This document shows positions 1 through 64,000 of a stretch of 64,000 nucleotides of DNA, piece by piece. Position 1 is the stretch's first letter. Each line of letters starts with the position of its first letter. The stretch covers positions 434,001-498,000 of the forward strand of contig NZ_CP029822.1 of the NCBI RefSeq assembly GCF_003991975.1, in the 5' to 3' direction. The notes beneath the pieces were generated by a model. It did no database searches, was not told the DNA's origin, and worked only from the letters and a program-made list of their open reading frames with translations. Both the position numbers and the translations under genes were made by a program. Origin of the DNA: Entomomonas moraniae. GTDB taxonomy: Bacteria > Pseudomonadota > Gammaproteobacteria > Pseudomonadales > Pseudomonadaceae.

Positions 1-2
1 CT

Positions 3-1829
3 AGTGAGGTTTTAAATGCTTATACGGAGTCTAAAGAGCGCTATACAACAGGTTGGTTTTCAGCTTATCAGGTTGCGTCAATTAAGCAAACTACCCTGCA
101 GAGATTATGTGATAATTTTATAGGACGAATTAGTGATATTGTAGAGGTATATTTTAATAGGTCTGATAATTTTAATAAATTCAATAATATCAATGTTAAT
201 AAGCATAACGTTCAATCAAGCGATTTAAAATTACTATTGGGCTTATTTGAGCGATTTGTTGCTTGTATAATTGATGAAGATATTATTTGTAAGTTTGCAG
301 AAAAGTTAATAAGTTGGCATAGCGCTGATAAATTATGGCGCTGTGGGCTTGAATGGGCTGCCTTTTCAAAAGCACTGAAGAGTTGTATTGACAGTGTTTC
401 GATGCAGAAAAAAATTGTATTGCTACAGCGAGTTTTTTGCTTGCCTGTCTGCCCTCCCATAGATCGATTAAATAGACATGGGCAAGTGAATTTAAATAAT
501 TGGTTATTGTTTATTCCTGATATTTTGCCCAAAAATATTCCAGAAAATATTAAACCTATTCGGGCGTTAATTAATAAAGTTGATGAGCTGATAGAGATAG
601 TTAAAGAGAAGATAAAAAATAAGTCGAATGGTGCGCAGGAGATTATTGATGAGTCAATAGGAAATACAGATCAATGGATTGGAAACTTCTTAACTCAAGA
701 TGATTATATAAACCCTATGAGTTGTGTATGGTCTCGTTTGTATAATATTAAAAACTTGAAGCTTATGCCTGAAAAACAGCAACAAGAATTAGCCGATAGT
801 ATTTTTAGGGAAGGAAATGATGAGTGGCCTTTGTTAGAAGGTATGCAAGGTTGGGTGGCTTACCAGTGGGATAAAGATAATCTAGATATACAATTACGTT
901 TAAAAAAGTGGTTGCTCTCTCAGAAATTAAGAGGATATGTTATTGATAACCGCATCCATTTTAGCGGTAATGAAAATGAGTGGCTTGTAGATATTCAAAG
1001 GTCATTGTTAGAGATTAGGTGGTCGTCAATAGAGTTAGAGAAGGTTTTTAATCAGATAAAACACTGGTGGGATAATGAGGCATCAGTAATTTGCCAAACA
1101 TTAGTTGAAGAGCAAAGAGATAGTTTTACTATTGATTTTATAGGGAAAATTAAAATTCGTTTCGAGTTAATCGATTATATTGTAGCGTTAATGTTCGATC
1201 AACAGTCTGGAGAAGAGTTGCTGAACGAAAGTGTTCAAAAAAATCACTGGTTTAACACAATGAAAGAACAGATTAAAAAGTTTGATATTCATTTTTTATT
1301 TTCTGATTTCTCAATTGCATTAATGACCAATAATGATGAATTTTTAATTAAAGTAGAAAAATTTTTAGTTAATAAAATAATTACACTCAATGATCCTACA
1401 GAAATACAAAAAATCACTAATAGGCTTTATCATTGGATTACCTTTCCGAAAGAAAAGAAATTAGATTGGTTAGTGGATACATTGGTAAGTAGCATAGCAT
1501 TACGCAAGTATTTTGCTTTGCCAATAGCACTTCAAACGATTACTACTATTGTTGAAAAGCATGCTGATTGGCTGGATGAGCGATCTTTAAAAAAGGTTCT
1601 ATTAGGGTTGCAATGCTTAATAGATGAAACTGACTATATTCAGCGTAAGTATTATTATCCTGATGGTGATGAAGATGAAATTGTTAATGTGCGATTTTAT
1701 TGCGCAAAATTAGCCTATGTAATGAAAAGGCATAAAATAAAAAATAAGGAACAAATTATTGATGATTGGCTTACAAAAGCCAAAGAGGATCCTTTACCAA
1801 AATTGCGTTTTTTAGAAGAGTATATTTAA
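3..1829 (+). CDS. Unrecognised large protein, C-terminal part (partial at left edge)
   Basis: The reading frame is open from the first bases of the window to the TAA at 1827-1829 (about 608 codons), so an internal TTG start near 237 would be arbitrary and the true start lies outside. The protein is acidic/basic mixed, rich in Ile, Leu, Asn, Lys and Trp, and looks entirely alpha-helical. No signal peptide, membrane segment, P-loop or nuclease motif is visible in the part present. The last 60 residues contain a Tyr-rich acidic stretch followed by a Lys-rich helix. I do not recognise the family. Long helical C-termini of this kind occur in STAND-type NTPases and other defence proteins, and the adjacent phage block is accessory DNA, but that is only inference. 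Base composition is clearly more AT-rich than the capsid and tail genes that follow. Confidence 0.6.
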   Translation, partial: SEVLNAYTESKERYTTGWFSAYQVASIKQTTLQRLCDNFIGRISDIVEVYFNRSDNFNKFNNINVNKHNVQSSDLKLLLGLFERFVACIIDEDIICKFAEKLISWHSADKLWRCGLEWAAFSKALKSCIDSVSMQKKIVLLQRVFCLPVCPPIDRLNRHGQVNLNNWLLFIPDILPKNIPENIKPIRALINKVDELIEIVKEKIKNKSNGAQEIIDESIGNTDQWIGNFLTQDDYINPMSCVWSRLYNIKNLKLMPEKQQQELADSIFREGNDEWPLLEGMQGWVAYQWDKDNLDIQLRLKKWLLSQKLRGYVIDNRIHFSGNENEWLVDIQRSLLEIRWSSIELEKVFNQIKHWWDNEASVICQTLVEEQRDSFTIDFIGKIKIRFELIDYIVALMFDQQSGEELLNESVQKNHWFNTMKEQIKKFDIHFLFSDFSIALMTNNDEFLIKVEKFLVNKIITLNDPTEIQKITNRLYHWITFPKEKKLDWLVDTLVSSIALRKYFALPIALQTITTIVEKHADWLDERSLKKVLLGLQCLIDETDYIQRKYYYPDGDEDEIVNVRFYCAKLAYVMKRHKIKNKEQIIDDWLTKAKEDPLPKLRFLEEYI

Positions 1830-2369
1830 ATTAATTATTTGGCTAGTAGTTTGTTATTATCACTGCTAGCCATAGTCCTATTCGTGTAATTAACGTTTCA
1901 TCTTAATTCTTTTTAATCTAGCTAGGTTTACAACCCTTATAAACTTAAGCACATAGGAAACAGTAGAGAGTGTGTAATAGGATAAAGCAGTATAAAGAGG
2001 TGTTTTCTTAAAAAGATAGTGGAGGTTAGGTAAAGAAATATTTAAAAAAAACATTAATAATTTTTTCCTTTAACGTATTGTTGATTAACGGATTAAATGT
2101 AATTTTCTATCCGCCTATTATCCATTGGTCCTCCGATCATTATTAAATAAGGAGGAAGTCTTTTTTTTGAAAAGGCTCGCCTGCAGTTTTTCTTCACTTA
2201 GTCAGGTTTCCAACCCTGCACCCCCTGCAAAATAACCTTACGGCCCAGTATGGCTACTGGATAACCGTGTTGCCCTTGGCCGTTAGCCGAATCGGTCATG
2301 TTTTGGTGGCCTATTTTTTTAAGTAGATAACCACAATGAGGTAATTTTTATTTTTAAGGTTATTTTAAT
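1830..2369. other. Gene-free 540-bp interval before the capsid gene
   Basis: No convincing ORF is seen on either strand. It contains a weak hairpin at 1841-1871 (GGCTAGTAG paired with CTGCTAGCC, no T-run), a terminator-like hairpin at 2129-2168, and a GC-richer stretch 2170-2320 unlike its AT-rich surroundings. In T7-like phages portal and scaffold genes would be expected just upstream of the capsid gene; nothing here reads as a remnant of them. The left limit of the phage-derived DNA probably lies in this interval. Confidence 0.5.
2129..2168 (+). terminator. Possible intrinsic terminator upstream of the capsid gene
   Basis: TCCTCC (2129-2134) pairs with GGAGGA (2151-2156) across a 16-nt AT-rich loop; four bases later an uninterrupted run of eight T follows (2161-2168). 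The loop is long and the stem short, so the call is tentative. It would insulate the phage genes from transcription entering from the left. Confidence 0.35.
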
Positions 2370-3269
2370 ATGTCACAGGATTTTACTACAAATAACGGCA
2401 TGATTACTGCCGCTTTTGCGCAGCAGTTTCATGATGCGTTTGATATTGAATCACAACAAAAAGAGTCGCGCTTTGTACAAGCAGTGTATAACCGCGGCAA
2501 GATTCAGGGATTTTCTTTTACGGTTAATGATATGGCGTCCATCGAGATGGAGCAGGTCACTGGCCGTTTTGAGGATACTAAGTGGAGTGTGCCTGAATCG
2601 GGTTCTCGTTTAGTCACGATGGCGGATTATGGGTTGCATGTTCCGATTGAGCCACGTGATTTACCTAAGTTGTTGGCTGACCCTCAAGGGGCTTATATGG
2701 CTAACTTGGTGGCGGCGAATAATCGTTTGAAGGATAAGGTGATTTATCGGGGGTTAATGGATGCAATCAAACGTAAAACTTCGCAAGATGGTGCTTACAG
2801 TGATGTCGCTTTGCCTGCTGCTCAGCGTATTTTGGCTGGTGGCGCGGGTATTACTAAGGCGAAAATTATTAAAGCTAAAGCCTTATTTCGCAAGAATGAG
2901 TGCGATGAAAAGATGGGTGAGAAGCTTTATATCGCTTATAACGCGGATATGCTCGAAACAATCTTGAATGATACGACGTTAACCAGTGCAGACTTCTTGA
3001 AGGTGGAGATGTTGCAAGATGGTGCAATAGCAACAAATTGGCTTGGCTTTAATTGGGTACCTTATGAGGCGTTGGATAACAAGGCGGGTGTGCATACTAC
3101 CGTGGCTTGGTGTTCAAGTGGCGCGCATTTTGGTGCGGGTAATGATTATAAGACGGATGTGGGCGTTCGTCGTGATAAGAATAATGCCATTCAAATTTCT
3201 GTTATGTCTTCTTATGGCGCAGGTCGTGCGAATGAGAAGAAAGTGGTTGCTATTGAGTTTGCTGAGTAG
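2370..3269 (+). CDS. Phage major capsid protein (podovirus type)
   Basis: A 299-residue protein beginning MSQDFTTNN. Length, absence of a signal peptide and a conserved-looking body (N-terminal helix, central region with an arginine in EPRDLPKLL, then a beta-rich C-terminal half) fit the HK97-fold capsid proteins of short-tailed phages; I believe it belongs to the group annotated simply as 'phage capsid protein'. Position directly before tail tubular proteins A and B is the T7-like order, which supports the call. The SD is poor: AAGG about 10 bases upstream of the ATG. Base composition is richer in G and T on this strand than the gene to the left. No scaffold protein precedes it. Confidence 0.8.
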   Translation: MSQDFTTNNGMITAAFAQQFHDAFDIESQQKESRFVQAVYNRGKIQGFSFTVNDMASIEMEQVTGRFEDTKWSVPESGSRLVTMADYGLHVPIEPRDLPKLLADPQGAYMANLVAANNRLKDKVIYRGLMDAIKRKTSQDGAYSDVALPAAQRILAGGAGITKAKIIKAKALFRKNECDEKMGEKLYIAYNADMLETILNDTTLTSADFLKVEMLQDGAIATNWLGFNWVPYEALDNKAGVHTTVAWCSSGAHFGAGNDYKTDVGVRRDKNNAIQISVMSSYGAGRANEKKVVAIEFAE

Positions 3270-3334
3270 CATTTTTTAGGTTAGCCGCGGCAGGGATATT
3301 TTTTCTGCTGCGGTTTTGTGAGGAGAGCTAGCAG

Positions 3335-3913
3335 ATGTCGACAGCTAATTCGAGTGTTTCGGTGTGTTCTAATGCGCTTTTGATGTTGGGCGCGCAAACT
3401 ATTAATAATTTTACTGAGAATAATGATCGAGCGCGTTTGGCGGCTAATTTGTACCCCGGCGCACGCGATGCGTTGTTGCGTGAGCACCCTTGGAGTTGTG
3501 CGGTTAAGCGGGTGGTGCTTTCGGCAGATAAGGATAAGCCTGAGTATGGTTTTAGTTATCGCTTTACGTTGCCTGCGGATTATATTCGTGTGTTGTCGGT
3601 GGGTGAGGCGAATGAGGATGTGGAGTATTTGGTGGAGCAGCGTTGTATTTTGGCGAATCGTTCCTCTCTTAAGTTGCGTTATGTTTTTCAGAATACGGAT
3701 GTTTCTACTTATGACGCGGTGTTGGTTGATTTGTTGGAGCTTTCAATGGCGGCGAAGATGGCGTATGCGATTACGCAGTCGACTTCAATGGCGCAGTATC
3801 GTTATCAGGAGTTTCAAGCGGCGTTAAAAACAGCGAAGGCGTTGAATGGTTTGGAGTACCCTGCGGAGACATTTGGGCAGTCCAGTTTGTTAGAGGGGCG
3901 CTTAAATGGCTAA
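3335..3913 (+). CDS. Tail tubular protein A-like (gp11-type)
   Basis: 192 residues with the opening pattern of gp11-type tail/connector proteins: a helix with SVCSNALLMLGAQ, then a segment on arrays of Arg/Leu (RLAANLYPGARDALLREHPW), which is typical of the family. It would form the ring joining portal to nozzle. A strong SD (GAGGAG) sits 10 bases before the ATG. The stop overlaps the start of the next gene by 8 bases, indicating translational coupling. The sequence is noticeably G/T-skewed on the coding strand. Confidence 0.82.
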   Translation: MSTANSSVSVCSNALLMLGAQTINNFTENNDRARLAANLYPGARDALLREHPWSCAVKRVVLSADKDKPEYGFSYRFTLPADYIRVLSVGEANEDVEYLVEQRCILANRSSLKLRYVFQNTDVSTYDAVLVDLLELSMAAKMAYAITQSTSMAQYRYQEFQAALKTAKALNGLEYPAETFGQSSLLEGRLNG

Positions 3914-6047
3914 GGTTTCTTTGATTCAAACAAATTTTACGGCGGGTGAGTTGTCGCCTCGGTTAATGGGGCGGGTGGATGTCGCACGGTATCAGAACGG
4001 GGCTAAGCGGTTGGAGAATGCGTTGGTCGCTGTGCAGGGTGGCATTATGCGTACCTGGGGTACGGAGTTTGTTCAGCCGACGAAGTTTAGTGATAAGAAG
4101 GTGCGCTTGATCCCTTATGTGTTTAATCGCGATCAGTCGTATATGGTCGAGTTTGGCGATAAGTATATTCGGGTGTTTAAGAATACAAAGCAGGTGGCGG
4201 AGTTGGAGTCGCCTTATTCTGAGTCGATGTTGCCGTTTATTAATTATGTGCAGGGTGCGGATACGATGTTTTTGGCGCATCAAGCATTGCCTATTCATCG
4301 TTTACGTCGTTTATCTGATGAGAGTTGGTTGTTGGCTGAGGCGCCTTTTATTGTTAAACCTTTTGATGAGGTAGGGAATTATCCTGATATTGCTTTAACC
4401 CTTGAGAAGAATACAGCCAATGAGGATGTGGCTAATTTGGCAGCTGATTTCTTTTTAGCGGCGGATGTTGGTCGCAATATTATTTGTGGCGCTGGTTTGG
4501 CGGAGATTACGGCTTTTGTAAGTCGTCGCTCGGTTAAGGTGAAGATTAAGTCGGCTTTTAGCAGTAATGTGATTAAGGGAAAAAGTTGGCAGTTAGAAAG
4601 TAGCCCACAAACAAAATGTACTTGTAATTTGAAAGAACCCATCGGGCAGGAGGTGACGTTAACTTTGGATGCCGAAGGCTGGCGCGTTGAGGATGTAGGT
4701 AAGTATGTTCGTTTGAATAAGGGACTTTGTCTAATTACGAGGTTTACTAATGCGCGTTCTGTTGTGGCAGAGATTAAGACGGTGCTTTCGGCAACGGCTA
4801 AAGTACCTGCGAATGCATGGAGTTTGGAGTCAGTGGTGTGGAGTGGCGATTATGGGTATCCATCATCGGTGACGCTTCATAATCAGCGTTTATTTTGTGG
4901 TGGGAATGTTGAGAAGCCGCAAACAATTTGGATGAGTAAAACAGCAGAGTATTTGAATTTTGAGTTGTCAACGGATGATGATGACGCGGCAAGTTTTACG
5001 ATTTCTTCTGATCAAATTAATCCGATTGCGCATTTAACGCAGTTGGATAACCCCGTGGTATTGACGTATGGGGGGGAGTTTTCGATGTCGGGTTCAGCAT
5101 CAAAGAGTGCGATTACGCCGACGAATATTCAAATTAAAAATCATTCGGCTTATGGCTGTAATCATGTGAAGCCTATTCGGGTTGGGAATGAGTTGTTTTT
5201 TATGCAACGTTCTGGTCGTAAGCTACGTTCGATGGTGTATGACGCTTCGAGCGATTCAATGGTGGCAACAGATGCGTCTATTTTATCAGAGCATATTACT
5301 GAGGGCGGTATTGTGGATATGGCGTATCAGCAAGAGCCCGAGTCAGTTCTGTGGATGGTGCGCGCCGATGGGCAGTTGGCGACGTTGACGGTTAATGCTG
5401 CACAGGAAGTGTTGGCATGGGCGAGACAGTATACCGATGGTGAGTATGAGTCAGTTGCAACTATTCCTAATGGTGTGGCTGATGAGGTGTGGGTGGTCGT
5501 TAAGCGTGAGGTTAATGGGGAGTCTGTTCGTTATCTTGAGCGTTTTAATCGAGATGTTTATAGCCATTCGACCAAAATTTTTGAAGGTGAGCAGGCCAAA
5601 CGTGTTTTTAGAGGATTGGACCATTTAGAAGGTAAAACAGTGGATGTGTTGGCAGATGGTTCTGTGATGCAGAAGCGGCAAGTGGTTGGCGGTAGTGTTA
5701 CGATTGAGCGTGATGCAAAAAACGTGGTGATTGGTTTGCCTTATAAAACTACGGTTGAGACGTTGGACGTGGAGTTGCAAGGGGCTACAGGAACAATACA
5801 GGGTAGTAATAAGCGTGTGGGTGAGGTGGTGCTTCGGTTTATGACGACTACGGGCTGTTCTGTCAATGGTGATCTGTTGCCGTTTCGTCAGTTGGGTGAG
5901 AGAGTTTTGGATCAGCCTGCGCCCAGTTTTTCGGGCGATTATAAAATCGAGGCTTTGGGTTGGAATAATACGATTACGATCGAGCAGGATCAGCCGTTGC
6001 CTTTTTATTTGTTAGCGGTGATTAAGAAGGTATCGGTTAATGATTAG
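3906..6047 (+). CDS. Tail tubular protein B-like (gp12-type nozzle)
   Basis: 713 residues; the N-terminus (TNFTAGELSPRLMGRVD, then GAKRLENALVAVQGG) is the hallmark start of the large tail nozzle/stabilisation proteins of podoviruses, and the beta-rich remainder fits the beta-propeller nozzle. Its role would be to form the distal tail tube. Overlaps the upstream tail gene by 8 bases and the downstream acetyltransferase gene by 8 bases, so the three are translationally coupled. Length is in the usual 600-800 range, with no truncation visible. Confidence 0.85.
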   Translation: MAKVSLIQTNFTAGELSPRLMGRVDVARYQNGAKRLENALVAVQGGIMRTWGTEFVQPTKFSDKKVRLIPYVFNRDQSYMVEFGDKYIRVFKNTKQVAELESPYSESMLPFINYVQGADTMFLAHQALPIHRLRRLSDESWLLAEAPFIVKPFDEVGNYPDIALTLEKNTANEDVANLAADFFLAADVGRNIICGAGLAEITAFVSRRSVKVKIKSAFSSNVIKGKSWQLESSPQTKCTCNLKEPIGQEVTLTLDAEGWRVEDVGKYVRLNKGLCLITRFTNARSVVAEIKTVLSATAKVPANAWSLESVVWSGDYGYPSSVTLHNQRLFCGGNVEKPQTIWMSKTAEYLNFELSTDDDDAASFTISSDQINPIAHLTQLDNPVVLTYGGEFSMSGSASKSAITPTNIQIKNHSAYGCNHVKPIRVGNELFFMQRSGRKLRSMVYDASSDSMVATDASILSEHITEGGIVDMAYQQEPESVLWMVRADGQLATLTVNAAQEVLAWARQYTDGEYESVATIPNGVADEVWVVVKREVNGESVRYLERFNRDVYSHSTKIFEGEQAKRVFRGLDHLEGKTVDVLADGSVMQKRQVVGGSVTIERDAKNVVIGLPYKTTVETLDVELQGATGTIQGSNKRVGEVVLRFMTTTGCSVNGDLLPFRQLGERVLDQPAPSFSGDYKIEALGWNNTITIEQDQPLPFYLLAVIKKVSVND

Positions 6048-6492
6048 TGTGCGCGAGGCCGGTTTGTCTGATGTTGAAGCTATTGTGAGCTTGGGGGAGG
6101 CACTTCAACAAAATTCTTCTTATGCACATAAAGGTTTTTGTACAGAGAAAGCAGCCAAAATGGTTGCTTTGATGGTGGAAAGCGATTCAGACAATGCGTT
6201 TGTTGCAGAGGATGATGATGAGGTTATCGGTTATTTTTTGGGTGGCGTAATGGATGAGTGGTTTTCAGATGATTTATTAGGATTTGATTACTCTGTTTAC
6301 GTCGTTCCTTCTAAACGTAATGGTTGGGCGGCTATTGCATTGTTTAAAGCATTTGAGGCATGGGCTAAGTCTAAAGGCGCTATTAGTTTGCATGTGGGAA
6401 TTACAACAAATATTAATGTGGAAGGATGTCGTCGTTTATATCACTTCTTGGGTTATGAGGATGGCGGTATCTTTTTTGAGAAGAGGTTATAG
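6040..6492 (+). CDS. GNAT-family N-acetyltransferase in the tail operon
   Basis: 150 residues with a GNAT fold signature: an N-terminal beta strand (ISVREAGLSDVEAIVSLGEAL), a central strand ending VGYFLGG-type, the acetyl-CoA loop region around SKRNGWAAIALFKAFEAWAK, and a final beta-alpha with GCRRLYHFLGYE. Substrate cannot be told from sequence. It overlaps the tail nozzle gene by 8 bases and is followed by the next virion gene after 2 bases, so it is an integral member of the late operon. Similar acetyltransferases are known from some podovirus structural operons; whether they modify a virion or host protein is not established here. Confidence 0.85.
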   Translation: MISVREAGLSDVEAIVSLGEALQQNSSYAHKGFCTEKAAKMVALMVESDSDNAFVAEDDDEVIGYFLGGVMDEWFSDDLLGFDYSVYVVPSKRNGWAAIALFKAFEAWAKSKGAISLHVGITTNINVEGCRRLYHFLGYEDGGIFFEKRL

Positions 6493-6494
6493 AG

Positions 6495-7100
6495 ATGGCA
6501 GGAAACATACAAAATACACAAGGCCAACAGGGAGCTAATGCCCAGACGGGTACTCAAAAAGCTGCAGGCTATTTGGGAGTCGCGGCCAGTTTTCTTGGAC
6601 AAGGTTTGCCTTTGGTTGGGATAGCGGGAAGTCTTTTGGCTGGCTTTGGTGAGGCTTCGCAAAAGAAGGCGTGGTCTAAGTATCAGGCAAAACAAGCTAA
6701 GGCTGATGGTTTGGCACAGTTGAAAGGTGCTTATCTTGAGGCTGATAAAATTCGTAAAGCAGCCAGTACTGTTCAAGGACAAGCTGTTTCTGCAGCAGCT
6801 GGTTCTGGTGTGGTGGTTGGTGAGGGAACTGCCGGGCTTATTGAGAAAGATATCCGTCGACGTGCTGAAGAAGACGCGTTAATGGCTATTTATGACGGGC
6901 AAGATGCTTATAAGCGCAGTTTGGCGCAGGCTAAAGCCTATAAGATCAATGGTAGTAGTGATTTTAAGTCAGCTTTATGGAAAAGCAGTGGTTCGTTATT
7001 TGATGCGGCTGGGCTAGGGTTTGGTGCCGCGGGCAAATGGCTTAAAACCTATAGTGAAGGTGGCAGTGGTTCAACTGATGCTGGTGTGGGAGGAGAATAA
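6495..7100 (+). CDS. Internal virion-type protein, small
   Basis: 201 residues. After a Gln/Gly-rich start there is a hydrophobic glycine-rich segment (about residues 28-55), then an Ala/Lys/Gln-rich helical region and a second Gly/Ala-rich stretch near the C-terminus. This composition and the position between the tail nozzle and the long internal proteins match the first internal virion (ejection) proteins of T7-like phages. SD AGAGG is well placed before ATG 6495. No enzymatic motif seen. Confidence 0.65.
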   Translation: MAGNIQNTQGQQGANAQTGTQKAAGYLGVAASFLGQGLPLVGIAGSLLAGFGEASQKKAWSKYQAKQAKADGLAQLKGAYLEADKIRKAASTVQGQAVSAAAGSGVVVGEGTAGLIEKDIRRRAEEDALMAIYDGQDAYKRSLAQAKAYKINGSSDFKSALWKSSGSLFDAAGLGFGAAGKWLKTYSEGGSGSTDAGVGGE

Positions 7101-7101
7101 G

Positions 7102-9105
7102 ATGCAAATTCCTAGTGGTGATAGTTTTGGTAATCGTTCTGCCCAGTTAAAGTCAACCAATATACAAGGCCAAAGTAGTGATGGCTTAGCTCTTATGAAA
7201 GGAGCAGTAGACGGCTTTTATAATGAATTGAAAACCAGTGCATTATTGGATGCAAATAATGAGCTGTTTGATTATCAAGTAGGATTGGATACGGCCAGTA
7301 GCCAAGTGGCAGAACTTTTGGCAGCAGGAAAAATTACGGATAAGGAGATAGCCCCAACGTATCAAAAGCTGGAGGATGCTATTAAACCGCCTAATTTTGA
7401 TGGCTTGGATAGGAATAGCCAAAAGCAGTATTTGTTAGATCAAAAAAAATTGTCTTATAACAATAAATTAGGGATTTCTCTGCTAATTAAAAATGCAGGT
7501 GCGGCACGAGCAGGTGCTACAGTTGCTAGGACAGTGGAAAAGGTAGGCGAGTTGGCATATAGCGGTAAAGTTTCAGCCAGCGGGGCAATACAGACTTTAG
7601 AAAATAATGAAGATTTTCAAAAAACTGGTGAGTTTGGGTTTGGGTTTGATTGGAGTCTTCAAAAGGAAGCGAATTATCAGAGACTTCAGTCGTCCTATAT
7701 TTCAGGGGGGATAAAAGATGCAAATGATACCGGTAGTATTGATCAGTTAAAAACGTTGAGAGCGATGTTGCTTGAAGATAATCCTGAGACGAATTACTTA
7801 ACTTCGTTGATTAAAAGTGATTACCTTAAGCAGATTAATGCATCCATTGATGTAAACGTGGGGCGATCCTATGCGAATACTTTAGTTGATGGAATGAATC
7901 AACAGGTTGAGAAAACAGGTAATTTATCTGCTGTGAATGCGTATAGTTTGTTGCGTAAGACACAAGGCGATACGGCAAAGGAGGACACTGAAACAGCCAA
8001 GTATATTGCAAATCAAATGGGTGTTAAGTTCGATCAACAACAGTTTAATAATAATCCGCAATATACTGAGCAATTAAAACAAACTTTTTTTAACCAAGCA
8101 TTAGATCGTTATGGTTCACCCGCAATGGCCGCTATTTCAATACAGGTAGGCCATGAGCAAATGAACAGTTGGCTTAAAGAGTTTGGAAACCCAAGCAAAG
8201 GGCAGTTATCCGAAGCCGACTTTATTAATAAAATGCCTGATGAAAAACTAAAGCAAACGGCGTTAAAAATTAGCCAACAAAAAGAGGATGAACTTGATAT
8301 CGATAGTACTTTAGCGCTTATTGATCGTAATAAAAATTTGAATGATGATCAAAAACGGATTGCTAAAGCTTCAATCAAAAGCTTTATGCTAGAAAAGCAA
8401 CAAGCTCTTAAGGAAAAGTATCAGGAAAATCATCAAGCGATTTGGAATCAGTTATATGTGAAAGGAGAGCCGATTAATAAAGTAGATGCTAGTCAATTGT
8501 GTGCATTAACTGAAGAGGATCGTAAACAATTATTGGAGAAGACACCACCCACACAATTAGACTTTCAGACATATCAAGAGGCTAGGGGGCGGGTTATGGC
8601 TGGAAAACCTATTGATTTAGTAAAAGATTATTTTGGTAAGATTCCAAAAGATCAATTAAAAGAATTGATTGATCTGCAAGAGAATATAAAAAATGATCCA
8701 GCTAGACGTGATGGTGTAATTAAAACCAGTACTCTAATTAATTCTAGGATTAAAGCGGCAGGTTTTATCAATGAAAAAAATCTCAATATTTTAAATGCGT
8801 CTATTGTGGATGATGTTGAGAGTTTTGAAAAGAAGAATGGGCGTGTAGCCTCTCCAAAAGAAATTTTAGATATTACGGATAAGCAGTTTGTTTGGATGCG
8901 CTTAGATGAAGGAGCTTGGTTCGATACCCAAAAACCTTATTATCAAATGACGAAAGATGAACGTAAAGTAGCAAGAGTAGCCTCCGTAAGTAATATCCCT
9001 CAGAAAGAATTGCGTAGAATAAAAGATGCTTTAAAAATTCAAGGGCTATCTGATACAGAAGATAATATTATTGAGTTATACAGTAGGAAGGTGGGAAATG
9101 ACTGA
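7102..9105 (+). CDS. Internal virion-type protein, large
   Basis: 667 residues from ATG 7102, chosen over an upstream in-frame GTG because GGAGGAG lies just before it. Long, mostly helical, Gln/Lys/Asp-rich, no membrane segment or catalytic motif that I recognise. Size and operon slot correspond to gp15-type ejection proteins that pass into the host cell with the DNA. It overlaps the next gene by 8 bases. AT content rises sharply here relative to the capsid and tail genes. Confidence 0.65.
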   Translation: MQIPSGDSFGNRSAQLKSTNIQGQSSDGLALMKGAVDGFYNELKTSALLDANNELFDYQVGLDTASSQVAELLAAGKITDKEIAPTYQKLEDAIKPPNFDGLDRNSQKQYLLDQKKLSYNNKLGISLLIKNAGAARAGATVARTVEKVGELAYSGKVSASGAIQTLENNEDFQKTGEFGFGFDWSLQKEANYQRLQSSYISGGIKDANDTGSIDQLKTLRAMLLEDNPETNYLTSLIKSDYLKQINASIDVNVGRSYANTLVDGMNQQVEKTGNLSAVNAYSLLRKTQGDTAKEDTETAKYIANQMGVKFDQQQFNNNPQYTEQLKQTFFNQALDRYGSPAMAAISIQVGHEQMNSWLKEFGNPSKGQLSEADFINKMPDEKLKQTALKISQQKEDELDIDSTLALIDRNKNLNDDQKRIAKASIKSFMLEKQQALKEKYQENHQAIWNQLYVKGEPINKVDASQLCALTEEDRKQLLEKTPPTQLDFQTYQEARGRVMAGKPIDLVKDYFGKIPKDQLKELIDLQENIKNDPARRDGVIKTSTLINSRIKAAGFINEKNLNILNASIVDDVESFEKKNGRVASPKEILDITDKQFVWMRLDEGAWFDTQKPYYQMTKDERKVARVASVSNIPQKELRRIKDALKIQGLSDTEDNIIELYSRKVGND

Positions 9106-12100
9106 TCAGAACTTATCAGAAGTTGAAGAAAAAGAACTGACAGAAGAAGGTTCTCAAGATAATCAGAGTGAAAATCCTTATCTATTTATAGCTAAAGATG
9201 TTCATAAAGAGCAGGAAAAGCGTAAACGTAAACAAATATTGGCAATTATTCGTAAACAGGATGAAGAGTCACGTCTTAGACAGAATAATACTCCTCTTGT
9301 TTCTGATGAAGAAAGAGCCGCGCGAGAAAAAAAAGCTGAACAAAGACTACAGCTTAGAGCAGAGAATTTTGGTAATGGTAGTTGGGGGAATATCCCTTTG
9401 TCTGCTGATGAAGAATCTTTAATTAAGAAAAAGTCTTCTGAAAGAAGAGATCAGATAGGAGAAAATTTAGATACACTTAGCATGGATTTAACCTCAATAG
9501 GTGCCATGCAAAAAATGATGCTACCTGATGAGTATGTAAAGTTATTGCATAACGCTAAAGTTTTAAATGTTAAGCCTTCTGTGCTGTATGGTATGAGTGC
9601 TGATGAGACAAGATGGATTGATGAAAGTGTTAAGCTAAAGGAGGGGGGGATTAGCTTTTCGAAAACACCTGTGGTTTCTCGTTATTTAAGGGAACCAAGT
9701 AAAGCGGCTATTGCCTCTGATAGTATTGTTAATATGCAATTAATAGAAGATCGTATTAGAAGACAAACTGTTTATGATTCTTTATCTAACAATGAAAAAC
9801 TGCACTCAACATCCTCATTTGATAATTTTGGATATGGTGTTGGTAAAACTAATACCTTAATTAGGGGAGTTTATACTTATGGTTTAAATACAGTAGATGA
9901 GGCAGCTACTCGATTAATTGGTAATTTCTTACCTAGAGAACATAAGGATTTGGCACTTACAGCTTCTGAGATGAGGAAAGAGGCTAGGGGCATGAGTCTG
10001 TTGGAATATGCACAGGATCGCGAGAGTTGGCATCATGATATGCGGGCTAATAATGTAGGGAATATTTATGATAGTAAAGGTTTCAATGCCGCTATTAAGT
10101 ATTTATCAAATAATCCAGGTCTTATTTGGACGTCAATAATGCAAGAGTTACCGACGATGCTTGCGGGAGGTCCTGCTGGAAAAATTGTTACAAAGCCATT
10201 GGAGATAGGACTTAAAAAGACCATTTTGAGTACGTTGTCTCAAAAGGTACTTACTAAATTGGCGCAAAATTCGGCAGTAGGCGCATTATCTTCTTCTACT
10301 AACTACGGTGCTAATTTAGTACAAGCATGGGATGGTAGTCACAGAGATATTAACAAAGCGATAAATGTGGCGAATAAAAAAACTTCGATTGAGGCGGCTT
10401 TTGGGGCAGCATCCGGTATGTTGCCAGATAAAATAGTTGGGGGTAAAGGGCGTTTAGCTAAAGTAGTTAACGGAGTATCAAAAACTCAGGTCGGTATAGG
10501 AATTAATACTCTTGGTAGTTATGTTGCGGCTACTTCTGTTGATGAGAATATTTCTAAAGGGGCTTTATTGGCTAATTTTCTTGTAGGTAATATGACTGCG
10601 GTTGCAGGTTCTGGAATGGATCACTTTCCAACTATAAAAAAATTTAATTCTGAAGTGGCTGAAAATAAAAAAAATATCAAAATCCTTGAGGATAGTATGG
10701 TTAATGATCCTTTAGTCAAAAGGGATCCTGATTTTATGAGATCATTTATTGGAGAGATTGTTCAGGATACAGATAGTGCTATTAAGGATGTTTATGTTTC
10801 AGCAAATAAATTTACTGAGTACTTTGAAAGTAAAGGTATTGACCCATTTCTTAAAGCAAAAGAATTAACAGGTGATATTAATAGTTTACAAGAGGCAATG
10901 GACTTAGGGACAACGCTAAAAATTCCGCTAGATAATTATTTAGTAGATATTGTTGCAGCTGGACATGGTAAGGGATTTAGCCAAGATATTAGTGAAAGCC
11001 CTAGAAGTATGACAGATAATGAATTATCAGCCTTTAATGATAAACAAACATCAGAACTTCCCCAAATTTTTGAAGAACTTAATCAAAAACTTGCAGCATT
11101 ACATGATAAAACCCAACAAAGTGACGTATTTAAAGATGTACGACAACAACTTATTAATATTGGTGAAAAAGAAGCTAATGCCGAGCATAAGGCATTATTG
11201 TATCAATCATTTTTTGAGAAAATGGCAAAACATACGGATGTTGACGCGACCGCATTATATACTAAATATAAATTAGCCATCACAAAAGATAATTTAGAGA
11301 ACCTTGATACAACGCATACGCGATATGCTCAAACGGGGAAAATAGAAGATTTATTTAAGCCTCATTCTGATCAAGCAGAACATTATCGAGCAATGCTCGA
11401 TAATGCAGTTAATTCATTAGTTTCTCGTGATATTACACTCGACTTAGGTAATACACCCGCTGTTTTACAGGCAGTGGGTGCACCAAAGTTAACATTGAAA
11501 ATAACCCGTGATGTTGTTAGAAAAGCTACTAATGGCGCTAAGCATGATGTCTCAATGGATACGATTAAGAATTTACCCGAGTTGCTAAGTGACCCTGTTG
11601 CCGTATTTAAGTCTAACACAGAGGAAAACTCGATAGTTGTATTGATTGATGCAGTTGACGGAAGTAATCGCTCTGTTATTGCGGCGATTCATTTAGATTA
11701 TGCAGAAAAACGTAATATACAAATTAATAAAATAGCCAGTGTGTATGGTAAAGATAGTATCGATGGTTTTGTTAAACGAGAAGTTAAAAATGACCGATTA
11801 CTCTACAGTAGAAACGAAGAGAGCCAAAACTTGGTACGATCAGACGGGCTCCAATTGCCCGTGGATGGTTCACCAAGAAGAGGCTCTGATAAGAGTGTAC
11901 TAAGCCCCTCTGATATTGTCAAATATGAGCAAAGAAAAGATGGAAACACAAACGGTTTCATTGAGATTGATAACGATGGTAATGTAAGAATTAATGTTAG
12001 TAGCACGGCTAATTTATCAACATTCCTACATGAAACAGGGCATTTCTTTTTACATAGTTTAACAGATATTGCTAATATGCCAGAGGCGAAGCATGAGTTA

Positions 12101-13330
12101 AAGACAGATTTAGCTGTTATTCACCAATGGTTAAAAGTTGATGAAACAAAAGGTTTTACGCGTAAACAACATGAACAGTTTGCTCGAGGATTTGAAGCCT
12201 ATTTGATGACAGGAAAAGCACCTAGTCCAGAATTAAAAGGTGCTTTCGAACGTTTTAAAGGATGGCTTATCGAGATTTATCGAGATGTTAGAAATTTAAA
12301 TGTGCCATTGTCTGATGATGTACGACAAGTTTTTGATCGTATGCTAGCTTCTGATAAGGCGATTGAGTCTGCTAAATCTTCGACTAGGCCTTTATTTGAT
12401 AATCCACTTGAAGCTAATATGAGTGCAAAAGAATATGCACAGTATAAAAAGAATTATTCAGCAATAGAGAGTAGGGCCAAAGAAAAATTATTTAAGCGCT
12501 TAGTGCTTGAGCAAAAGCGTATTGCAACGAAAGATTGGCAGGAGAAGCAAAATAATATTCGTGATGAGGTCAGTAAAGAAATTAATAAAGAGCCTGTTTA
12601 TCAAGTATTAGATTATTTAGAAAAGGGTATTTTATTGGATGGTAAAAAGAGTAAAAGTTATAAAATTGATCGTCAACTTTTAAAAGACCAATTTGGGGAG
12701 CAAGTGGTTCGTCAATTAAAATCTTTGACCTCTAACCGCGATGGTGTTAGCCCAGAGTCTTTGGCCGATGTTTTTGGTTTCTCATCGGCGGCTGAGATGG
12801 TATCGGCTTTGCAAAAAGCACCTAATAAACATATGTTGATTAATCTTGAAATACAAGCTCGCATGGCTAAAAAATATGGCGATACATTAAATGATGGTTC
12901 AATTACGGAAAAAGCTATAACTTTATTAGAGAATGAGGATAAAGCAAACATTTTAAAGCAAGAGATAATCGCTCTTTCGCGAGAGGGTTCAGCTTTTGAA
13001 AAGTCGCAGCTAGAAGGTGATAATATAAAATCTATATATGATGTAATGTTAAATGATGAATATTTAAACAATATGGCTGAGCAGGTTTTATTACGAAAGA
13101 CAATAGAAGATATTAATCCCGACTTATATTTAGTTGCTGGCCGTAGTGCTAACCAAGAGGCCTATGATGCGATTAAAAAGAAAAATACAAGGTTGGCAAT
13201 GGAGGCTAAACAGCGAGAGTTGTTAAACCATGTTTTGTATATAAGGGCGCTTGAATTAAAGAATAATTGCAAAAGGAACATAGAGAATGGATATATTAAA
13301 CAGCAAATGAATACAGGCGTTGGCGATTAG
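9098..13330 (+). CDS. Polyvalent internal virion protein with PBECR-like and HExxH domains
   Basis: 1410 residues from ATG 9098 (SD AAGGTGGG; an upstream in-frame start gives only 9 more residues). Order seen: charged N-terminus (1-120), helical region, a glycine/alanine-rich hydrophobic stretch (about 340-510) that could enter a membrane, a domain at about 780-945 resembling the phage Barnase/EndoU/ColicinE5/RelE (PBECR) nucleases (LLSDPVAVF, then INKIASVYGKD, then GLQLP), a zinc-protease-like motif H978-E-T-G-H982, and a Lys/Glu-rich helical C-terminus. Large multidomain ejected proteins with such effector domains are known as polyvalent proteins. Catalytic activity is inferred, not shown. 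DNA at 11820-11887 inside the PBECR-like part also forms the palindromic element described separately. Confidence 0.7.
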   Translation: MTDQNLSEVEEKELTEEGSQDNQSENPYLFIAKDVHKEQEKRKRKQILAIIRKQDEESRLRQNNTPLVSDEERAAREKKAEQRLQLRAENFGNGSWGNIPLSADEESLIKKKSSERRDQIGENLDTLSMDLTSIGAMQKMMLPDEYVKLLHNAKVLNVKPSVLYGMSADETRWIDESVKLKEGGISFSKTPVVSRYLREPSKAAIASDSIVNMQLIEDRIRRQTVYDSLSNNEKLHSTSSFDNFGYGVGKTNTLIRGVYTYGLNTVDEAATRLIGNFLPREHKDLALTASEMRKEARGMSLLEYAQDRESWHHDMRANNVGNIYDSKGFNAAIKYLSNNPGLIWTSIMQELPTMLAGGPAGKIVTKPLEIGLKKTILSTLSQKVLTKLAQNSAVGALSSSTNYGANLVQAWDGSHRDINKAINVANKKTSIEAAFGAASGMLPDKIVGGKGRLAKVVNGVSKTQVGIGINTLGSYVAATSVDENISKGALLANFLVGNMTAVAGSGMDHFPTIKKFNSEVAENKKNIKILEDSMVNDPLVKRDPDFMRSFIGEIVQDTDSAIKDVYVSANKFTEYFESKGIDPFLKAKELTGDINSLQEAMDLGTTLKIPLDNYLVDIVAAGHGKGFSQDISESPRSMTDNELSAFNDKQTSELPQIFEELNQKLAALHDKTQQSDVFKDVRQQLINIGEKEANAEHKALLYQSFFEKMAKHTDVDATALYTKYKLAITKDNLENLDTTHTRYAQTGKIEDLFKPHSDQAEHYRAMLDNAVNSLVSRDITLDLGNTPAVLQAVGAPKLTLKITRDVVRKATNGAKHDVSMDTIKNLPELLSDPVAVFKSNTEENSIVVLIDAVDGSNRSVIAAIHLDYAEKRNIQINKIASVYGKDSIDGFVKREVKNDRLLYSRNEESQNLVRSDGLQLPVDGSPRRGSDKSVLSPSDIVKYEQRKDGNTNGFIEIDNDGNVRINVSSTANLSTFLHETGHFFLHSLTDIANMPEAKHELKTDLAVIHQWLKVDETKGFTRKQHEQFARGFEAYLMTGKAPSPELKGAFERFKGWLIEIYRDVRNLNVPLSDDVRQVFDRMLASDKAIESAKSSTRPLFDNPLEANMSAKEYAQYKKNYSAIESRAKEKLFKRLVLEQKRIATKDWQEKQNNIRDEVSKEINKEPVYQVLDYLEKGILLDGKKSKSYKIDRQLLKDQFGEQVVRQLKSLTSNRDGVSPESLADVFGFSSAAEMVSALQKAPNKHMLINLEIQARMAKKYGDTLNDGSITEKAITLLENEDKANILKQEIIALSREGSAFEKSQLEGDNIKSIYDVMLNDEYLNNMAEQVLLRKTIEDINPDLYLVAGRSANQEAYDAIKKKNTRLAMEAKQRELLNHVLYIRALELKNNCKRNIENGYIKQQMNTGVGD
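11820..11887 (+). repeat. Palindromic element, copy 1 (inside a CDS)
   Basis: A 33-nt core (11833-11865: GGTACGATCAGAC, then GGGCTC, then CAATTGCCCGTGGA) is enclosed by self-complementary arms: AGAGCC (11820-11825) with GGCTCT (11882-11887), and CTTGG (11830-11834) with CCAAG (11873-11877). Inside the core CGGGC pairs with GCCCG. The second copy at 13732-13798 shares 31 of 33 core positions but has different, still complementary arms. Here it encodes V913-RSDGLQLP of the polyvalent protein. Confidence 0.7.
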
Positions 13331-13345
13331 CTTTTAGGTAGAATC

Positions 13346-13678
13346 ATGAATGTAATACAACTAAAAAAACTACAAGCTTTGCGTAATAAGTTATTTGAGG
13401 CGATGGTATTTGATACTAATCCTGAAAACTGGGTGGCTTATGGTAAGCCAGCTAAAGATTTAACCAAGCAAGAAAAAGATGAGGCGGCTTGGTGCCGCCG
13501 TCAGGCTGCGAGCGCCATAGCATTATGGGAGAAAATAGATAAGCTAATTGTTCAACATTCTGAATCTAACAAGGTCGCCAAAAATATTCAAGAAGGACAT
13601 GAGCAACTGGATTTAATCGCCATAGAACAAGAGGCTGATAGTTTATTGACTCAAATCGGTATTGATCGGGCTGATTGA
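13346..13678 (+). CDS. Small phage protein, possible terminase small subunit
   Basis: 110 residues, helical and charged, with a Trp-containing segment in the middle (ENWVAYGKPAKDL, then EKDEAAWCRRQAASA). It follows the polyvalent protein by 15 bases and precedes the large terminase, which is the slot of TerS in T7-like genomes. I see no helix-turn-helix clear enough to prove DNA binding, so TerS is an inference from position and size. Confidence 0.5.
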   Translation: MNVIQLKKLQALRNKLFEAMVFDTNPENWVAYGKPAKDLTKQEKDEAAWCRRQAASAIALWEKIDKLIVQHSESNKVAKNIQEGHEQLDLIAIEQEADSLLTQIGIDRAD

Positions 13679-13949
13679 TAGTTGTTAAGGTCTGTAAGAT
13701 GGATGTGTCGTGGTAGCCAAGAGAAATAAGAAGAACCTAACTGGGTACGATCAGACAGGCTACAATTGCCCGTGGAACATTTCCCCAGTATAGGTTCTTT
13801 ATAAAAGGCTAAGCATTGTGCAGGTATTTGTCAAGCAACGTTATAAAGTGAATGGCTAATTATTGTGATGTTCCAATAACTCAATATTTTCAAACTATGC
13901 TGATCCTTTTGGAAGCTATTGTGTGTTAGCCGTTTTGTAAGAGGTATTT
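13679..13949. other. 271-bp gap between the terS-like gene and terL
   Basis: Apart from the second palindromic element (13732-13798) no gene is seen. The element is read in one frame as a 24-codon stretch bounded by stops at 13727 and just after 13798, with no start codon: EEPNW, VRSDRLQLPV, EHFPSIGSL. Confidence 0.5.
13732..13798 (+). repeat. Palindromic element, copy 2 (intergenic)
   Basis: AGAACCTA (13732-13739) pairs with TAGGTTCT (13791-13798) and ACTGGG (13740-13745) with CCCAGT (13784-13789), giving a 14-bp stem with a single bulged A. The core at 13744-13776 matches copy 1 at 31 of 33 positions. Relative to copy 1 the arms have changed in a compensating way (AGAGCC/GGCTCT became AGAACC/GGTTCT; CTTGG/CCAAG became CTGGG/CCCAG). 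Confidence 0.7.
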
Positions 13950-15560
13950 ATGGGTGTAAAAAAGGTTTCTTTCTTAAGTTTTTTTTTGGTCTGGGCGAGG
14001 CGACAGAACTGGCAAGTGCCGTTGGTGCATGTGAAAGCATGCCATTGGTTGGAGAATGCAGGTGATGTGGCGGTATTGCGATGTTTTCGTGGGTTTGGTA
14101 AAAGCAGTATTTTAGCTATTTATAATGCATGGCGGTTTTATCAAAATCCACAGTATCGGATACTTCATCAATCAGAAACTGATGGCACTGCTTATAAAAC
14201 GAGCCGTGATACACAATATATTCTACGTCATCATCCTCTGACAAAAGACTTAATACCTTTGCAAGGCAGTGTAGGGCAGTGGTGGGTAAAAGAAGCCAGT
14301 GATAGTCGTAATGCTAGTTTGTATGCTAAGGGGATCTTATCTAACGTAACTTCTGCACGCGCTGATGAATGTCAAAATGATGATGTGGAAGTTCCTAATA
14401 ATACGCAAACACCAGAAGCACGAGAAAAAATGCGTGAACGCTTAGACGAGCAAACCCATATTCTTGTCCCTAGGGGACGTAAATTATTTATTGGAACTCC
14501 TCATACTTTTGATAGCTTGTATGATCGATTAGCTAACAAAGGGGCTGACTGCTTAACGATCCGTATGTTTGAACAAGAGTACCGTATTGGAACGGCTACT
14601 AAAAAACGCTATGCCTTACCATTTAAACCTGAGTATGTTTTTTATGGAATAGGGCGGGGAGCTAAAGTATTGCAGATTAATAAAGACTATCAATTACAAG
14701 GCAATACACTGATTTTTAATACCCCTCCTAAAGTACTGATTGATTGCTATGCAGGTATGGCTTGGCCTGAACGATTTACGCTTGATGAGTTAGAAAAGCG
14801 TCGCCGTGAAACAGAAACGGTCAATAAGTGGGACTCTCAATATCAACTTCATGCTAAACCTATTACAGATACACGTTTAGAACCAAGTCGTTTAAGGGTA
14901 TATAAAGATTATCCAGTACTACGAAAAGCCAATGATACGGTTACTTTGTGGTTAAATAATACTCAAATTGTCGGAGCGATTGCTTACTGGGATTGTGCTT
15001 TAGGTAAAGTTAAGGCGGATGCTTCAGCACTGAGTCTGGTATTAACCGATGCGCAAGGGAAACTCTACTGGCAGCTTGCAACAGCTATGTTAGGCGATTT
15101 GGTGGAGTTTGATCAAGCAAGTAATGTAGTTGGTGGACAAGTTAAGCAAGTTAAAGACTGGGTAGTTAAATACCATATCCCTTGCGTAGTCGTTGAAACT
15201 AATGGTGCTGGGGGCTTTGTGCCGCCAATCTTACGTAAAGCACTCAGTGGAACAGGATGTGCTGTGCGTGAGCAGCATGTATCCACCAATAAACAAAAAC
15301 GTATTTTAGATGCATTAGAGCCACCACTATTATCAGGTTTCTTGTGGGCGCATGAGTCTGTTTTTAATTCGCCGGCTATTGAGCAAATGCAAAATTTTAA
15401 TCCTGAATTAACTTATCAAAAAGATGATTATTTGGATAGTATTGCTGGCGCTATTTTACAAACGCCAGTACGTATTGCTATAAGGGTAGAACTGACTAAG
15501 CCAGCTAATAATCAATGGCGATTACCTAATGCTAATATAGAAGTTCAATCGGTGTATTGA
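13950..15560 (+). CDS. Phage terminase large subunit (TerL)
   Basis: 536 residues. An N-terminal ATPase with Walker A R47-G-F-G-K-S-S53, followed by a helicase-like region with ADECQNDD around the Walker B position, then an RNase H-like nuclease with acidic residues at D348 (YWDCALGK) and D492/D493 (DDYLDS). It packages DNA into the capsid through the portal and cuts concatemers. The arrangement matches gp19-type terminases of T7-like phages. SD AGAGG precedes the ATG. Full-length and apparently intact. Confidence 0.9.
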   Translation: MGVKKVSFLSFFLVWARRQNWQVPLVHVKACHWLENAGDVAVLRCFRGFGKSSILAIYNAWRFYQNPQYRILHQSETDGTAYKTSRDTQYILRHHPLTKDLIPLQGSVGQWWVKEASDSRNASLYAKGILSNVTSARADECQNDDVEVPNNTQTPEAREKMRERLDEQTHILVPRGRKLFIGTPHTFDSLYDRLANKGADCLTIRMFEQEYRIGTATKKRYALPFKPEYVFYGIGRGAKVLQINKDYQLQGNTLIFNTPPKVLIDCYAGMAWPERFTLDELEKRRRETETVNKWDSQYQLHAKPITDTRLEPSRLRVYKDYPVLRKANDTVTLWLNNTQIVGAIAYWDCALGKVKADASALSLVLTDAQGKLYWQLATAMLGDLVEFDQASNVVGGQVKQVKDWVVKYHIPCVVVETNGAGGFVPPILRKALSGTGCAVREQHVSTNKQKRILDALEPPLLSGFLWAHESVFNSPAIEQMQNFNPELTYQKDDYLDSIAGAILQTPVRIAIRVELTKPANNQWRLPNANIEVQSVY

Positions 15561-15909
15561 GTTAAGTTAGATCTACTGGAGATATTGATAACTCTCCGCA
15601 AGTTAGCAGGTATATTTTTTTAACAACATTACTAGCGCCAATGATTGCGCTTTCTGTTATCTGCAGATTTAAGTGTATAGTTGTATTCGCCCCAATAGAT
15701 ACTTCTTTTTTCCTATTATTATGTGAGGTTGGAAAAAAATTATTATTGCAATATTGGATGTTTTTACATCGGATAGTTTATGGTTCATTATGTGTTCTCT
15801 AAGGAGAATAAAAAATTTAAACTAGGTTTACTCTATTTGTTTGGAAAACAAAGTACTTTTATTCAATAACATAGACACATAATTAGATCATTGAGTAAAA
15901 GAGGTTTGT
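15561..15909. other. 349-bp gap between terL and the tail fibre, with a possible small membrane ORF
   Basis: One frame is open from 15566 to a TAA at 15800-15802. From ATG 15641 it encodes 53 residues, largely hydrophobic (MIALSVICRFK, then CIVVFAP, then SFFLLL), with no good SD. It could be a degraded holin-like gene; it could also be chance in AT-rich DNA. The rest, including AAGGAG at 15800-15805 without a start nearby, holds nothing I recognise. Confidence 0.3.
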
Positions 15910-17496
15910 ATGGCAGTAACAACGTTTTTAAATTATAAAGAGTATTTGGCTGAAGGCATTAGTACACGATTTTGCATTCCATTTTTATTATTAGATCGCG
16001 CTGATTTGAATGTTATGATTGATAGTCAGTTAGTTGTTTCAGGTTATACCATTACTGGATTGGGGAATCCAAGTGGTGAGATTATTTTTGACGAGCCACC
16101 TAAGGGTATTTTGTTGCTACAGCGAACAATTAGTCTGTTAAGGGAAACTGATTATCAGGAAAATGGAGATTTATTAGCCGAAACATTAAATCGTGATTTT
16201 GATCGACTTTATTTAGCGATGCAAGGCGTTTCTCAAAATATTTCTCAGTCTTTAAGAGTTCCTGATCCAGAGGGAGTTCCTATTTTGCCTCTTTCTAATG
16301 AGCGAGCTAATAAATTACTTTCTTTTGATTCTCTTGGGCAACCAGAGTTAGTTGAAGCAAATAGTGGTTCAGCAATGGAGTTAGCTCAACAGTTAAAAAA
16401 TTGTGATAGTCAAAATAAAGGTGGTGGATTGATTGGTTACAACGACTTACTGTCTTACCCCACAAAAACGATTGGTTGTGCTATGAGTAGTTTGACTAAG
16501 CGATTTGATGAGTTTGAGGGGAATAGTGTACCTTTATTTGCTGTATTTTGGTGGCCATCGCGTGAAAGTATTCCAGCAGGCTATGTGGCGGCAGATGGAC
16601 AAGAGCTTTCTCAAGGGATTTTTCCTGACGCATTTGAGGCAATAAAGCAAGCTAAAGTGCCTGTCGTTAGCGAGTTAGATTGGAAAAATAACTCAGTAAA
16701 GAGAGGTGCTTATGTTGCTAACTCTAGCGATGGAATGTTTAGAGTGCCAGATTATAATGGTATGTACACTGATAGCATTGGTGCTTTATTCTTAAGAGGG
16801 GATAATGGAAGTGTTTCTAACGGTGAAATACAGAAAGATGCAATTAGGAATATTACCGGTACGGTTAGCCAAGCTTCATCCTATAGTCCGACAGGTGCTT
16901 TCTATGCAGGTACAGGGGCAGGATATACAGCAGCGAATTATACAAGTGGTACAATCACTGAAATGGATGTTTCTCGTGTAGTTCCTGTGGCTAATGAAAA
17001 CAGGCCTGTTAATATTTGTGGTTGTTGGGTGATTAAGTTGTTTTCGAGTGTAATAAATACCGCCAGTGCGAATATACAACAGATAGTGACAGAAAATGCG
17101 AAGTTAGCCACTAGACTAAGTGTACTGGAAGGAGCAAAAGCGACTAGCCGCTTTACTATTATATATCCTAATGAAGGAACTGAAGAAAATCCGGCTAATG
17201 TCATCAATAACAAATATTATGAAATGGATAATCCTTTTCCGGGGTATCATGTAATATGTATAGCTGAGTTACTAATTAATGGCAATTGGGGAGATCCTGG
17301 TTGGATTATGATTTATGCAACAGCTGGTGGTAGCTATGGCGTGAAAGCATCAATGCTTAATATTGACAAAATAATTGTAAGAACAGGTAGTGCTAGGATT
17401 ACGGGGACTCCTACTGATACAGGCGCCGCACATTCTAATGGAACACCCATAGTAACTACTGCCCCTTGTCGTGTTAAAATTTGGCGGGTTGTCTAA
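15910..17496 (+). CDS. Tail fibre protein with T7-type anchor and collar-like domain
   Basis: 528 residues. Residues 1-110 resemble the N-terminal anchor of T7 gp17 (strand-rich, with the pattern LLLQRTISLLRETDY and LNRDFDRLYLAMQ). Residues 185-375 resemble a phage tail-collar fibre domain (PAGYVAADGQ, FRVPDYNGMY, LRGDNGS, ENRPVNICGCWVIK). A short coiled region follows, then a C-terminal beta domain of about 120 residues that is probably the receptor-binding tip. It would attach through its N-terminus to the portal/nozzle ring. SD AGAGG lies before ATG. Confidence 0.85.
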   Translation: MAVTTFLNYKEYLAEGISTRFCIPFLLLDRADLNVMIDSQLVVSGYTITGLGNPSGEIIFDEPPKGILLLQRTISLLRETDYQENGDLLAETLNRDFDRLYLAMQGVSQNISQSLRVPDPEGVPILPLSNERANKLLSFDSLGQPELVEANSGSAMELAQQLKNCDSQNKGGGLIGYNDLLSYPTKTIGCAMSSLTKRFDEFEGNSVPLFAVFWWPSRESIPAGYVAADGQELSQGIFPDAFEAIKQAKVPVVSELDWKNNSVKRGAYVANSSDGMFRVPDYNGMYTDSIGALFLRGDNGSVSNGEIQKDAIRNITGTVSQASSYSPTGAFYAGTGAGYTAANYTSGTITEMDVSRVVPVANENRPVNICGCWVIKLFSSVINTASANIQQIVTENAKLATRLSVLEGAKATSRFTIIYPNEGTEENPANVINNKYYEMDNPFPGYHVICIAELLINGNWGDPGWIMIYATAGGSYGVKASMLNIDKIIVRTGSARITGTPTDTGAAHSNGTPIVTTAPCRVKIWRVV

Positions 17497-17516
17497 GAAT
17501 TATAGAATGAAAGCTA

Positions 17517-17548
17517 GCCTCTTTAAGTCTATTAAAGAGGCAGTTTTT
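17517..17548 (+). terminator. Intrinsic terminator after the tail fibre gene
   Basis: GCCTCTTTA (17517-17525) pairs with TAAAGAGGC (17533-17541) over a 7-nt loop, followed by AGTTTTT. It ends the phage block and separates it from the convergent PBP1A gene, whose stop codon is at 17551. Confidence 0.8.
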
Positions 17549-17550
17549 AA

Positions 17551-19941
17551 TTAAAACAATTCCATCGGAGCTACATCATCGCTTGATGTAGGCAGATTAG
17601 TATTATTATCGCCCTGAATATTGTCTTCTTTTTTGAAAAGTTCATTGAACGTTCTTCTTGAGCTGTCCGAGGCTAGTCTCCCAGTGTCTGCATCTATTTT
17701 GAGTTGTATAATTCCAGCAGGTTGGGTTTGTGTATGCATTGGTTTGTCTTTCAATGCAATACCCATATAGTCTATCCAAATAGGAAGCGCTAAAGTCCCA
17801 CCATATTCACGGCGTCCTAAAGTTTTTGGTTGGTCAAAGCCTACCCATACAACGGTGGTATAATCAGCATTATAGCCTGCGAACCAAGTGTCTTTTGTAT
17901 CATTGGTTGTTCCCGTTTTCCCCGCAAGATCAGTTCGCTTTAGTACTAAGGCGCGAGTTGCTGTCCCTCGACGAACCACATCCTGAAGAATGCTATTCAT
18001 AATAAATGCAGTGCGTTTATCAATCACTGATTCAGCAACAGCTGGAATTTTTACATCTATTGCTTCAATAGGAATTAATTTTCCTTCTTGTGATTTTTCT
18101 TTGTCTGTCAGTGTTTCTGTTGGAATAGTAGGAGGAGTCGCCGCAAATATAGTAGTATTATTCCGATCAATGATTTGATCAATAATATAAGGATAAGTCT
18201 TATATCCGCCATTAGCAAAAATAGTCCATGCTTTGGCAATTTGTAATGGGGTAACATCTGCTGACCCTAAAGCTAAAGAAAGTGATGGAGGAAGGCTAGT
18301 TTTGTCAAATCCAAACTTTGTAATATAATCAAGGGCAGTATCAATGCCTATGCTTTGCAATAGTCGTATGGTGACAAGATTTCTTGATCTATATAAACCC
18401 TCTCTCAAAGTGATCGGTCCTAAAAATTTATTACCATCATTTTTAGGTTTCCATTTTTTATTATCAGAACCATCATCAACGACAATTGGCGCATCATTAA
18501 TCATGCTTGCTGCTGTAAAACCTGTATCTAGTGCTGCGCTATAAATAAAAGGTTTAAAGCTAGAACCAGGTTGGCGTTTAGCTTGTATAACACGATTATA
18601 GTTACTTTGCTCAAATGAGAAGCCACCGACTAAGGCTTCAATAGCGCCTGTTTGTGAGTTAAGGGAAACTAAGGCTGATTCAACTTGAGGTATTTGACTA
18701 AACTGTGGTGTATTTTGTGAGTCACGCTGAATACGAATTAAATCTCCAATAGCAACGACATCTTTCGGTGTTTTGGGTATTGCACCTATGCTGTTGACAG
18801 AAAGATAAGGGCGAGCCCACTTCATGCTTTCCCAATTTACTGTTTCGTATTTCCCTTGATTATTTAATATTGTAATTGATTGATCTTCAATAGATGAAAC
18901 GATGGCCGGCTCTAAGTTGGCGAGAGTCCTTTGCTCTTTGAGCGTTTTTAGCCATTGATCTTTAGGTAAAGCTTTTTGCTCTGCTCCGCGATAGCCGTGG
19001 CGTTTATCATAGCCTAATAGTCCTTTACGTAATGCTGAGTTAGCTGCTGTTTGAAGTCTTGATGGAACAGTAGTGACCACTTGATAACCATCAGTATAAG
19101 CCTTGTCCCCATATTGATTAACCATTTCAGCTCGAACCATTTCAGCGACATAGGGCGCGGCTAACTCAGGAATTGCATCATGTCGTTTAGCTGTTTCTGG
19201 CTCTGATTTTGCTATCTCATACTCTTGTTTGGTAATCATTTTGAGACTATACATTCTAGAAAGAATCCAGTTTCTTCTGATTAGGCTTCGCTCAGGGTTA
19301 ACGATTGGGTTATTTGCAGAAGGTGCTTTAGGTAAACCAGCTAGTGTCGCCATTTGTGCTAATGAAAGATCTTTTACAGACTTGCCATAATATATTTGGG
19401 CCGCAGCTTCGATACCATAAGCACGATAGCCTAAAAAAATTTTATTAAGGTAAAGCTCTAAAATTTCATCTTTTGTTAGTTCTTGTTCTATTTTTAGGGA
19501 AAGTAATATTTCAGTTGCTTTTCGAGTATACGTTTGTTCACTTGACAAAAAGTAATTTCGTGCTACTTGCATAGTAATAGTACTACCACCAGATTGTTTA
19601 TGTCCCGTTGTAACAAGCTCGAAGGCAGCTCGGAGTAGACTTTTGAGATCTATCCCGTAGTGATTCCTAAAATTATCATCTTCAGCGGCTAAGAGCGCAT
19701 TAATGAAGTTTTGGGGGATTTCTTTGTAAGCTATGGGGGAACGGCGCATTTCTCCAAATTCAGCAATTAATTTATGGTCTTGGCTATAAACCCGCAAAGG
19801 AATTTGTAATTGAACATCCCTGATGGCATTGATTGATGGGAGATTGTGGTTTAAGTAGAGTACCGCACCACTAATGGCGAGAGGAACTACACAGATAAAT
19901 GAAATAACAAACCACCAAATAATTTTATATAAACGTATCAA
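17551..19941 (-). CDS. ponA: Penicillin-binding protein 1A (bifunctional)
   Basis: Class A PBP that polymerises and cross-links peptidoglycan at the inner membrane. An N-terminal membrane anchor is followed by a glycosyltransferase domain (EDDNFRNHYGID, GGSTITMQVARNYFL), an OB-like insert and a transpeptidase with S-x-x-K in PGSSFKPF, SRN in YRSRNLV and K-T-G-T in LAGKTGTTND. I choose the TTG at 19941 (796 residues): it gives an N-terminus the same length as Pseudomonas PBP1A and has AGGAA upstream. The in-frame ATG at 20013 adds 24 residues, has no SD and sits directly behind a TATAAT that is more likely a promoter. Divergent from the pilM operon, as in Pseudomonas. Confidence 0.95.
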   Translation of the reverse strand: MIRLYKIIWWFVISFICVVPLAISGAVLYLNHNLPSINAIRDVQLQIPLRVYSQDHKLIAEFGEMRRSPIAYKEIPQNFINALLAAEDDNFRNHYGIDLKSLLRAAFELVTTGHKQSGGSTITMQVARNYFLSSEQTYTRKATEILLSLKIEQELTKDEILELYLNKIFLGYRAYGIEAAAQIYYGKSVKDLSLAQMATLAGLPKAPSANNPIVNPERSLIRRNWILSRMYSLKMITKQEYEIAKSEPETAKRHDAIPELAAPYVAEMVRAEMVNQYGDKAYTDGYQVVTTVPSRLQTAANSALRKGLLGYDKRHGYRGAEQKALPKDQWLKTLKEQRTLANLEPAIVSSIEDQSITILNNQGKYETVNWESMKWARPYLSVNSIGAIPKTPKDVVAIGDLIRIQRDSQNTPQFSQIPQVESALVSLNSQTGAIEALVGGFSFEQSNYNRVIQAKRQPGSSFKPFIYSAALDTGFTAASMINDAPIVVDDGSDNKKWKPKNDGNKFLGPITLREGLYRSRNLVTIRLLQSIGIDTALDYITKFGFDKTSLPPSLSLALGSADVTPLQIAKAWTIFANGGYKTYPYIIDQIIDRNNTTIFAATPPTIPTETLTDKEKSQEGKLIPIEAIDVKIPAVAESVIDKRTAFIMNSILQDVVRRGTATRALVLKRTDLAGKTGTTNDTKDTWFAGYNADYTTVVWVGFDQPKTLGRREYGGTLALPIWIDYMGIALKDKPMHTQTQPAGIIQLKIDADTGRLASDSSRRTFNELFKKEDNIQGDNNTNLPTSSDDVAPMELF

Positions 19942-20077
19942 AGTTAATAAATTCCTAGCAAATATGAGTAATATTTTGTTAAAATTATTGAGCTGAAACA
20001 AAACTTGCGTCATATTATAGCTTTTTTGAATAAAGAACTCTATGAATACAGTAGTAAATTTTGTTATTTATCTATAG

Positions 20078-20083
20078 TATAAT
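20078..20083 (+). promoter_or_regulatory. Probable -10 element of the pilM operon
   Basis: A perfect TATAAT lies 49 bases before the pilM start in the ponA/pilM divergent region. No good -35 is found at 16-18 bp spacing, so an activator or extended contacts may be needed. Confidence 0.4.
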
Positions 20084-20132
20084 ATGCAATTGAAATTTTC
20101 CGTAAGTTGCGGATGTGTATAGGGAAAACATC

Positions 20133-21191
20133 GTGCTATTTAAAAAGAAAGTAAAAAAAATGTTGGGGATTGATATCGGTTCTAGCTCGGTGAGAGTTGT
20201 AGACCTCGATCAGTCTGGGAATTCTTATGTACTTAATGGCTATGCAATAGAAGATCTACCTTTAGGTGTGGTTTCAGATCGAACTATTCACGATGTTGAG
20301 GCCGTAGGGAAAACGCTTGAAAAAGCAATTAAGTCTGCACGTGTTAAAGCGACACAGGCTGCTGTGGCTGTGGGTGGATCATCTGTTATTACTCGTGTTG
20401 TAGATGTCATTAAAGGTGTAAGTGATGCTGATGTGGAGGTTCAGTTACAATTAGAAGCTGACCAATATATTCCTTATCCATTGGACGAAGTATCCATTGA
20501 CTTTGCACGTTTAAGCACTATTTCACCTAATGATGATACCAAGGAAGAGGTATTGTTAGCCGCGTGTCGTAAAGAAAGTATAGAAGTAAGAGAGTCAGTT
20601 TTAGCCTTCGTTGGCTTGACTGCAGGTGTTGTTGATCTTGAGTCTTACGCGATGGAGCGTGCAGCCTCTCTTTTACCTATTGTTAAAAAAGCAAGTACAA
20701 CAATTCCTGTTGCTGTGGTTGATATTGGATCAACAATGCTGAGTTTTAATATTATCTTTAATGATCATATTATTTATAATCGTGAGCAAATGTTTGGTGG
20801 TAGGCAACTAACAGAAGAAATTCAGCGCCATTATGGATTAACCTTTTTAGATGCTGAAAGAGCGAAGAAAAAAGGTGAGTTGCCTGATGATTATGAAGAG
20901 TCTGTATTAAAAGGATTTATGGATCAAGTATCAGATCAAATAGCACGCTCCTTACAATTCTTCTTTGCGACAGGGCAATACACCAGTGTTGATGGTATTG
21001 TTCTAGTGGGTGGTGGTGCTAGAGTTAAGCAGTTGACTAGCTACATTCAAAATAAATTAAATATACCCACACAAACCGCTAATCCTTTTGCAGACATGAA
21101 AACATCTTCACGGATTAATGCATCTGCTTTGGCTCAGGATGCCCCCGCATTAATGATTGCTTGTGGACTAGCAATGAGGAGTTTTGACTAA
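20133..21191 (+). CDS. pilM: Type IV pilus inner-membrane platform protein PilM
   Basis: Actin-like cytoplasmic ATP-binding protein that docks on the N-terminal peptide of PilN and links the alignment complex to the assembly motors. 352 residues from GTG 20133, selected because AGGG lies 8 bases upstream and the resulting start (VLFKKK, then MLGIDIGSSSVRV) matches the family; a GTG at 20115 is in frame but poorly placed. Nucleotide-binding motifs visible: GIDIGSSS near the N-terminus, VAVVDIGSTMLSF in the middle and VLVGGGARV near the C-terminus. First gene of pilMNOPQ, overlapping pilN by 1 base. Confidence 0.95.
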   Translation: MLFKKKVKKMLGIDIGSSSVRVVDLDQSGNSYVLNGYAIEDLPLGVVSDRTIHDVEAVGKTLEKAIKSARVKATQAAVAVGGSSVITRVVDVIKGVSDADVEVQLQLEADQYIPYPLDEVSIDFARLSTISPNDDTKEEVLLAACRKESIEVRESVLAFVGLTAGVVDLESYAMERAASLLPIVKKASTTIPVAVVDIGSTMLSFNIIFNDHIIYNREQMFGGRQLTEEIQRHYGLTFLDAERAKKKGELPDDYEESVLKGFMDQVSDQIARSLQFFFATGQYTSVDGIVLVGGGARVKQLTSYIQNKLNIPTQTANPFADMKTSSRINASALAQDAPALMIACGLAMRSFD

Positions 21192-21760
21192 TGGTACGTA
21201 TTAACTTATTACCATGGCGTGAACAACAAAGAGAAGAACGTAAACGCCAATTTTTTATTGCGTTAGCTATTACAGGTATTGTGGGTGTTTTTTTGGTTTT
21301 TATTGCTAATAAATATTATGAGTTAGAGGTCGATAACCAAAATATAAGGAACCAATATTTGCAAGGGCAAATTAAAATAATGGAAAATAACTTAAAGGAT
21401 ATTGAAGACCTTAAGAAAAAGAAATCTGAGTTGTTATCTCGAATGAAGGTTATTCAAGGGTTACAGTCGAATCGACAAATATTAGCGAGATTGTTAGATC
21501 AATTTGTTAGGACTTTACCCGAAGGGATATTTTATACCTCTTTAACAAAAACGAATAAGAAAATTGTTATTGATGGGATGACTGTTTCTAATAATCGTGT
21601 TTCGCAGTTAATGAGAAATTTTGAAGGTTCGCCTTGGTTAGCTAATCCAAATTTAACAGTTATTTCAAGGCTTAATCAAAAAGATCCTAATGATAAAGCT
21701 GCAAAGTTTACTTTGCTTATTGATGAAACTGAACCTAAGGATGGAGAGGCTATACAATGA
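21191..21760 (+). CDS. pilN: Type IV pilus assembly protein PilN
   Basis: 189 residues. The cytoplasmic start INLLPWRE is the conserved PilM-binding motif. A single transmembrane segment (about residues 22-40) is followed by a coiled coil and a ferredoxin-like periplasmic domain that pairs with PilO. Start overlaps the pilM stop and its end overlaps pilO by 4 bases (ATGA), the usual tight coupling of this operon. Confidence 0.94.
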   Translation: MVRINLLPWREQQREERKRQFFIALAITGIVGVFLVFIANKYYELEVDNQNIRNQYLQGQIKIMENNLKDIEDLKKKKSELLSRMKVIQGLQSNRQILARLLDQFVRTLPEGIFYTSLTKTNKKIVIDGMTVSNNRVSQLMRNFEGSPWLANPNLTVISRLNQKDPNDKAAKFTLLIDETEPKDGEAIQ

Positions 21761-22359
21761 AATTTGACTTGAAAAGTTTGGATTTAAATAATTTAGATCC
21801 AAAGGCTCCAGGTACATGGCCTACACCGGTAATGGTTTTGGCTTGCCTTGTGGTATTGATTTTTATTCCCTTTTTAGGCTATCAGTTCTATTTAAGTGAT
21901 ATTCGTTCCTCTCTAGATACAGCTAAAAATCAAGAACCAAAGCTTAAAACTGAATTTGAGACAAAAGCTGCGCAATCTGCAAGCTTAAATGCTTATAAAG
22001 CACAAATGATTGAAATTGAAGAAAGTTTTAGCGGACTACTTAAGCAGCTTCCAGCGGATACGGAAGTGCCTGGTCTTATTGAAGACATGACTAAAGCAGG
22101 GTTGACGAGCGGATTAGAGTTTTCAGAAATTAAATTATTACCTGAAGTCAATCAACCTTTTTACATAGAGCTACCTGTACAAATTTCTGTAACAGGTAAT
22201 TATCATTCATTTGCAAATTTTGCAACTAAAGTTTCTGCTTTGTCACGTATCGTTACATTGAATGATTTCTCAATTAAACCCGTTGTTGTGGGCGACTCTT
22301 CGAATTTAGTTATCACTGTGCAGGCAAAAACATATCGTTATCGAGGAGAAGGAAAATGA
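21757..22359 (+). CDS. pilO: Type IV pilus assembly protein PilO
   Basis: 200 residues: short cytoplasmic N-terminus, one membrane span (about 24-47, MVLACLVVLIFIPFLGYQF), coiled coil, then a periplasmic ferredoxin-like domain. Forms heterodimers with PilN and contacts PilP. Overlaps pilN and pilP by 4 bases each. Confidence 0.94.
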   Translation: MKFDLKSLDLNNLDPKAPGTWPTPVMVLACLVVLIFIPFLGYQFYLSDIRSSLDTAKNQEPKLKTEFETKAAQSASLNAYKAQMIEIEESFSGLLKQLPADTEVPGLIEDMTKAGLTSGLEFSEIKLLPEVNQPFYIELPVQISVTGNYHSFANFATKVSALSRIVTLNDFSIKPVVVGDSSNLVITVQAKTYRYRGEGK

Positions 22360-22886
22360 TAATGATAAAGTTTAAGTATCTTTTATGTTTTGGACTTTTA
22401 TCAAGTTTGTTGGTTGGGTGTGGTAATCAAGGTACTTCAGATCTTGAAGCATACGTTGAAACAGTAAAAGCAAGAGCTGCTCCGAGAATAGAACCCTTAC
22501 CAGAACCAAAAGTCTACTTGCCTTTCTCTTATAGTGCTACTTTTTTAAGAGATCCTTTTCAAAGTCAAGATGTTATTCCTGATAGGACTGAGGACGACTC
22601 AAGAGAAAAGTGTACATTGCCTGATTTAACTAGACCTAAAGGCTATTTAGAAGGTTTCGATATTAGTGCTTTTGCTATGGTTGGGACGATAGAGAATGAC
22701 AAAGAATACTATGCTCTAGTGAGAGTAGGGGGGAGTGTTCATCTTGTAAAGGTTGGAGATTATATCGGTATAAATCATGGAGAAATCATGTCTATTGATG
22801 ATTTTAGGTTGATGGTTTTAGAAAAAATTTCTAATGGTGAAGAAGGCTGTACTGAAAGGCCATATACTTTAGAGCTAAAGAGTTAA
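22356..22886 (+). CDS. pilP: Type IV pilus lipoprotein PilP
   Basis: 176 residues with a lipoprotein signal peptide ending in the lipobox LLVGC (cysteine near residue 22), a disordered linker, and a small beta domain (about 95-170, AMVGTIENDKEYYALVRV) that bridges PilNO to the secretin PilQ. Starts within the last codons of pilO. Two ATGs are available at the start (residues 1 and 3); the choice does not alter the signal peptide. Confidence 0.93.
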   Translation: MIMIKFKYLLCFGLLSSLLVGCGNQGTSDLEAYVETVKARAAPRIEPLPEPKVYLPFSYSATFLRDPFQSQDVIPDRTEDDSREKCTLPDLTRPKGYLEGFDISAFAMVGTIENDKEYYALVRVGGSVHLVKVGDYIGINHGEIMSIDDFRLMVLEKISNGEEGCTERPYTLELKS

Positions 22887-22903
22887 TTGTAAGGATATAA
22901 CAG

Positions 22904-25162
22904 ATGAAAAATAATACCCTAATTAAGCACATTGAAAAATCACAAAGTGCTCGTTTTAGTCGATTAGCTATGGCTTTATTAAGTATGGCTGTTACTCCAA
23001 TGCTTTTTGCTGCAAACTTAAAGGATATGGAAGTAGCTTCTTTACCGGGGGAGCAAGTCCAGCTTAAGCTAATCTTTGATGAACCCGTAAAATTGCCATC
23101 AGGTTATACGATTGATCAACCTGCTCGTATCGCTCTGGATTTGCCTGGTGTGACAAACCAAGTTAAAGAAAAAAGACGAACAGTAGATATTGGAAATGTT
23201 AAAAATCTAACCGTGGTAGAGGCAGGTAATAGAACTCGCCTTGTCGTTGGGCTAAACTCCTTAGTTCCTTATACTTCTCGCGTAGAAGGTAATAATGTTT
23301 ATATTTTATTGGGCGATAGCAACACTAATACAGCTACAAAGCCAGCTACTTTGACAGTAGCAACATCAAGCGTCAAACCAACTACTAGTACAGTAAAAAC
23401 AAATACGACATCTATTGTGCCTAGTATTAGTGGTGTAGATAAAATAGACAGTGTTGATTTTAGACGTGGTGATGGTGGTGAAGGCGATATTATAATTCAG
23501 TTATCTAATAGTAACATCAGCCCTGAGATTCAAGAGCGTAATGGTCGCATTGTACTCAGCTTTCCTAAAACTCAGTTACCTGAGGCTCTCCGCGTACGTT
23601 TGGATGTGACAGATTTTGCTACACCTGTTAAATTTGTTAACTCAACATCTGATGCAAATGGCTCAACGATTACTATTGAACCAAGAGGGAATTACGATTA
23701 CTTAGTCTATCAAGCCAATGATAAATTAACGGTAAGTGTTAAAAGTATTTCTGCGGAAGATAAACAGCGCCATTTAGAAGACCAAGGTATTTTTAAAGGT
23801 GAGCGTTTGTCTTTAAACTTCCAAAATATTGAAGTGCGTAGTGTGTTACAAATTTTAGCGGATTTTACTAAACTAAACTTAGTTGCGAGTGATACTGTTA
23901 CAGGTAATATTACGCTACGGTTACAAAATGTTCCTTGGGATCAAGCATTAGATATTATTATGCGTACCCGTGGCCTTGCTAAACGTCAAGAAGGTAATAT
24001 TCTAATTATTGCTCCAGCGGATGAGTTGGCGGAGTCTGCACGCCGTATTTACGATGCACAAGAAACGCTAAAGGCAACGCAACCACTTCGTCGTGAGCTT
24101 ATTCAAGTGAATTATGCTGATGCGACGGCTATTATTGGTTTGTTCCAAGCCACGATGTCACAAACAAATAGTATTCAAACAGGGCAGACAACATCAGGTG
24201 CCGGTACTTACTCAGCGAATATGACTATGAATGACCGTGGATCACTCACCGTTGATAAAAGAACCAATACTATTCTAGCTTATCAAACGGAAGAGCGGCT
24301 ACAAGAGCTAAGACGTATCGTTGCCCAGTTGGATAAACCCGTGCGTCAAGTTATGATCGAAACGCGTATTGTTGAAGCTAATGTATCTTTTGCTAAAAGC
24401 CTAGGAGTTCGTTGGGCCGCCGATATTGGTAAAACAGGTAACCTTCATTCTTATGGTGGTGCGGATGGACGTTATAATAGTAAAAGTGGTAGTGATGGTA
24501 ACTTTGCTAATACAGGTACTAATATTGGTTTTGACGAAGATAAAAATGCGTATACAATTCCAGCAGCAGCACCTGTTGTTGACTTAGGTGCGGCAAATGC
24601 TACTTCAGGTTTTGGTATTGGCTATATTACAAAAAACCTAATGCTGGATCTTAAACTTAATGCGATGCAGAAATCGAGCCAAGGAGAGATTATCTCCCAG
24701 CCTAAGGTGACTACATCTGATAAAGAAAAAGCCACAATTATGAAAGGGCAAGAGGTGCCTTATCAAGAAGCAACTTCAAGTGGTGCTACATCTACTTCTT
24801 TCAAAAAAGCTGTACTATCTCTTGAAGTAACACCGCAAATTACACCCGATAATCAGGTGATGATGGAAGTTAAAGTAAATAAAGACTCTGTCGACTATTC
24901 AAGGTCAGTAGCTGGTGTTCCACCTATTGATACTAACGAAGTAACAGCAAAAGTTTTAGTAGGTGATGGGGAAACAATAGTCTTAGGTGGTGTTTTTCAA
25001 AATACACAATCTAAAACGGTTGAAAAAGTACCTTATCTTGGAGATCTTCCTGTGATGGGGCGCTTATTCCGACGTGATACAGTGGATAATAATAAACAAG
25101 AGTTGTTAATTTTTATTACTCCTCGTATTATTGATAATAAGGCATTTGCTGTATCGAGATAA
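22904..25162 (+). CDS. pilQ: Type IV pilus secretin PilQ
   Basis: Outer-membrane gated channel through which the pilus exits. 752 residues: signal peptide ending near AANLKD, two AMIN domains (about 35-140 and 185-285) that bind peptidoglycan, a Thr/Ser-rich linker between them, an STN/N0 domain (about 300-370), an N1 domain, and a C-terminal secretin domain ([32 protein letters not shown]). SD AAGGAT before the ATG. The next gene, aroK, begins 4 bases after the stop. Confidence 0.96.
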
Positions 25163-25166
25163 TATA

Positions 25167-25679
25167 TTGAAAGGTATCACCCTAGTAGGCCCAATGGGAG
25201 CAGGTAAAACCACCATTGGGCGTTTACTTTCTAAAGAATTAGATTTCCTATTTATTGATTCTGACCGAGAAATAGAATCAAGAACGGGAGCTGCTATATC
25301 TTGGATTTTTGATGTAGAGGGTGAGGTAGGGTTTAGAGATCGAGAACAAGCTATTATTGAGGATATTTGCCAAACCAATACTAATGGCTTTGTTCTTGCT
25401 ACAGGTGGCGGTGCTATTTTGAGAGAGCAGACACGCCGCATTTTGTCAGAAAAAACAACGGTGATTTATTTACATGCCTCTGTTGAGCAACAAATTGCTC
25501 GTACGGCTAAAGATAGGCATAGGCCGTTATTACAAGTTGATAATCCTGAAAAAGTTTTGCGAGAACTTATTGCAATCAGAGAACCGTTCTATCGAGAAGT
25601 AGCACATATAGAAGTGGTCACTGATGAACGACCACCGCGATTTTTAATACAATATATTTTAGAATTGCTTTCTTTATAG
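25167..25679 (+). CDS. aroK: Shikimate kinase
   Basis: Phosphorylates shikimate to shikimate 3-phosphate in aromatic amino-acid synthesis. 170 residues from TTG 25167, which puts the P-loop GPMGAGKTT where it lies in other AroK proteins; a TTG at 25131 is in frame but would overlap pilQ and add 12 residues foreign to the family. Also visible: the shikimate-binding D-R pair in SDREIE, GGGAI and the lid arginine in DRHRPLL. The position between pilQ and aroB is conserved in gammaproteobacteria. Confidence 0.95.
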
Positions 25680-25712
25680 TAAAGTATTACTTTATTTCAA
25701 TTGGAATCTACC

Positions 25713-26807
25713 ATGCATAGGCTACAAGTTGAGTTAGGTGAACGTAGTTACCCTATTTTGATGGGCGAGTCATTATTTCAAAAAAACCTTATTACACCTT
25801 ATATAAAAGGCAAACAAGTCGCTATTGTTACTAATGAAACAGTCGCTCCTCTCTATTTAGAGCAGTTACAAGCACAACTTACAGATTATCAAGTCCAGCC
25901 TATTGTGTTACCCGATGGTGAGCAATATAAAAACTGGCAAACATTACAACTTATTTTTGATGGATTGTTAAAAGCAGAATATAGCCGCAAAGTCACTATC
26001 ATTGCATTAGGAGGTGGTGTTATTGGCGATATGGCAGGTTTTGCCGCAGCTTGTTATCAGCGGGGCGTTAATTTTATACAGGTACCTACGACGTTATTAT
26101 CACAGGTTGACTCTTCGGTAGGTGGGAAAACGGGCATTAATCATATATTAGGTAAAAATATGATTGGTGCATTTTATCAACCGCAAGCCGTTGTGATTGA
26201 TGTATCGACATTAAAGACATTACCCAAAAGGGAGTTGTCAGCAGGTCTGGCAGAAGTCATTAAGTACGGATTAATTGCCGACAGTGATTTTTTTACATGG
26301 CTAGAAGAAAACATTGAAGCGTTAAAAATACTTGATACGGCGGTATTAATTAAAGCGATAGATTGGTCATGTCGCATTAAAGCCCATGTTGTTGCATTAG
26401 ACGAAACGGAAGAGGGCATTCGAGCAACTTTAAACCTAGGTCATACGTTTGGTCATGCTATAGAGTCACACCAAGGTTATGGCAATTGGCTACATGGCGA
26501 AGCGGTGGCAGTTGGTAGTGTTATGGCTATAGAAATGTCAATGCGTTTAGGGTGGATTACAGAACAAGATCGCAACCGTGCTATTCGCTTATTTATACGG
26601 GCTGGGCTTCCTGTCGCTCCACCTGAAAAGATGAGCGCAAATGACTTTTTAAAATATATGCGGGTGGATAAAAAAATAATTGATGGACAAATTCGCTTAG
26701 TGCTTTTAAGCAAGTTAGGCGAAGCAATCGTGACAAGTGATTTCTCTACCGAATTATTGAATGCTATACTATCAACCAACTATGAACAATTGCTTGACTC
26801 TTTTTGA
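25713..26807 (+). CDS. aroB: 3-dehydroquinate synthase
   Basis: Converts DAHP to 3-dehydroquinate (second step of the shikimate pathway) using NAD and a metal. 364 residues from ATG 25713 (GGA 7 bases upstream); the in-frame TTG at 25701 is less likely. Seen: [19 protein letters not shown] nucleotide loop, the substrate segment [12 protein letters not shown] and the metal ligands in [12 protein letters not shown] and HGEAVAVG. Follows aroK by 33 bases. Confidence 0.96.
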
Positions 26808-26819
26808 TGGATTAACTAA

Positions 26820-28508
26820 ATGAATACTTCCCAGTTGGATGAACAATTTTTAAGCTATTACCAACTTAGTCATGACCCTTTTGCGGCGAGAGTGCCAAAT
26901 TTTAAGTTTTTTTCTGCACAGCGCAAAACGATTTTAGGCCAAATGCACCATTTAGCCAGGCATAGCCAATTGATGCTGATGATTACAGGGCCAAAAGATT
27001 CAGGCAAAACACTATTAAGACAAGCGCTGATTGCAAGCTTTAATAAAGATATCGTTAAGATTGTTAATGTTTCAGCTAAAGACTGTACAAGTCCATCACA
27101 AATAATTACGATATTAGCCGATGAGTTAAAGTTAGCAGAAGCTACACCTGAAATGATAATTGGAGAGCTTAATAAATTAGCTGAAAAAGATATCAACCTC
27201 TACTTGATGATTGATGATGCTGAAGCGTTGTCAGAAGATACTTTACAACTGCTTTTAAATCTTACCAGTGAGCAGTTAAAAAGCTTCCATATATTTCTTT
27301 TTGCTAGACCCGCTTTGCTTGAAAAGTTAGAGGATTCATCACTGGGTAAAGAGGTTACATTTAATCTGCCGCTGACACCTTATACGCTTGAAGAAACTAA
27401 AGAATATTTAGCATTGCGCTTAGAGGGTGCGGGACAAAGTTTAGCACTCTTTTCTGATGAACAGTTGTTCGATATTTATACTCAATCAGGCGGGTGGCCT
27501 GGAGTTATCAACCAAGTAGCTAAAGAGCTTTTGTTGTCTAATATGGAAGATCAAGCTCAGGAACAAGAACAGCCTTTACACCCGCAACAGCAAAGCAAGT
27601 CGGAGAATATCATGAGTTTTGACGATAATAAAAAAGATGATGAACCTAGCATCGGCAGCTTATTTACAGATAAAGAAGACGATCAGCCAGATAGTTTTTT
27701 TGCGATAGATGATGAAAAGACTAAGAAAAAAGCTAAATCTAGTGGTTTTATTCCCAAGAAACACCTCGTTATTGCTGCGATTGTTGCCATTGTATTATTG
27801 GGTATTATCTTTTTTTCAGGATCATCGAAAAAAACCACTGATGATAAAGATAATAATGTACTTGCAGATCACTATGCAACACTTGCAGACAATGAGACGC
27901 AAACAACTGATCTCCCTTTAACAACAGGTACAGAAGCATTGCCAACAGGTACTACCAATGGTGCCTCTAGTTTACCGTTGACTACCAATAATGATACTGT
28001 TCCTACAACCGATATCCCTGTTGTTACGAATACGGAGCAAAACACTACGTTATCAACACCTCCGCAAAATAATAACGTAACAACGACCACTCCAGTGACT
28101 GAACCTACGGCTACTGTCACGACAGCGCCTACAGAGCAACCAGTTCAAACAAAGCCAGCAACGGTTACTAAGCCTGCTGCAGAGCCTGTTAAAACCCAAA
28201 AAACAACTCAAAGTGCAGTATTAGGTACTGCATGGTATAAAAAGCAAGCTGGCTCAAACTATACAATACAAGTGAGTGTGGCGAGTAATGAGAAGTCAGC
28301 ACAAGACTTTATTAAGCGACAAGCCGCGGGTGATTATCATTACTACAAGCGTTCTCGTTCTGGGAAGGTAGATTACGTGATTACTTATGGTAGCTATTCT
28401 GGACGTACATTGGCACAAAGCGCAGTTAAGAAATTGCCTCAGTCCGTTCAGAGTAGTAAACCTTGGGTGCGTACCTTTACAAGTATCAAAGCAGAGTTAA
28501 CGAAGTAA
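26820..28508 (+). CDS. damX: DamX-type AAA/SPOR cell-division protein
   Basis: 562 residues. A cytoplasmic AAA domain (about 20-260) with Walker A GPKDSGKT and acidic Walker B LMIDDAE, a charged linker, one membrane span (about 316-337), a long Thr/Pro/Val-rich periplasmic linker, and a C-terminal SPOR domain (about 475-560) that binds denuded glycan strands at the division septum. This order and its place after aroB match the gammaproteobacterial DamX-like protein. Its last base overlaps the queF start codon. Confidence 0.9.
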
Positions 28509-29341
28509 TGATACAACATCCTGCTGAGCAATCACCTTTAGGTAAGGTTAACCAATATATTGACCAATACCAGCCCAGTTTACTTTTCCCAATACCAAGA
28601 CAGGTGAAGTGGGAAGAGTTAGGCTTAACTGCAAATACCTTACCTTACCATGGGGTTGATATTTGGAATGGTTATGAGCTGTCATGGTTAACGCCTTCAG
28701 GTAAACCTGTTGTTAGAGTCGCACAGTTTGCTATTCCAGCAGATTCACCTGCGATTATAGAATCTAAATCATTTAAACTGTATTTAAACAGCTTTAATCA
28801 AACGATATTTGAATCAGAAACTGTTGTTAATGCATTTTTAGAAAAAGATCTATCTAAAGCAGCAGGTAAGCCTGTACGAGTCAAATTATATACGCTAGAT
28901 CAAATAGCCCAAAAGGGTATTATAGAGCCACAAGGGCAGTGTATTGATGAGCTAGATATTGTAATTAATCAATATGATCATCCAACTGCTGATTTGCTTA
29001 AGGCATTACCGAAGTCCACAGAAGAGAAAATTTATAGCCATTTACTGAAGTCGAACTGTCCTGTTACGGGGCAACCTGACTGGGCTACAATAACCGTATC
29101 ATACAAAGCAGATAAACAACTTGATCATGCAAGCTTTTTGGCTTACTTGGTCAGTTTTCGCCAACATGCAGATTTTCATGAACAATGCATTGAGCGCATA
29201 TTTATCGATCTGAATAATTTATTAGCTGCTCAGTCATTAGTAGTGGATGGACGTTATATACGCCGCGGTGGGTTAGATATTAATCCTTGCCGTAGTTTGA
29301 ATGAAATACATTATACTAATTACAGATTGGCAAGGCAGTAA
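28508..29341 (+). CDS. queF: NADPH-dependent 7-cyano-7-deazaguanine reductase
   Basis: Reduces preQ0 to preQ1 in queuosine biosynthesis. 277 residues from ATG 28508, sharing an A with the damX stop; an upstream in-frame start would run 45 bases into damX. It is the long two-domain form (YqeF-type): the catalytic cysteine is in [11 protein letters not shown] and the C-terminal half carries [14 protein letters not shown]-like and FHEQCIERI-type substrate/NADPH motifs. A 9-bp hairpin follows at the stop codon. Confidence 0.95.
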
Positions 29342-29355
29342 TTATTTACTGCCTT
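29332..29355. terminator. Hairpin between convergent queF and DUF4404 genes
   Basis: AAGGCAGTA (29332-29340) pairs with TACTGCCTT (29347-29355) across ATTATT. Neither strand has a real T-run behind it, so it may act as a weak or Rho-assisted end, or protect the 3' ends. Confidence 0.4.
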
Positions 29356-29359
29356 ATGG

Positions 29360-29626
29360 TTAAATGCCAATATTGTGAAATGTAAGCAGAATGCTTTTTA
29401 GTGTAGCAGCTAATCGAGGATGATCTTGTTCAAACTCTCCAACAGCAAGTCCAAGCTCTTCCACCATGCTCATGTCTGGCTCGTGAGCTATTTCATCTAG
29501 TTTAAGTTGGTTATGAATGGTATCTGCCAATGCTTCAATATGTGCTTTATCTGCTTCTTTATTGTTTCTAGCATGTTTTAGCTGATATTGTAAGTCGATC
29601 AGGTTTTCATGAACTGTTTTAGACAT
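29360..29626 (-). CDS. DUF4404 family protein
   Basis: 88 residues, helical, no membrane segment. The pattern LIDLQYQLKH near the start and EFEQDHPRLAATLKSILLTFHNIGI at the end fits the DUF4404 family of small Pseudomonas proteins of unknown role. Convergent with queF. An AAGG-type SD lies before the start codon. Confidence 0.8.
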   Translation of the reverse strand: MSKTVHENLIDLQYQLKHARNNKEADKAHIEALADTIHNQLKLDEIAHEPDMSMVEELGLAVGEFEQDHPRLAATLKSILLTFHNIGI

Positions 29627-29758
29627 AAGGAATTGACCTTGTATAAATGAAAGTATAACGTTCTAATTGTGCATTTACTATAATACGACAATATCGGTAT
29701 GATAGGCAGTAAAAATCTTATCAATTTATAATTAATTAACAATTAAGTGAATTTTTAC

Positions 29759-29787
29759 TTGACTCCCTTTTGTTAGTGCTGTAATAT
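29759..29787 (+). promoter_or_regulatory. Strong sigma-70 promoter of the initiator tRNA
   Basis: TTGACT (29759-29764) and TAATAT (29782-29787) are 17 bp apart; a GC-rich discriminator (TGCCCCAC) follows, and the mature tRNA begins 14 bases after the -10. Near-consensus boxes with a GC-rich discriminator are typical of stable-RNA promoters under stringent control. Confidence 0.8.
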
Positions 29788-29800
29788 TGCCCCACTTTGA

Positions 29801-29877
<77 letters not shown>

Positions 29878-29883
29878 AATTTT

Positions 29884-29910
29884 AAAAACCCCATTATTGG
29901 GGTTTTTTAT
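29884..29910 (+). terminator. Intrinsic terminator after the initiator tRNA
   Basis: AAAACCCC pairs with GGGGTTTT around ATTATT, followed by more T. It ends tRNA transcripts; read-through would supply the rimP-nusA-infB operon. Confidence 0.8.
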
Positions 29911-29975
29911 TAGCTACAAATTTAAAATTAATGATAAGAATGGGCTATATGCCCATTTTTTATTGGAGGCGTAAA

Positions 29976-30509
29976 GTGTCTACTAGAATAGAACAATTAC
30001 AGACGCTGTTAGCTCCAATTATTGAGTCTTTAGGTTATCAATGTTGGGGTGTTGAGTTTATTTCACAGGGCAAGCATTCCTTGTTGCGCGTATTTATTGA
30101 CCGTCAAAATCATGAGTGCACTGTTGATGAAAAAAGTGCAGATATTGATCATGATGATGGTACTGAGTTCATTGAGCGTGAAAGTGGCATTGGAATAGAA
30201 GACTGTCAGAAAGTTACTGAGCAGATCAGTGCTGTATTAGATGTAGAAGACCCTATTCCTTATGAGTATACGTTAGAGGTTTCTTCTCCAGGTTTGGATC
30301 GCCCTTTATATACGCTAGAACAGTTTGAACAGTTTAAAGACAACTATGTAAAAATTAAATTACGTGCTCCTTTTGAAGGTAAGCGTAATTTTACAGGACT
30401 CTTACAGGGCATTGAAGACCAACACATTGTTTTACGGGTAGATAAAGAAGAGTATTTATTACCTATAGAACTTATAGATAAGGCAAATGTTGAGCCCACA
30501 TTTGACTAA
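29976..30509 (+). CDS. rimP: Ribosome maturation factor RimP
   Basis: 30S assembly factor. 177 residues from GTG 29976 with GGAGG 6 bases upstream; in-frame ATGs further up (29931, 29943, 29949) have no SD. The N-terminal domain ([23 protein letters not shown]) and C-terminal SH3-like domain ([22 protein letters not shown]) are nearly Pseudomonas-like. Odd: about 25 extra residues, rich in Asp, Glu and His, are inserted after IDRQNHE and before IGIEDCQKV, where Pseudomonas RimP has only a short turn. Leads the nusA-infB operon. Confidence 0.95.
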
Positions 30510-30545
30510 TTAAAGAATCGATGGTTTAAGGATAATGGTAGACGT

Positions 30546-32027
30546 ATGAGCAAAGAAATATTATTAGTAGTTGAATCCGTATCAAATGAAAAAGGCGTAC
30601 CTCCTGGTGTGATTTTTGAGGCTTTAGAAATTGCATTGGCTACAGTGACTAAAAAAAATTATGAAATGGACATTAACATTAGAGTCACTATTGATCAACG
30701 TACCGGTAATTATGAAACTTATCGCCAGTGGACAGTGGTTGATGAAATAGATCAAGTAAATCCTGATGCAGAGCTAACAGAAGAAGAGGCTCATGAGAAG
30801 GATCCTAAAGCGAAAATTGGCGATGTAGTTGAAGAAAAAATTGAGTCAATAGAGTTTGGACGTATTGCTGCGCAAACTGCAAAGCAAGTGATTGTACAAA
30901 AAGTTCGTGAAGCAGAGCGTGCTCAAATGATTGATGCTTATCGCGAATACTTAGGCACAATCATTTCTGGTATTGTCAAAAAAGTTACCAGAGAAAGTAT
31001 TATTCTTGATTTAGGCAATAATGCAGAAGCGTTATTACCTCGTGATCAGGTAATGCCACGTGAGATTTTCCGTGTAGGTATGAGAGTTCGTGCATTGCTT
31101 AAAGAAATCCGCACGGAGCACAGGGGGCCTCAATTAATTCTTTCACGTACTGCACCTGAAATGATTATTGAGTTATTCCGTATTGAAGTCCCTGAGATTT
31201 CTGAAGGACTTATTGAAGTCATGGGTGCTTCTCGTGATCCTGGTTCACGTGCTAAGTTAGCCGTACGATCAAAAGATAAACGTATTGATCCGCAGGGTGC
31301 TTGTATTGGTATGCGAGGCTCAAGAGTTCAAGCAGTATCAGGTGAGTTAAATGGTGAACGTGTTGATATCGTATTATGGAACGAAAACCCTGCGCAATTC
31401 GTAATTAATGCAATGGCCCCTGCAGAAGTAGTAACGATTATTGTTGATGAAGATACTCATACAATGGATGTTGCTGTAGCGGAAGAGAGTTTAGCACAAG
31501 CGATAGGTCGCGGCGGTCAAAACGTGCGTTTAGCGACACAACTAACCGGTTGGACGCTAAATGTAATGACGGATGAGCAAATTCAAGAGAAACAACAAGC
31601 TGAAACAGGTGATATCCTACAAGCTTTTATCGATGAACTTGATGTGGATGAAGAGTTGGCCCAGCTTTTAGTAGAAGAAGGATTTACGACCTTAGAAGAG
31701 GTTGCTTATGTTCCTATGGAAGAAATGCTGAGTATTGATGGATTTGATGAAGATATCGTCAATGAGTTAAGAACACGCGCGAAAGACCGTCTCTTAACTC
31801 GAGCTATTGCTAAGGAAGAGCAATTGGCAGCTGCAAAACCTGCTGATGACCTATTGGCATTGGACGGAATGAGTGAAGAGTTGGCTAAACAGTTAGCCGT
31901 TAATGGCATTGTAACTCGTGAAGATCTTGCTGAGCAAAGTATAGATGATTTGGTTGGCGTAACAAGAATGAGTGAAGAACATGCCGGGGAATTAATCATG
32001 AAGGCGCGTGCTCATTGGTTTGAGTAG
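30546..32027 (+). CDS. nusA: Transcription termination/antitermination factor NusA
   Basis: 493 residues: N-terminal RNA polymerase-binding domain (1-125), S1 domain (about 132-200, [18 protein letters not shown]), two KH domains (about 205-345, with [14 protein letters not shown] and [12 protein letters not shown]), and two C-terminal acidic repeats (about 365-425 and 440-493) as in gammaproteobacterial NusA. Starts 36 bases after rimP; followed by infB after 36 bases. Confidence 0.97.
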
Positions 32028-32063
32028 TAGCACTGAACGATTAATAAGCCTTAGGAGAAAAAG

Positions 32064-34793
32064 ATGACACAAGCCACAGTAAAAGAATTAGCTAAAAGCG
32101 TGAATACCACAGTTGATCGACTACTTCAGCAAATGAAAGAAGCCGGGCTACCTCATAACAGTGCTGACCAAAAAGTATCTGAAGAGGAAAAACAAAAGCT
32201 ATATGATCATTTAAGTCGTGATAAAGTTGAGGTGAAAGCACCTAAAAAAATTACCTTAAAACGAACCACAACTGAGAAGATCAAAACAGCAGGTAATAAA
32301 ACGGTAGAGGTCAAACAACGGAAAAAGAAAACCTTTGTTAAGCGTGATCTTGCGGTAGAGGAGAGTCTAGCAGAAGATACTCTCGTAAAGGAAGAGAATG
32401 AAGCTATTGATACAAACATCAAAAAAGACAAGCCTATTCATAAAAAAACCGAATCTGCTGAAAAAGTAGAAAAAGTGGTAGAAAATGTACCTGGACAGGT
32501 AAAAGCAAAAGAAACTGTACAAGTTAAGCCAGATGAAAAAGCAAAAGAGTCTACACCTGCTGTTGATGTACCTAAAAGAAAAGAACCGATTGAAAAAGTG
32601 AAAGTAGAACCTGTTAATAGAATTCCAACAACCAATAAAGTAGCGGTTGAAGTACGACGCAAAGGTGATAGCACTCCAGTGGAACCTGAGATCACCGAAA
32701 AAGTTGAAGTGCAAGAAGTTGTAAGTGCACCTAAAGCAGTTGAAGCGAACGATGCAGACAGTGCTCCAAAAGCTAAGGCTAAAAAAGATAAACCAGTTAT
32801 TCGTGAAGAACCTCGTCGTGCGTCGCGTAGTCGTGATGAGGAAGAGGAGCGTCGTGAACGTAAAGCCGCTGCTGCAAAGCCATCAAAAACAGCAGCGCCA
32901 CGTAATATTCATGCTATCGTAGATGAAGAGGAAGAGGGTTATAGTAGCCGTCGTGGTGGTAGTCGTAACAGCAAATATAAACAGCAAAAGAAACGTGCGG
33001 TAGAAAATCAGCATGGTTTCCAAGCACCAGTGGGGCCTGTTGTGAGAGAAGTTAGTATTGGGGAAACGATTACCGTTGCTGAACTAGCTCAACAAATGAG
33101 TATTAAAGGTGCCGAAGTTGTTAAGCTCATGTTTAAAATGGGTACTCCAGTAACCATTAACCAAGTGCTTGATCGTGATACAGCACAAATTATTGTAGAA
33201 GACTTAGGTCATACCGTTAAGTTAATTAATGACAATGCGTTAGAAGATCAATTGGCTGAATCATTAAAATTTGAAGGTGAAGCAATTCATCGTGCACCTG
33301 TTGTAACGGTAATGGGACATGTTGACCATGGTAAAACTTCATTGCTTGACTACATCCGTCGTACCAAGGTAGCGACAGGTGAAGCCGGTGGTATTACACA
33401 GCATATTGGTGCATACCATGTTCAAACTGATAGAGGAATGATTACCTTTTTAGATACACCAGGACATGCCGCATTTACTGCGATGCGTGCGCGCGGAGCA
33501 CAAGCAACGGATATCGTAATCCTCGTGGTAGCGGCTGATGATGGTGTGATGCCACAAACAGAAGAAGCTGTTCAACATGCTAAAGCGGCAGGCGTTCCTC
33601 TTGTTGTAGCTATTAATAAGATCGATAAGCCAGAAGCAGACATTGATCGGATAAAAAATGAGTTAGCAGGCCGAGATGTTATCCCAGAAGATTGGGGCGG
33701 TGATACACAATTTATACCTGTATCTGCTAAGCAAGGAACCAATGTTGATACCTTATTAGAAGCTGTGTTACTACAAGCTGAGTTGTTAGAGTTAACTGCT
33801 GTTCCAACAGCACCCGCACAAGGTATCGTGATTGAATCTCGCCTTGATAAAGGCCGCGGCCCTGTTGCGACGATACTTGTTCAGAACGGAACATTACATC
33901 AAGGTGATATGCTACTTGTCGGTGTTAACTACGGTCGTGTTCGCGCCATGTTAGATGAATCAGGTAAACCTATTAAAGAGGCGGGGCCATCTATCCCTGT
34001 TGAAGTCCTTGGACTCGATGGGACGCCAAATGCGGGTGATGATGTCAATGTAGTTGCTGATGAGAAAAAAGCGCGTGAAGTTGCTCTATTCCGTCAAGGC
34101 AAGTTCCGTGAAGTTAAACTTGCTCGCCAACAATCAACGAAGTTAGAAAATATCTTCGATAACATGGCTCAAAGTGAGAAGAAAACGCTTAATATCGTTA
34201 TTAAAGCTGATGTACGTGGTTCGCTTGAAGCATTACAATCATCCTTATCTGATTTAGGTAATGATGAAGTACAAGTATGTGTTGTCGGAACTGGAGTAGG
34301 GGGAATCACCGAGAGTGATGCAAACCTTGCACTAGCTTCTCATGCGGTGATCTTTGGTTTCAACGTACGTGCTGATGCAGGTGCTCGTAAAATTATCGAG
34401 ACAGAGGGCATTGACTTACGTTACTACAATGTTATTTATGACATTATTGAAGATGTGAAGAAAGCCTTATCCGGTATGTTAGGTAACGATGTTCGTGAAA
34501 CGATTATCGGTATTGCCGAAGTACGTGATGTATTTCGCTCACCTAAATTTGGTGCAATTGCTGGTTGTATGGTGGTTGAGGGTATTGTTCACCGTAATCG
34601 TCCAATTCGTGTATTACGTGACGATGTTGTTATTTTTGAAGGTGAGTTAGAATCACTACGCCGTTTCAAAGATGACGTTGCTGAGGTGCGTGCTAACATG
34701 GAATGTGGTATCGGTGTGAAGAGTTATAATGATGTAAAAGTAGGCGATAAGATTGAAGTGTTCGAGAAAGTGCAAGTTGCCCGCACACTTTAA
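32064..34793 (+). CDS. infB: Translation initiation factor IF-2
   Basis: GTPase that brings fMet-tRNA to the 30S subunit. 909 residues: an N-terminal IF2-N helix-turn domain (1-52), a long Lys/Glu/Val-rich disordered region (about 55-310), a second IF2-N subdomain (about 330-385), the G domain from about 410 with P-loop GHVDHGKTS (G418 onward), DTPGH and NKID, then domains II-IV including the C-terminal fMet-tRNA binding domain. SD AGGAGA precedes ATG. Co-occurrence with the initiator tRNA upstream is functionally coherent. Confidence 0.98.
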
Positions 34794-34814
34794 TAAAATA
34801 CGCTTTATTTGATG

Positions 34815-34850
34815 AGTTCTCCATAACTTCTCGGTTATGGAGAACTTATT
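34815..34850 (+). terminator. Long perfect hairpin between infB and rbfA
   Basis: A 13-bp perfect stem (AGTTCTCCATAAC, 34815-34827, with its complement at 34834-34846) has a 6-nt loop and is followed only by TATTTATT. It may be a partial terminator, an RNase processing site or a 3' stabiliser. Confidence 0.45.
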
Positions 34851-34890
34851 TATTAAAAAATATTGAAAATGATTAGGTTAAATAAATACT

Positions 34891-35280
34891 ATGGCTAAAG
34901 AGTATAGTCGTACCCAACGCGTAGGTGATCAAATGCAACGTGAGTTAGCACAGCTAATACAGCGTGAAATTAAAGACCCACGTCTAGGGATTGTGACCGT
35001 TACCGCCGTTGATGTGGCGCGTGATTTAGCATATGCTAAAGTGTTTATCACCGTGATGGGGAAAGATGGTCAAAAGGAAATTGAACAGTCTTTAGAGATT
35101 TTAACTAATGCAGCGGGTTATTTACGCAGTTTATTAGGAAAATCAATGAAGATAAGAACAATACCACAGTTAAAATTTATGTATGATGAAAGTATTGTTC
35201 GTGGTAGTACAATGTCTGCCTTGATTGATAAGGCATTGGCAGCAGACCGTAAACTTCACCATGGAGAAGATAACGAGTGA
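34891..35280 (+). CDS. rbfA: Ribosome-binding factor A
   Basis: 129 residues with the KH-like fold of RbfA: an N-terminal [24 protein letters not shown] signature and the C-terminal [11 protein letters not shown] region. Needed for 16S rRNA 5'-end maturation and cold growth. The stop overlaps the truB start (GTGA). Confidence 0.96.
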
Positions 35281-36197
35281 CTCAAGTAAAGCGCAAACGT
35301 AGAAATGTTGATGGTATTCTTATTTTAAATAAACCTTTAACATTTAGTTCTAATGGCGCACTACAAAAAGTTCGCTGGTTATTTAACGCCAATAAAGCAG
35401 GACATACAGGCAGTTTAGACCCTTTAGCAACGGGGGTGTTGCCGATTTGTTTTGGTGAGGCAACGAAGTTCTCACAATACTTGCTTAATGCTGATAAGTG
35501 CTATGAAGCGGTGATGCAGTTAGGGATCATTACGACTACGGGTGATGCAGAAGGGGAAGTACTAGAGCAAAAGGCTGTTAATTGTACAGAAGCAGATCTT
35601 TTAGCCGTATTACCCCGTTTTAGAGGCGAAATCAGCCAAGTTCCTCCCATGTATTCCGCCATTAAGAAAGATGGGCAGCCACTTTATAAATTAGCAAGAG
35701 CAGGTGCGGTGGTAGAAAGAGAAGCGCGCCAAATCATGATTGATGAATTATCACTTCTTTCTTTTGAGGGTGATAAAGCACGTATTTCTGTTGCCTGCAG
35801 TAAGGGTACTTACATTCGTACGTTGGTTGAAGATATAGGGGCTGCATTAGGTTGTGGAGCCCATGTGGCTAAGCTATGCAGAACAGAGGCTGGTCCCTTT
35901 CATTTAGAGCAAGCCATTGACCTTGAAACATTGATCCAATTACATGAGCAATCCGGCTGCGAGGCATTGAATCAATTTTTGTTACCAATTGATGCAGGTT
36001 TATTGCATTGGCCCGCGATACAACTAACAGAACATACCAGTTACTATTGGCTCCATGGTCAGCCAGTGCGTGCACCAGATGCTCCTTTGGATACCTATAT
36101 TCGCGTGAAGGATCATCAAAACCGATTTATTGGTGTTGGCGAGGTCGCCAGTGATGGTCGCTTAGCACCAAAACGATTAATACAAAATGCAGAATAA
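35277..36197 (+). CDS. truB: tRNA pseudouridine-55 synthase
   Basis: 306 residues. Catalytic aspartate D48 lies in [16 protein letters not shown]; further family motifs are [17 protein letters not shown], and [15 protein letters not shown], with a C-terminal PUA-like segment. Makes pseudouridine in the T-loop of tRNAs. Start GTG overlaps the rbfA stop by 4 bases. Confidence 0.96.
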
Positions 36198-36201
36198 CTG
36201 T

Positions 36202-36345
36202 TATAATAGTAAAGTAATATAAGGTTTTAAGAATAGGCATTAATACATTAATGTCTTAGGAGGATAGCTGTTAGCAGACACGGTTATACCTCTTTTTTTA
36301 CAACACAGGGTTTCCCTGGTCTGCTTTTTTGAAAAGGTATTTAAA
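36202..36345 (+). promoter_or_regulatory. rpsO leader with attenuator-like structure
   Basis: A TATAAT at 36202-36207 (a TTAATA sits 19 bp upstream) could give an rpsO-specific transcript. In the leader, AGCAGAC (36273-36279) pairs with GTCTGCT (36319-36325) running into six T, enclosing an inner hairpin CAGGG-TTT-CCCTG (36306-36318). A strong AGGAGG (36258-36263) has no standard start codon in reach. Either intrinsic attenuation or S15 autoregulation would fit. Confidence 0.5.
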
Positions 36346-36615
36346 ATGGCACTAACAGTTGAAGAAAAGGCTCAAATCATCAAGCAATATGCACGTGGTA
36401 AAGATGATACTGGTTCACCAGAAGTTCAAATTGCATTATTAACTGCTAATATTAATAAATTGAGCGGTCACTTTAAAAGCAATGCGAAAGATCATCACTC
36501 ACGTCGTGGTTTAATCCGTATGGTTAACCAACGTCGTAAGCTTCAAGAATACTTAAGAAACAAAGATTCTGAACGCTATGCAGCATTAATTGCAAGTCTG
36601 GGGCTTCGTCGCTAA
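36346..36615 (+). CDS. rpsO: 30S ribosomal protein S15
   Basis: 89 residues, the standard length. Recognisable throughout: [37 protein letters not shown] and the C-terminal LGLRR. Binds 16S rRNA helix 22 early in assembly; S15 commonly represses its own mRNA. SD AAAAGG upstream. Followed by a terminator and pnp, the conserved order. Confidence 0.98.
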
Positions 36616-36623
36616 GCTGTACT

Positions 36624-36662
36624 AAGCTGGAAACCAGGTCATGCTGCTTCCAGCTTTTATTT
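36624..36662 (+). terminator. Intrinsic terminator between rpsO and pnp
   Basis: AAGCTGGAA (36624-36632) pairs with TTCCAGCTT (36648-36656) and is followed by TTATTTT. The position matches the rpsO terminator of other gammaproteobacteria, where read-through supplies pnp. Confidence 0.75.
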
Positions 36663-36755
36663 TAACGTGCCGTAATACTATTATGTCTGATTAAGTAGGG
36701 TCCAATACCCCATTAATCAATCCATTTAGAGTCGATAGATAAGAAGGAAAATACC

Positions 36756-38891
36756 GTGCTAAATCCGGTTACAAAACAATTTCAATTTGGTCAGTCAACA
36801 GTTACCTTAGAAACAGGGCGTATTGCTCGCCAAGCTAATGGTGCTGTATTAGTCACAGTAGATAATGATGTCAGTGTGTTGGTAACAGTGGTTGCTGCTA
36901 AAACAGCAACGGAAGGGCAAGACTTCTTCCCATTGTCAGTTCATTACCAAGAAAAAACCTATGCGGCAGGTCGCATTCCTGGTGGTTTTACTAAGCGTGA
37001 AGGTCGCCCTTCAGAAAAAGAAACATTAACCTCTCGTTTAATCGATCGTCCGATTCGTCCTTTATTTCCCGAAGGTTTCTACAATGAAGTACAAGTAATT
37101 TGTACCGTACTTTCTACTAGCAAGAAAACAGACCCAGATGTTGCTGCGATGATTGGTACTTCAGCTGCTCTTGCTATTTCAGGGATCCCTTTCGAAGGGC
37201 CTATTGGTGCAGCACGTGTTGGTTTCCATATTGAATCAGGTTATTTATTAAACCCAACCTATGAGCAGCTAGAGGCTTCACACCTTGATATGGTGGTAGC
37301 AGGTACTGAGACAGCTGTATTAATGGTTGAGTCTGAAGCTAAAGAGCTAACAGAAGACCAAATGTTAGGTGGTGTACTTTATGCACACCAAGAATTCCAA
37401 TCTGTTATTAAGGCTATCAAAGAATTTGCTGCCCAAGTAAATACGTCTAGTTTTGAATGGCAAGCAGCTCCTGAAAATACAGCACTAATTAATGAGATTA
37501 AATCAGAGTTTGGCGCTATGATTTCCCAAGCCTATACCATTACTAAAAAACAAGAGCGTTATACCACCTTAGATAACTTGCGTAATGATGCTATTGCAAG
37601 AATTGTTGGTGAAAAAGGTGAGTATTCTGAACAAGAAGTTAAAAATGCTTTTGGTTTATTAGAGTACCGTATTGTTCGTGAAAACATAGTTAATGGTAAA
37701 CCTCGTATTGATGGTCGTGATACACGTACAGTGCGTCCTCTTAATATCCAAACAGGTGTGTTGAATAAAACCCATGGTTCAGCATTGTTTACCCGTGGTG
37801 AAACACAGGCTCTTGTTGTGACTACACTAGGCACCGCTCGTGATTCTCAACTGCTTGACGCACTTGAGGGAGAAAGACGTGATGCCTTCATGCTGCATTA
37901 TAACTTCCCTCCATTTTCTGTTGGTGAGTGTGGACGTATGGGGAGTGTAGGGCGTCGTGAAATTGGTCATGGTCGTCTTGCTCGCCGTGGTGTACAAGCT
38001 GTATTACCAAATGAGGCAGAATTCCCTTATACCATCCGTGTGGTTTCTGAAATTACAGAATCAAATGGTTCTAGTTCTATGGCCTCTGTGTGCGGTGCCT
38101 CATTATCATTAATGGATGCCGGTGTTCCTTTACGTGCTCCTGTTGCAGGTATTGCTATGGGCTTGGTTAAAGAAGGTGAGAAATTCGCTGTATTAACCGA
38201 TATTTTAGGTGACGAAGACCATTTAGGTGATATGGACTTTAAAGTAGCGGGTACTGCTCAAGGTGTGACCGCGTTACAAATGGACATCAAGATTAATGGT
38301 ATTACCGAAGAGATTATGGAAATTGCGCTAAACCAAGCATTAGAAGCACGTTTACATATCCTTAAGCAAATGAATGCTGTGCTTGATAAGCCACGTGCAC
38401 TATCTGCTAATGCTCCTACGATGCTAACTTTTAAGATTGATCCTGATAAGATTCGTGATGTAATTGGTAAAGGTGGTGCCGTTATTCGTGGTATCTGTGA
38501 AGAAACTAAAGCCTCTATCGATATTGATGATAATGGCGTACTTAAAATCTTTGGTGAAACTAAAGAGGCAGCAGAGCTTGCACAAAATCGTGTTTTAGCC
38601 ATTACAGCAGAAGCTGAAGTAGGCAAGATCTACGAAGGTAAGGTTGAGCGCATTGTTGATTTTGGTGCCTTTGTTAATATTTTACCAGGTAAAGATGGTT
38701 TAGTTCATATTTCTCAAATCAGCGATCAACGTGTTGAAAAAGTGACTGACGTATTAAAAGAAGGTCAAATGGTGCGTGTGATGGTGGTTGATGTTGATAA
38801 CCGTGGACGTATCAAGCTTTCTATTAAAGACGCAGTAGCTGCCGATGCCGCAGCAACAGGTGCTCCTGTAGTGACTTCTGTACAAGAGTAG
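36756..38891 (+). CDS. pnp: Polyribonucleotide nucleotidyltransferase (PNPase)
   Basis: 3'-5' phosphorolytic exoribonuclease of the RNA degradosome. 711 residues starting at GTG 36756 with AAGGAA upstream. Two RNase PH-like domains (about 10-145 and 310-500; [13 protein letters not shown] and [16 protein letters not shown] mark the second, catalytic one), a helical linker, then a KH domain (about 555-615, [16 protein letters not shown]) and an S1 domain (about 620-690, [21 protein letters not shown]). Ends with a strong terminator. Confidence 0.98.
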
Positions 38892-38905
38892 TCTTTGTTG
38901 TTGTT

Positions 38906-38936
38906 AAAAAGCCCTGCTTATGCAGGGCTTTTTTTA
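38906..38936. terminator. Terminator after pnp (convergent with yacG)
   Basis: GCCCTGC pairs with GCAGGGC around TTAT, preceded by five A and followed by seven T, so it can work on both strands. Confidence 0.88.
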
Positions 38937-38942
38937 TGGCAG

Positions 38943-39161
38943 TTAATGTAACTTTTTAGAAAGGATGTCATTGAGTTCTTCATCTGTCATAAATTCATCA
39001 CAAATTAAATCCTGTCCTGCAATGGCATGTTCTTCGGCTGCCCATGCGCCTAGATCAATTAATTTACAGCGCTCGCTACAAAATGGTCGAAAGGGATTTT
39101 TACTGCTAAACAGCACTTCTTTTTGGCATGTAGGGCATTTGATTAGTTTGTGGTTATTCAT
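38943..39161 (-). CDS. yacG: DNA gyrase inhibitor YacG
   Basis: 72 residues with a four-cysteine zinc site: CPTC near the N-terminus and [18 protein letters not shown], the YacG hallmark. Binds GyrB and blocks DNA binding. Overlaps the end of coaE by 8 bases. Confidence 0.94.
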
Positions 39162-39768
39162 GGTATTTTTGTTGCGATAAAGTTAGGTAATGTTGATGTA
39201 AACGATCAACCTCTGTTACCAAGTTGTTGACTGAACCATCATTATAAATGATATCTTGAGCATACTGTAATCTTTCATTGCGAGGGAGTTGTGTTTGCAT
39301 AATTGCTTTAACTTGCTCCTCAGTGCAATGGTCCCGCGCTATGCTTCGTTCAACTTGCAATGTTTCAGGAGCATCAATAACTAAGATATGATTCACTAGT
39401 TGGATTTGATTTGTTTCTATTAGCAAAGGAGAAACTAAAATAGCATAGGGAGAAGATACATTATTAAGGAAATTAACGATTTCTTGGCGAATCAGTGGGT
39501 GCAGTAGTTGTTCTAACCATTGACGTTGTCCTGGTGTATTGAAAATTATTTTACGAAGTGCTGCTCGGTCTAAATTGCCGTCAGGTAGTAGTATTTTAGC
39601 ACCAAAGTGATCATGAATTTGATCTAATGCTGGTTTCCCTTTAGATACAACTAGACGAGCCGCAAAGTCTGCATCAATCGCTCCAATTCCTCTATTAGTG
39701 AATAGGCGTACAATAGTGCTTTTACCACTGCCAATGCCACCAGTAATGCCTAGAACCCACTTTTTCAC
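39154..39768 (-). CDS. coaE: Dephospho-CoA kinase
   Basis: Last step of coenzyme A synthesis. 204 residues with P-loop GGIGSGKST near the N-terminus, [10 protein letters not shown] and the C-terminal lid helices. The chain pilB-pilC-pilD-coaE-yacG on one strand is the Pseudomonas order. Confidence 0.96.
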
Positions 39769-39819
39769 AAAATAAGATCTCTGATGTTAAAAATAGAATT
39801 AATTAAAGTTAAACTCAGC

Positions 39820-40686
39820 TTATTGAATCCCTGAGAACTCAAGATAAGCGGTAACAATTTGTTGTCCCCATAAGAGGGCAATCCAGCCAGCAATAGCTAA
39901 ATAGGGACCATAAGGTATTTTATTATTACCTTTAAAACATAACATGCTAATAATACCAATAATAGCACCAGCAGCGGCAGAGAAGAGGATAACAACTGGA
40001 ATTATTTGGTAGCCAGCCCATGCACCGAATAAGGCTAATAGTTTAAAGTCTCCATGTCCAATGCCATCCATGCCACGAATGAGTTTAAATAAAGCATTAA
40101 CGATCCATAAAGTTAGATAACCTATGACCGCACCGAGTATAGATTCAGTCAGTGTAATGTTTGGAAAATAGTCAAAAACATGTGCAAGAATGCCTAACCA
40201 CAATAAAGGTAAAACAAGGCTGTCGGGTAAGAGTTGATGATCAATATCGATCATACTCATGGCGATAAGTCCCCACGTAAGGAAAATCAATAATAGTGCT
40301 TCAATCGAAAAACCTAGTTGCCAAGCAATCCAGCCTGATAATAAACACGAAAGTAGTTCGATTAAAGGATAGCGAATACTGATTGGTGACTTACAACCTC
40401 TACAACGTCCTTTTAAAAAAAGATAACTTAAAATAGGAATATTTTCTAAAGCACTGATTTTATGTCCACAGTGTGGGCAGGTTGAAGCGGGGAGGATAAG
40501 GTTAAAACGTACAGGATTTTCTGTAGGTTTAGGAATCTCTAATATTTCTCTCGCTTCTTTACGCCAACTATTCATCATCATCACAGGAAGACGATAAATC
40601 ACAACATTGAGGAAACTCCCTACTAATAAACCAATAAGCAGGGAAGCAAAGATAAAAAATGCAGGATAATCAATAAATACAGACAT
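39820..40686 (-). CDS. pilD: Prepilin peptidase / N-methyltransferase
   Basis: Inner-membrane aspartic protease that cleaves and methylates prepilins. 288 residues with the cytoplasmic zinc-binding cysteines (CPHCGH and CRGCK), seven or eight membrane spans, and the two catalytic aspartates in MIDIDHQLLPD and GHGDFKLLAL. Starts 4 bases after the pilC stop. Confidence 0.96.
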   Translation of the reverse strand: MSVFIDYPAFFIFASLLIGLLVGSFLNVVIYRLPVMMMNSWRKEAREILEIPKPTENPVRFNLILPASTCPHCGHKISALENIPILSYLFLKGRCRGCKSPISIRYPLIELLSCLLSGWIAWQLGFSIEALLLIFLTWGLIAMSMIDIDHQLLPDSLVLPLLWLGILAHVFDYFPNITLTESILGAVIGYLTLWIVNALFKLIRGMDGIGHGDFKLLALFGAWAGYQIIPVVILFSAAAGAIIGIISMLCFKGNNKIPYGPYLAIAGWIALLWGQQIVTAYLEFSGIQ

Positions 40687-40690
40687 CTAA

Positions 40691-41899
40691 TTAAACAACT
40701 TGCCCCATTTGGAAGATAGGTAAGTACATCGCAATAATAAGCGTACCAATAATAACCCCTAATACCACCATGATAACGGGTTCCATTAATGCTGATAAGC
40801 TATCCACGATGGTATCAACAACTTCCTCATAGAAGTCTGCTGCTTTTCCAAGCATCCCATCGAGAGAACCTGACTCTTCACCAATAGCGGTTAACTGAAT
40901 GGCCAGAGAGGGGAATACACCACTACTACGCATTGCAAAATTAAGTTGGCGACCTGTGGATACATCTTGTTTAATTTTTAGTACTGCATTTTTATAAACA
41001 ATATTACCCGTTGCACCGGCAACTGATTCTAATGCTTCAACTAAAGGAACTCCAGCAGCAAAAGTAGTAGATAGCGTACGTGTGAAACGAGCAATAGAAG
41101 AGTTATGGATGACGGCGCCGATTACAGGGACACGCAATAACCCCCTATCAACAATATTACGAAATGACATTGATCGTTTATAAGTTTCTTTAAAAGCAAA
41201 CCCAATGACGATGATAGCTATAATTACTTTCCATCCATCCGATTGAAGGTATTCAGAAGCATCCACTACTTGTTGAGTTAACCATGGTAGATCAGCACCA
41301 AAACTGGTAAAAACTTGAGCAAACTGAGGAACGACCTTGACTAATAGAATAGCTGACACAATAGCCGCTACTACAAGAATAGCAATAGGATAGATCATGG
41401 CCTTTTTGATTTTTTTCTTTAGAGACTCGCTTTTTTCTTTATAGCCTGCAACACGATCTAATAAGGTTTCTAACGTACCTGATTTTTCCCCTGACTCAAT
41501 CAAACTACAATATAGTTCGTCAAAATAAAGTGGCCGTTTCCTTAATGCTGAAGTAAAACTATTACCTGAAGCAACCTCTATCTTAATATTATCTAACAGT
41601 TCCCTTATTTTTGGCTTTTCTGCCCCTTCAGCAATAATTTCTAATGCTTGAATCATAGGGACACCTGCTTTAATCATAGTGGCAAGCTGGCGGGTAATAA
41701 TAGCAATATCGAGAGGTTTTATTTTACCACCAATACCTAGCTCTAGCTTACGGCTAATTTGTTTTGCGGTAATACCTTGTTTACGAAGGATTGCCTTAAT
41801 AACCGTAGGGTCTGTTGCATTAAGCTCACCCTTAAGTTTTGCGCCTGACTTATCGACACCTTTCCACAAATAAGTACGCGTTTTTGCTGCTTGTGCCAT
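40691..41899 (-). CDS. pilC: Type IV pilus inner-membrane platform PilC
   Basis: 402 residues from ATG 41899 (AGAGG 5 bases upstream; a GTG two codons earlier is possible). Two T2SS-F domains, each followed by hydrophobic spans (about residues 165-190, 215-235 and 375-398). Couples the PilB/PilT motors to pilin insertion. Confidence 0.95.
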   Translation of the reverse strand: MAQAAKTRTYLWKGVDKSGAKLKGELNATDPTVIKAILRKQGITAKQISRKLELGIGGKIKPLDIAIITRQLATMIKAGVPMIQALEIIAEGAEKPKIRELLDNIKIEVASGNSFTSALRKRPLYFDELYCSLIESGEKSGTLETLLDRVAGYKEKSESLKKKIKKAMIYPIAILVVAAIVSAILLVKVVPQFAQVFTSFGADLPWLTQQVVDASEYLQSDGWKVIIAIIVIGFAFKETYKRSMSFRNIVDRGLLRVPVIGAVIHNSSIARFTRTLSTTFAAGVPLVEALESVAGATGNIVYKNAVLKIKQDVSTGRQLNFAMRSSGVFPSLAIQLTAIGEESGSLDGMLGKAADFYEEVVDTIVDSLSALMEPVIMVVLGVIIGTLIIAMYLPIFQMGQVV

Positions 41900-42051
41900 G
41901 GACACCTCTATTTACCAATATTTCGTAACACGTTTTAAGTGTACTTTATTCCATTAATTTAAGGTTAAACTCATCATTATATCAAACTTATCCATCATAA
42001 CTAAAAGTCTAATATTTTTCACCATCAAGGTGTGATAAGTATCAAAAAAAA

Positions 42052-43719
42052 TTAATCTGATGTCACTCGATTGACTTCCTCAAGACTCGTTAAGCCTGCC
42101 ATAACTTTTTTGAGTCCTGATGTGCGTAAGTCATCAAACCCTTCTTTTCTTGCTTCATCGGCAATCTCGATAGAGTTGCCCTCTGCCATAATAATACGTT
42201 GTAATGCAGGTGTTATTTTAACGACCTCATAAATACCTACACGACCCTTATAGCCATTATTACAGCGATCGCAGCCTTTGGGGCCGAACACGCTAAAAGT
42301 ACCTATTTTCTCAGGAGGAAATCCTGCTTTTATTAATACTTCTTTAGGGAGCTCTAACTCTTCTTTACAATGACCACACAGTCTTCTAGCTAACCGCTGA
42401 GCAATGATAAGGTTTACAGACGTTGCTAAGTTAAAGGCTGCGACCCCCATATTCATTAAACGTGTTAATGTTTCAGGAGCACTGTTGGTATGCAGCGTAG
42501 ACATTACCATATGACCTGTTTGTGCTGCTTTAATAGCAATTTCTGCTGTTTCAAGGTCACGAATTTCCCCCACCATGATAATGTCAGGGTCTTGACGTAA
42601 GAATGCCCGGAGTGCTGAGGAGAAGTCTAAACCCTGTCGAGGATTAACGTTAACTTGGTTGATCCCTTCAAGGTTGATTTCTACAGGGTCTTCAGCGGTT
42701 GAAATATTGATATCAGGAGTATTTAAAATATTAAGACCTGTATAAAGAGATACCGTTTTACCTGATCCTGTGGGGCCAGTTACTAGAATCATTCCTTGAG
42801 GATGACCTAAAGCATCCAAATAAAGTTGTTTTTGATCAGGTTCATAACCAAGCTGATCAATTCCTAATTGGGCACTGGAAGAGTCTAAAATACGTAATAC
42901 AATCTTTTCACCCCATAGGGTAGGGCATGAGTTAACCCGAAAATCGATAGATTTTCTTTCTGAAACTTTTAATTTAATACGTCCATCTTGAGGTTTTCTA
43001 CGCTCAGAAATATCCATATTTGACATGACCTTTAGGCGCGCAGAAATACGTGAAGCAAGTTCTAAAGGTGGACGTGATTTTATTTGTAAAATACCATCTG
43101 TACGAAAACGGACTCGATAACTTTTTTCATAGGGCTCGAAATGTAAGTCAGACGCGCCTGAACGAATAGCCATAAGAAGCATTTGATTGACGAAGTTAAC
43201 AATTGATTCATCTTCTTTTTCCTCATCACCTGCCGCCATCGTTTTTGTTAAGTTGGTGGTAGTAACTTGCTCGGCACCCTCATCAAAAAAACGATCAAGC
43301 AACGAGGTCAGTTTGTCGTCTTCAATTAAAATTGCATCGAGAGGTAATCCAGTATTAAACTGAATATCTTTGAGACCTTGTTGATTGGCAGGGTCTGAAA
43401 TACCAATGAATAGGTTATTGCCTCGTCTCCATAAAGGGATAACACGGTGTTTTCTGGCTAGCTTCTCTGTAATAATTGTTCTTAAAGCTGTATCAATGGA
43501 TAGGCTTGATAAGTCAAAAAGAGGTAAACCAAACCGTTCAGAAATAATTGCGGCTAACGCTTTTGCGCTCGCTTTTTTGTTTTGAACGAGATAATTAACC
43601 AGCGATAAATGTTCTACTTTTGCTTGCTCCACAGCTTTATGGAGATCGCTTTCTGATAAAAGATTGCTGTCAGCAAATATTTTTGCAAGCCCAGTGAGGG
43701 CTTGAGGAGATGCATTCAT
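42052..43719 (-). CDS. pilB: Type IV pilus assembly ATPase PilB
   Basis: 555 residues. N-terminal GSPII_E-type domain (about 20-170), then the motor core with Walker A GPTGSGKT, an Asp box, Walker B MVGEIRD and His box TGHMVMSTLHTNSAPETL. A tetracysteine zinc motif (CGHC and CDRC) lies about residues 450-490. Powers pilus extension. No pilA is found upstream; a fumarase gene occupies that side instead. Confidence 0.96.
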   Translation of the reverse strand: MNASPQALTGLAKIFADSNLLSESDLHKAVEQAKVEHLSLVNYLVQNKKASAKALAAIISERFGLPLFDLSSLSIDTALRTIITEKLARKHRVIPLWRRGNNLFIGISDPANQQGLKDIQFNTGLPLDAILIEDDKLTSLLDRFFDEGAEQVTTTNLTKTMAAGDEEKEDESIVNFVNQMLLMAIRSGASDLHFEPYEKSYRVRFRTDGILQIKSRPPLELASRISARLKVMSNMDISERRKPQDGRIKLKVSERKSIDFRVNSCPTLWGEKIVLRILDSSSAQLGIDQLGYEPDQKQLYLDALGHPQGMILVTGPTGSGKTVSLYTGLNILNTPDINISTAEDPVEINLEGINQVNVNPRQGLDFSSALRAFLRQDPDIIMVGEIRDLETAEIAIKAAQTGHMVMSTLHTNSAPETLTRLMNMGVAAFNLATSVNLIIAQRLARRLCGHCKEELELPKEVLIKAGFPPEKIGTFSVFGPKGCDRCNNGYKGRVGIYEVVKITPALQRIIMAEGNSIEIADEARKEGFDDLRTSGLKKVMAGLTSLEEVNRVTSD

Positions 43720-43862
43720 ACGATTAATATAATCCCTAAAACTAAGCTATGATTTATAAATTAATAAAAAATTATTAACTGCAAGTATACTCATTCTCTT
43801 ATAAGTAATAAAGTATTTTACCGCGTCATTGTAGATAAAACTATGATTTTCATTAAGAACTA

Positions 43863-43892
43863 ACAAAAAGGCTTCATGAAGAAGCCTTTTTT
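43863..43892. terminator. Terminator of the fumarase gene
   Basis: AAGGCTTC (43868-43875) pairs with GAAGCCTT (43881-43888); A-tract and T-tract on either side make it usable on both strands. It lies just past the stop codon of the minus-strand fumarase. Confidence 0.82.
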
Positions 43893-43895
43893 AAG

Positions 43896-45413
43896 TTATT
43901 TATGATGAATTTTTTCAACGATTTTTTCATGCCATAACTGAGGGCCTGTTGTATGTACAGAAATCCCTGTGCTATCGACAGCAACAGTGACTGGCATATC
44001 CTCTACATCAAACTCATAAATAGCTTCCATTCCAAGCTCGGGGAATGCAAGTACTTTTGATTTCTTAATAGCTTGTGCTACAAGATAAGCTGCACCACCT
44101 ACAGCCATAAGGTAGACAGCTTTGTTATCTTTGATAGCTTCAATGGCGACAGGGCCGCGTTCAGACTTACCAATCATCCCTAATAAGCCTGTTTGTTCAA
44201 GGATTTGACGGGTAAATTTATCCATACGTGTTGCCGTTGTAGGGCCAGCTGGGCCAACTACTTCATCGCGTACAGGGTCGACAGGGCCAACATAGTAAAT
44301 AAAGCGACCTTTTAAATCTACAGGAAGTTTTTCACCTTTATTAAGCATGTCGACCATGCGTTTATGGGCAGCATCACGACCCGTTAACATTTTACCGTTT
44401 AATAATAAAGTTTCACCTGACTTCCAAGTTAATACATCTTCTGGTTTTAATGTATCAAGATTTACGCGGCGTGCTGTATTTGCACCAGATTCTGTTATTT
44501 CAGGATAAGCAGATAAAGGTGGTGCTTTAAGTTCAGCAGGGCCAGAACCATCAAGCACAAAGTGTGCATGGCGGGTTGCAGCGCAGTTAGGAATCATGCA
44601 AACAGGCAAAGAGGCTGCATGCGTAGGGTAGTCTTTGATTTTGACATCAAGAACAGTGGTTAGTCCGCCCAAACCTTGTGCACCAATACCTAATTCATTT
44701 ACTTTTTCAAAGAGTTCTAAGCGTAATTCTTCAGTACGGTTTTTAGCGCCACGTGCTTTTAGTTCGTGGATATCGATGTGTTCCATGAGCGATTCTTTTG
44801 CCATGAGGGCCGCTTTTTCAGCCGTACCACCAATACCAATACCTAACATGCCAGGAGGACACCAGCCTGCACCCATCGTAGGTACGGTTTTTAATACCCA
44901 GTCTACAACGGAGTCAGAAGGATTTAACATTGCCATTTTGCTCTTATTTTCAGAACCACCGCCTTTAGCAGCAATATCTATTTCGACAGTATTACCAGGT
45001 ACGACAGAGTAATGAATAACTGCAGGAGTATTATCTTTAGTGTTTTTGCGTGCACCAGCAGGATCAGCTAATATTGAAGCACGTAAGACATTATCTGGAC
45101 AAGTATAAGCACGGCGAACGCCTTCATTAATCATTTCGTCAAGGCTCATGGTTGTACCATTCCATTGCACATCCATACCAACTTTAACGAACACAGTTAC
45201 AATCCCTGTATCTTGGCAGATAGGGCGATGCCCAGTGGCACACATTTTAGAGTTAACGAGGATTTGAGCAATGGCATCTTTTGCAGCCGGTGACTCTTCA
45301 CGGTCATAAGCTTCTTTCATTGCTTCAATAAAATCAAGCGGATGATAATAAGAAATATATTGCAGTGCATCAGCTACACTTTGAATAACATCATCTTGTT
45401 TAATCACGGTCAT
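43896..45413 (-). CDS. Class I (iron-sulfur) fumarate hydratase
   Basis: 505 residues, the length of single-chain class I fumarases. The N-terminal alpha part carries the [4Fe-4S] cysteines (CQDTGIV, CMIPNCAATRH and a Cys in WCPPGMLGIG), and the C-terminal beta part has GPTTATRMDKF. Hydrates fumarate to malate in the TCA cycle. Oxygen-sensitive isoenzyme; a class II partner is not in the window. Confidence 0.94.
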   Translation of the reverse strand: MTVIKQDDVIQSVADALQYISYYHPLDFIEAMKEAYDREESPAAKDAIAQILVNSKMCATGHRPICQDTGIVTVFVKVGMDVQWNGTTMSLDEMINEGVRRAYTCPDNVLRASILADPAGARKNTKDNTPAVIHYSVVPGNTVEIDIAAKGGGSENKSKMAMLNPSDSVVDWVLKTVPTMGAGWCPPGMLGIGIGGTAEKAALMAKESLMEHIDIHELKARGAKNRTEELRLELFEKVNELGIGAQGLGGLTTVLDVKIKDYPTHAASLPVCMIPNCAATRHAHFVLDGSGPAELKAPPLSAYPEITESGANTARRVNLDTLKPEDVLTWKSGETLLLNGKMLTGRDAAHKRMVDMLNKGEKLPVDLKGRFIYYVGPVDPVRDEVVGPAGPTTATRMDKFTRQILEQTGLLGMIGKSERGPVAIEAIKDNKAVYLMAVGGAAYLVAQAIKKSKVLAFPELGMEAIYEFDVEDMPVTVAVDSTGISVHTTGPQLWHEKIVEKIHHK

Positions 45414-45419
45414 ATTATT

Positions 45420-45813
45420 TCTCTATTTTAGTTAGTTTATGCTAATTATTTTAAAATTATAGCGTATATTGCGTGAAGTGGGGTTAAGAAATTAGATAAA
45501 AGCATGCAAATATAGTTAACTCGTTGACTCAAGGCATAATGTTATTTTGCAAGTGCGCGAGTTAGGTGATAATAATTAATAAATGTTGATATGAAGCTAT
45601 TGTTAGGTAGGGGTAAGCTAACTTTGACAGGGTGCGTTGATACTGAAGGATTAAAGGTCAAGCCGTAGTTGAATTTGAGGTGTATTATTTGGAGTTGAAT
45701 AGAAAACATAGTGTCGTTTCAATGCAAATGATAGTTAATATCATTTGCATTTATGAGCAGTTGAAAATTAGAATATGCAAATTTTAACTATATTGCTATT
45801 CAAGGGTGTTTTA
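45420..45813. other. Intergenic region between fumarase and siderophore receptor
   Basis: Apart from the Fur palindrome at 45722-45750 and the start region of the receptor gene, I see no gene here. The sequence at 45590-45720 is GT-rich without a convincing ORF. Confidence 0.4.
45722..45750. promoter_or_regulatory. Fur box (near-perfect palindrome)
   Basis: ATGCAAATGATA (45722-45733), a 5-bp spacer and TATCATTTGCAT (45739-45750) form a perfect 12-bp inverted repeat; the inner part follows the Fur pattern of repeated NATWAT hexamers. It lies 64 bases before the receptor start, and a TAATAT in it could be the promoter -10. Confidence 0.85.
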
Positions 45814-48045
45814 ATGTATCAGCCAGTATCATCAACCGATTGTAAAAAAATAGGCTTAACCAAAGCAATGCTGGTTGCATTATTGACACCTTGTTTTTTG
45901 TGGGGGCAATCGATTAATGCAGAAGAAAAACAACGCGATACCCCTTCGGTTTCAGAAGTTGATCCATTACAGTTAGAAACGTTTGATATCAGTGCAGATG
46001 CTTCTGCTAATGGGCTTAGTGAAGCTTATAGTGGTGGGCAAGTGGCACGCGGGGCTCGTATTGGTATCTTGGGTAATCAAGATATGATGGATTCTTCGTT
46101 TGTCAGCACTGCTTATACCTCTAAAATGATTCAAGATACCCAAGCGCAAAGTGTTTCGGATGTTGTGCGTAATGACCCCAGTGTCCAAGTTGCTCGTGGC
46201 TTTGGAAATTTTCAAGAAGTTTATGTGATTCGTGGCTTTCCTATTTACTCGGATGATATGATGTACAACGGGTTGTACGGTATTTTACCTCGTCAATATG
46301 TGTCGACTGAGTTTTTAGAACGAGTTGAGGTTTTTCGGGGCGCTAATTCTTTTTTAAATGGAGCGGCGCCAGGTGGGAGTGGTATTGGAGGAGCAATTAA
46401 TTTATTGCCAAAAAGAGCAGGTAGTGAGCCACTTACAAGGCTATCGACAGGTGTCCAGTCTGGAGGTGAATGGTATACGGCCACAGATCTCGCGCGTCGC
46501 TTTGGTGATGAGCAACAGTTTGGCGTTCGTTTGAATGCAGCACGTCATAAAGGCGATACAGCAATAAAGCGTGAGCATAGAAAGCTTGATATGTTGTCAT
46601 TAGGTTTAGATTATCACACCGATACCGTGAGGTTGTCGAGTGACTTGGGGTATCAAGATCAGCGGCTTGATCAGCCTCGTCCTAGTGTTACACCTTCAGG
46701 GTCAGGCGTTCTAAGTGTTCCTAATGCTAAAGAAAATTATGGGCAACCATGGACCTACTCTATGGAGCGTCAAACTTTTGGAACATTTAGAGGTGAGTGG
46801 GATATTTTAGACAATGTAACAGGCTGGGCAGCCTTGGGTATGCGTAAAGGAACGGAGCACAGTATTCTATCAGGGCCAACAGCACAGGATGATGGTTCTT
46901 TTAAAGCAAGACGTTCTACGGTGGCAAGAGAAGATACTGTCCTTTCGGGTGATATGGGGTTCATGGGGAACTTCATGACAGGGCCTATTTCTCATCAATG
47001 GGCAATTTCCCATAACTTATATAATTTACGCTCACGTAATGCTTATGCATGGTCTGCTAACTCTATTACAGGCAATATTTACTATCCTAATTACTCACTG
47101 ATGCCGACTGATAATTCACTGGTGGGTGGAGATTTGTCAGCCCCTCATGTGACGGATCGAACACAAATGCACAGTACAGCCATTGTTGATACTGTAGGCT
47201 TATTTGAAGATACCTTACTTTTAACGGCGGGGCTTCGTCGACAAAATTTGAATGTTAAGAGTTATAACTATAATACAGGTAATCGAGCCTCATCATATAA
47301 TAAAGGTGTCACAACACCTATGTATGGTTTAGTTTATAAATTTAACCCTGAGTTTTCATTTTATGCCAATCATATAGAAGGGCTTGCTAAAGGGGATATA
47401 GCGCCTTCAGTGAGTGGTGGTACTCCTGTAGTCAATGCAGGTGAGGCTCTAACACCTTATCGTTCAAGGCAAACAGAGTTTGGGTTGAAGTACGATGGTG
47501 AAAATATAGGCGGTAGTTTGTCTTACTTTACCACTAAAAAACCCTTTAGTACTGTTAAAAATGGCTATTTTTCTGCTGGCGGTAAGCAACGTAATCAAGG
47601 CGTTGAGCTTATGTTCTTTGGCGAACCTGTCGAAACTGTCAGATTATTAGGTGGTATAACTTATATTCACGCGAAGCAAATTAAAGTCGCTGATCAAGCA
47701 ACAAAAGATAAGTATGTAATTGGTGTTCCTAAATATCGTGCTAATTTAAATGCTGAATGGGATATTCCTTTTATAGAAAACTTAGCAGTAAATACCCAAG
47801 TGATGTATACGGCTAAGCAATATGTTAATGCTACGAATACATTGCAGGTTCCCTCATGGACGAGAGTAGATTTAGGCGCACGCTACTTGATCCATGTTGG
47901 TAAACAAAAAGTCACACTTCGAGCTAAAGTAGAAAATGTAGCCAATAGAAAGTATTGGGCATCGGTTGGAGGATATGCAGGCGCTAACTACCTAACCATG
48001 GGAGACCCAAGAACTTACTTGTTCTCCATGGACGTTGATTTCTAA
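45814..48045 (+). CDS. TonB-dependent siderophore receptor
   Basis: 743 residues from ATG 45814 (AAGGG upstream; a further in-frame ATG at 45775 has no SD). Signal peptide (about 1-37), plug domain (about 75-185, with VRNDPSVQVARGFGNFQEVYVIRGF and RVEVFRGANSFLNG), then a 22-strand barrel ending in a C-terminal aromatic residue (LFSMDVDF). No N-terminal signalling (STN) domain, so no sigma-factor signalling is expected. The ferric ligand cannot be told; plug features recall ferrichrome/coprogen-type receptors. Fur-controlled, and first gene of an uptake operon. Confidence 0.93.
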   Translation: MYQPVSSTDCKKIGLTKAMLVALLTPCFLWGQSINAEEKQRDTPSVSEVDPLQLETFDISADASANGLSEAYSGGQVARGARIGILGNQDMMDSSFVSTAYTSKMIQDTQAQSVSDVVRNDPSVQVARGFGNFQEVYVIRGFPIYSDDMMYNGLYGILPRQYVSTEFLERVEVFRGANSFLNGAAPGGSGIGGAINLLPKRAGSEPLTRLSTGVQSGGEWYTATDLARRFGDEQQFGVRLNAARHKGDTAIKREHRKLDMLSLGLDYHTDTVRLSSDLGYQDQRLDQPRPSVTPSGSGVLSVPNAKENYGQPWTYSMERQTFGTFRGEWDILDNVTGWAALGMRKGTEHSILSGPTAQDDGSFKARRSTVAREDTVLSGDMGFMGNFMTGPISHQWAISHNLYNLRSRNAYAWSANSITGNIYYPNYSLMPTDNSLVGGDLSAPHVTDRTQMHSTAIVDTVGLFEDTLLLTAGLRRQNLNVKSYNYNTGNRASSYNKGVTTPMYGLVYKFNPEFSFYANHIEGLAKGDIAPSVSGGTPVVNAGEALTPYRSRQTEFGLKYDGENIGGSLSYFTTKKPFSTVKNGYFSAGGKQRNQGVELMFFGEPVETVRLLGGITYIHAKQIKVADQATKDKYVIGVPKYRANLNAEWDIPFIENLAVNTQVMYTAKQYVNATNTLQVPSWTRVDLGARYLIHVGKQKVTLRAKVENVANRKYWASVGGYAGANYLTMGDPRTYLFSMDVDF

Positions 48046-48048
48046 GAA

Positions 48049-48339
48049 ATGAAACCATTACAAGGACAAACCATGTTGAAGTATCGATTAGCAGTGGCTA
48101 TTCGCTGCTTAATCGCCAGTGCAGGAGGTTATACGTTGTCGGTGGCGTGTAATCTCTTTCTAGCCTTTTATCTTCCTTTACCTAAAGCCGAGGCAGTGAT
48201 TGCGGCTAACCTACTGTCTATTATTATTTTTTGCTGCGTGGTCTGTTGGGTGTTTAGTGTTGCTAGTAATACAAAAGCTTTTATCATAACGTTTATTCTG
48301 AGTGTATTACTTTTTTTATTGGTTTATATACACTCATGA
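48049..48339 (+). CDS. DUF3649 iron-uptake membrane protein
   Basis: 96 residues, three predicted membrane spans (about 17-40, 45-68 and 75-94). Resembles DUF3649 proteins found in siderophore receptor clusters. An ATG at 48073 with AAGGA before it is an alternative start. Overlaps the next gene by 4 bases. Confidence 0.8.
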   Translation: MKPLQGQTMLKYRLAVAIRCLIASAGGYTLSVACNLFLAFYLPLPKAEAVIAANLLSIIIFCCVVCWVFSVASNTKAFIITFILSVLLFLLVYIHS

Positions 48340-49859
48340 GGCAAAACATGCACGAGGGATTTAGGCAATCACAGGCATGGTTGCATTCATGGGCAGGGCT
48401 GGTGATAAGTTGGCTCTTATACTTGATTTTTGTAACAGGCACATTGAGTGTTTTTCGGGGTGAAATCGATTATTGGATGCAGCCAGAGCTGCATGCAATA
48501 GGTAAAGTTCGCCAAGATCAGAAGATAGATACGCTGGAGACTGTTTTTAACAGCTTCAATACTGACAATCAAAAAATAGCATTTGCTTCTATTTCTTTAG
48601 GGGCTAGCTATCAACCAACCATCAGTGTCCGAAAATTTGTGGATGGTAAGCGGCAACATGAAACCTATGATCCGCGCACAGAGCGAAAAATAAACTTATC
48701 ACGCACGGTGGGCGGAAATTTCTTTTATCGAATGCATTATCAGTTATGGTATCTTTCGCCTTGGACGGGGAGAGTGATAGTTGCGTTAATCACAGCAATG
48801 ATGTTAGTCACAATCATCACTGGGATTATTACGCATAAAAAAATATTGACTGACTTTTTTGTTTTTCGTCCGTATAAAGGATTACGTTCTTGGCTTGATG
48901 GTCATATCATTTCTGGTGTAATTATCTTACCTTTTTTGGTGATGATTGCTTTTAGCGGTTTGGTTATTTTAATCGGTTTTTTTATGCCTTGGGGGGCAAA
49001 GGCTGTTTACGGCAATCAGCAAGGCAATTTATATCAACAGGCTTTTAATTTTCCAAATTTTAATGAGTCTGCTAGCGATATAAAGCAGAATATGCCATCC
49101 GCCAATCATTTGATTGAACAGTTTCATTCGTTATACCCCCATAAAAAAATCAGCGCAATCACCCTTTATAACCCTAGTCGTGAAAACACTAAGATAGTGG
49201 TGAGTGCAGAGGATGAAAACAGTGTTAATGCGGTGGGTGTGGTTTTTAATAGCCAAGGTGATGTGGTGAGTGAGATAGGCGCTACTAATACGGCAGCGGC
49301 TATTCAGGAATCACTTAATTCATTGCACCGAGCCCATTATGCTAATTATGCTCTTCGTTGGTTATATTTTTTAGCAGGTCTTGCAGGCTGTTTTATGATC
49401 GCTAGTGGCTTGATCTTATGGTCTAAAAAGCGCATTGTAAAAAATAAAAAGCAGACAACGCCAATGCAGCGTATTGTACAGACTCTTAATATTACTTGTA
49501 TCGCTGGGCTTTGTGTAGCTGTGCCTAGCTTGTTGATTATTAATAAATTGATAGCTGGAAAGGTTAGTCAACAACCTGCATGGGAAGTGGCTGGATTTTT
49601 TATTGTTTGGGCTTTAACTTTTTTTTATAGCATTATTCGTTTGTCTTCTAAAGCATGGTATGAAATATTTTTTATGGCTGCTTTAATGTGTGTCGGTATT
49701 TTTATCGTTAATCTTTTTTATCCCTACAGTAATATGTTTTATGCGGCCATGCATGATGACTGGATATTAGCTAGCGTTGATATGCTTGCCATCGCTTTTT
49801 CTTTTATTTTCTTTTTTATAGGCTATAAGATACGTTCATCCTATAAAAAAATAGTTTAG
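48336..49859 (+). CDS. PepSY-associated TM protein (iron-uptake reductase-like)
   Basis: 507 residues with a PepSY-TM domain at the N-terminus (HSWAGLVISWLLYLIFVTGTLSVF), periplasmic PepSY-type loops and about six or seven membrane spans in total. Such proteins, next to DUF3649 and DUF3325 partners, follow siderophore receptors in Pseudomonas-type clusters and are thought to help reduce or release ferric iron at the inner membrane; the mechanism is inferred. Overlaps the upstream gene by 4 bases. Confidence 0.88.
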   Translation: MRQNMHEGFRQSQAWLHSWAGLVISWLLYLIFVTGTLSVFRGEIDYWMQPELHAIGKVRQDQKIDTLETVFNSFNTDNQKIAFASISLGASYQPTISVRKFVDGKRQHETYDPRTERKINLSRTVGGNFFYRMHYQLWYLSPWTGRVIVALITAMMLVTIITGIITHKKILTDFFVFRPYKGLRSWLDGHIISGVIILPFLVMIAFSGLVILIGFFMPWGAKAVYGNQQGNLYQQAFNFPNFNESASDIKQNMPSANHLIEQFHSLYPHKKISAITLYNPSRENTKIVVSAEDENSVNAVGVVFNSQGDVVSEIGATNTAAAIQESLNSLHRAHYANYALRWLYFLAGLAGCFMIASGLILWSKKRIVKNKKQTTPMQRIVQTLNITCIAGLCVAVPSLLIINKLIAGKVSQQPAWEVAGFFIVWALTFFYSIIRLSSKAWYEIFFMAALMCVGIFIVNLFYPYSNMFYAAMHDDWILASVDMLAIAFSFIFFFIGYKIRSSYKKIV

Positions 49860-49869
49860 GTTAGTCATC

Positions 49870-50178
49870 ATGCTTTTAATTTTATTTATTGGATTATTTT
49901 TAGGCTTAAGCTACATTGCTCTTGGTATGAAAAAGCACCAAGCTACCATTGTCTCCCCTAAAGTGTTAGCTAAAAGCAATAGGCTAGCTTTTGTATTAGG
50001 GACAGGCTTATTAATGATTTGCCTTATCTATACGCTGTATACTGCGGGGGTTGGTATAGGGTTGGTTTATTATTTAGGTGTATTTACGCTTATGCACCTC
50101 TTAGTCATTTTGTTTGTGCATTATGCACCTAAGAGACTAGCTTATATGACAGGGTTTTATTTTTTGTTAGTCAAGTAG
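49870..50178 (+). CDS. DUF3325 family membrane protein
   Basis: 102 residues with three predicted membrane spans, start 11 bases after the PepSY gene. Length and composition match the DUF3325 proteins that complete this iron-uptake gene set. Confidence 0.82.
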   Translation: MLLILFIGLFLGLSYIALGMKKHQATIVSPKVLAKSNRLAFVLGTGLLMICLIYTLYTAGVGIGLVYYLGVFTLMHLLVILFVHYAPKRLAYMTGFYFLLVK

Positions 50179-50353
50179 TGCATTGAAAAGCTACATCGAC
50201 GGCTTATTGATCTTAGTCTTAAATGAAAGATGACTACAGTAAGAAACTGATTGTATAATAATCTCACTAATATCAATTATTCGCCTCATGCATGAGTTTA
50301 TTATTTAAGGGGTGAGTATCACTAATATTTTACGTTAAGGGTAATTAAAAGTT

Positions 50354-51304
50354 ATGTCTAACTTACAGACAGCCGTTGTGCGGAGTTTTCGAATAGAAGC
50401 AATCAATATTGTCAGTATTGAATTGGAACCTGTTAAGGGAGAACACTTTGAATCATTCACAGCAGGTTCTCATATCGATTTACACCTCCCTAATGGATTA
50501 GTACGCAGTTATTCATTAATGAACTCCCCTGAGCAGAAAGATGTTTATAAATTAGGTATTTTACTTGACCCTAATAGTCAAGGCGGTTCTGCTTATATTC
50601 ATCATGAGTTAAGCGTAGGCCAAACACTTACTATTTCAAAACCGCGCAATAACTTCCCACTTGATGAGGGACAACATCACAGTGTTTTAGTTGCAGGTGG
50701 TATTGGTATTACCCCTATTTACTGTATGTTGATACGTCTATTAGCCTTAGGTCATTCTGTTGAGTTAATTTATTGTGCTCGTAGCCGTATAGAGGCAGCG
50801 TATATTCCTGAGTTAGAAGCATTAAATGTAAAAATCACATGGCATTTTGACGAAGAAGATAATGGAATGCCTAATCTAGCGTCATATCTAGCAGGGTTAG
50901 ATAAAACAGCTCATTTTTACTGCTGTGGCCCCTCTAGTATGTTAGAAAGTTTTGAAGCAACCTGCCAAAAACTAGGCTATGTTAATCATCATGTCGAGTA
51001 TTTTCAGGCTAAACAATCAATTACGCCAGCAGCGCAACATGAATATGTAGTGGAGCTTGCTAAGTCGGGGCTGACTTTAGATGTTCCAGCCGATACTTCA
51101 TTACTTGCTGTTATTGAAAATGCCGGCGTGTTAGTGAATACTGCATGTCGTGAAGGCATCTGTGGTGCTTGTACCACAAAAGTGTTGGAGGGGATTCCAG
51201 ATCATCAAGACTCGGTATTAAGTCCGAAGCAACAGGCGAAAAATGATGTGATGATGGTGTGTGTGTCTGGGTGTAAAAGTAAAAAATTAGTGCTTGATTT
51301 ATAG
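50354..51304 (+). CDS. PDR/VanB-type ferredoxin reductase
   Basis: 316 residues with three domains: FMN-binding (about 1-100, RSYSLMNSP), NAD-binding (about 105-215, GGIGITPIYCML and CGPSSMLESF) and a C-terminal plant-type [2Fe-2S] ferredoxin (CREGICGACTTKVLEG then VCVSGC). These normally pass electrons from NADH to a Rieske oxygenase; none is in the window. It stands alone after the iron-uptake operon, 175 bases downstream, and converges with the ABC transporter. Its partner and substrate are unknown. Confidence 0.9.
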   Translation: MSNLQTAVVRSFRIEAINIVSIELEPVKGEHFESFTAGSHIDLHLPNGLVRSYSLMNSPEQKDVYKLGILLDPNSQGGSAYIHHELSVGQTLTISKPRNNFPLDEGQHHSVLVAGGIGITPIYCMLIRLLALGHSVELIYCARSRIEAAYIPELEALNVKITWHFDEEDNGMPNLASYLAGLDKTAHFYCCGPSSMLESFEATCQKLGYVNHHVEYFQAKQSITPAAQHEYVVELAKSGLTLDVPADTSLLAVIENAGVLVNTACREGICGACTTKVLEGIPDHQDSVLSPKQQAKNDVMMVCVSGCKSKKLVLDL

Positions 51305-51308
51305 CCAA

Positions 51309-51341
51309 TAAAAAAGCGACCGATAAGGTCGCTTTTTTATT
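51309..51341. terminator. Bidirectional terminator (reductase / ABC transporter)
   Basis: AAAAAAGCGACC pairs with GGTCGCTTTTTT around GATAA. Its position between convergent genes and T-tracts on both strands make it a good two-way terminator. Confidence 0.88.
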
Positions 51342-51352
51342 GTAGAAGAAGA

Positions 51353-52270
51353 TTACTTATTAGACTCTTCTTCACTACTTGCAGGAATATCTTGTAGATT
51401 AGTTAAATTACTGGCATCAATCACAACGTTATTAGGGTCAATATTATCACCATAAAAAGGTTTTACTGTTTTATCATAAGCTTTATGGAAGAATTCTTCA
51501 TTTTGTAATTTAGTAATTTCATCATCTAACCATGTTGCTAATTCTTGATTACCTTGTTTAACTGCTGGCGCAATAACATCTGCGCCTCCTACTTGGTGTA
51601 GTGCAACATCAAAGTCAGGGTTGTTTTTAGTCCATGCATAAAGCAGCGTATTGTCATGAGCTAAACCTACACCGCGACCATCTTTTAATGCTGCAAATGC
51701 TTCAGAGTTATGGTCGTATTTTTGTAACGTTACATTAGGGTAGTTTTTAGCAAAGTAAGTTTCAGCCGTTGTTCCTTTATTAACAATAAGGACCTTGCCC
51801 TCTAATTGGGATACATCTGTAATCGGTGCTCCTTTGGGGGAAACAACACCAATAGCCGTTTTCATGTAAGGTTTTGCAAAAATAACTTGGCTAGCACGCT
51901 CAGGTGTGACAGTAAAGTTAGCCAATGTAATATCAACTTTATTAGCGTTTAATACATTAATACGGTTTTGAGCTTCAGTTAATACAAACTTAGCGCGATT
52001 TTCGTCTCCTAATAAATCTTTGGCTAAGCGTTTCGCTAGCTCAATGTCATAACCTTGGCTTTTACCACTTTTATCTATATAGCCAAAAGGTGGTTTATCA
52101 CTAAAAACAGCCACACGTAATTCACCACGGTCTTTAATAGCTTGTAGGCTAGAGGCAGAAGGTGCTTGTTTTTGTTCCACTTCAGGCTTATCGTTATTGC
52201 CACAGCCTGATAAAGCGAAACAAAGAATGCCTGTAACGAGTAGTCCTGTTTTTTTATTAAATAGCTTCAT
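51353..52270 (-). CDS. ABC transporter substrate-binding lipoprotein (polar amino acid)
   Basis: 305 residues. Lipoprotein signal ending in ALSGC (cysteine near residue 23), then a family-3 solute-binding fold (RVAVFSDKPPFGYIDKSGKSQGYDIELAKRLAK shape, DITLANFTVTPERAS, and the hinge GAPI). Likely binds an acidic or polar amino acid in the periplasm. Last gene of its operon, ending at the bidirectional terminator. Confidence 0.9.
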   Translation of the reverse strand: MKLFNKKTGLLVTGILCFALSGCGNNDKPEVEQKQAPSASSLQAIKDRGELRVAVFSDKPPFGYIDKSGKSQGYDIELAKRLAKDLLGDENRAKFVLTEAQNRINVLNANKVDITLANFTVTPERASQVIFAKPYMKTAIGVVSPKGAPITDVSQLEGKVLIVNKGTTAETYFAKNYPNVTLQKYDHNSEAFAALKDGRGVGLAHDNTLLYAWTKNNPDFDVALHQVGGADVIAPAVKQGNQELATWLDDEITKLQNEEFFHKAYDKTVKPFYGDNIDPNNVVIDASNLTNLQDIPASSEEESNK

Positions 52271-52282
52271 TGTAGTGGTCCT

Positions 52283-53029
52283 TTAAAAATCAAATACAGT
52301 TAAAAATTGTTTGGCGCGCTCTGTTTGTGGTGCATTAAAAAATTGTTCTGGTTCTGCGGTTTCAATTATTTTACCCTGATCCATAAAAACGATCTGATCA
52401 GCGACACGACGCGCAAAATTAAGCTCATGGGTAACAAGAATCATTGTCATCCCTTGTTTGGCTAAATCTTGAATTACTTCTAAAACTTCCCTTACCATCT
52501 CAGGATCAAGAGAAGCGGTTACTTCATCAAACAGCATAATATCAGGATTCATGCATAATGCACGCACAATTGCGATACGCTGTTTTTGTCCACCAGATAA
52601 TTGTCTTGGAAAGGCTTGTTTACGATCTAATAAACCCACGCGATTCAGTAATTCATCGGCCTCTTTCATTACCTCGTCTTTATTACGCTTTTGTACCTTT
52701 AGAGGGCCTAATAAAATGTTATCAATCACATTCATATTAGGGAATAAATCATAACTTTGAAAGACCATGCCAATTTTTTGGCGAATACAAATCCACGAGG
52801 TAGAGGGGCTATTTAATTCAAATCCTTCGAAAAGGATAGAACCTTGCTGAATTGGCTCAAGGCCATTTAAACAGCGTAAAAAAGTTGATTTGCCACAGCC
52901 AGAGGGGCCTAAAATAGCAATAACCTCACCTTTGTGAACGGATAAATCAATACCTTTTAAAATTTCCCGATCACCAAAGCGCTTGTGAAGATCCGTTACT
53001 TGTAATAATACTTCTGAATTCTCTATCAT
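52283..53029 (-). CDS. ABC transporter ATP-binding protein (polar amino acid)
   Basis: 248 residues from ATG 53029; a longer frame reaching 53149 only overlaps the permease gene. Walker A GPSGCGKST, signature LSGGQKQRIAI, Walker B IMLFDEVTASLDP and the H-loop THEL are present. Energises uptake with the two permeases. Confidence 0.94.
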   Translation of the reverse strand: MIENSEVLLQVTDLHKRFGDREILKGIDLSVHKGEVIAILGPSGCGKSTFLRCLNGLEPIQQGSILFEGFELNSPSTSWICIRQKIGMVFQSYDLFPNMNVIDNILLGPLKVQKRNKDEVMKEADELLNRVGLLDRKQAFPRQLSGGQKQRIAIVRALCMNPDIMLFDEVTASLDPEMVREVLEVIQDLAKQGMTMILVTHELNFARRVADQIVFMDQGKIIETAEPEQFFNAPQTERAKQFLTVFDF

Positions 53030-53042
53030 ATAAAACCTAACG

Positions 53043-53720
53043 TTACTCCTTAGACTTTGCGAGGCGCTGCGATAATTTGGAAAGGGGATAGCAAATGATA
53101 AAAAAGAGTAATAAAATAAAACCATAAATCCAAAACCGTGCCATATCATTCCCCATCATTTCAGCATACTCAATAATCTCTTTGCCAACTTTAATTAAAT
53201 CTTGCACACCAATTAAGACCAATAAAGAGGTTGTCATAATAATCCGTGCGGCTAAATTAATAGCAGGGGCAAGTGCTAACTTTAACGCTTGAGGCAGTAG
53301 CACATAACGATACATTTGTACTTTATTAAGTCCAATCGCTAATGCCGATTCTTTTTGGTGTTTAGGGAGTGAAATAATCGCACTACGAATAATATCGCTC
53401 ATCTCAGCCGATCCCCAAAAGCTAAATGCTAAAATACCCACTAAGCGACCATCGAGATTTAGATTTAAAACGTTGGGTAAAATATAATATAAAATATAAA
53501 GTAAAACTAACGTAGGTAATACGCGCACAACTTCTAAATAGGTACGAAAAATAAAGCGAATGGCTTTGTTGTTAGAGGTACGAATAATGCCAAATACAGT
53601 ACCTAAAATAGTACTAATAAAAATAGCAATAAACGAAACCTCTAGGGTAAAGTAAAGGCCTTCTAATAATCGCTTGATTGTTATCCAGTCAAAGAGGACA
53701 TCAATTCCCAAATTCTGCAC
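53043..53720 (-). CDS. ABC transporter permease 2 (polar amino acid, HisM-type)
   Basis: 225 residues from GTG 53720, with AGAGGG 6 bases upstream; an ATG at 53741 is a second possibility. HisM/GltJ-like permease with about five membrane spans and the ABC-contact loop SAIISLPKHQKESALAIGLNKVQ. Overlaps the start of permease 1 by 20 bases. Confidence 0.9.
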   Translation of the reverse strand: MQNLGIDVLFDWITIKRLLEGLYFTLEVSFIAIFISTILGTVFGIIRTSNNKAIRFIFRTYLEVVRVLPTLVLLYILYYILPNVLNLNLDGRLVGILAFSFWGSAEMSDIIRSAIISLPKHQKESALAIGLNKVQMYRYVLLPQALKLALAPAINLAARIIMTTSLLVLIGVQDLIKVGKEIIEYAEMMGNDMARFWIYGFILLLFFIICYPLSKLSQRLAKSKE

Positions 53721-54366
53721 GGCGTACCCTCTTTTCAACATAAGACAAAATGAAAATGAATGGCACAATGACCACTAAGTAAGACAACACAAGCAATAAT
53801 AAATTATCATTGGTTGGGCCGCCATTATTGATAAAGTTAATGGCAATAGTTGTGACATCTGTTCCCGCAATAGCCGTAAAAACTGATGTTTCTTTAAATA
53901 AGAAAATACAGTTAGCCCCGAGCGCAGGCACACAATAAGAAATGGCCTGAGGTAAGATAATGTAACGTACCATTTGCCAACGGTTTAAACCAATGGCTTG
54001 TCCAGATTCAAACTGTGACTTCGCCACGGCCTCAATACCACTACGAAAAGCTTCCGCCATATAGGCACCGCCTAATAGTGATAGGCCGAGTAGGGCGGTT
54101 GTTTCAAAGCTTAAGGTAATATTAAGAGCACGAGGTAAACCATAATAAATAAAGAATAAATGCAGTAAAAGTGGTGTATTTCTAAAAAAAGCCACATAGC
54201 CTTTTGCGATTTGTGAAAAAACAGCAATTCGATAAAAAATAACAACACTGCATAATGCACCAATTAATATTGCAGCTCCAATACCGACAGCCGATATTTT
54301 TAGCGTTAGCCATAAGGCCTGCTCAAAGCTTGGTAATACTTGTTGAATATATGACCAGCTAAACAC
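53701..54366 (-). CDS. ABC transporter permease 1 (polar amino acid)
   Basis: 221 residues, five predicted membrane spans, coupling loop FRSGIEAVAKSQFESGQAIGLNRWQMVRYIILPQA. Paired with the neighbouring permease to form the channel. First gene of the four-gene operon, behind a promoter at 54409-54437. Confidence 0.91.
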   Translation of the reverse strand: MFSWSYIQQVLPSFEQALWLTLKISAVGIGAAILIGALCSVVIFYRIAVFSQIAKGYVAFFRNTPLLLHLFFIYYGLPRALNITLSFETTALLGLSLLGGAYMAEAFRSGIEAVAKSQFESGQAIGLNRWQMVRYIILPQAISYCVPALGANCIFLFKETSVFTAIAGTDVTTIAINFINNGGPTNDNLLLLVLSYLVVIVPFIFILSYVEKRVRRAEFGN

Positions 54367-54408
54367 TTAAACCCCTTAGGTTATTAAATCAATCACTTAA
54401 AGGTAGCA

Positions 54409-54437
54409 ATTAAACCGCGGTTAGCTAAAACAGTCAA
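54409..54437 (-). promoter_or_regulatory. Promoter of the amino-acid ABC operon
   Basis: On the minus strand TTGACT (54437-54432) and TTTAAT (54414-54409) are 17 bp apart, 43 bases upstream of the permease 1 start. A TATAAT on the plus strand at 54480-54485 may serve the divergent 171-residue protein. Confidence 0.7.
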
Positions 54438-54548
54438 ACAACTTTTCTCTATATCAATATAACCGAACTTAAAATTGCTTATAATGGGTTAAGTGAAAAA
54501 TAAATATTTGCTAAACTGTTAGTTATAGACTAATCACAGGAGTGTATT

Positions 54549-55064
54549 ATGATGAAGAAGTTGGATGGTTATTTAGCAGAATGCTACCAACAATTAACCA
54601 AGCATTGTTATCATAATAATGGCGCTCCTATTTTCGACCAACAAAAAATAAATAAAGCAGTGCTTGCTTGTCAATTTGATCTGTTAGTTTTACTTAAAAA
54701 TGAGTTTTCATCCCTTGAAAAAATAGCCATGCTCACAGCAAAAGAGTATTGGTTACACGAGGCGTTAGAATTAACCCCTGTTATACAACTATTGGCGCAA
54801 AAATTATCTGATGGTTTAGCCTTTAAAGCACCCGCAATAAGGGCGAAAAGAAAATGTTTATTAGCATTATTGTCTCAAGATGAAAACGATAATCTTTTTA
54901 CAGGGCTTGACGACTTTTTTGAAAGCTTTGCAGTATTGGATCTTCCTTTGGTGATGGTTAAACCATTACTGGATAATCACTTTGAAGGCGCACTAAAAAA
55001 AGTAGATTACAAAACAGCGGAAAGCAGTAATAGTAGCAGTTTTTCATTTAAAATAATGGAGTAA
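54549..55064 (+). CDS. Unrecognised 171-residue cytoplasmic protein
   Basis: Helical, no signal peptide or membrane segment. It has paired Cys residues early (CYQQLTKHCYH and ACQFDLLVLL) and ends in a Ser-rich tail. SD AGGAG lies before a double ATG. I do not recognise the family. It stands alone between the divergent amino-acid transporter and the microcompartment genes, 209 bases upstream of pduA. Confidence 0.75.
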   Translation: MMKKLDGYLAECYQQLTKHCYHNNGAPIFDQQKINKAVLACQFDLLVLLKNEFSSLEKIAMLTAKEYWLHEALELTPVIQLLAQKLSDGLAFKAPAIRAKRKCLLALLSQDENDNLFTGLDDFFESFAVLDLPLVMVKPLLDNHFEGALKKVDYKTAESSNSSSFSFKIME

Positions 55065-55194
55065 GCTTAAGAATTATTGTGGATGGTCTTTTTTAAAACA
55101 CTAGCTTCATAATAGACTCGCCCATAAAAAATTGATGTGCTCATCATGAAGATGACAAAAAAATCGTTATGGTTAGCAAGACATTTGTCAATGC

Positions 55195-55225
55195 TAAATC
55201 TAAACTCCATTCTAGAATAGATTTA
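55195..55225. promoter_or_regulatory. Inverted repeat upstream of pduA
   Basis: TAAATCTA (55195-55202) and TAGATTTA (55218-55225) form a perfect 8-bp inverted repeat with a 15-bp spacer that itself contains the palindrome TTCTAGAA (55210-55217). It lies 49 bases before the pduA ATG, in the place of an operator or leader hairpin. TAGAAT at 55213 could be a -10. Confidence 0.45.
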
Positions 55226-55273
55226 AATGCAGTATAAGGCACTACTAATAAACGCATATTAAGGAGTCTAATC

Positions 55274-55558
55274 ATGCACCAAGAAGCATTGGGATTAATT
55301 GAAACCAAAGGTTTGGTTGCCGCCATTGAAGCGGCTGATGCAATGGTCAAATCAGCAAACGTTACCATCGTTGGCTATGAAAAAATTGGCTCAGCATTAG
55401 TAACCGTTATGGTGCGAGGTGATGTGGGTGCAGTTAAGGCTGCGACTGATGCCGGTGCAGCAGCTGCACAAAGGTTAGGTGAGATACTTGCTGTGCATGT
55501 TATTCCACGCCCGCATTCAGACATTGAGACGCTTTTATCGCAATTATCCACTAAATAG
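55274..55558 (+). CDS. pduA: Microcompartment shell protein PduA/PduJ
   Basis: 94 residues, a single BMC domain forming hexamers that tile the shell facets. The sequence is close to Salmonella Pdu[21 protein letters not shown], then [28 protein letters not shown] and [21 protein letters not shown] precedes the ATG. First gene of the shell pair; PduA and PduJ are too alike to separate by sequence alone. Confidence 0.96.
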
Positions 55559-55575
55559 GGCCAAGGGGTTGAGTG

Positions 55576-56385
55576 ATGAGTACTGATCTTGTTGAAAAAG
55601 TCATGGCTGAAGTGCTTCAAAGAATAGAGACCAAAAAGCCAAAGGTTGACTCGAATCATGATCAAGGGGCTGCTACGTTACAAAAGCTATCCTCTTGTGG
55701 CCTGACAGAGTTTGTCGGAACAGCGAGAGGACACACCATAGGTTTAGTCATTGCTAATGTAGACCCTCAACTCCATGAAATGATGAAGCTAGATAAAAAG
55801 TTTCGCGCCATCGGTGTTATTGGTTCAAGAACAGGGGCGGGCCCACAAATATTTGCTGCCGATGAAGCGGTGAAAGCCACCAATACAGAAGCGTTACGTA
55901 TTGAATTGCCTCGAGACACCGAGGGTGGTGCAGGGCATGGTTGCTTAATTATATTAGGTTCTGAAGATGTGTCAGATGCACGACGGGCAGTAGAAGTTAC
56001 CTTGAAAGAAATAGAACGTACCATGGGCGATGTTTATGGCTCACCCGCAGGGCATCTAGAGTTTGAATATACCGCACGTGCCAGTGGTGTTATACATAAA
56101 GCCTTTGGGGCACCTTTAAACCAAGCATTTGGCATGGTAATAGGCGCGCCCGCGGCGATAGGCGTGGTACTTGCTGATGTGGCGGCTAAAGCTGCAACAA
56201 TAACGCCTGTAGGGTATGCATCACCTGCTTCTGGTACTAGTTTTAGTAATGAGGTTATCTACAGTTTTACAGGTGACTCTGGCGCTGTAAGGCAAGCAGT
56301 GATTGCTGCCCGCGAAGTAGGGCTACAATTATTATCAACACTAGACCCAGCTCCTCTTGTGTCTAACACTACGCCCTATATTTGA
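55576..56385 (+). CDS. pduB: Microcompartment shell protein PduB
   Basis: 269 residues from ATG 55576 (AAGGGG 7 bases upstream; a GTG one codon earlier is possible). Tandem BMC domains making a trimer with pseudo-hexameric shape. The N-terminal amphipathic helix (STDLVEKVMAEVLQRIETKK) matches the PduB extension that ties the enzyme core to the shell. Follows pduA by 17 bases. Confidence 0.95.
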   Translation: MSTDLVEKVMAEVLQRIETKKPKVDSNHDQGAATLQKLSSCGLTEFVGTARGHTIGLVIANVDPQLHEMMKLDKKFRAIGVIGSRTGAGPQIFAADEAVKATNTEALRIELPRDTEGGAGHGCLIILGSEDVSDARRAVEVTLKEIERTMGDVYGSPAGHLEFEYTARASGVIHKAFGAPLNQAFGMVIGAPAAIGVVLADVAAKAATITPVGYASPASGTSFSNEVIYSFTGDSGAVRQAVIAAREVGLQLLSTLDPAPLVSNTTPYI

Positions 56386-56803
56386 GTATTAACGCGTTAT
56401 AAACGGTAGAAATAGAAAAGAGGCTAAAGTGTTTTTAAGGTGTAAGGCACTGCGTGGAGAATGGAGTTAGCAATAAGCCACCTCATTTGCTGTTGCCTTT
56501 ATTCTAAAATAATCATCTGGCTAGGTATTACTACGTTTAAGAACGATAAAGATACTCTGATTACTCAAGGGAAATAGGTAGTGAACATACTAAGTATTTT
56601 CCTTTTTTGTATATGTTATTCATGTCTAACATCAAGGTTATGACTGATAAATTTAACAATCACGGGGTTGTGTTGACTTTATGTTACGCTTGATTTTATA
56701 TTAAGACGTGTAAGGATTTTATAGCGGTATTTTCTAGGAAACACCCTTGATAAAATGAGTGTTTCTCAAAAGATGTCTCCATTAACCTGTTGCAGATTGA
56801 TCT
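56386..56803. other. 418-bp gap between pduB and the sensor kinase gene
   Basis: Holds the kinase promoter (56673-56701) and a hairpin: GAAACAC (56738-56744) with GTGTTTC (56759-56765). No gene and no cobalamin riboswitch B12 box are recognised. A shell/enzyme promoter for other genes is not obvious. Confidence 0.4.
56673..56701 (+). promoter_or_regulatory. Sigma-70 promoter of the PocR-kinase gene
   Basis: TTGACT (56673-56678) and TTATAT (56696-56701) with 17-bp spacing, about 100 bases upstream of the start codon. The long leader contains the hairpin at 56738-56765. Confidence 0.65.
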
Positions 56804-58045
56804 ATGATGAACACACTTTTCCACATGGATGATCTTTTAAGCGTAGATAGATTACAAAAGTTACAGGATAACTTTAGTGATGCTACAGGGCTTGCTTTAG
56901 TCGCGGTTAATGAACGTGGAGAACCTATCACAAAGCCTAGCGGCTTTTCATCGTTCTGTTTACTGTATCGTTCTTCTGAAAAAGGGCGGGCAAAATGTTC
57001 TGAGTGCGATAATGTCGGTGGTCGAAAGGCAATGCAAGCGGGCGAACCCATTATTTATCGCTGTGGCTGTGGGCTTGCTGAGTTTGCTGTACCTATAGAA
57101 GTTGAGGGGCATTACTTAGGTGCCATGCTTTCTGGGCAGGTGAAGCTAAGCGAACAAGAAGCGAAATCATTTGACTATATTATGGATGAGGATACTTCTT
57201 GGAAGGGCGATGAAAAACTAGTTCATTTGCATCGTGAAGTGCAGACAATTGCATTTAAAAAATTTAAAGCAGCGGCTTATTCACTCTACCATTTGACACA
57301 TTATTTGGTGGAGCAAGGCTATACCAATATCATTCAATCGAAGCTCCATAAACAAACGTTAGAGTTACTCAATCATTCTAAGCATCGAGCCGAGTTAGAA
57401 AAATCATTACAAGAGGCAGAGCTACAGGCACTAACCTACCAAATTAACCCACATTTTTTATTTAATGTCTTGAGTACTATTGGTCGTTTAGCCTTATTAG
57501 AAAACGCAGAAAAAACAGAAGCGATGGTATATGGCTTCTCTGACATGATGCGCTATATACTCAGAAAAAATAACAATAAATTAATCACTATTCAAAGCGA
57601 AATTGAGCATGTGACGAACTACCTTTCACTACAAAAAGTGCGTATGGGTGATAAGTTTTCGCTAAACTTGTCGATTCCTGAAAAATATTACCATATTCCG
57701 TGCCCTTTTATGGTTATCCAGCCCCTTGTTGAAAATAGTTTTAACTATGCGATTGAACCGCGTGGTGATTTCGCCCATTTGTCGATTATCGGCTTTGATA
57801 ATGGGCGTGATGTCATTATTGAAGTAACAGATGATGGCGATGGCATGACGCAAGAAATGATAACCTCTGCATTAGAAGGTAACTTAAACAACACGAAGCG
57901 AAAAGGGCTTGGTATTTTTAATGTGAGTAATCGGCTAAAGCTAAATTTTGGGGATAGTTATGGGCTTGAAATAGAAAGTGCGGGGCGTAAAGGCTTGGGA
58001 ACAAAAGTACGTATTCGTTGCCCCATTGTACAATCAACGCATTAA
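56804..58045 (+). CDS. PocR-domain sensor histidine kinase
   Basis: 413 residues. The N-terminal half (about 8-175) is a PocR ligand-binding domain with its Cys cluster (CLLYRSSEKGRAKCSEC, then RCGCG) that senses 1,2-propanediol-type ligands. A short helix leads to a LytS/YesM-type kinase: His217 in NPHFLFN, then an HATPase with QPLVENSFNYAI and KGLGIFNVSNRL. No membrane span is seen, so it is cytoplasmic. Pairs with the response regulator 16 bases downstream. In Salmonella the PocR domain is fused to an AraC regulator instead; here sensing and DNA binding are split into two proteins. Confidence 0.9.
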   Translation: MMNTLFHMDDLLSVDRLQKLQDNFSDATGLALVAVNERGEPITKPSGFSSFCLLYRSSEKGRAKCSECDNVGGRKAMQAGEPIIYRCGCGLAEFAVPIEVEGHYLGAMLSGQVKLSEQEAKSFDYIMDEDTSWKGDEKLVHLHREVQTIAFKKFKAAAYSLYHLTHYLVEQGYTNIIQSKLHKQTLELLNHSKHRAELEKSLQEAELQALTYQINPHFLFNVLSTIGRLALLENAEKTEAMVYGFSDMMRYILRKNNNKLITIQSEIEHVTNYLSLQKVRMGDKFSLNLSIPEKYYHIPCPFMVIQPLVENSFNYAIEPRGDFAHLSIIGFDNGRDVIIEVTDDGDGMTQEMITSALEGNLNNTKRKGLGIFNVSNRLKLNFGDSYGLEIESAGRKGLGTKVRIRCPIVQSTH

Positions 58046-58061
58046 ATAGGTGCATAAAAAA

Positions 58062-59087
58062 ATGTTTACCATTGTGATTGTTGAAGATGAAACAGTTGAG
58101 CGAGAAGCCCTAAAAGTTATTATTAATAAAGGGTTTGATCATGGTGTTGAGCTATTAGAGGCTGCTAATGGATCAGACGCTATTCAACTGATCAACAGTG
58201 AGCCCATTGACTTAATGCTGCTGGATATTAATATCCCATACCCCAATGGGGTTGATGTTTTAAAGCATTTGCGCTCAGTTAACACCACTACAAAAGTTAT
58301 TGTCACAACCGCGGTGGATGATTTTGAGATTGCGCGTAATATGATCGGGTTAAAAGTTGATGAGTACTTACTTAAACCTGTGAGACCACAAGTTTTAATT
58401 AGTCATATCAAATCTTTTCTTAGTTTTGATGCAGAAAAATACCAACAAACAAAGTTAATTGCTGAGCAATTAATGACGATGTTAGATAATAATCTTTATA
58501 CAAAGTGGATACAGACGGTAAGGGCGTATGTTGATTGGATTTACTCTCAACCAAATGATCCACCCCAAGAAAGTATTAATGAGTTGGCGAGGATTATTAA
58601 ACAAGTAGCCGAGCGTAGGGGAAAGTATTTAGAGTTACTAAAAAAACAGATAGAACAATTAAAGAGCCTTAGTTTCTCACAGCAAAACTATTATAAAGTG
58701 CTCAGTATGGTGCTTACTGTATCAAATACCTTATTTGATGAAGCACAGCGCCAAATAGGCCAAACACATGCCCCTATGCAAAAGGCTTTTAATTATATTG
58801 AGCGTAATTTGGGTAAGAACTTATCTCTTGAAGAAGTAGCTGAAAAAGCTCATGTGACCCCCTCTTACCTAAGTAGGCTTTTCAAAAAAGACGCAGGTAT
58901 TAATTTTGTTTCTTATGTGAAAAAAAGAAGAATAGACATTGCTAAAAGCCTTTTAGATCATAGTGATATGTCAATAACCAGTGTTGCCATGGAGCTTTCT
59001 TATAATGATCCTAACTATTTTGGTAGAACATTTAAAGAAGAAACAGGGTTAACCCCATCTGAATATAAAATACGATCAAAGGCTTAA
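58062..59087 (+). CDS. Response regulator, receiver + AraC-type DNA-binding
   Basis: 341 residues from ATG 58062 (AGGTG 9 bases upstream; an in-frame GTG at 58050 is an alternative). Receiver domain (1-120) with the acidic pocket VEDE, phosphorylation site D55 in LLDINIP, T in VTTAVDD and K in YLLKP. A helical linker, then a C-terminal AraC/XylS double helix-turn-helix (about 240-340, SLEEVAEKAHVTPSYLSRLF and ITSVAMELSYNDPNYFGRTF). YesN-type partner of the upstream kinase, probably activating pdu genes. Confidence 0.93.
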   Translation: MFTIVIVEDETVEREALKVIINKGFDHGVELLEAANGSDAIQLINSEPIDLMLLDINIPYPNGVDVLKHLRSVNTTTKVIVTTAVDDFEIARNMIGLKVDEYLLKPVRPQVLISHIKSFLSFDAEKYQQTKLIAEQLMTMLDNNLYTKWIQTVRAYVDWIYSQPNDPPQESINELARIIKQVAERRGKYLELLKKQIEQLKSLSFSQQNYYKVLSMVLTVSNTLFDEAQRQIGQTHAPMQKAFNYIERNLGKNLSLEEVAEKAHVTPSYLSRLFKKDAGINFVSYVKKRRIDIAKSLLDHSDMSITSVAMELSYNDPNYFGRTFKEETGLTPSEYKIRSKA

Positions 59088-59558
59088 ATTTACTTTGATT
59101 AACTCCGTGTAACATCTTTTTATCTATACAGTCCTCAGTATTGTCCAAAGATTATTAAAGTAGGAATTTTTTGACGTGAAGTGTGTTAACGAGTCAAAAA
59201 AATCGTCCTTTCTTGCAAGATTTTTTTTCTGAGAAACTCTATATTTGTTTAAAGATAAACGGATAAAGCGCTTATAAACAAAGGTAAGCAGCAACGTTAA
59301 GTTTTTGATACTGGAATAAAGTGGTCAATCAAAATACCCATAGTTCTTTGTCTATTAAATGATGCGGATACTGGGTAGATGGTGTGTTTGTGTTGAACCT
59401 AGAAATTCAAAGGTGGTGGCTTAGATGTAATTATGGCAACGGCAATAATCACAACAAAGTTGAAGACTATTTGTGAGTTATTCTGTTTCACCAAAACCTC
59501 ATACCTGCTTGATTGGATGATGATAGCGGATAAAGTTTATTGATGAAAGGACGTGAGT
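59088..59558. other. Gap between the regulator and acetate kinase, with overlapping hairpins
   Basis: No gene is seen. At 59167-59229 there are two mutually exclusive stems sharing one A-tract (see the hairpin feature). The rest is AT-rich leader of the acetate kinase gene; no clear promoter boxes are found. Confidence 0.4.
59167..59229 (+). promoter_or_regulatory. Overlapping alternative hairpins upstream of acetate kinase
   Basis: TTTTTTGAC (59167-59175) can pair with GTCAAAAAA (59193-59201); the same A-tract plus TC can instead pair with GATTTTTTTT (59219-59228), which ends in a T-run like an intrinsic terminator. The stems are AT-only apart from one or two pairs, so stability is doubtful. 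Confidence 0.4.
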
Positions 59559-60764
59559 ATGAGATCTTCTTTAATATTAGTGATTAATTGTGGTTCATCC
59601 TCTATAAAGTTTGCAGTCATGCAACCTTGTCAAGATTCCCCCGTTCTTTCTGGGCTAGCTGAGTGCATTGGTTTGCAAGATGCACGAATTACCTTTAAAT
59701 CGCCTCAAACAGATAAAAAAACAGTTGCACTCACCACCGGTGATCATAAAGATGCGCTAAATGCTCTTGTGCAAGAACTTCGTGATAGAGCGTTGATTGA
59801 TTCGATTGGGGCGATAGGCCATAGAGTTGCACAGGGTGGCAGTGTTTTCGCAGAGTCGGCCTTAATTACCCCCACAACCATTGCCAAAATTGAAGAGCTT
59901 GCTACGCTGGCGCCTTTGCATAACCCTGCTAATCTACAAGGAATACATTGTGCTTTAGAGGTTTTTCCAACACTACTACAAGTGGCTGTTTTTGACACCT
60001 CGTTCCATCAAACATTAACGCCAGCGGCTTATACCTATGCCGTACCTCATAAATATTTAAGAGAGCATCAGGTGAGACGTTTTGGTTTTCATGGCACCTC
60101 CCATAAATACGTCGCTAATGAAGCTGTGAAAATGTTAGGGCTTAATCCTGATGATCATGGGCTAGTAGTTGCCCATTTAGGCAATGGTTCATCGGTGTGC
60201 GCCGTTAAAAATGGTATCAGTGTTGACACCTCGATGGGAATGACCCCGTTAGAGGGATTAGTCATGGGTACTCGAAGTGGTGATATTGATTTCGCTGCTG
60301 TGGCTTACATAGGTAAAGTGACTAATAAATCAATGGCTGATTTAGAACAGATGCTCAACAAAGAGTCTGGTTTGTTGGGTATTTCCGAGTTGTCTAGTGA
60401 TTGTCGTACGCTAGGAGAGGCTCGAAAAGCAGGGCATGCAGGTGCAAGCCTTGCTATTGATGTATTCGTTCATCGGCTAGCTCGCCATATTGGTGCCCAT
60501 GCAATGTCATTGGATCGTTTAGATGCCATTATCTTTACAGGGGGAATTGGTGAAAACTCTACCCTAATTCGAGAGCTGACGATTAACCACCTAAAAGTAT
60601 TGGGTATTGAGCTTGATTCAGATCAAAACAACCAACTTTATGGGGGGCGGTCAGGGGTTGTAAGTCGTGGTGAAGGCCCTGTTGCCGTGGTGATAAACAC
60701 CAATGAAGAGAAGATGATTGCATTAGATACCGATCGAATTGTAAAAAGGGCCAAGACAGCGTAA
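59559..60764 (+). CDS. pduW: Acetate/propionate kinase
   Basis: 401 residues from ATG 59559 (AAAGG 9 bases upstream; an in-frame GTG two codons earlier is too close to it). Signature NCGSSSIKF at the start, HGTSHKYV, HLGNGSSVCAV and GGIGENS are present. Interconverts acyl phosphate + ADP and acid + ATP. In this locus it would complete diol fermentation like PduW; AckA is an equally possible name, since the families are hard to separate by sequence. Confidence 0.92.
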   Translation: MRSSLILVINCGSSSIKFAVMQPCQDSPVLSGLAECIGLQDARITFKSPQTDKKTVALTTGDHKDALNALVQELRDRALIDSIGAIGHRVAQGGSVFAESALITPTTIAKIEELATLAPLHNPANLQGIHCALEVFPTLLQVAVFDTSFHQTLTPAAYTYAVPHKYLREHQVRRFGFHGTSHKYVANEAVKMLGLNPDDHGLVVAHLGNGSSVCAVKNGISVDTSMGMTPLEGLVMGTRSGDIDFAAVAYIGKVTNKSMADLEQMLNKESGLLGISELSSDCRTLGEARKAGHAGASLAIDVFVHRLARHIGAHAMSLDRLDAIIFTGGIGENSTLIRELTINHLKVLGIELDSDQNNQLYGGRSGVVSRGEGPVAVVINTNEEKMIALDTDRIVKRAKTA

Positions 60765-60922
60765 AGTATAAGCTAATAGCTCAGCGCTTTATATTTATGC
60801 AGTAATGTTTTACAAGAATCATCGAGTAGTAAAGGAAAACCAGATTTTAGTAAATTAAATGTTGATCGGCTAGAACGAGAGGCATTATTTAAAAACATTA
60901 GTAAGCTTAAAGGATAACAACT

Positions 60923-62587
60923 ATGAAGTCCAAGCGTTTTGAAGTGCTTGCCAACCGTCCTGTTAATCAAGATGGCTTTGTCAAGGAATGGCCAGAAGTA
61001 GGCATGATTGCCATGAATGGCCCTAACGACCCCAAACCTAGCATTCGTATTGAAAATGGCCAAGTTGTTGAGTTAGACGGCAAGCAACGCAAAGATTTCG
61101 ATTTTAATGATCGCTTTATTGCTGAATATGCTATTAATTTAACGCACACTGAAGAAGCTATGGCGATTCCTTCGCAAAAGTTTGCTGGCATGCTTTGCGA
61201 TATAAACGTCCCACGCTCAAAACTTATCCCCTTAACTACGTCCATGACGCCTGCCAAAATTTGCGAAATATTGGGGTATATGAATGTAGTTGAAATGATG
61301 ATGGCGCTACAAAAAATGCGCGCTCGTAAAACCCCATCAAACCAGTGCCATGTTACTAATCTAAAAGATAACCCTGTACAAATTGCAGCAGACGCCGCTG
61401 AAGCTGCGTTACGTGGTTTTGATGAAGAAGAAACCACGGTTGCAATCGTACGCTATGCGCCTTTTAATGCATTAGCCTTGCTAATAGGTTCACAAACAGG
61501 GCGCGGCGGGATTTTAACGCAATGCTCTGTGGAAGAGGCCAGTGAGTTACTCTTTGGGATGCGCGGTTTAACCTCTTATGCTGAAACGGTTTCTGTATAC
61601 GGTACAGAACAAGTGTTTATTGATGGTGACGATACCCCATGGTCAAAAAGCTTCCTCGCTTCTGCCTATGCTTCACGTGGTTTAAAAATGCGCTTTACTT
61701 CGGGTACGGGCTCAGAAGTACAAATGGGCTATGCTGAAGGAAAGTCCATGCTTTACTTAGAAGCACGCTGTATCTTTATTACTAAAGGTGCTGGTGTACA
61801 AGGCTTACAAAATGGTTCAATCAGTTGTATTGGTATTCCCGGTGCAGTGCCTTCTGGTATTCGTGCGGTGTTAGCTGAGAACTTAATTACCACCATGTTA
61901 GACCTTGAAGTGGCATCAGGTAATGACCAAACCTTCTCGCATTCTGATATGCGCCGTACCGCGCGTGCTTTAATGCAAATATTACCGGGTACAGACTTTA
62001 TTTTCTCAGGCTACAGTTCAACCCCTAACTATGACAATATGTTTGCAGGTTCGAACTTCGATGCAGAAGATTTTGACGATTACAATATTCTACAGCGTGA
62101 TTTACGTGTTGATGGAGGTTTACGCCCCGTTCAAGAACAAGAAGTTGTCAAAATTCGTAATAAAGCCGCACGTGTTATACAAGCAGTGTTTAAAGAGTTA
62201 GGTCTCCCACCTGTCACTGATGCAGAAGTCGAAGCGGCAACTTATGCGCATGGTAGTAAAGACATGCCTGATCGTAACTTAGTAGAAGACATGAAGGCCG
62301 CCGAAGACATGATGAAACGTGCGATTACCGGTGTGGATGTTGTAAAGGCACTGTCTAAAGCTGGTTTTGATGATGTGGCACAAAGTGTTTTCAATATGCT
62401 CAAGCAACGTGTTGTAGGCGACTACTTACATACATCAGCGATTATTGATAAGGACTGGCATGTACGCAGTGCTGTGAATGATCTTAATGATTATCAAGGC
62501 CCTGGTACTGGTTATCAAATGTCGGCAGAGCGTTGGGAAGAAATTAAAAATATTCCAAATGCCCGTAATCCCGAAGACTTCATATAA
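60923..62587 (+). CDS. pduC: Propanediol dehydratase large subunit
   Basis: Coenzyme-B12-dependent dehydration of 1,2-propanediol or glycerol to the aldehyde. 554 residues, closely matching Salmonella PduC throughout: KRFEVLANRPVNQDGFVKEWP, NQCHVTNLKDNPVQIAADAAE, GFDEEETTVAIVRYAPFNALA and FTSGTGSEVQMGYAEGKSML. SD AAAGGA precedes ATG. First gene of pduCDE; 158 bases from acetate kinase. Confidence 0.97.
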   Translation: MKSKRFEVLANRPVNQDGFVKEWPEVGMIAMNGPNDPKPSIRIENGQVVELDGKQRKDFDFNDRFIAEYAINLTHTEEAMAIPSQKFAGMLCDINVPRSKLIPLTTSMTPAKICEILGYMNVVEMMMALQKMRARKTPSNQCHVTNLKDNPVQIAADAAEAALRGFDEEETTVAIVRYAPFNALALLIGSQTGRGGILTQCSVEEASELLFGMRGLTSYAETVSVYGTEQVFIDGDDTPWSKSFLASAYASRGLKMRFTSGTGSEVQMGYAEGKSMLYLEARCIFITKGAGVQGLQNGSISCIGIPGAVPSGIRAVLAENLITTMLDLEVASGNDQTFSHSDMRRTARALMQILPGTDFIFSGYSSTPNYDNMFAGSNFDAEDFDDYNILQRDLRVDGGLRPVQEQEVVKIRNKAARVIQAVFKELGLPPVTDAEVEAATYAHGSKDMPDRNLVEDMKAAEDMMKRAITGVDVVKALSKAGFDDVAQSVFNMLKQRVVGDYLHTSAIIDKDWHVRSAVNDLNDYQGPGTGYQMSAERWEEIKNIPNARNPEDFI

Positions 62588-62607
62588 TCATGGTGGGAGA
62601 ATAGAAA

Positions 62608-63276
62608 ATGCAAGTAAATGAACAAGAACTACGCAGGATTATTGAAGACGTTATCAAAAACTTAGGGGCTAACGCTAATCAACAAACACCTGCTACTCCA
62701 ACAGCAAGATCCAACTCTTCCCCCTCAACGGTTACGATTCGTGAAGTGGGTAATGCAACAGCTGGCAAGCAACGTGATGAAGTGGTGATTGGTTTAGCGC
62801 CCGCTTTCATGACAAAACAAACACAAACCATTTGTGGTATTCCACACGATAAAGTACTTCGTGAGCTGATTGCTGGTATTGAAGAAGAAGGCATTCGTTA
62901 CCGTGTAGTGAAGGTCTATAACACCTCGGATGTATCATTTATTGGTCTTATTGCCGCAAAACTAAGTGGGTCAGGAATTGGCATTGGAATACAGTCCAAG
63001 GGTACGACCATGATCCACCAAAAAGACTTATTCCCGCTGAGTAACCTAGAACTGTTTCCACAAGCACCATTATTGGATTTAAAAACCTATCGGGAGATCG
63101 GTAAAAACGCTGCGAAATATGCTAAAGGCGAAGCTCCCAATCCTGTGCCAACACGTAATGACCAAATGGCTAGGCCAAAATACCAAGCGCTTGCAGCGAT
63201 ACTTCATATCAGAGAAACTGAACTGGTCGATCGCAACAAAAAAACTGTGGCAGTTGAAGTAGACCTACTGGGTTAA
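62608..63276 (+). CDS. pduD: Propanediol dehydratase medium subunit
   Basis: 222 residues. N-terminal amphipathic helix ([17 protein letters not shown]) is an encapsulation peptide like Salmonella PduD; a Thr/Ser/Pro linker follows, then the enzyme body ([42 protein letters not shown]). The second half binds the cobalamin side. 20 bases after pduC. Confidence 0.96.
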
Positions 63277-63291
63277 CGAGGAGATAGATCA

Positions 63292-63804
63292 ATGAGTCAA
63301 CCATTAGAAATCGATAAAATCGTACAAAGTGTTATTAATGCACTTGGCAATAAAGACAACAGTACGCCTTCTTCAACTCAAACCACAACCGGTAAGGTAG
63401 GCGTTAAAGATTATCCCCTTAGCTCTAAGCGTCAAGATCTCGTAAGAACACCAACGGGTAAAAAACTTGGTGATCTAACCTTAAAAGGGGTGATTGATGG
63501 CAGTGTAAAAGCAGAAGATTTACGGATTGCTCCAGAAACATTAGAGCTACAAGCACAAATAGCTGAAGATGCAGGGCGTGCACCTTTTGCACGCAATTTG
63601 CGCCGTGCCGCAGAGCTTATTGCGATCCCCGATGAGCGCGTATTAGAGATTTATAATGCACTACGCCCCAACCGGTCAACGCGGGAAGAGTTGATAGTGA
63701 TAGCCGATGAGTTGCAAAATAAATACGGTGCAACCATTAACAGTGCTTTTGTTAGAGAAGCCGCTGAGGTTTATGCGGAGCGCGGAATTTTGCGTAAAGA
63801 CTAA
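63292..63804 (+). CDS. pduE: Propanediol dehydratase small subunit
   Basis: 170 residues. Starts with another short amphipathic helix (IDKIVQSVINALG), then linker, then DYPLSSKRQDLVRTPTGKKLGDLTLKGV and a helical C-terminus. Good SD GAGGAG. 15 bases after pduD. Confidence 0.96.
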   Translation: MSQPLEIDKIVQSVINALGNKDNSTPSSTQTTTGKVGVKDYPLSSKRQDLVRTPTGKKLGDLTLKGVIDGSVKAEDLRIAPETLELQAQIAEDAGRAPFARNLRRAAELIAIPDERVLEIYNALRPNRSTREELIVIADELQNKYGATINSAFVREAAEVYAERGILRKD

Positions 63805-63830
63805 TGACAGAGGTAACATAGGGGATTGTA

Positions 63831-64000
63831 ATGAAATTAATCGTCGGCGTAGATATTGGTAATGCGACTACAGAAACCGCTATCGCTAGATTGGCTGATG
63901 ACAACTCATTACAATTCGTTGCTGATGGTATAGTGAATACCACAGGAATTAAAGGAACACGGCAAAATATTCACGGTATTTTAGGCTCTATAAAACAAGC
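63831..64000 (+). CDS. pduG: Diol dehydratase reactivase large subunit, start only
   Basis: ATG 63831 with AGGGG upstream; the frame runs open to the right edge (56 codons). MKLIVGVDIGNATTETAIARL is the actin/Hsp70-type ATP-binding start of DdrA/PduG, the chaperone-like factor that exchanges damaged B12 in PduCDE. Partial at the window edge; the small reactivase subunit would be expected next. Confidence 0.92.
   Translation, partial: MKLIVGVDIGNATTETAIARLADDNSLQFVADGIVNTTGIKGTRQNIHGILGSIKQ

Follow-up and report, generated by a model that had tools for sequence, protein, structure and literature searches.

What is a palindrome with a fixed core and changeable arms doing at this locus, once inside a protein-coding gene and once in a gap between genes? 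In the window (the whole 64,000-nucleotide stretch of Entomomonas moraniae DNA analysed here), a sequence-only reading had located two copies of such an element at 11820-11887 and 13732-13798, sharing 31 of 33 core bases, with arms that differ between the copies and stay complementary within each. Both copies were found there, their 33-nt core differs at 2 positions, and the compensating differences are as described in the outer arms (AGAGCC/GGCTCT vs. AGAACC/GGTTCT) and in the inner arms (CTTGG/CCAAG vs. CTGGG/CCCAG). Over 60 nt the two copies are 80% identical, and each folds far better than its dinucleotide shuffles on either strand (z ~ -4.8 to -5.7, 0/200 shuffles). The 3.34-Mb genome holds these two copies only, as judged by pattern, BLAST and covariance-model searches (covariance-model E-values of 8.7e-6 and 2.5e-4, to be taken as rough for this model, R1). 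Our answer, to which we give a probability of about 0.82 on the basis of sequence signals, is that both copies are complete small RNA genes encoded by the minus strand, each with its own promoter, hairpin and tail. The features needed at the outset are:

9071-13330, plus strand: polyvalent-protein ORF (1419 residues), in which MuF_C, a PBECR-type RNase-fold domain, is encoded at ~11531-11827, immediately 5' of copy 1
11820-11887, minus strand: copy 1, hairpin body of a predicted small RNA (RNA 5' end ~11887), antisense inside the polyvalent-protein gene and directly past the MuF_C/PBECR domain
13732-13798, minus strand: copy 2, non-coding, in the gap from the terS-like ORF to terL; hairpin body of the other predicted small RNA
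13950-15560, plus strand: terminase large subunit ORF, 3' of copy 2, given for context (PF22530, E 7.4e-7)

The MuF_C match in the polyvalent protein is strong (PF18819, residues 811-909, E 2.2e-26, 92.4 bits vs. a cut-off of 27.6), and copy 1, which encodes approximately residues 907-929, begins at its extreme C-terminal edge and hence lies essentially beyond the domain. The earlier placement of copy 1 in the polyvalent-protein coding region and of copy 2 in the terS-like/terL gap thus stands, whereas its assignment of copy 1 to the PBECR domain itself does not. Elsewhere in the window, an Rfam match marks a tRNA gene at 29801-29874, a possible prophage attachment site.

With the element alone as query, BLAST-type searches returned nothing above chance in the phage collection or among relatives, and a single-protein scan of viral contigs was likewise without yield; because element-only DNA searches were unproductive, the protein was used to reach homologues. 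In the MuF_C region of four distant phages (L016-L019), GLQLP is encoded by near-identical bases (GGGCTYCAATTGCCC), and the arms beside it are complementary within each phage and unrelated from phage to phage. Scanning viral contigs for this 15-mer gave 85 stretches, most of them inside long ORFs past the same domain and with new complementary arms, while others (L032, L033, L034, L036, L040, L050, L059, L063, L066, L072, L099) were set aside as apparent chance matches. Since sampling by the 15-mer presupposes the loop, its conservation is stated here for a protein-anchored sample of 109 loci, gathered with a domain alignment (A2) that ends before the element and so does not condition on its DNA. 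As MAFFT misaligned the arms, gap-free alignments were made within classes of like arm asymmetry. The sequence-only reading had proposed both BLASTN and a covariance model, and where the former failed the latter succeeded: R1 places the element just past the domain in 93/100 loci anchored on the MuF_C/PBECR protein domain alone, and four of its 7 misses (L183, L209, L210, L212) prove on inspection to have a recognisable hairpin.

The homologues share one architecture, namely a variable outer stem, small internal loops, a closing stem GGC/GCC and a 7-nt apical loop, TNCAATT on the plus strand and AAUUGNA on the minus strand. Among the 20 sequences of class +2, compensatory changes affect 21 of 22 base pairs, and the covariation score is 0.575 vs. 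at most 0.146 with a slid partner (0/500 shuffles as high); the second geometry class, class -1 (19 sequences), scores 0.512 vs. at most 0.174 when slid. The outer base pair covaries (GGGC/GCCC, CGGC/GCCG, AGGC/GCCT) and the basal arms are free to vary (AGCC, AACCC, GAGG, and others), with a conserved apex: apical loop and closing stem are kept from Proteobacteria to Firmicutes, with small changes in Akkermansia contigs. When the homologues' arms were examined for loss of complementarity, the outcome that had been named beforehand as speaking against a structured element, they proved to vary with pairing kept.

Several structural details deserve mention in their own right. One subtype (L210, L216, L219, L201, L111, L107 and the window copies) has an asymmetric internal loop common to Firmicutes and Proteobacteria (TACGA ... 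TGGTTCA on the plus strand, UGAACCA ... UCGUA on the minus strand), possibly a protein- or RNA-contact motif, of which window copy 2 retains the TACGA side alone. The apical loop region of all elements contains the palindrome CAATTG, which would allow RNA-RNA dimers via the loop, and the plus-strand loop TNCAATT resembles a tRNA T-loop. The Akkermansia contigs L212, L213 and L217 are divergent members, and L212 has a very long hairpin (~ -50 kcal/mol) with the loop TCCAATC and a minus-strand TTGACA/TATCCT upstream.

Could the conservation simply be that of a protein motif, GLQLP? LQLP does follow the domain in 90/109 protein-anchored loci, but the underlying 15 bases are near-constant despite 1152 codon choices, and of 69 distinct elements, 68 use CAA for Gln and all use TTG for the second Leu. 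The peptide moreover changes along with the stem (RLQLP, GVQFP, GVLQLH, GLQLS), and at L179 a different reading frame runs through the element (GSNYP), whose folding is still strong. Codon constancy, peptide change with pairing kept, and the existence of non-coding copies refute this explanation, which retains practically no probability; since the peptide varies while pairing stays and some copies encode nothing, GLQLP is best seen as a by-product of a nucleic-acid element.

The stem search scored Watson-Crick pairs only, and so favoured neither strand. Read on the plus strand, the 146 stem mismatches flanked by Watson-Crick pairs nevertheless include 71 A-C and 14 G-T, where composition would predict 19% and 14% (p 2.5e-7), a bias that persists after dereplication of the elements at 65% identity (p 1.2e-5). 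Wobble is tolerated in RNA stems and a plus-strand A-C is a minus-strand G-U, hence the minus strand is the folded one; a mutation equilibrium with equal forward and backward rates should be unable to yield such a bias. Ideas that had the sense strand act (a tRNA T-loop-like loop UNCAAUU, an mRNA decoy) were dropped, as the mismatches put the wobble pairs on the minus strand.

Signals for transcription of that strand flank the hairpin on both sides in the window:

11894-11922, minus strand: putative copy 1 promoter, -35 TTGACA (11922-11917), 17-nt spacer, -10 TACACT (11899-11894)
13806-13834, minus strand: putative copy 2 promoter, -35 TTGACA (13834-13829), 17-nt spacer, weak -10 TAGCCT (13811-13806; 3/6)
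11808-11819, minus strand: copy 1 U-rich tail past the hairpin, terminator-like, CUUCGUUUCUAC on the RNA
13720-13731, minus strand: copy 2 U-rich tail past the hairpin, UCUUAUUUCUCU on the RNA

Across the family, a plus-strand TGTCAA recurs at a near-constant distance past the element, i.e., a minus-strand TTGACA, and both window copies have the sigma-70 pattern (TTGACA, 17 nt, TAnnnT) on the minus strand, opposite the host gene, with the predicted transcript start at the hairpin base (11887 for copy 1, 13799 for copy 2). An exact TTGACA accompanies 42% of 88 distinct elements vs. 0.2-0.4% of control windows (n = 1514, drawn from these loci), a promoter score of at least 9 is reached by 61% of elements vs. 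1.6% of controls, and 97% have 17 nt as their best spacer. Three -10 positions are conserved in the aligned set (T-12 100%, A-11 92%, T-7 97%), and the -35 box is degenerate (TTGCGA) in many enterobacterial members. The -35 box has its coding shadow in the D-[ILV]-V-[KN] motif often encoded past the element. The codons, and even the amino acids (LQLP, DIVK), of a protein can thus be dictated by an antisense RNA gene on the opposite strand, and such peptide motifs, being imposed by the RNA gene, should not be taken as protein function.

On the other side, the plus strand is A-rich 5' of the left arm, with A in 65-78% of elements at most positions between -34 and -26, which corresponds to a minus-strand U-tract past the hairpin: of the first 8 nt there, 5 or more are U in 86% of 84 elements on the minus strand vs. 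1% on the plus strand/other side. A generic terminator scan flagged neither window copy, their tails being U-rich with no clean U-run. Taken together, these signals predict the structured transcript with an intrinsic terminator that is expected of a cis-antisense RNA. The initial suggestion of a folded RNA or DNA under selection is thus upheld by the covariation among homologues, and gains a folded strand (minus), a promoter and a terminator-like tail that had gone unseen.

The family is found in phages and contigs of Gamma-, Beta- and Alphaproteobacteria, Firmicutes and Akkermansia, mostly with one element per phage record and at times with two in tandem. Tandem pairs lie in frame within one gene (L121-L125, L193, L196, L198, L199, L084, L029), some of them combining two structural subtypes. 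Only 4 of 398 genomes of the phylum, our own included, have MuF_C above cut-off, and R1 finds the element in 4/4; with stricter filters, R1 matched 1 of 369 genomes of the class, which is our own. Of 5426 complete E. coli genomes, 419 have part of the region that surrounds the member in the E. coli phage PhiR5_2. Copies that stand alone or away from MuF_C comprise window copy 2 and those of L048, L075, L336, L338, L067, L052, L038, L058 and L337, and none of these nine virus records, which may be fragments, has a detected MuF_C. The L048 and L075 copies are intergenic with strong promoters, the L058 copy follows an InPase domain and the L337 copy lies in a protein with LPD1. In L336, two matches (2909-2974 and 3060-3109, the second weak at 21 bits) share one intergenic region.

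From these computed features (structure, strand, promoter and tail signals, linkage to MuF_C) we infer both transcription and function. Transcription would start at the hairpin base from the sigma-70 promoter (TTGACA, 17 nt, TAnnnT) and end at the U-tract past the hairpin, giving an RNA of ~70-80 nt with predicted ends, folded into one long hairpin of ~57-72 nt with the 7-nt loop AAUUGNA. Any function proposed for it must meet the near-universal linkage to MuF_C, an invariant loop with free arms, and the occasional stand-alone copies; a loop-acting antisense or immunity RNA would meet all three, as would an RNA antitoxin binding the nuclease. We tentatively favour an antisense or immunity RNA acting by loop pairing as the most likely action, at somewhat less than even odds: the loop AAUUGNA would pair with the complementary UNCAAUU loop of the sense mRNA hairpin, and PBECR-bearing mRNAs would be silenced. 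The sense mRNA hairpin does present an exactly complementary 7-nt loop, common to all members, so that a stand-alone copy could also target the copies of other phages in trans. A first Leu codon of CTC or CTT, as seen in 56 of 69 distinct elements, makes the minus-strand loop UUGR and fits the YUNR pattern, which speeds loop pairing in known antisense RNAs; CTG, which these genes prefer among CTN codons (49%), is used there in only 9/69.

Loop pairing alone does not account for the conservation of the loop across phyla. It is tempting to speculate, although the odds are against it, that the RNA is a universal immunity factor whose invariant loop recognises the mRNA or the nuclease domain of any virion-delivered family member, shielding a lysogen from its own and superinfecting phages, with the stand-alone copies as orphan immunity RNAs. 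Next in likelihood, if rather doubtful, is an RNA antitoxin: the RNA would bind the PBECR nuclease and inhibit it, with stand-alone copies again serving as orphan immunity. The element is almost always adjacent to MuF_C and stands alone in some records where no MuF_C was detected, which both fit this action, but PBECR toxicity is putative and some copies follow other domains (InPase, LPD1). The predicted RNA is a testable candidate for how PBECR-packaging phages spare their own lysogen, and the family represents an unannotated kind of RNA gene, concealed within coding sequence and associated with one toxin-like domain.

The remaining explanations dispense with a functional RNA from the minus strand, or with one at copy 2. 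That copy 2 is a dead remnant of the end of a duplicated PBECR gene, as the sequence-only reading had considered, may be right about its origin, as it reads EEPNWVRSDRLQLPVEHFPSIGSL between stops, but is unlikely as a description of its present state: a stop codon directly precedes the element, no further PBECR sequence lies nearby, comparable stand-alone copies exist elsewhere, and TTGACA, compensated arms and a U-rich tail are retained though nothing is encoded. A promoter followed by a hairpin and a U-tract is also the anatomy of a terminator, and the minus strand might hold just a terminator or an antisense-silencing promoter, the RNA itself having no role; a bare terminator, however, needs none of the loop and closing-stem conservation seen from Proteobacteria to Firmicutes and Akkermansia, and we regard this as quite unlikely. 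More improbable still is a palindrome acting at the DNA level, either a mobile in-frame element or a recombination hairpin that shuffles polyvalent-protein domains. The in-frame position at a domain boundary, variable arms, tandem copies in some genes (L084, L121-L125, L199) and occasional other positions would suit it, but copies are few, two in the host genome and mostly one or two to a phage record, the site past MuF_C is constant, the mismatches are strand-asymmetric, and promoter and tail would be left unexplained; copy number, constant site, strand asymmetry and absent core-site boxes led us to reject its mobile-palindrome and attC versions. A structure acting in the sense mRNA, e.g., as a stability, pausing or decoy element of the polyvalent-protein transcript, is the least probable of these. 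Plus-strand mismatches of the A-C rather than the G-T type, a promoter and U-tract on the minus strand, and intergenic stand-alone copies all oppose it, despite the good folding of both strands and a location, in most phages, within a coding sequence to which the orientation is constant.

Judged against Rfam 15 and the open-access literature, the element is a previously undescribed small RNA gene family: no Rfam 15 model matched the window elements at gathering thresholds or at E up to 5, or the elements of four homologue loci, no earlier description was found in open-access literature, and neither GLQLP nor "palindrom" occurs in the text of the founding PBECR paper (PMC5512222). Rfam does hold other small structured prophage RNAs (int-alpA, C4) to which it is comparable, and the prophage fragment L038, which has a non-coding element, also has an int-alpA match (L038:1461-1528). 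Like integron attC sites, the element has variable yet complementary arms and one folding strand, but its conserved loop and apical stem over a variable base are the reverse of attC, and no attC core-site boxes were found at the hairpin base, where the arms vary. Like Rickettsia palindromic elements, it is a palindrome read in frame within protein genes with its structure kept, but it differs in having a promoter and terminator on the opposite strand and a fixed position; dispersal over many unrelated genes is not seen, with two copies in our genome and one or two per phage record.

With type III toxin-antitoxin RNAs (ToxI, and others), the element shares an RNA gene beside an RNase-type protein, and an inhibitory role is plausible. 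In type III systems the antitoxin RNA consists of tandem repeats and precedes the toxin gene in the same orientation, whereas the element is antisense, lies downstream of the domain, consists of a single hairpin (sometimes two) rather than tandem pseudoknot repeats, and has a PBECR (BECR-fold) domain rather than ToxN as partner. A close parallel is offered by cis-encoded antisense RNAs, known from plasmids and transposons (ColE1 RNAI, R1 CopA, IS10 RNA-OUT) and from phage (lambda OOP). Unlike these, the element sits mid-ORF past one protein domain instead of at a leader, keeps its loop across phyla, has stand-alone copies, and is so far a predicted regulator; like them, it would be a hairpin RNA of ~70-100 nt with a promoter opposite the gene, a terminator at its end, and a 7-nt loop that usually fits YUNR (UUGR).
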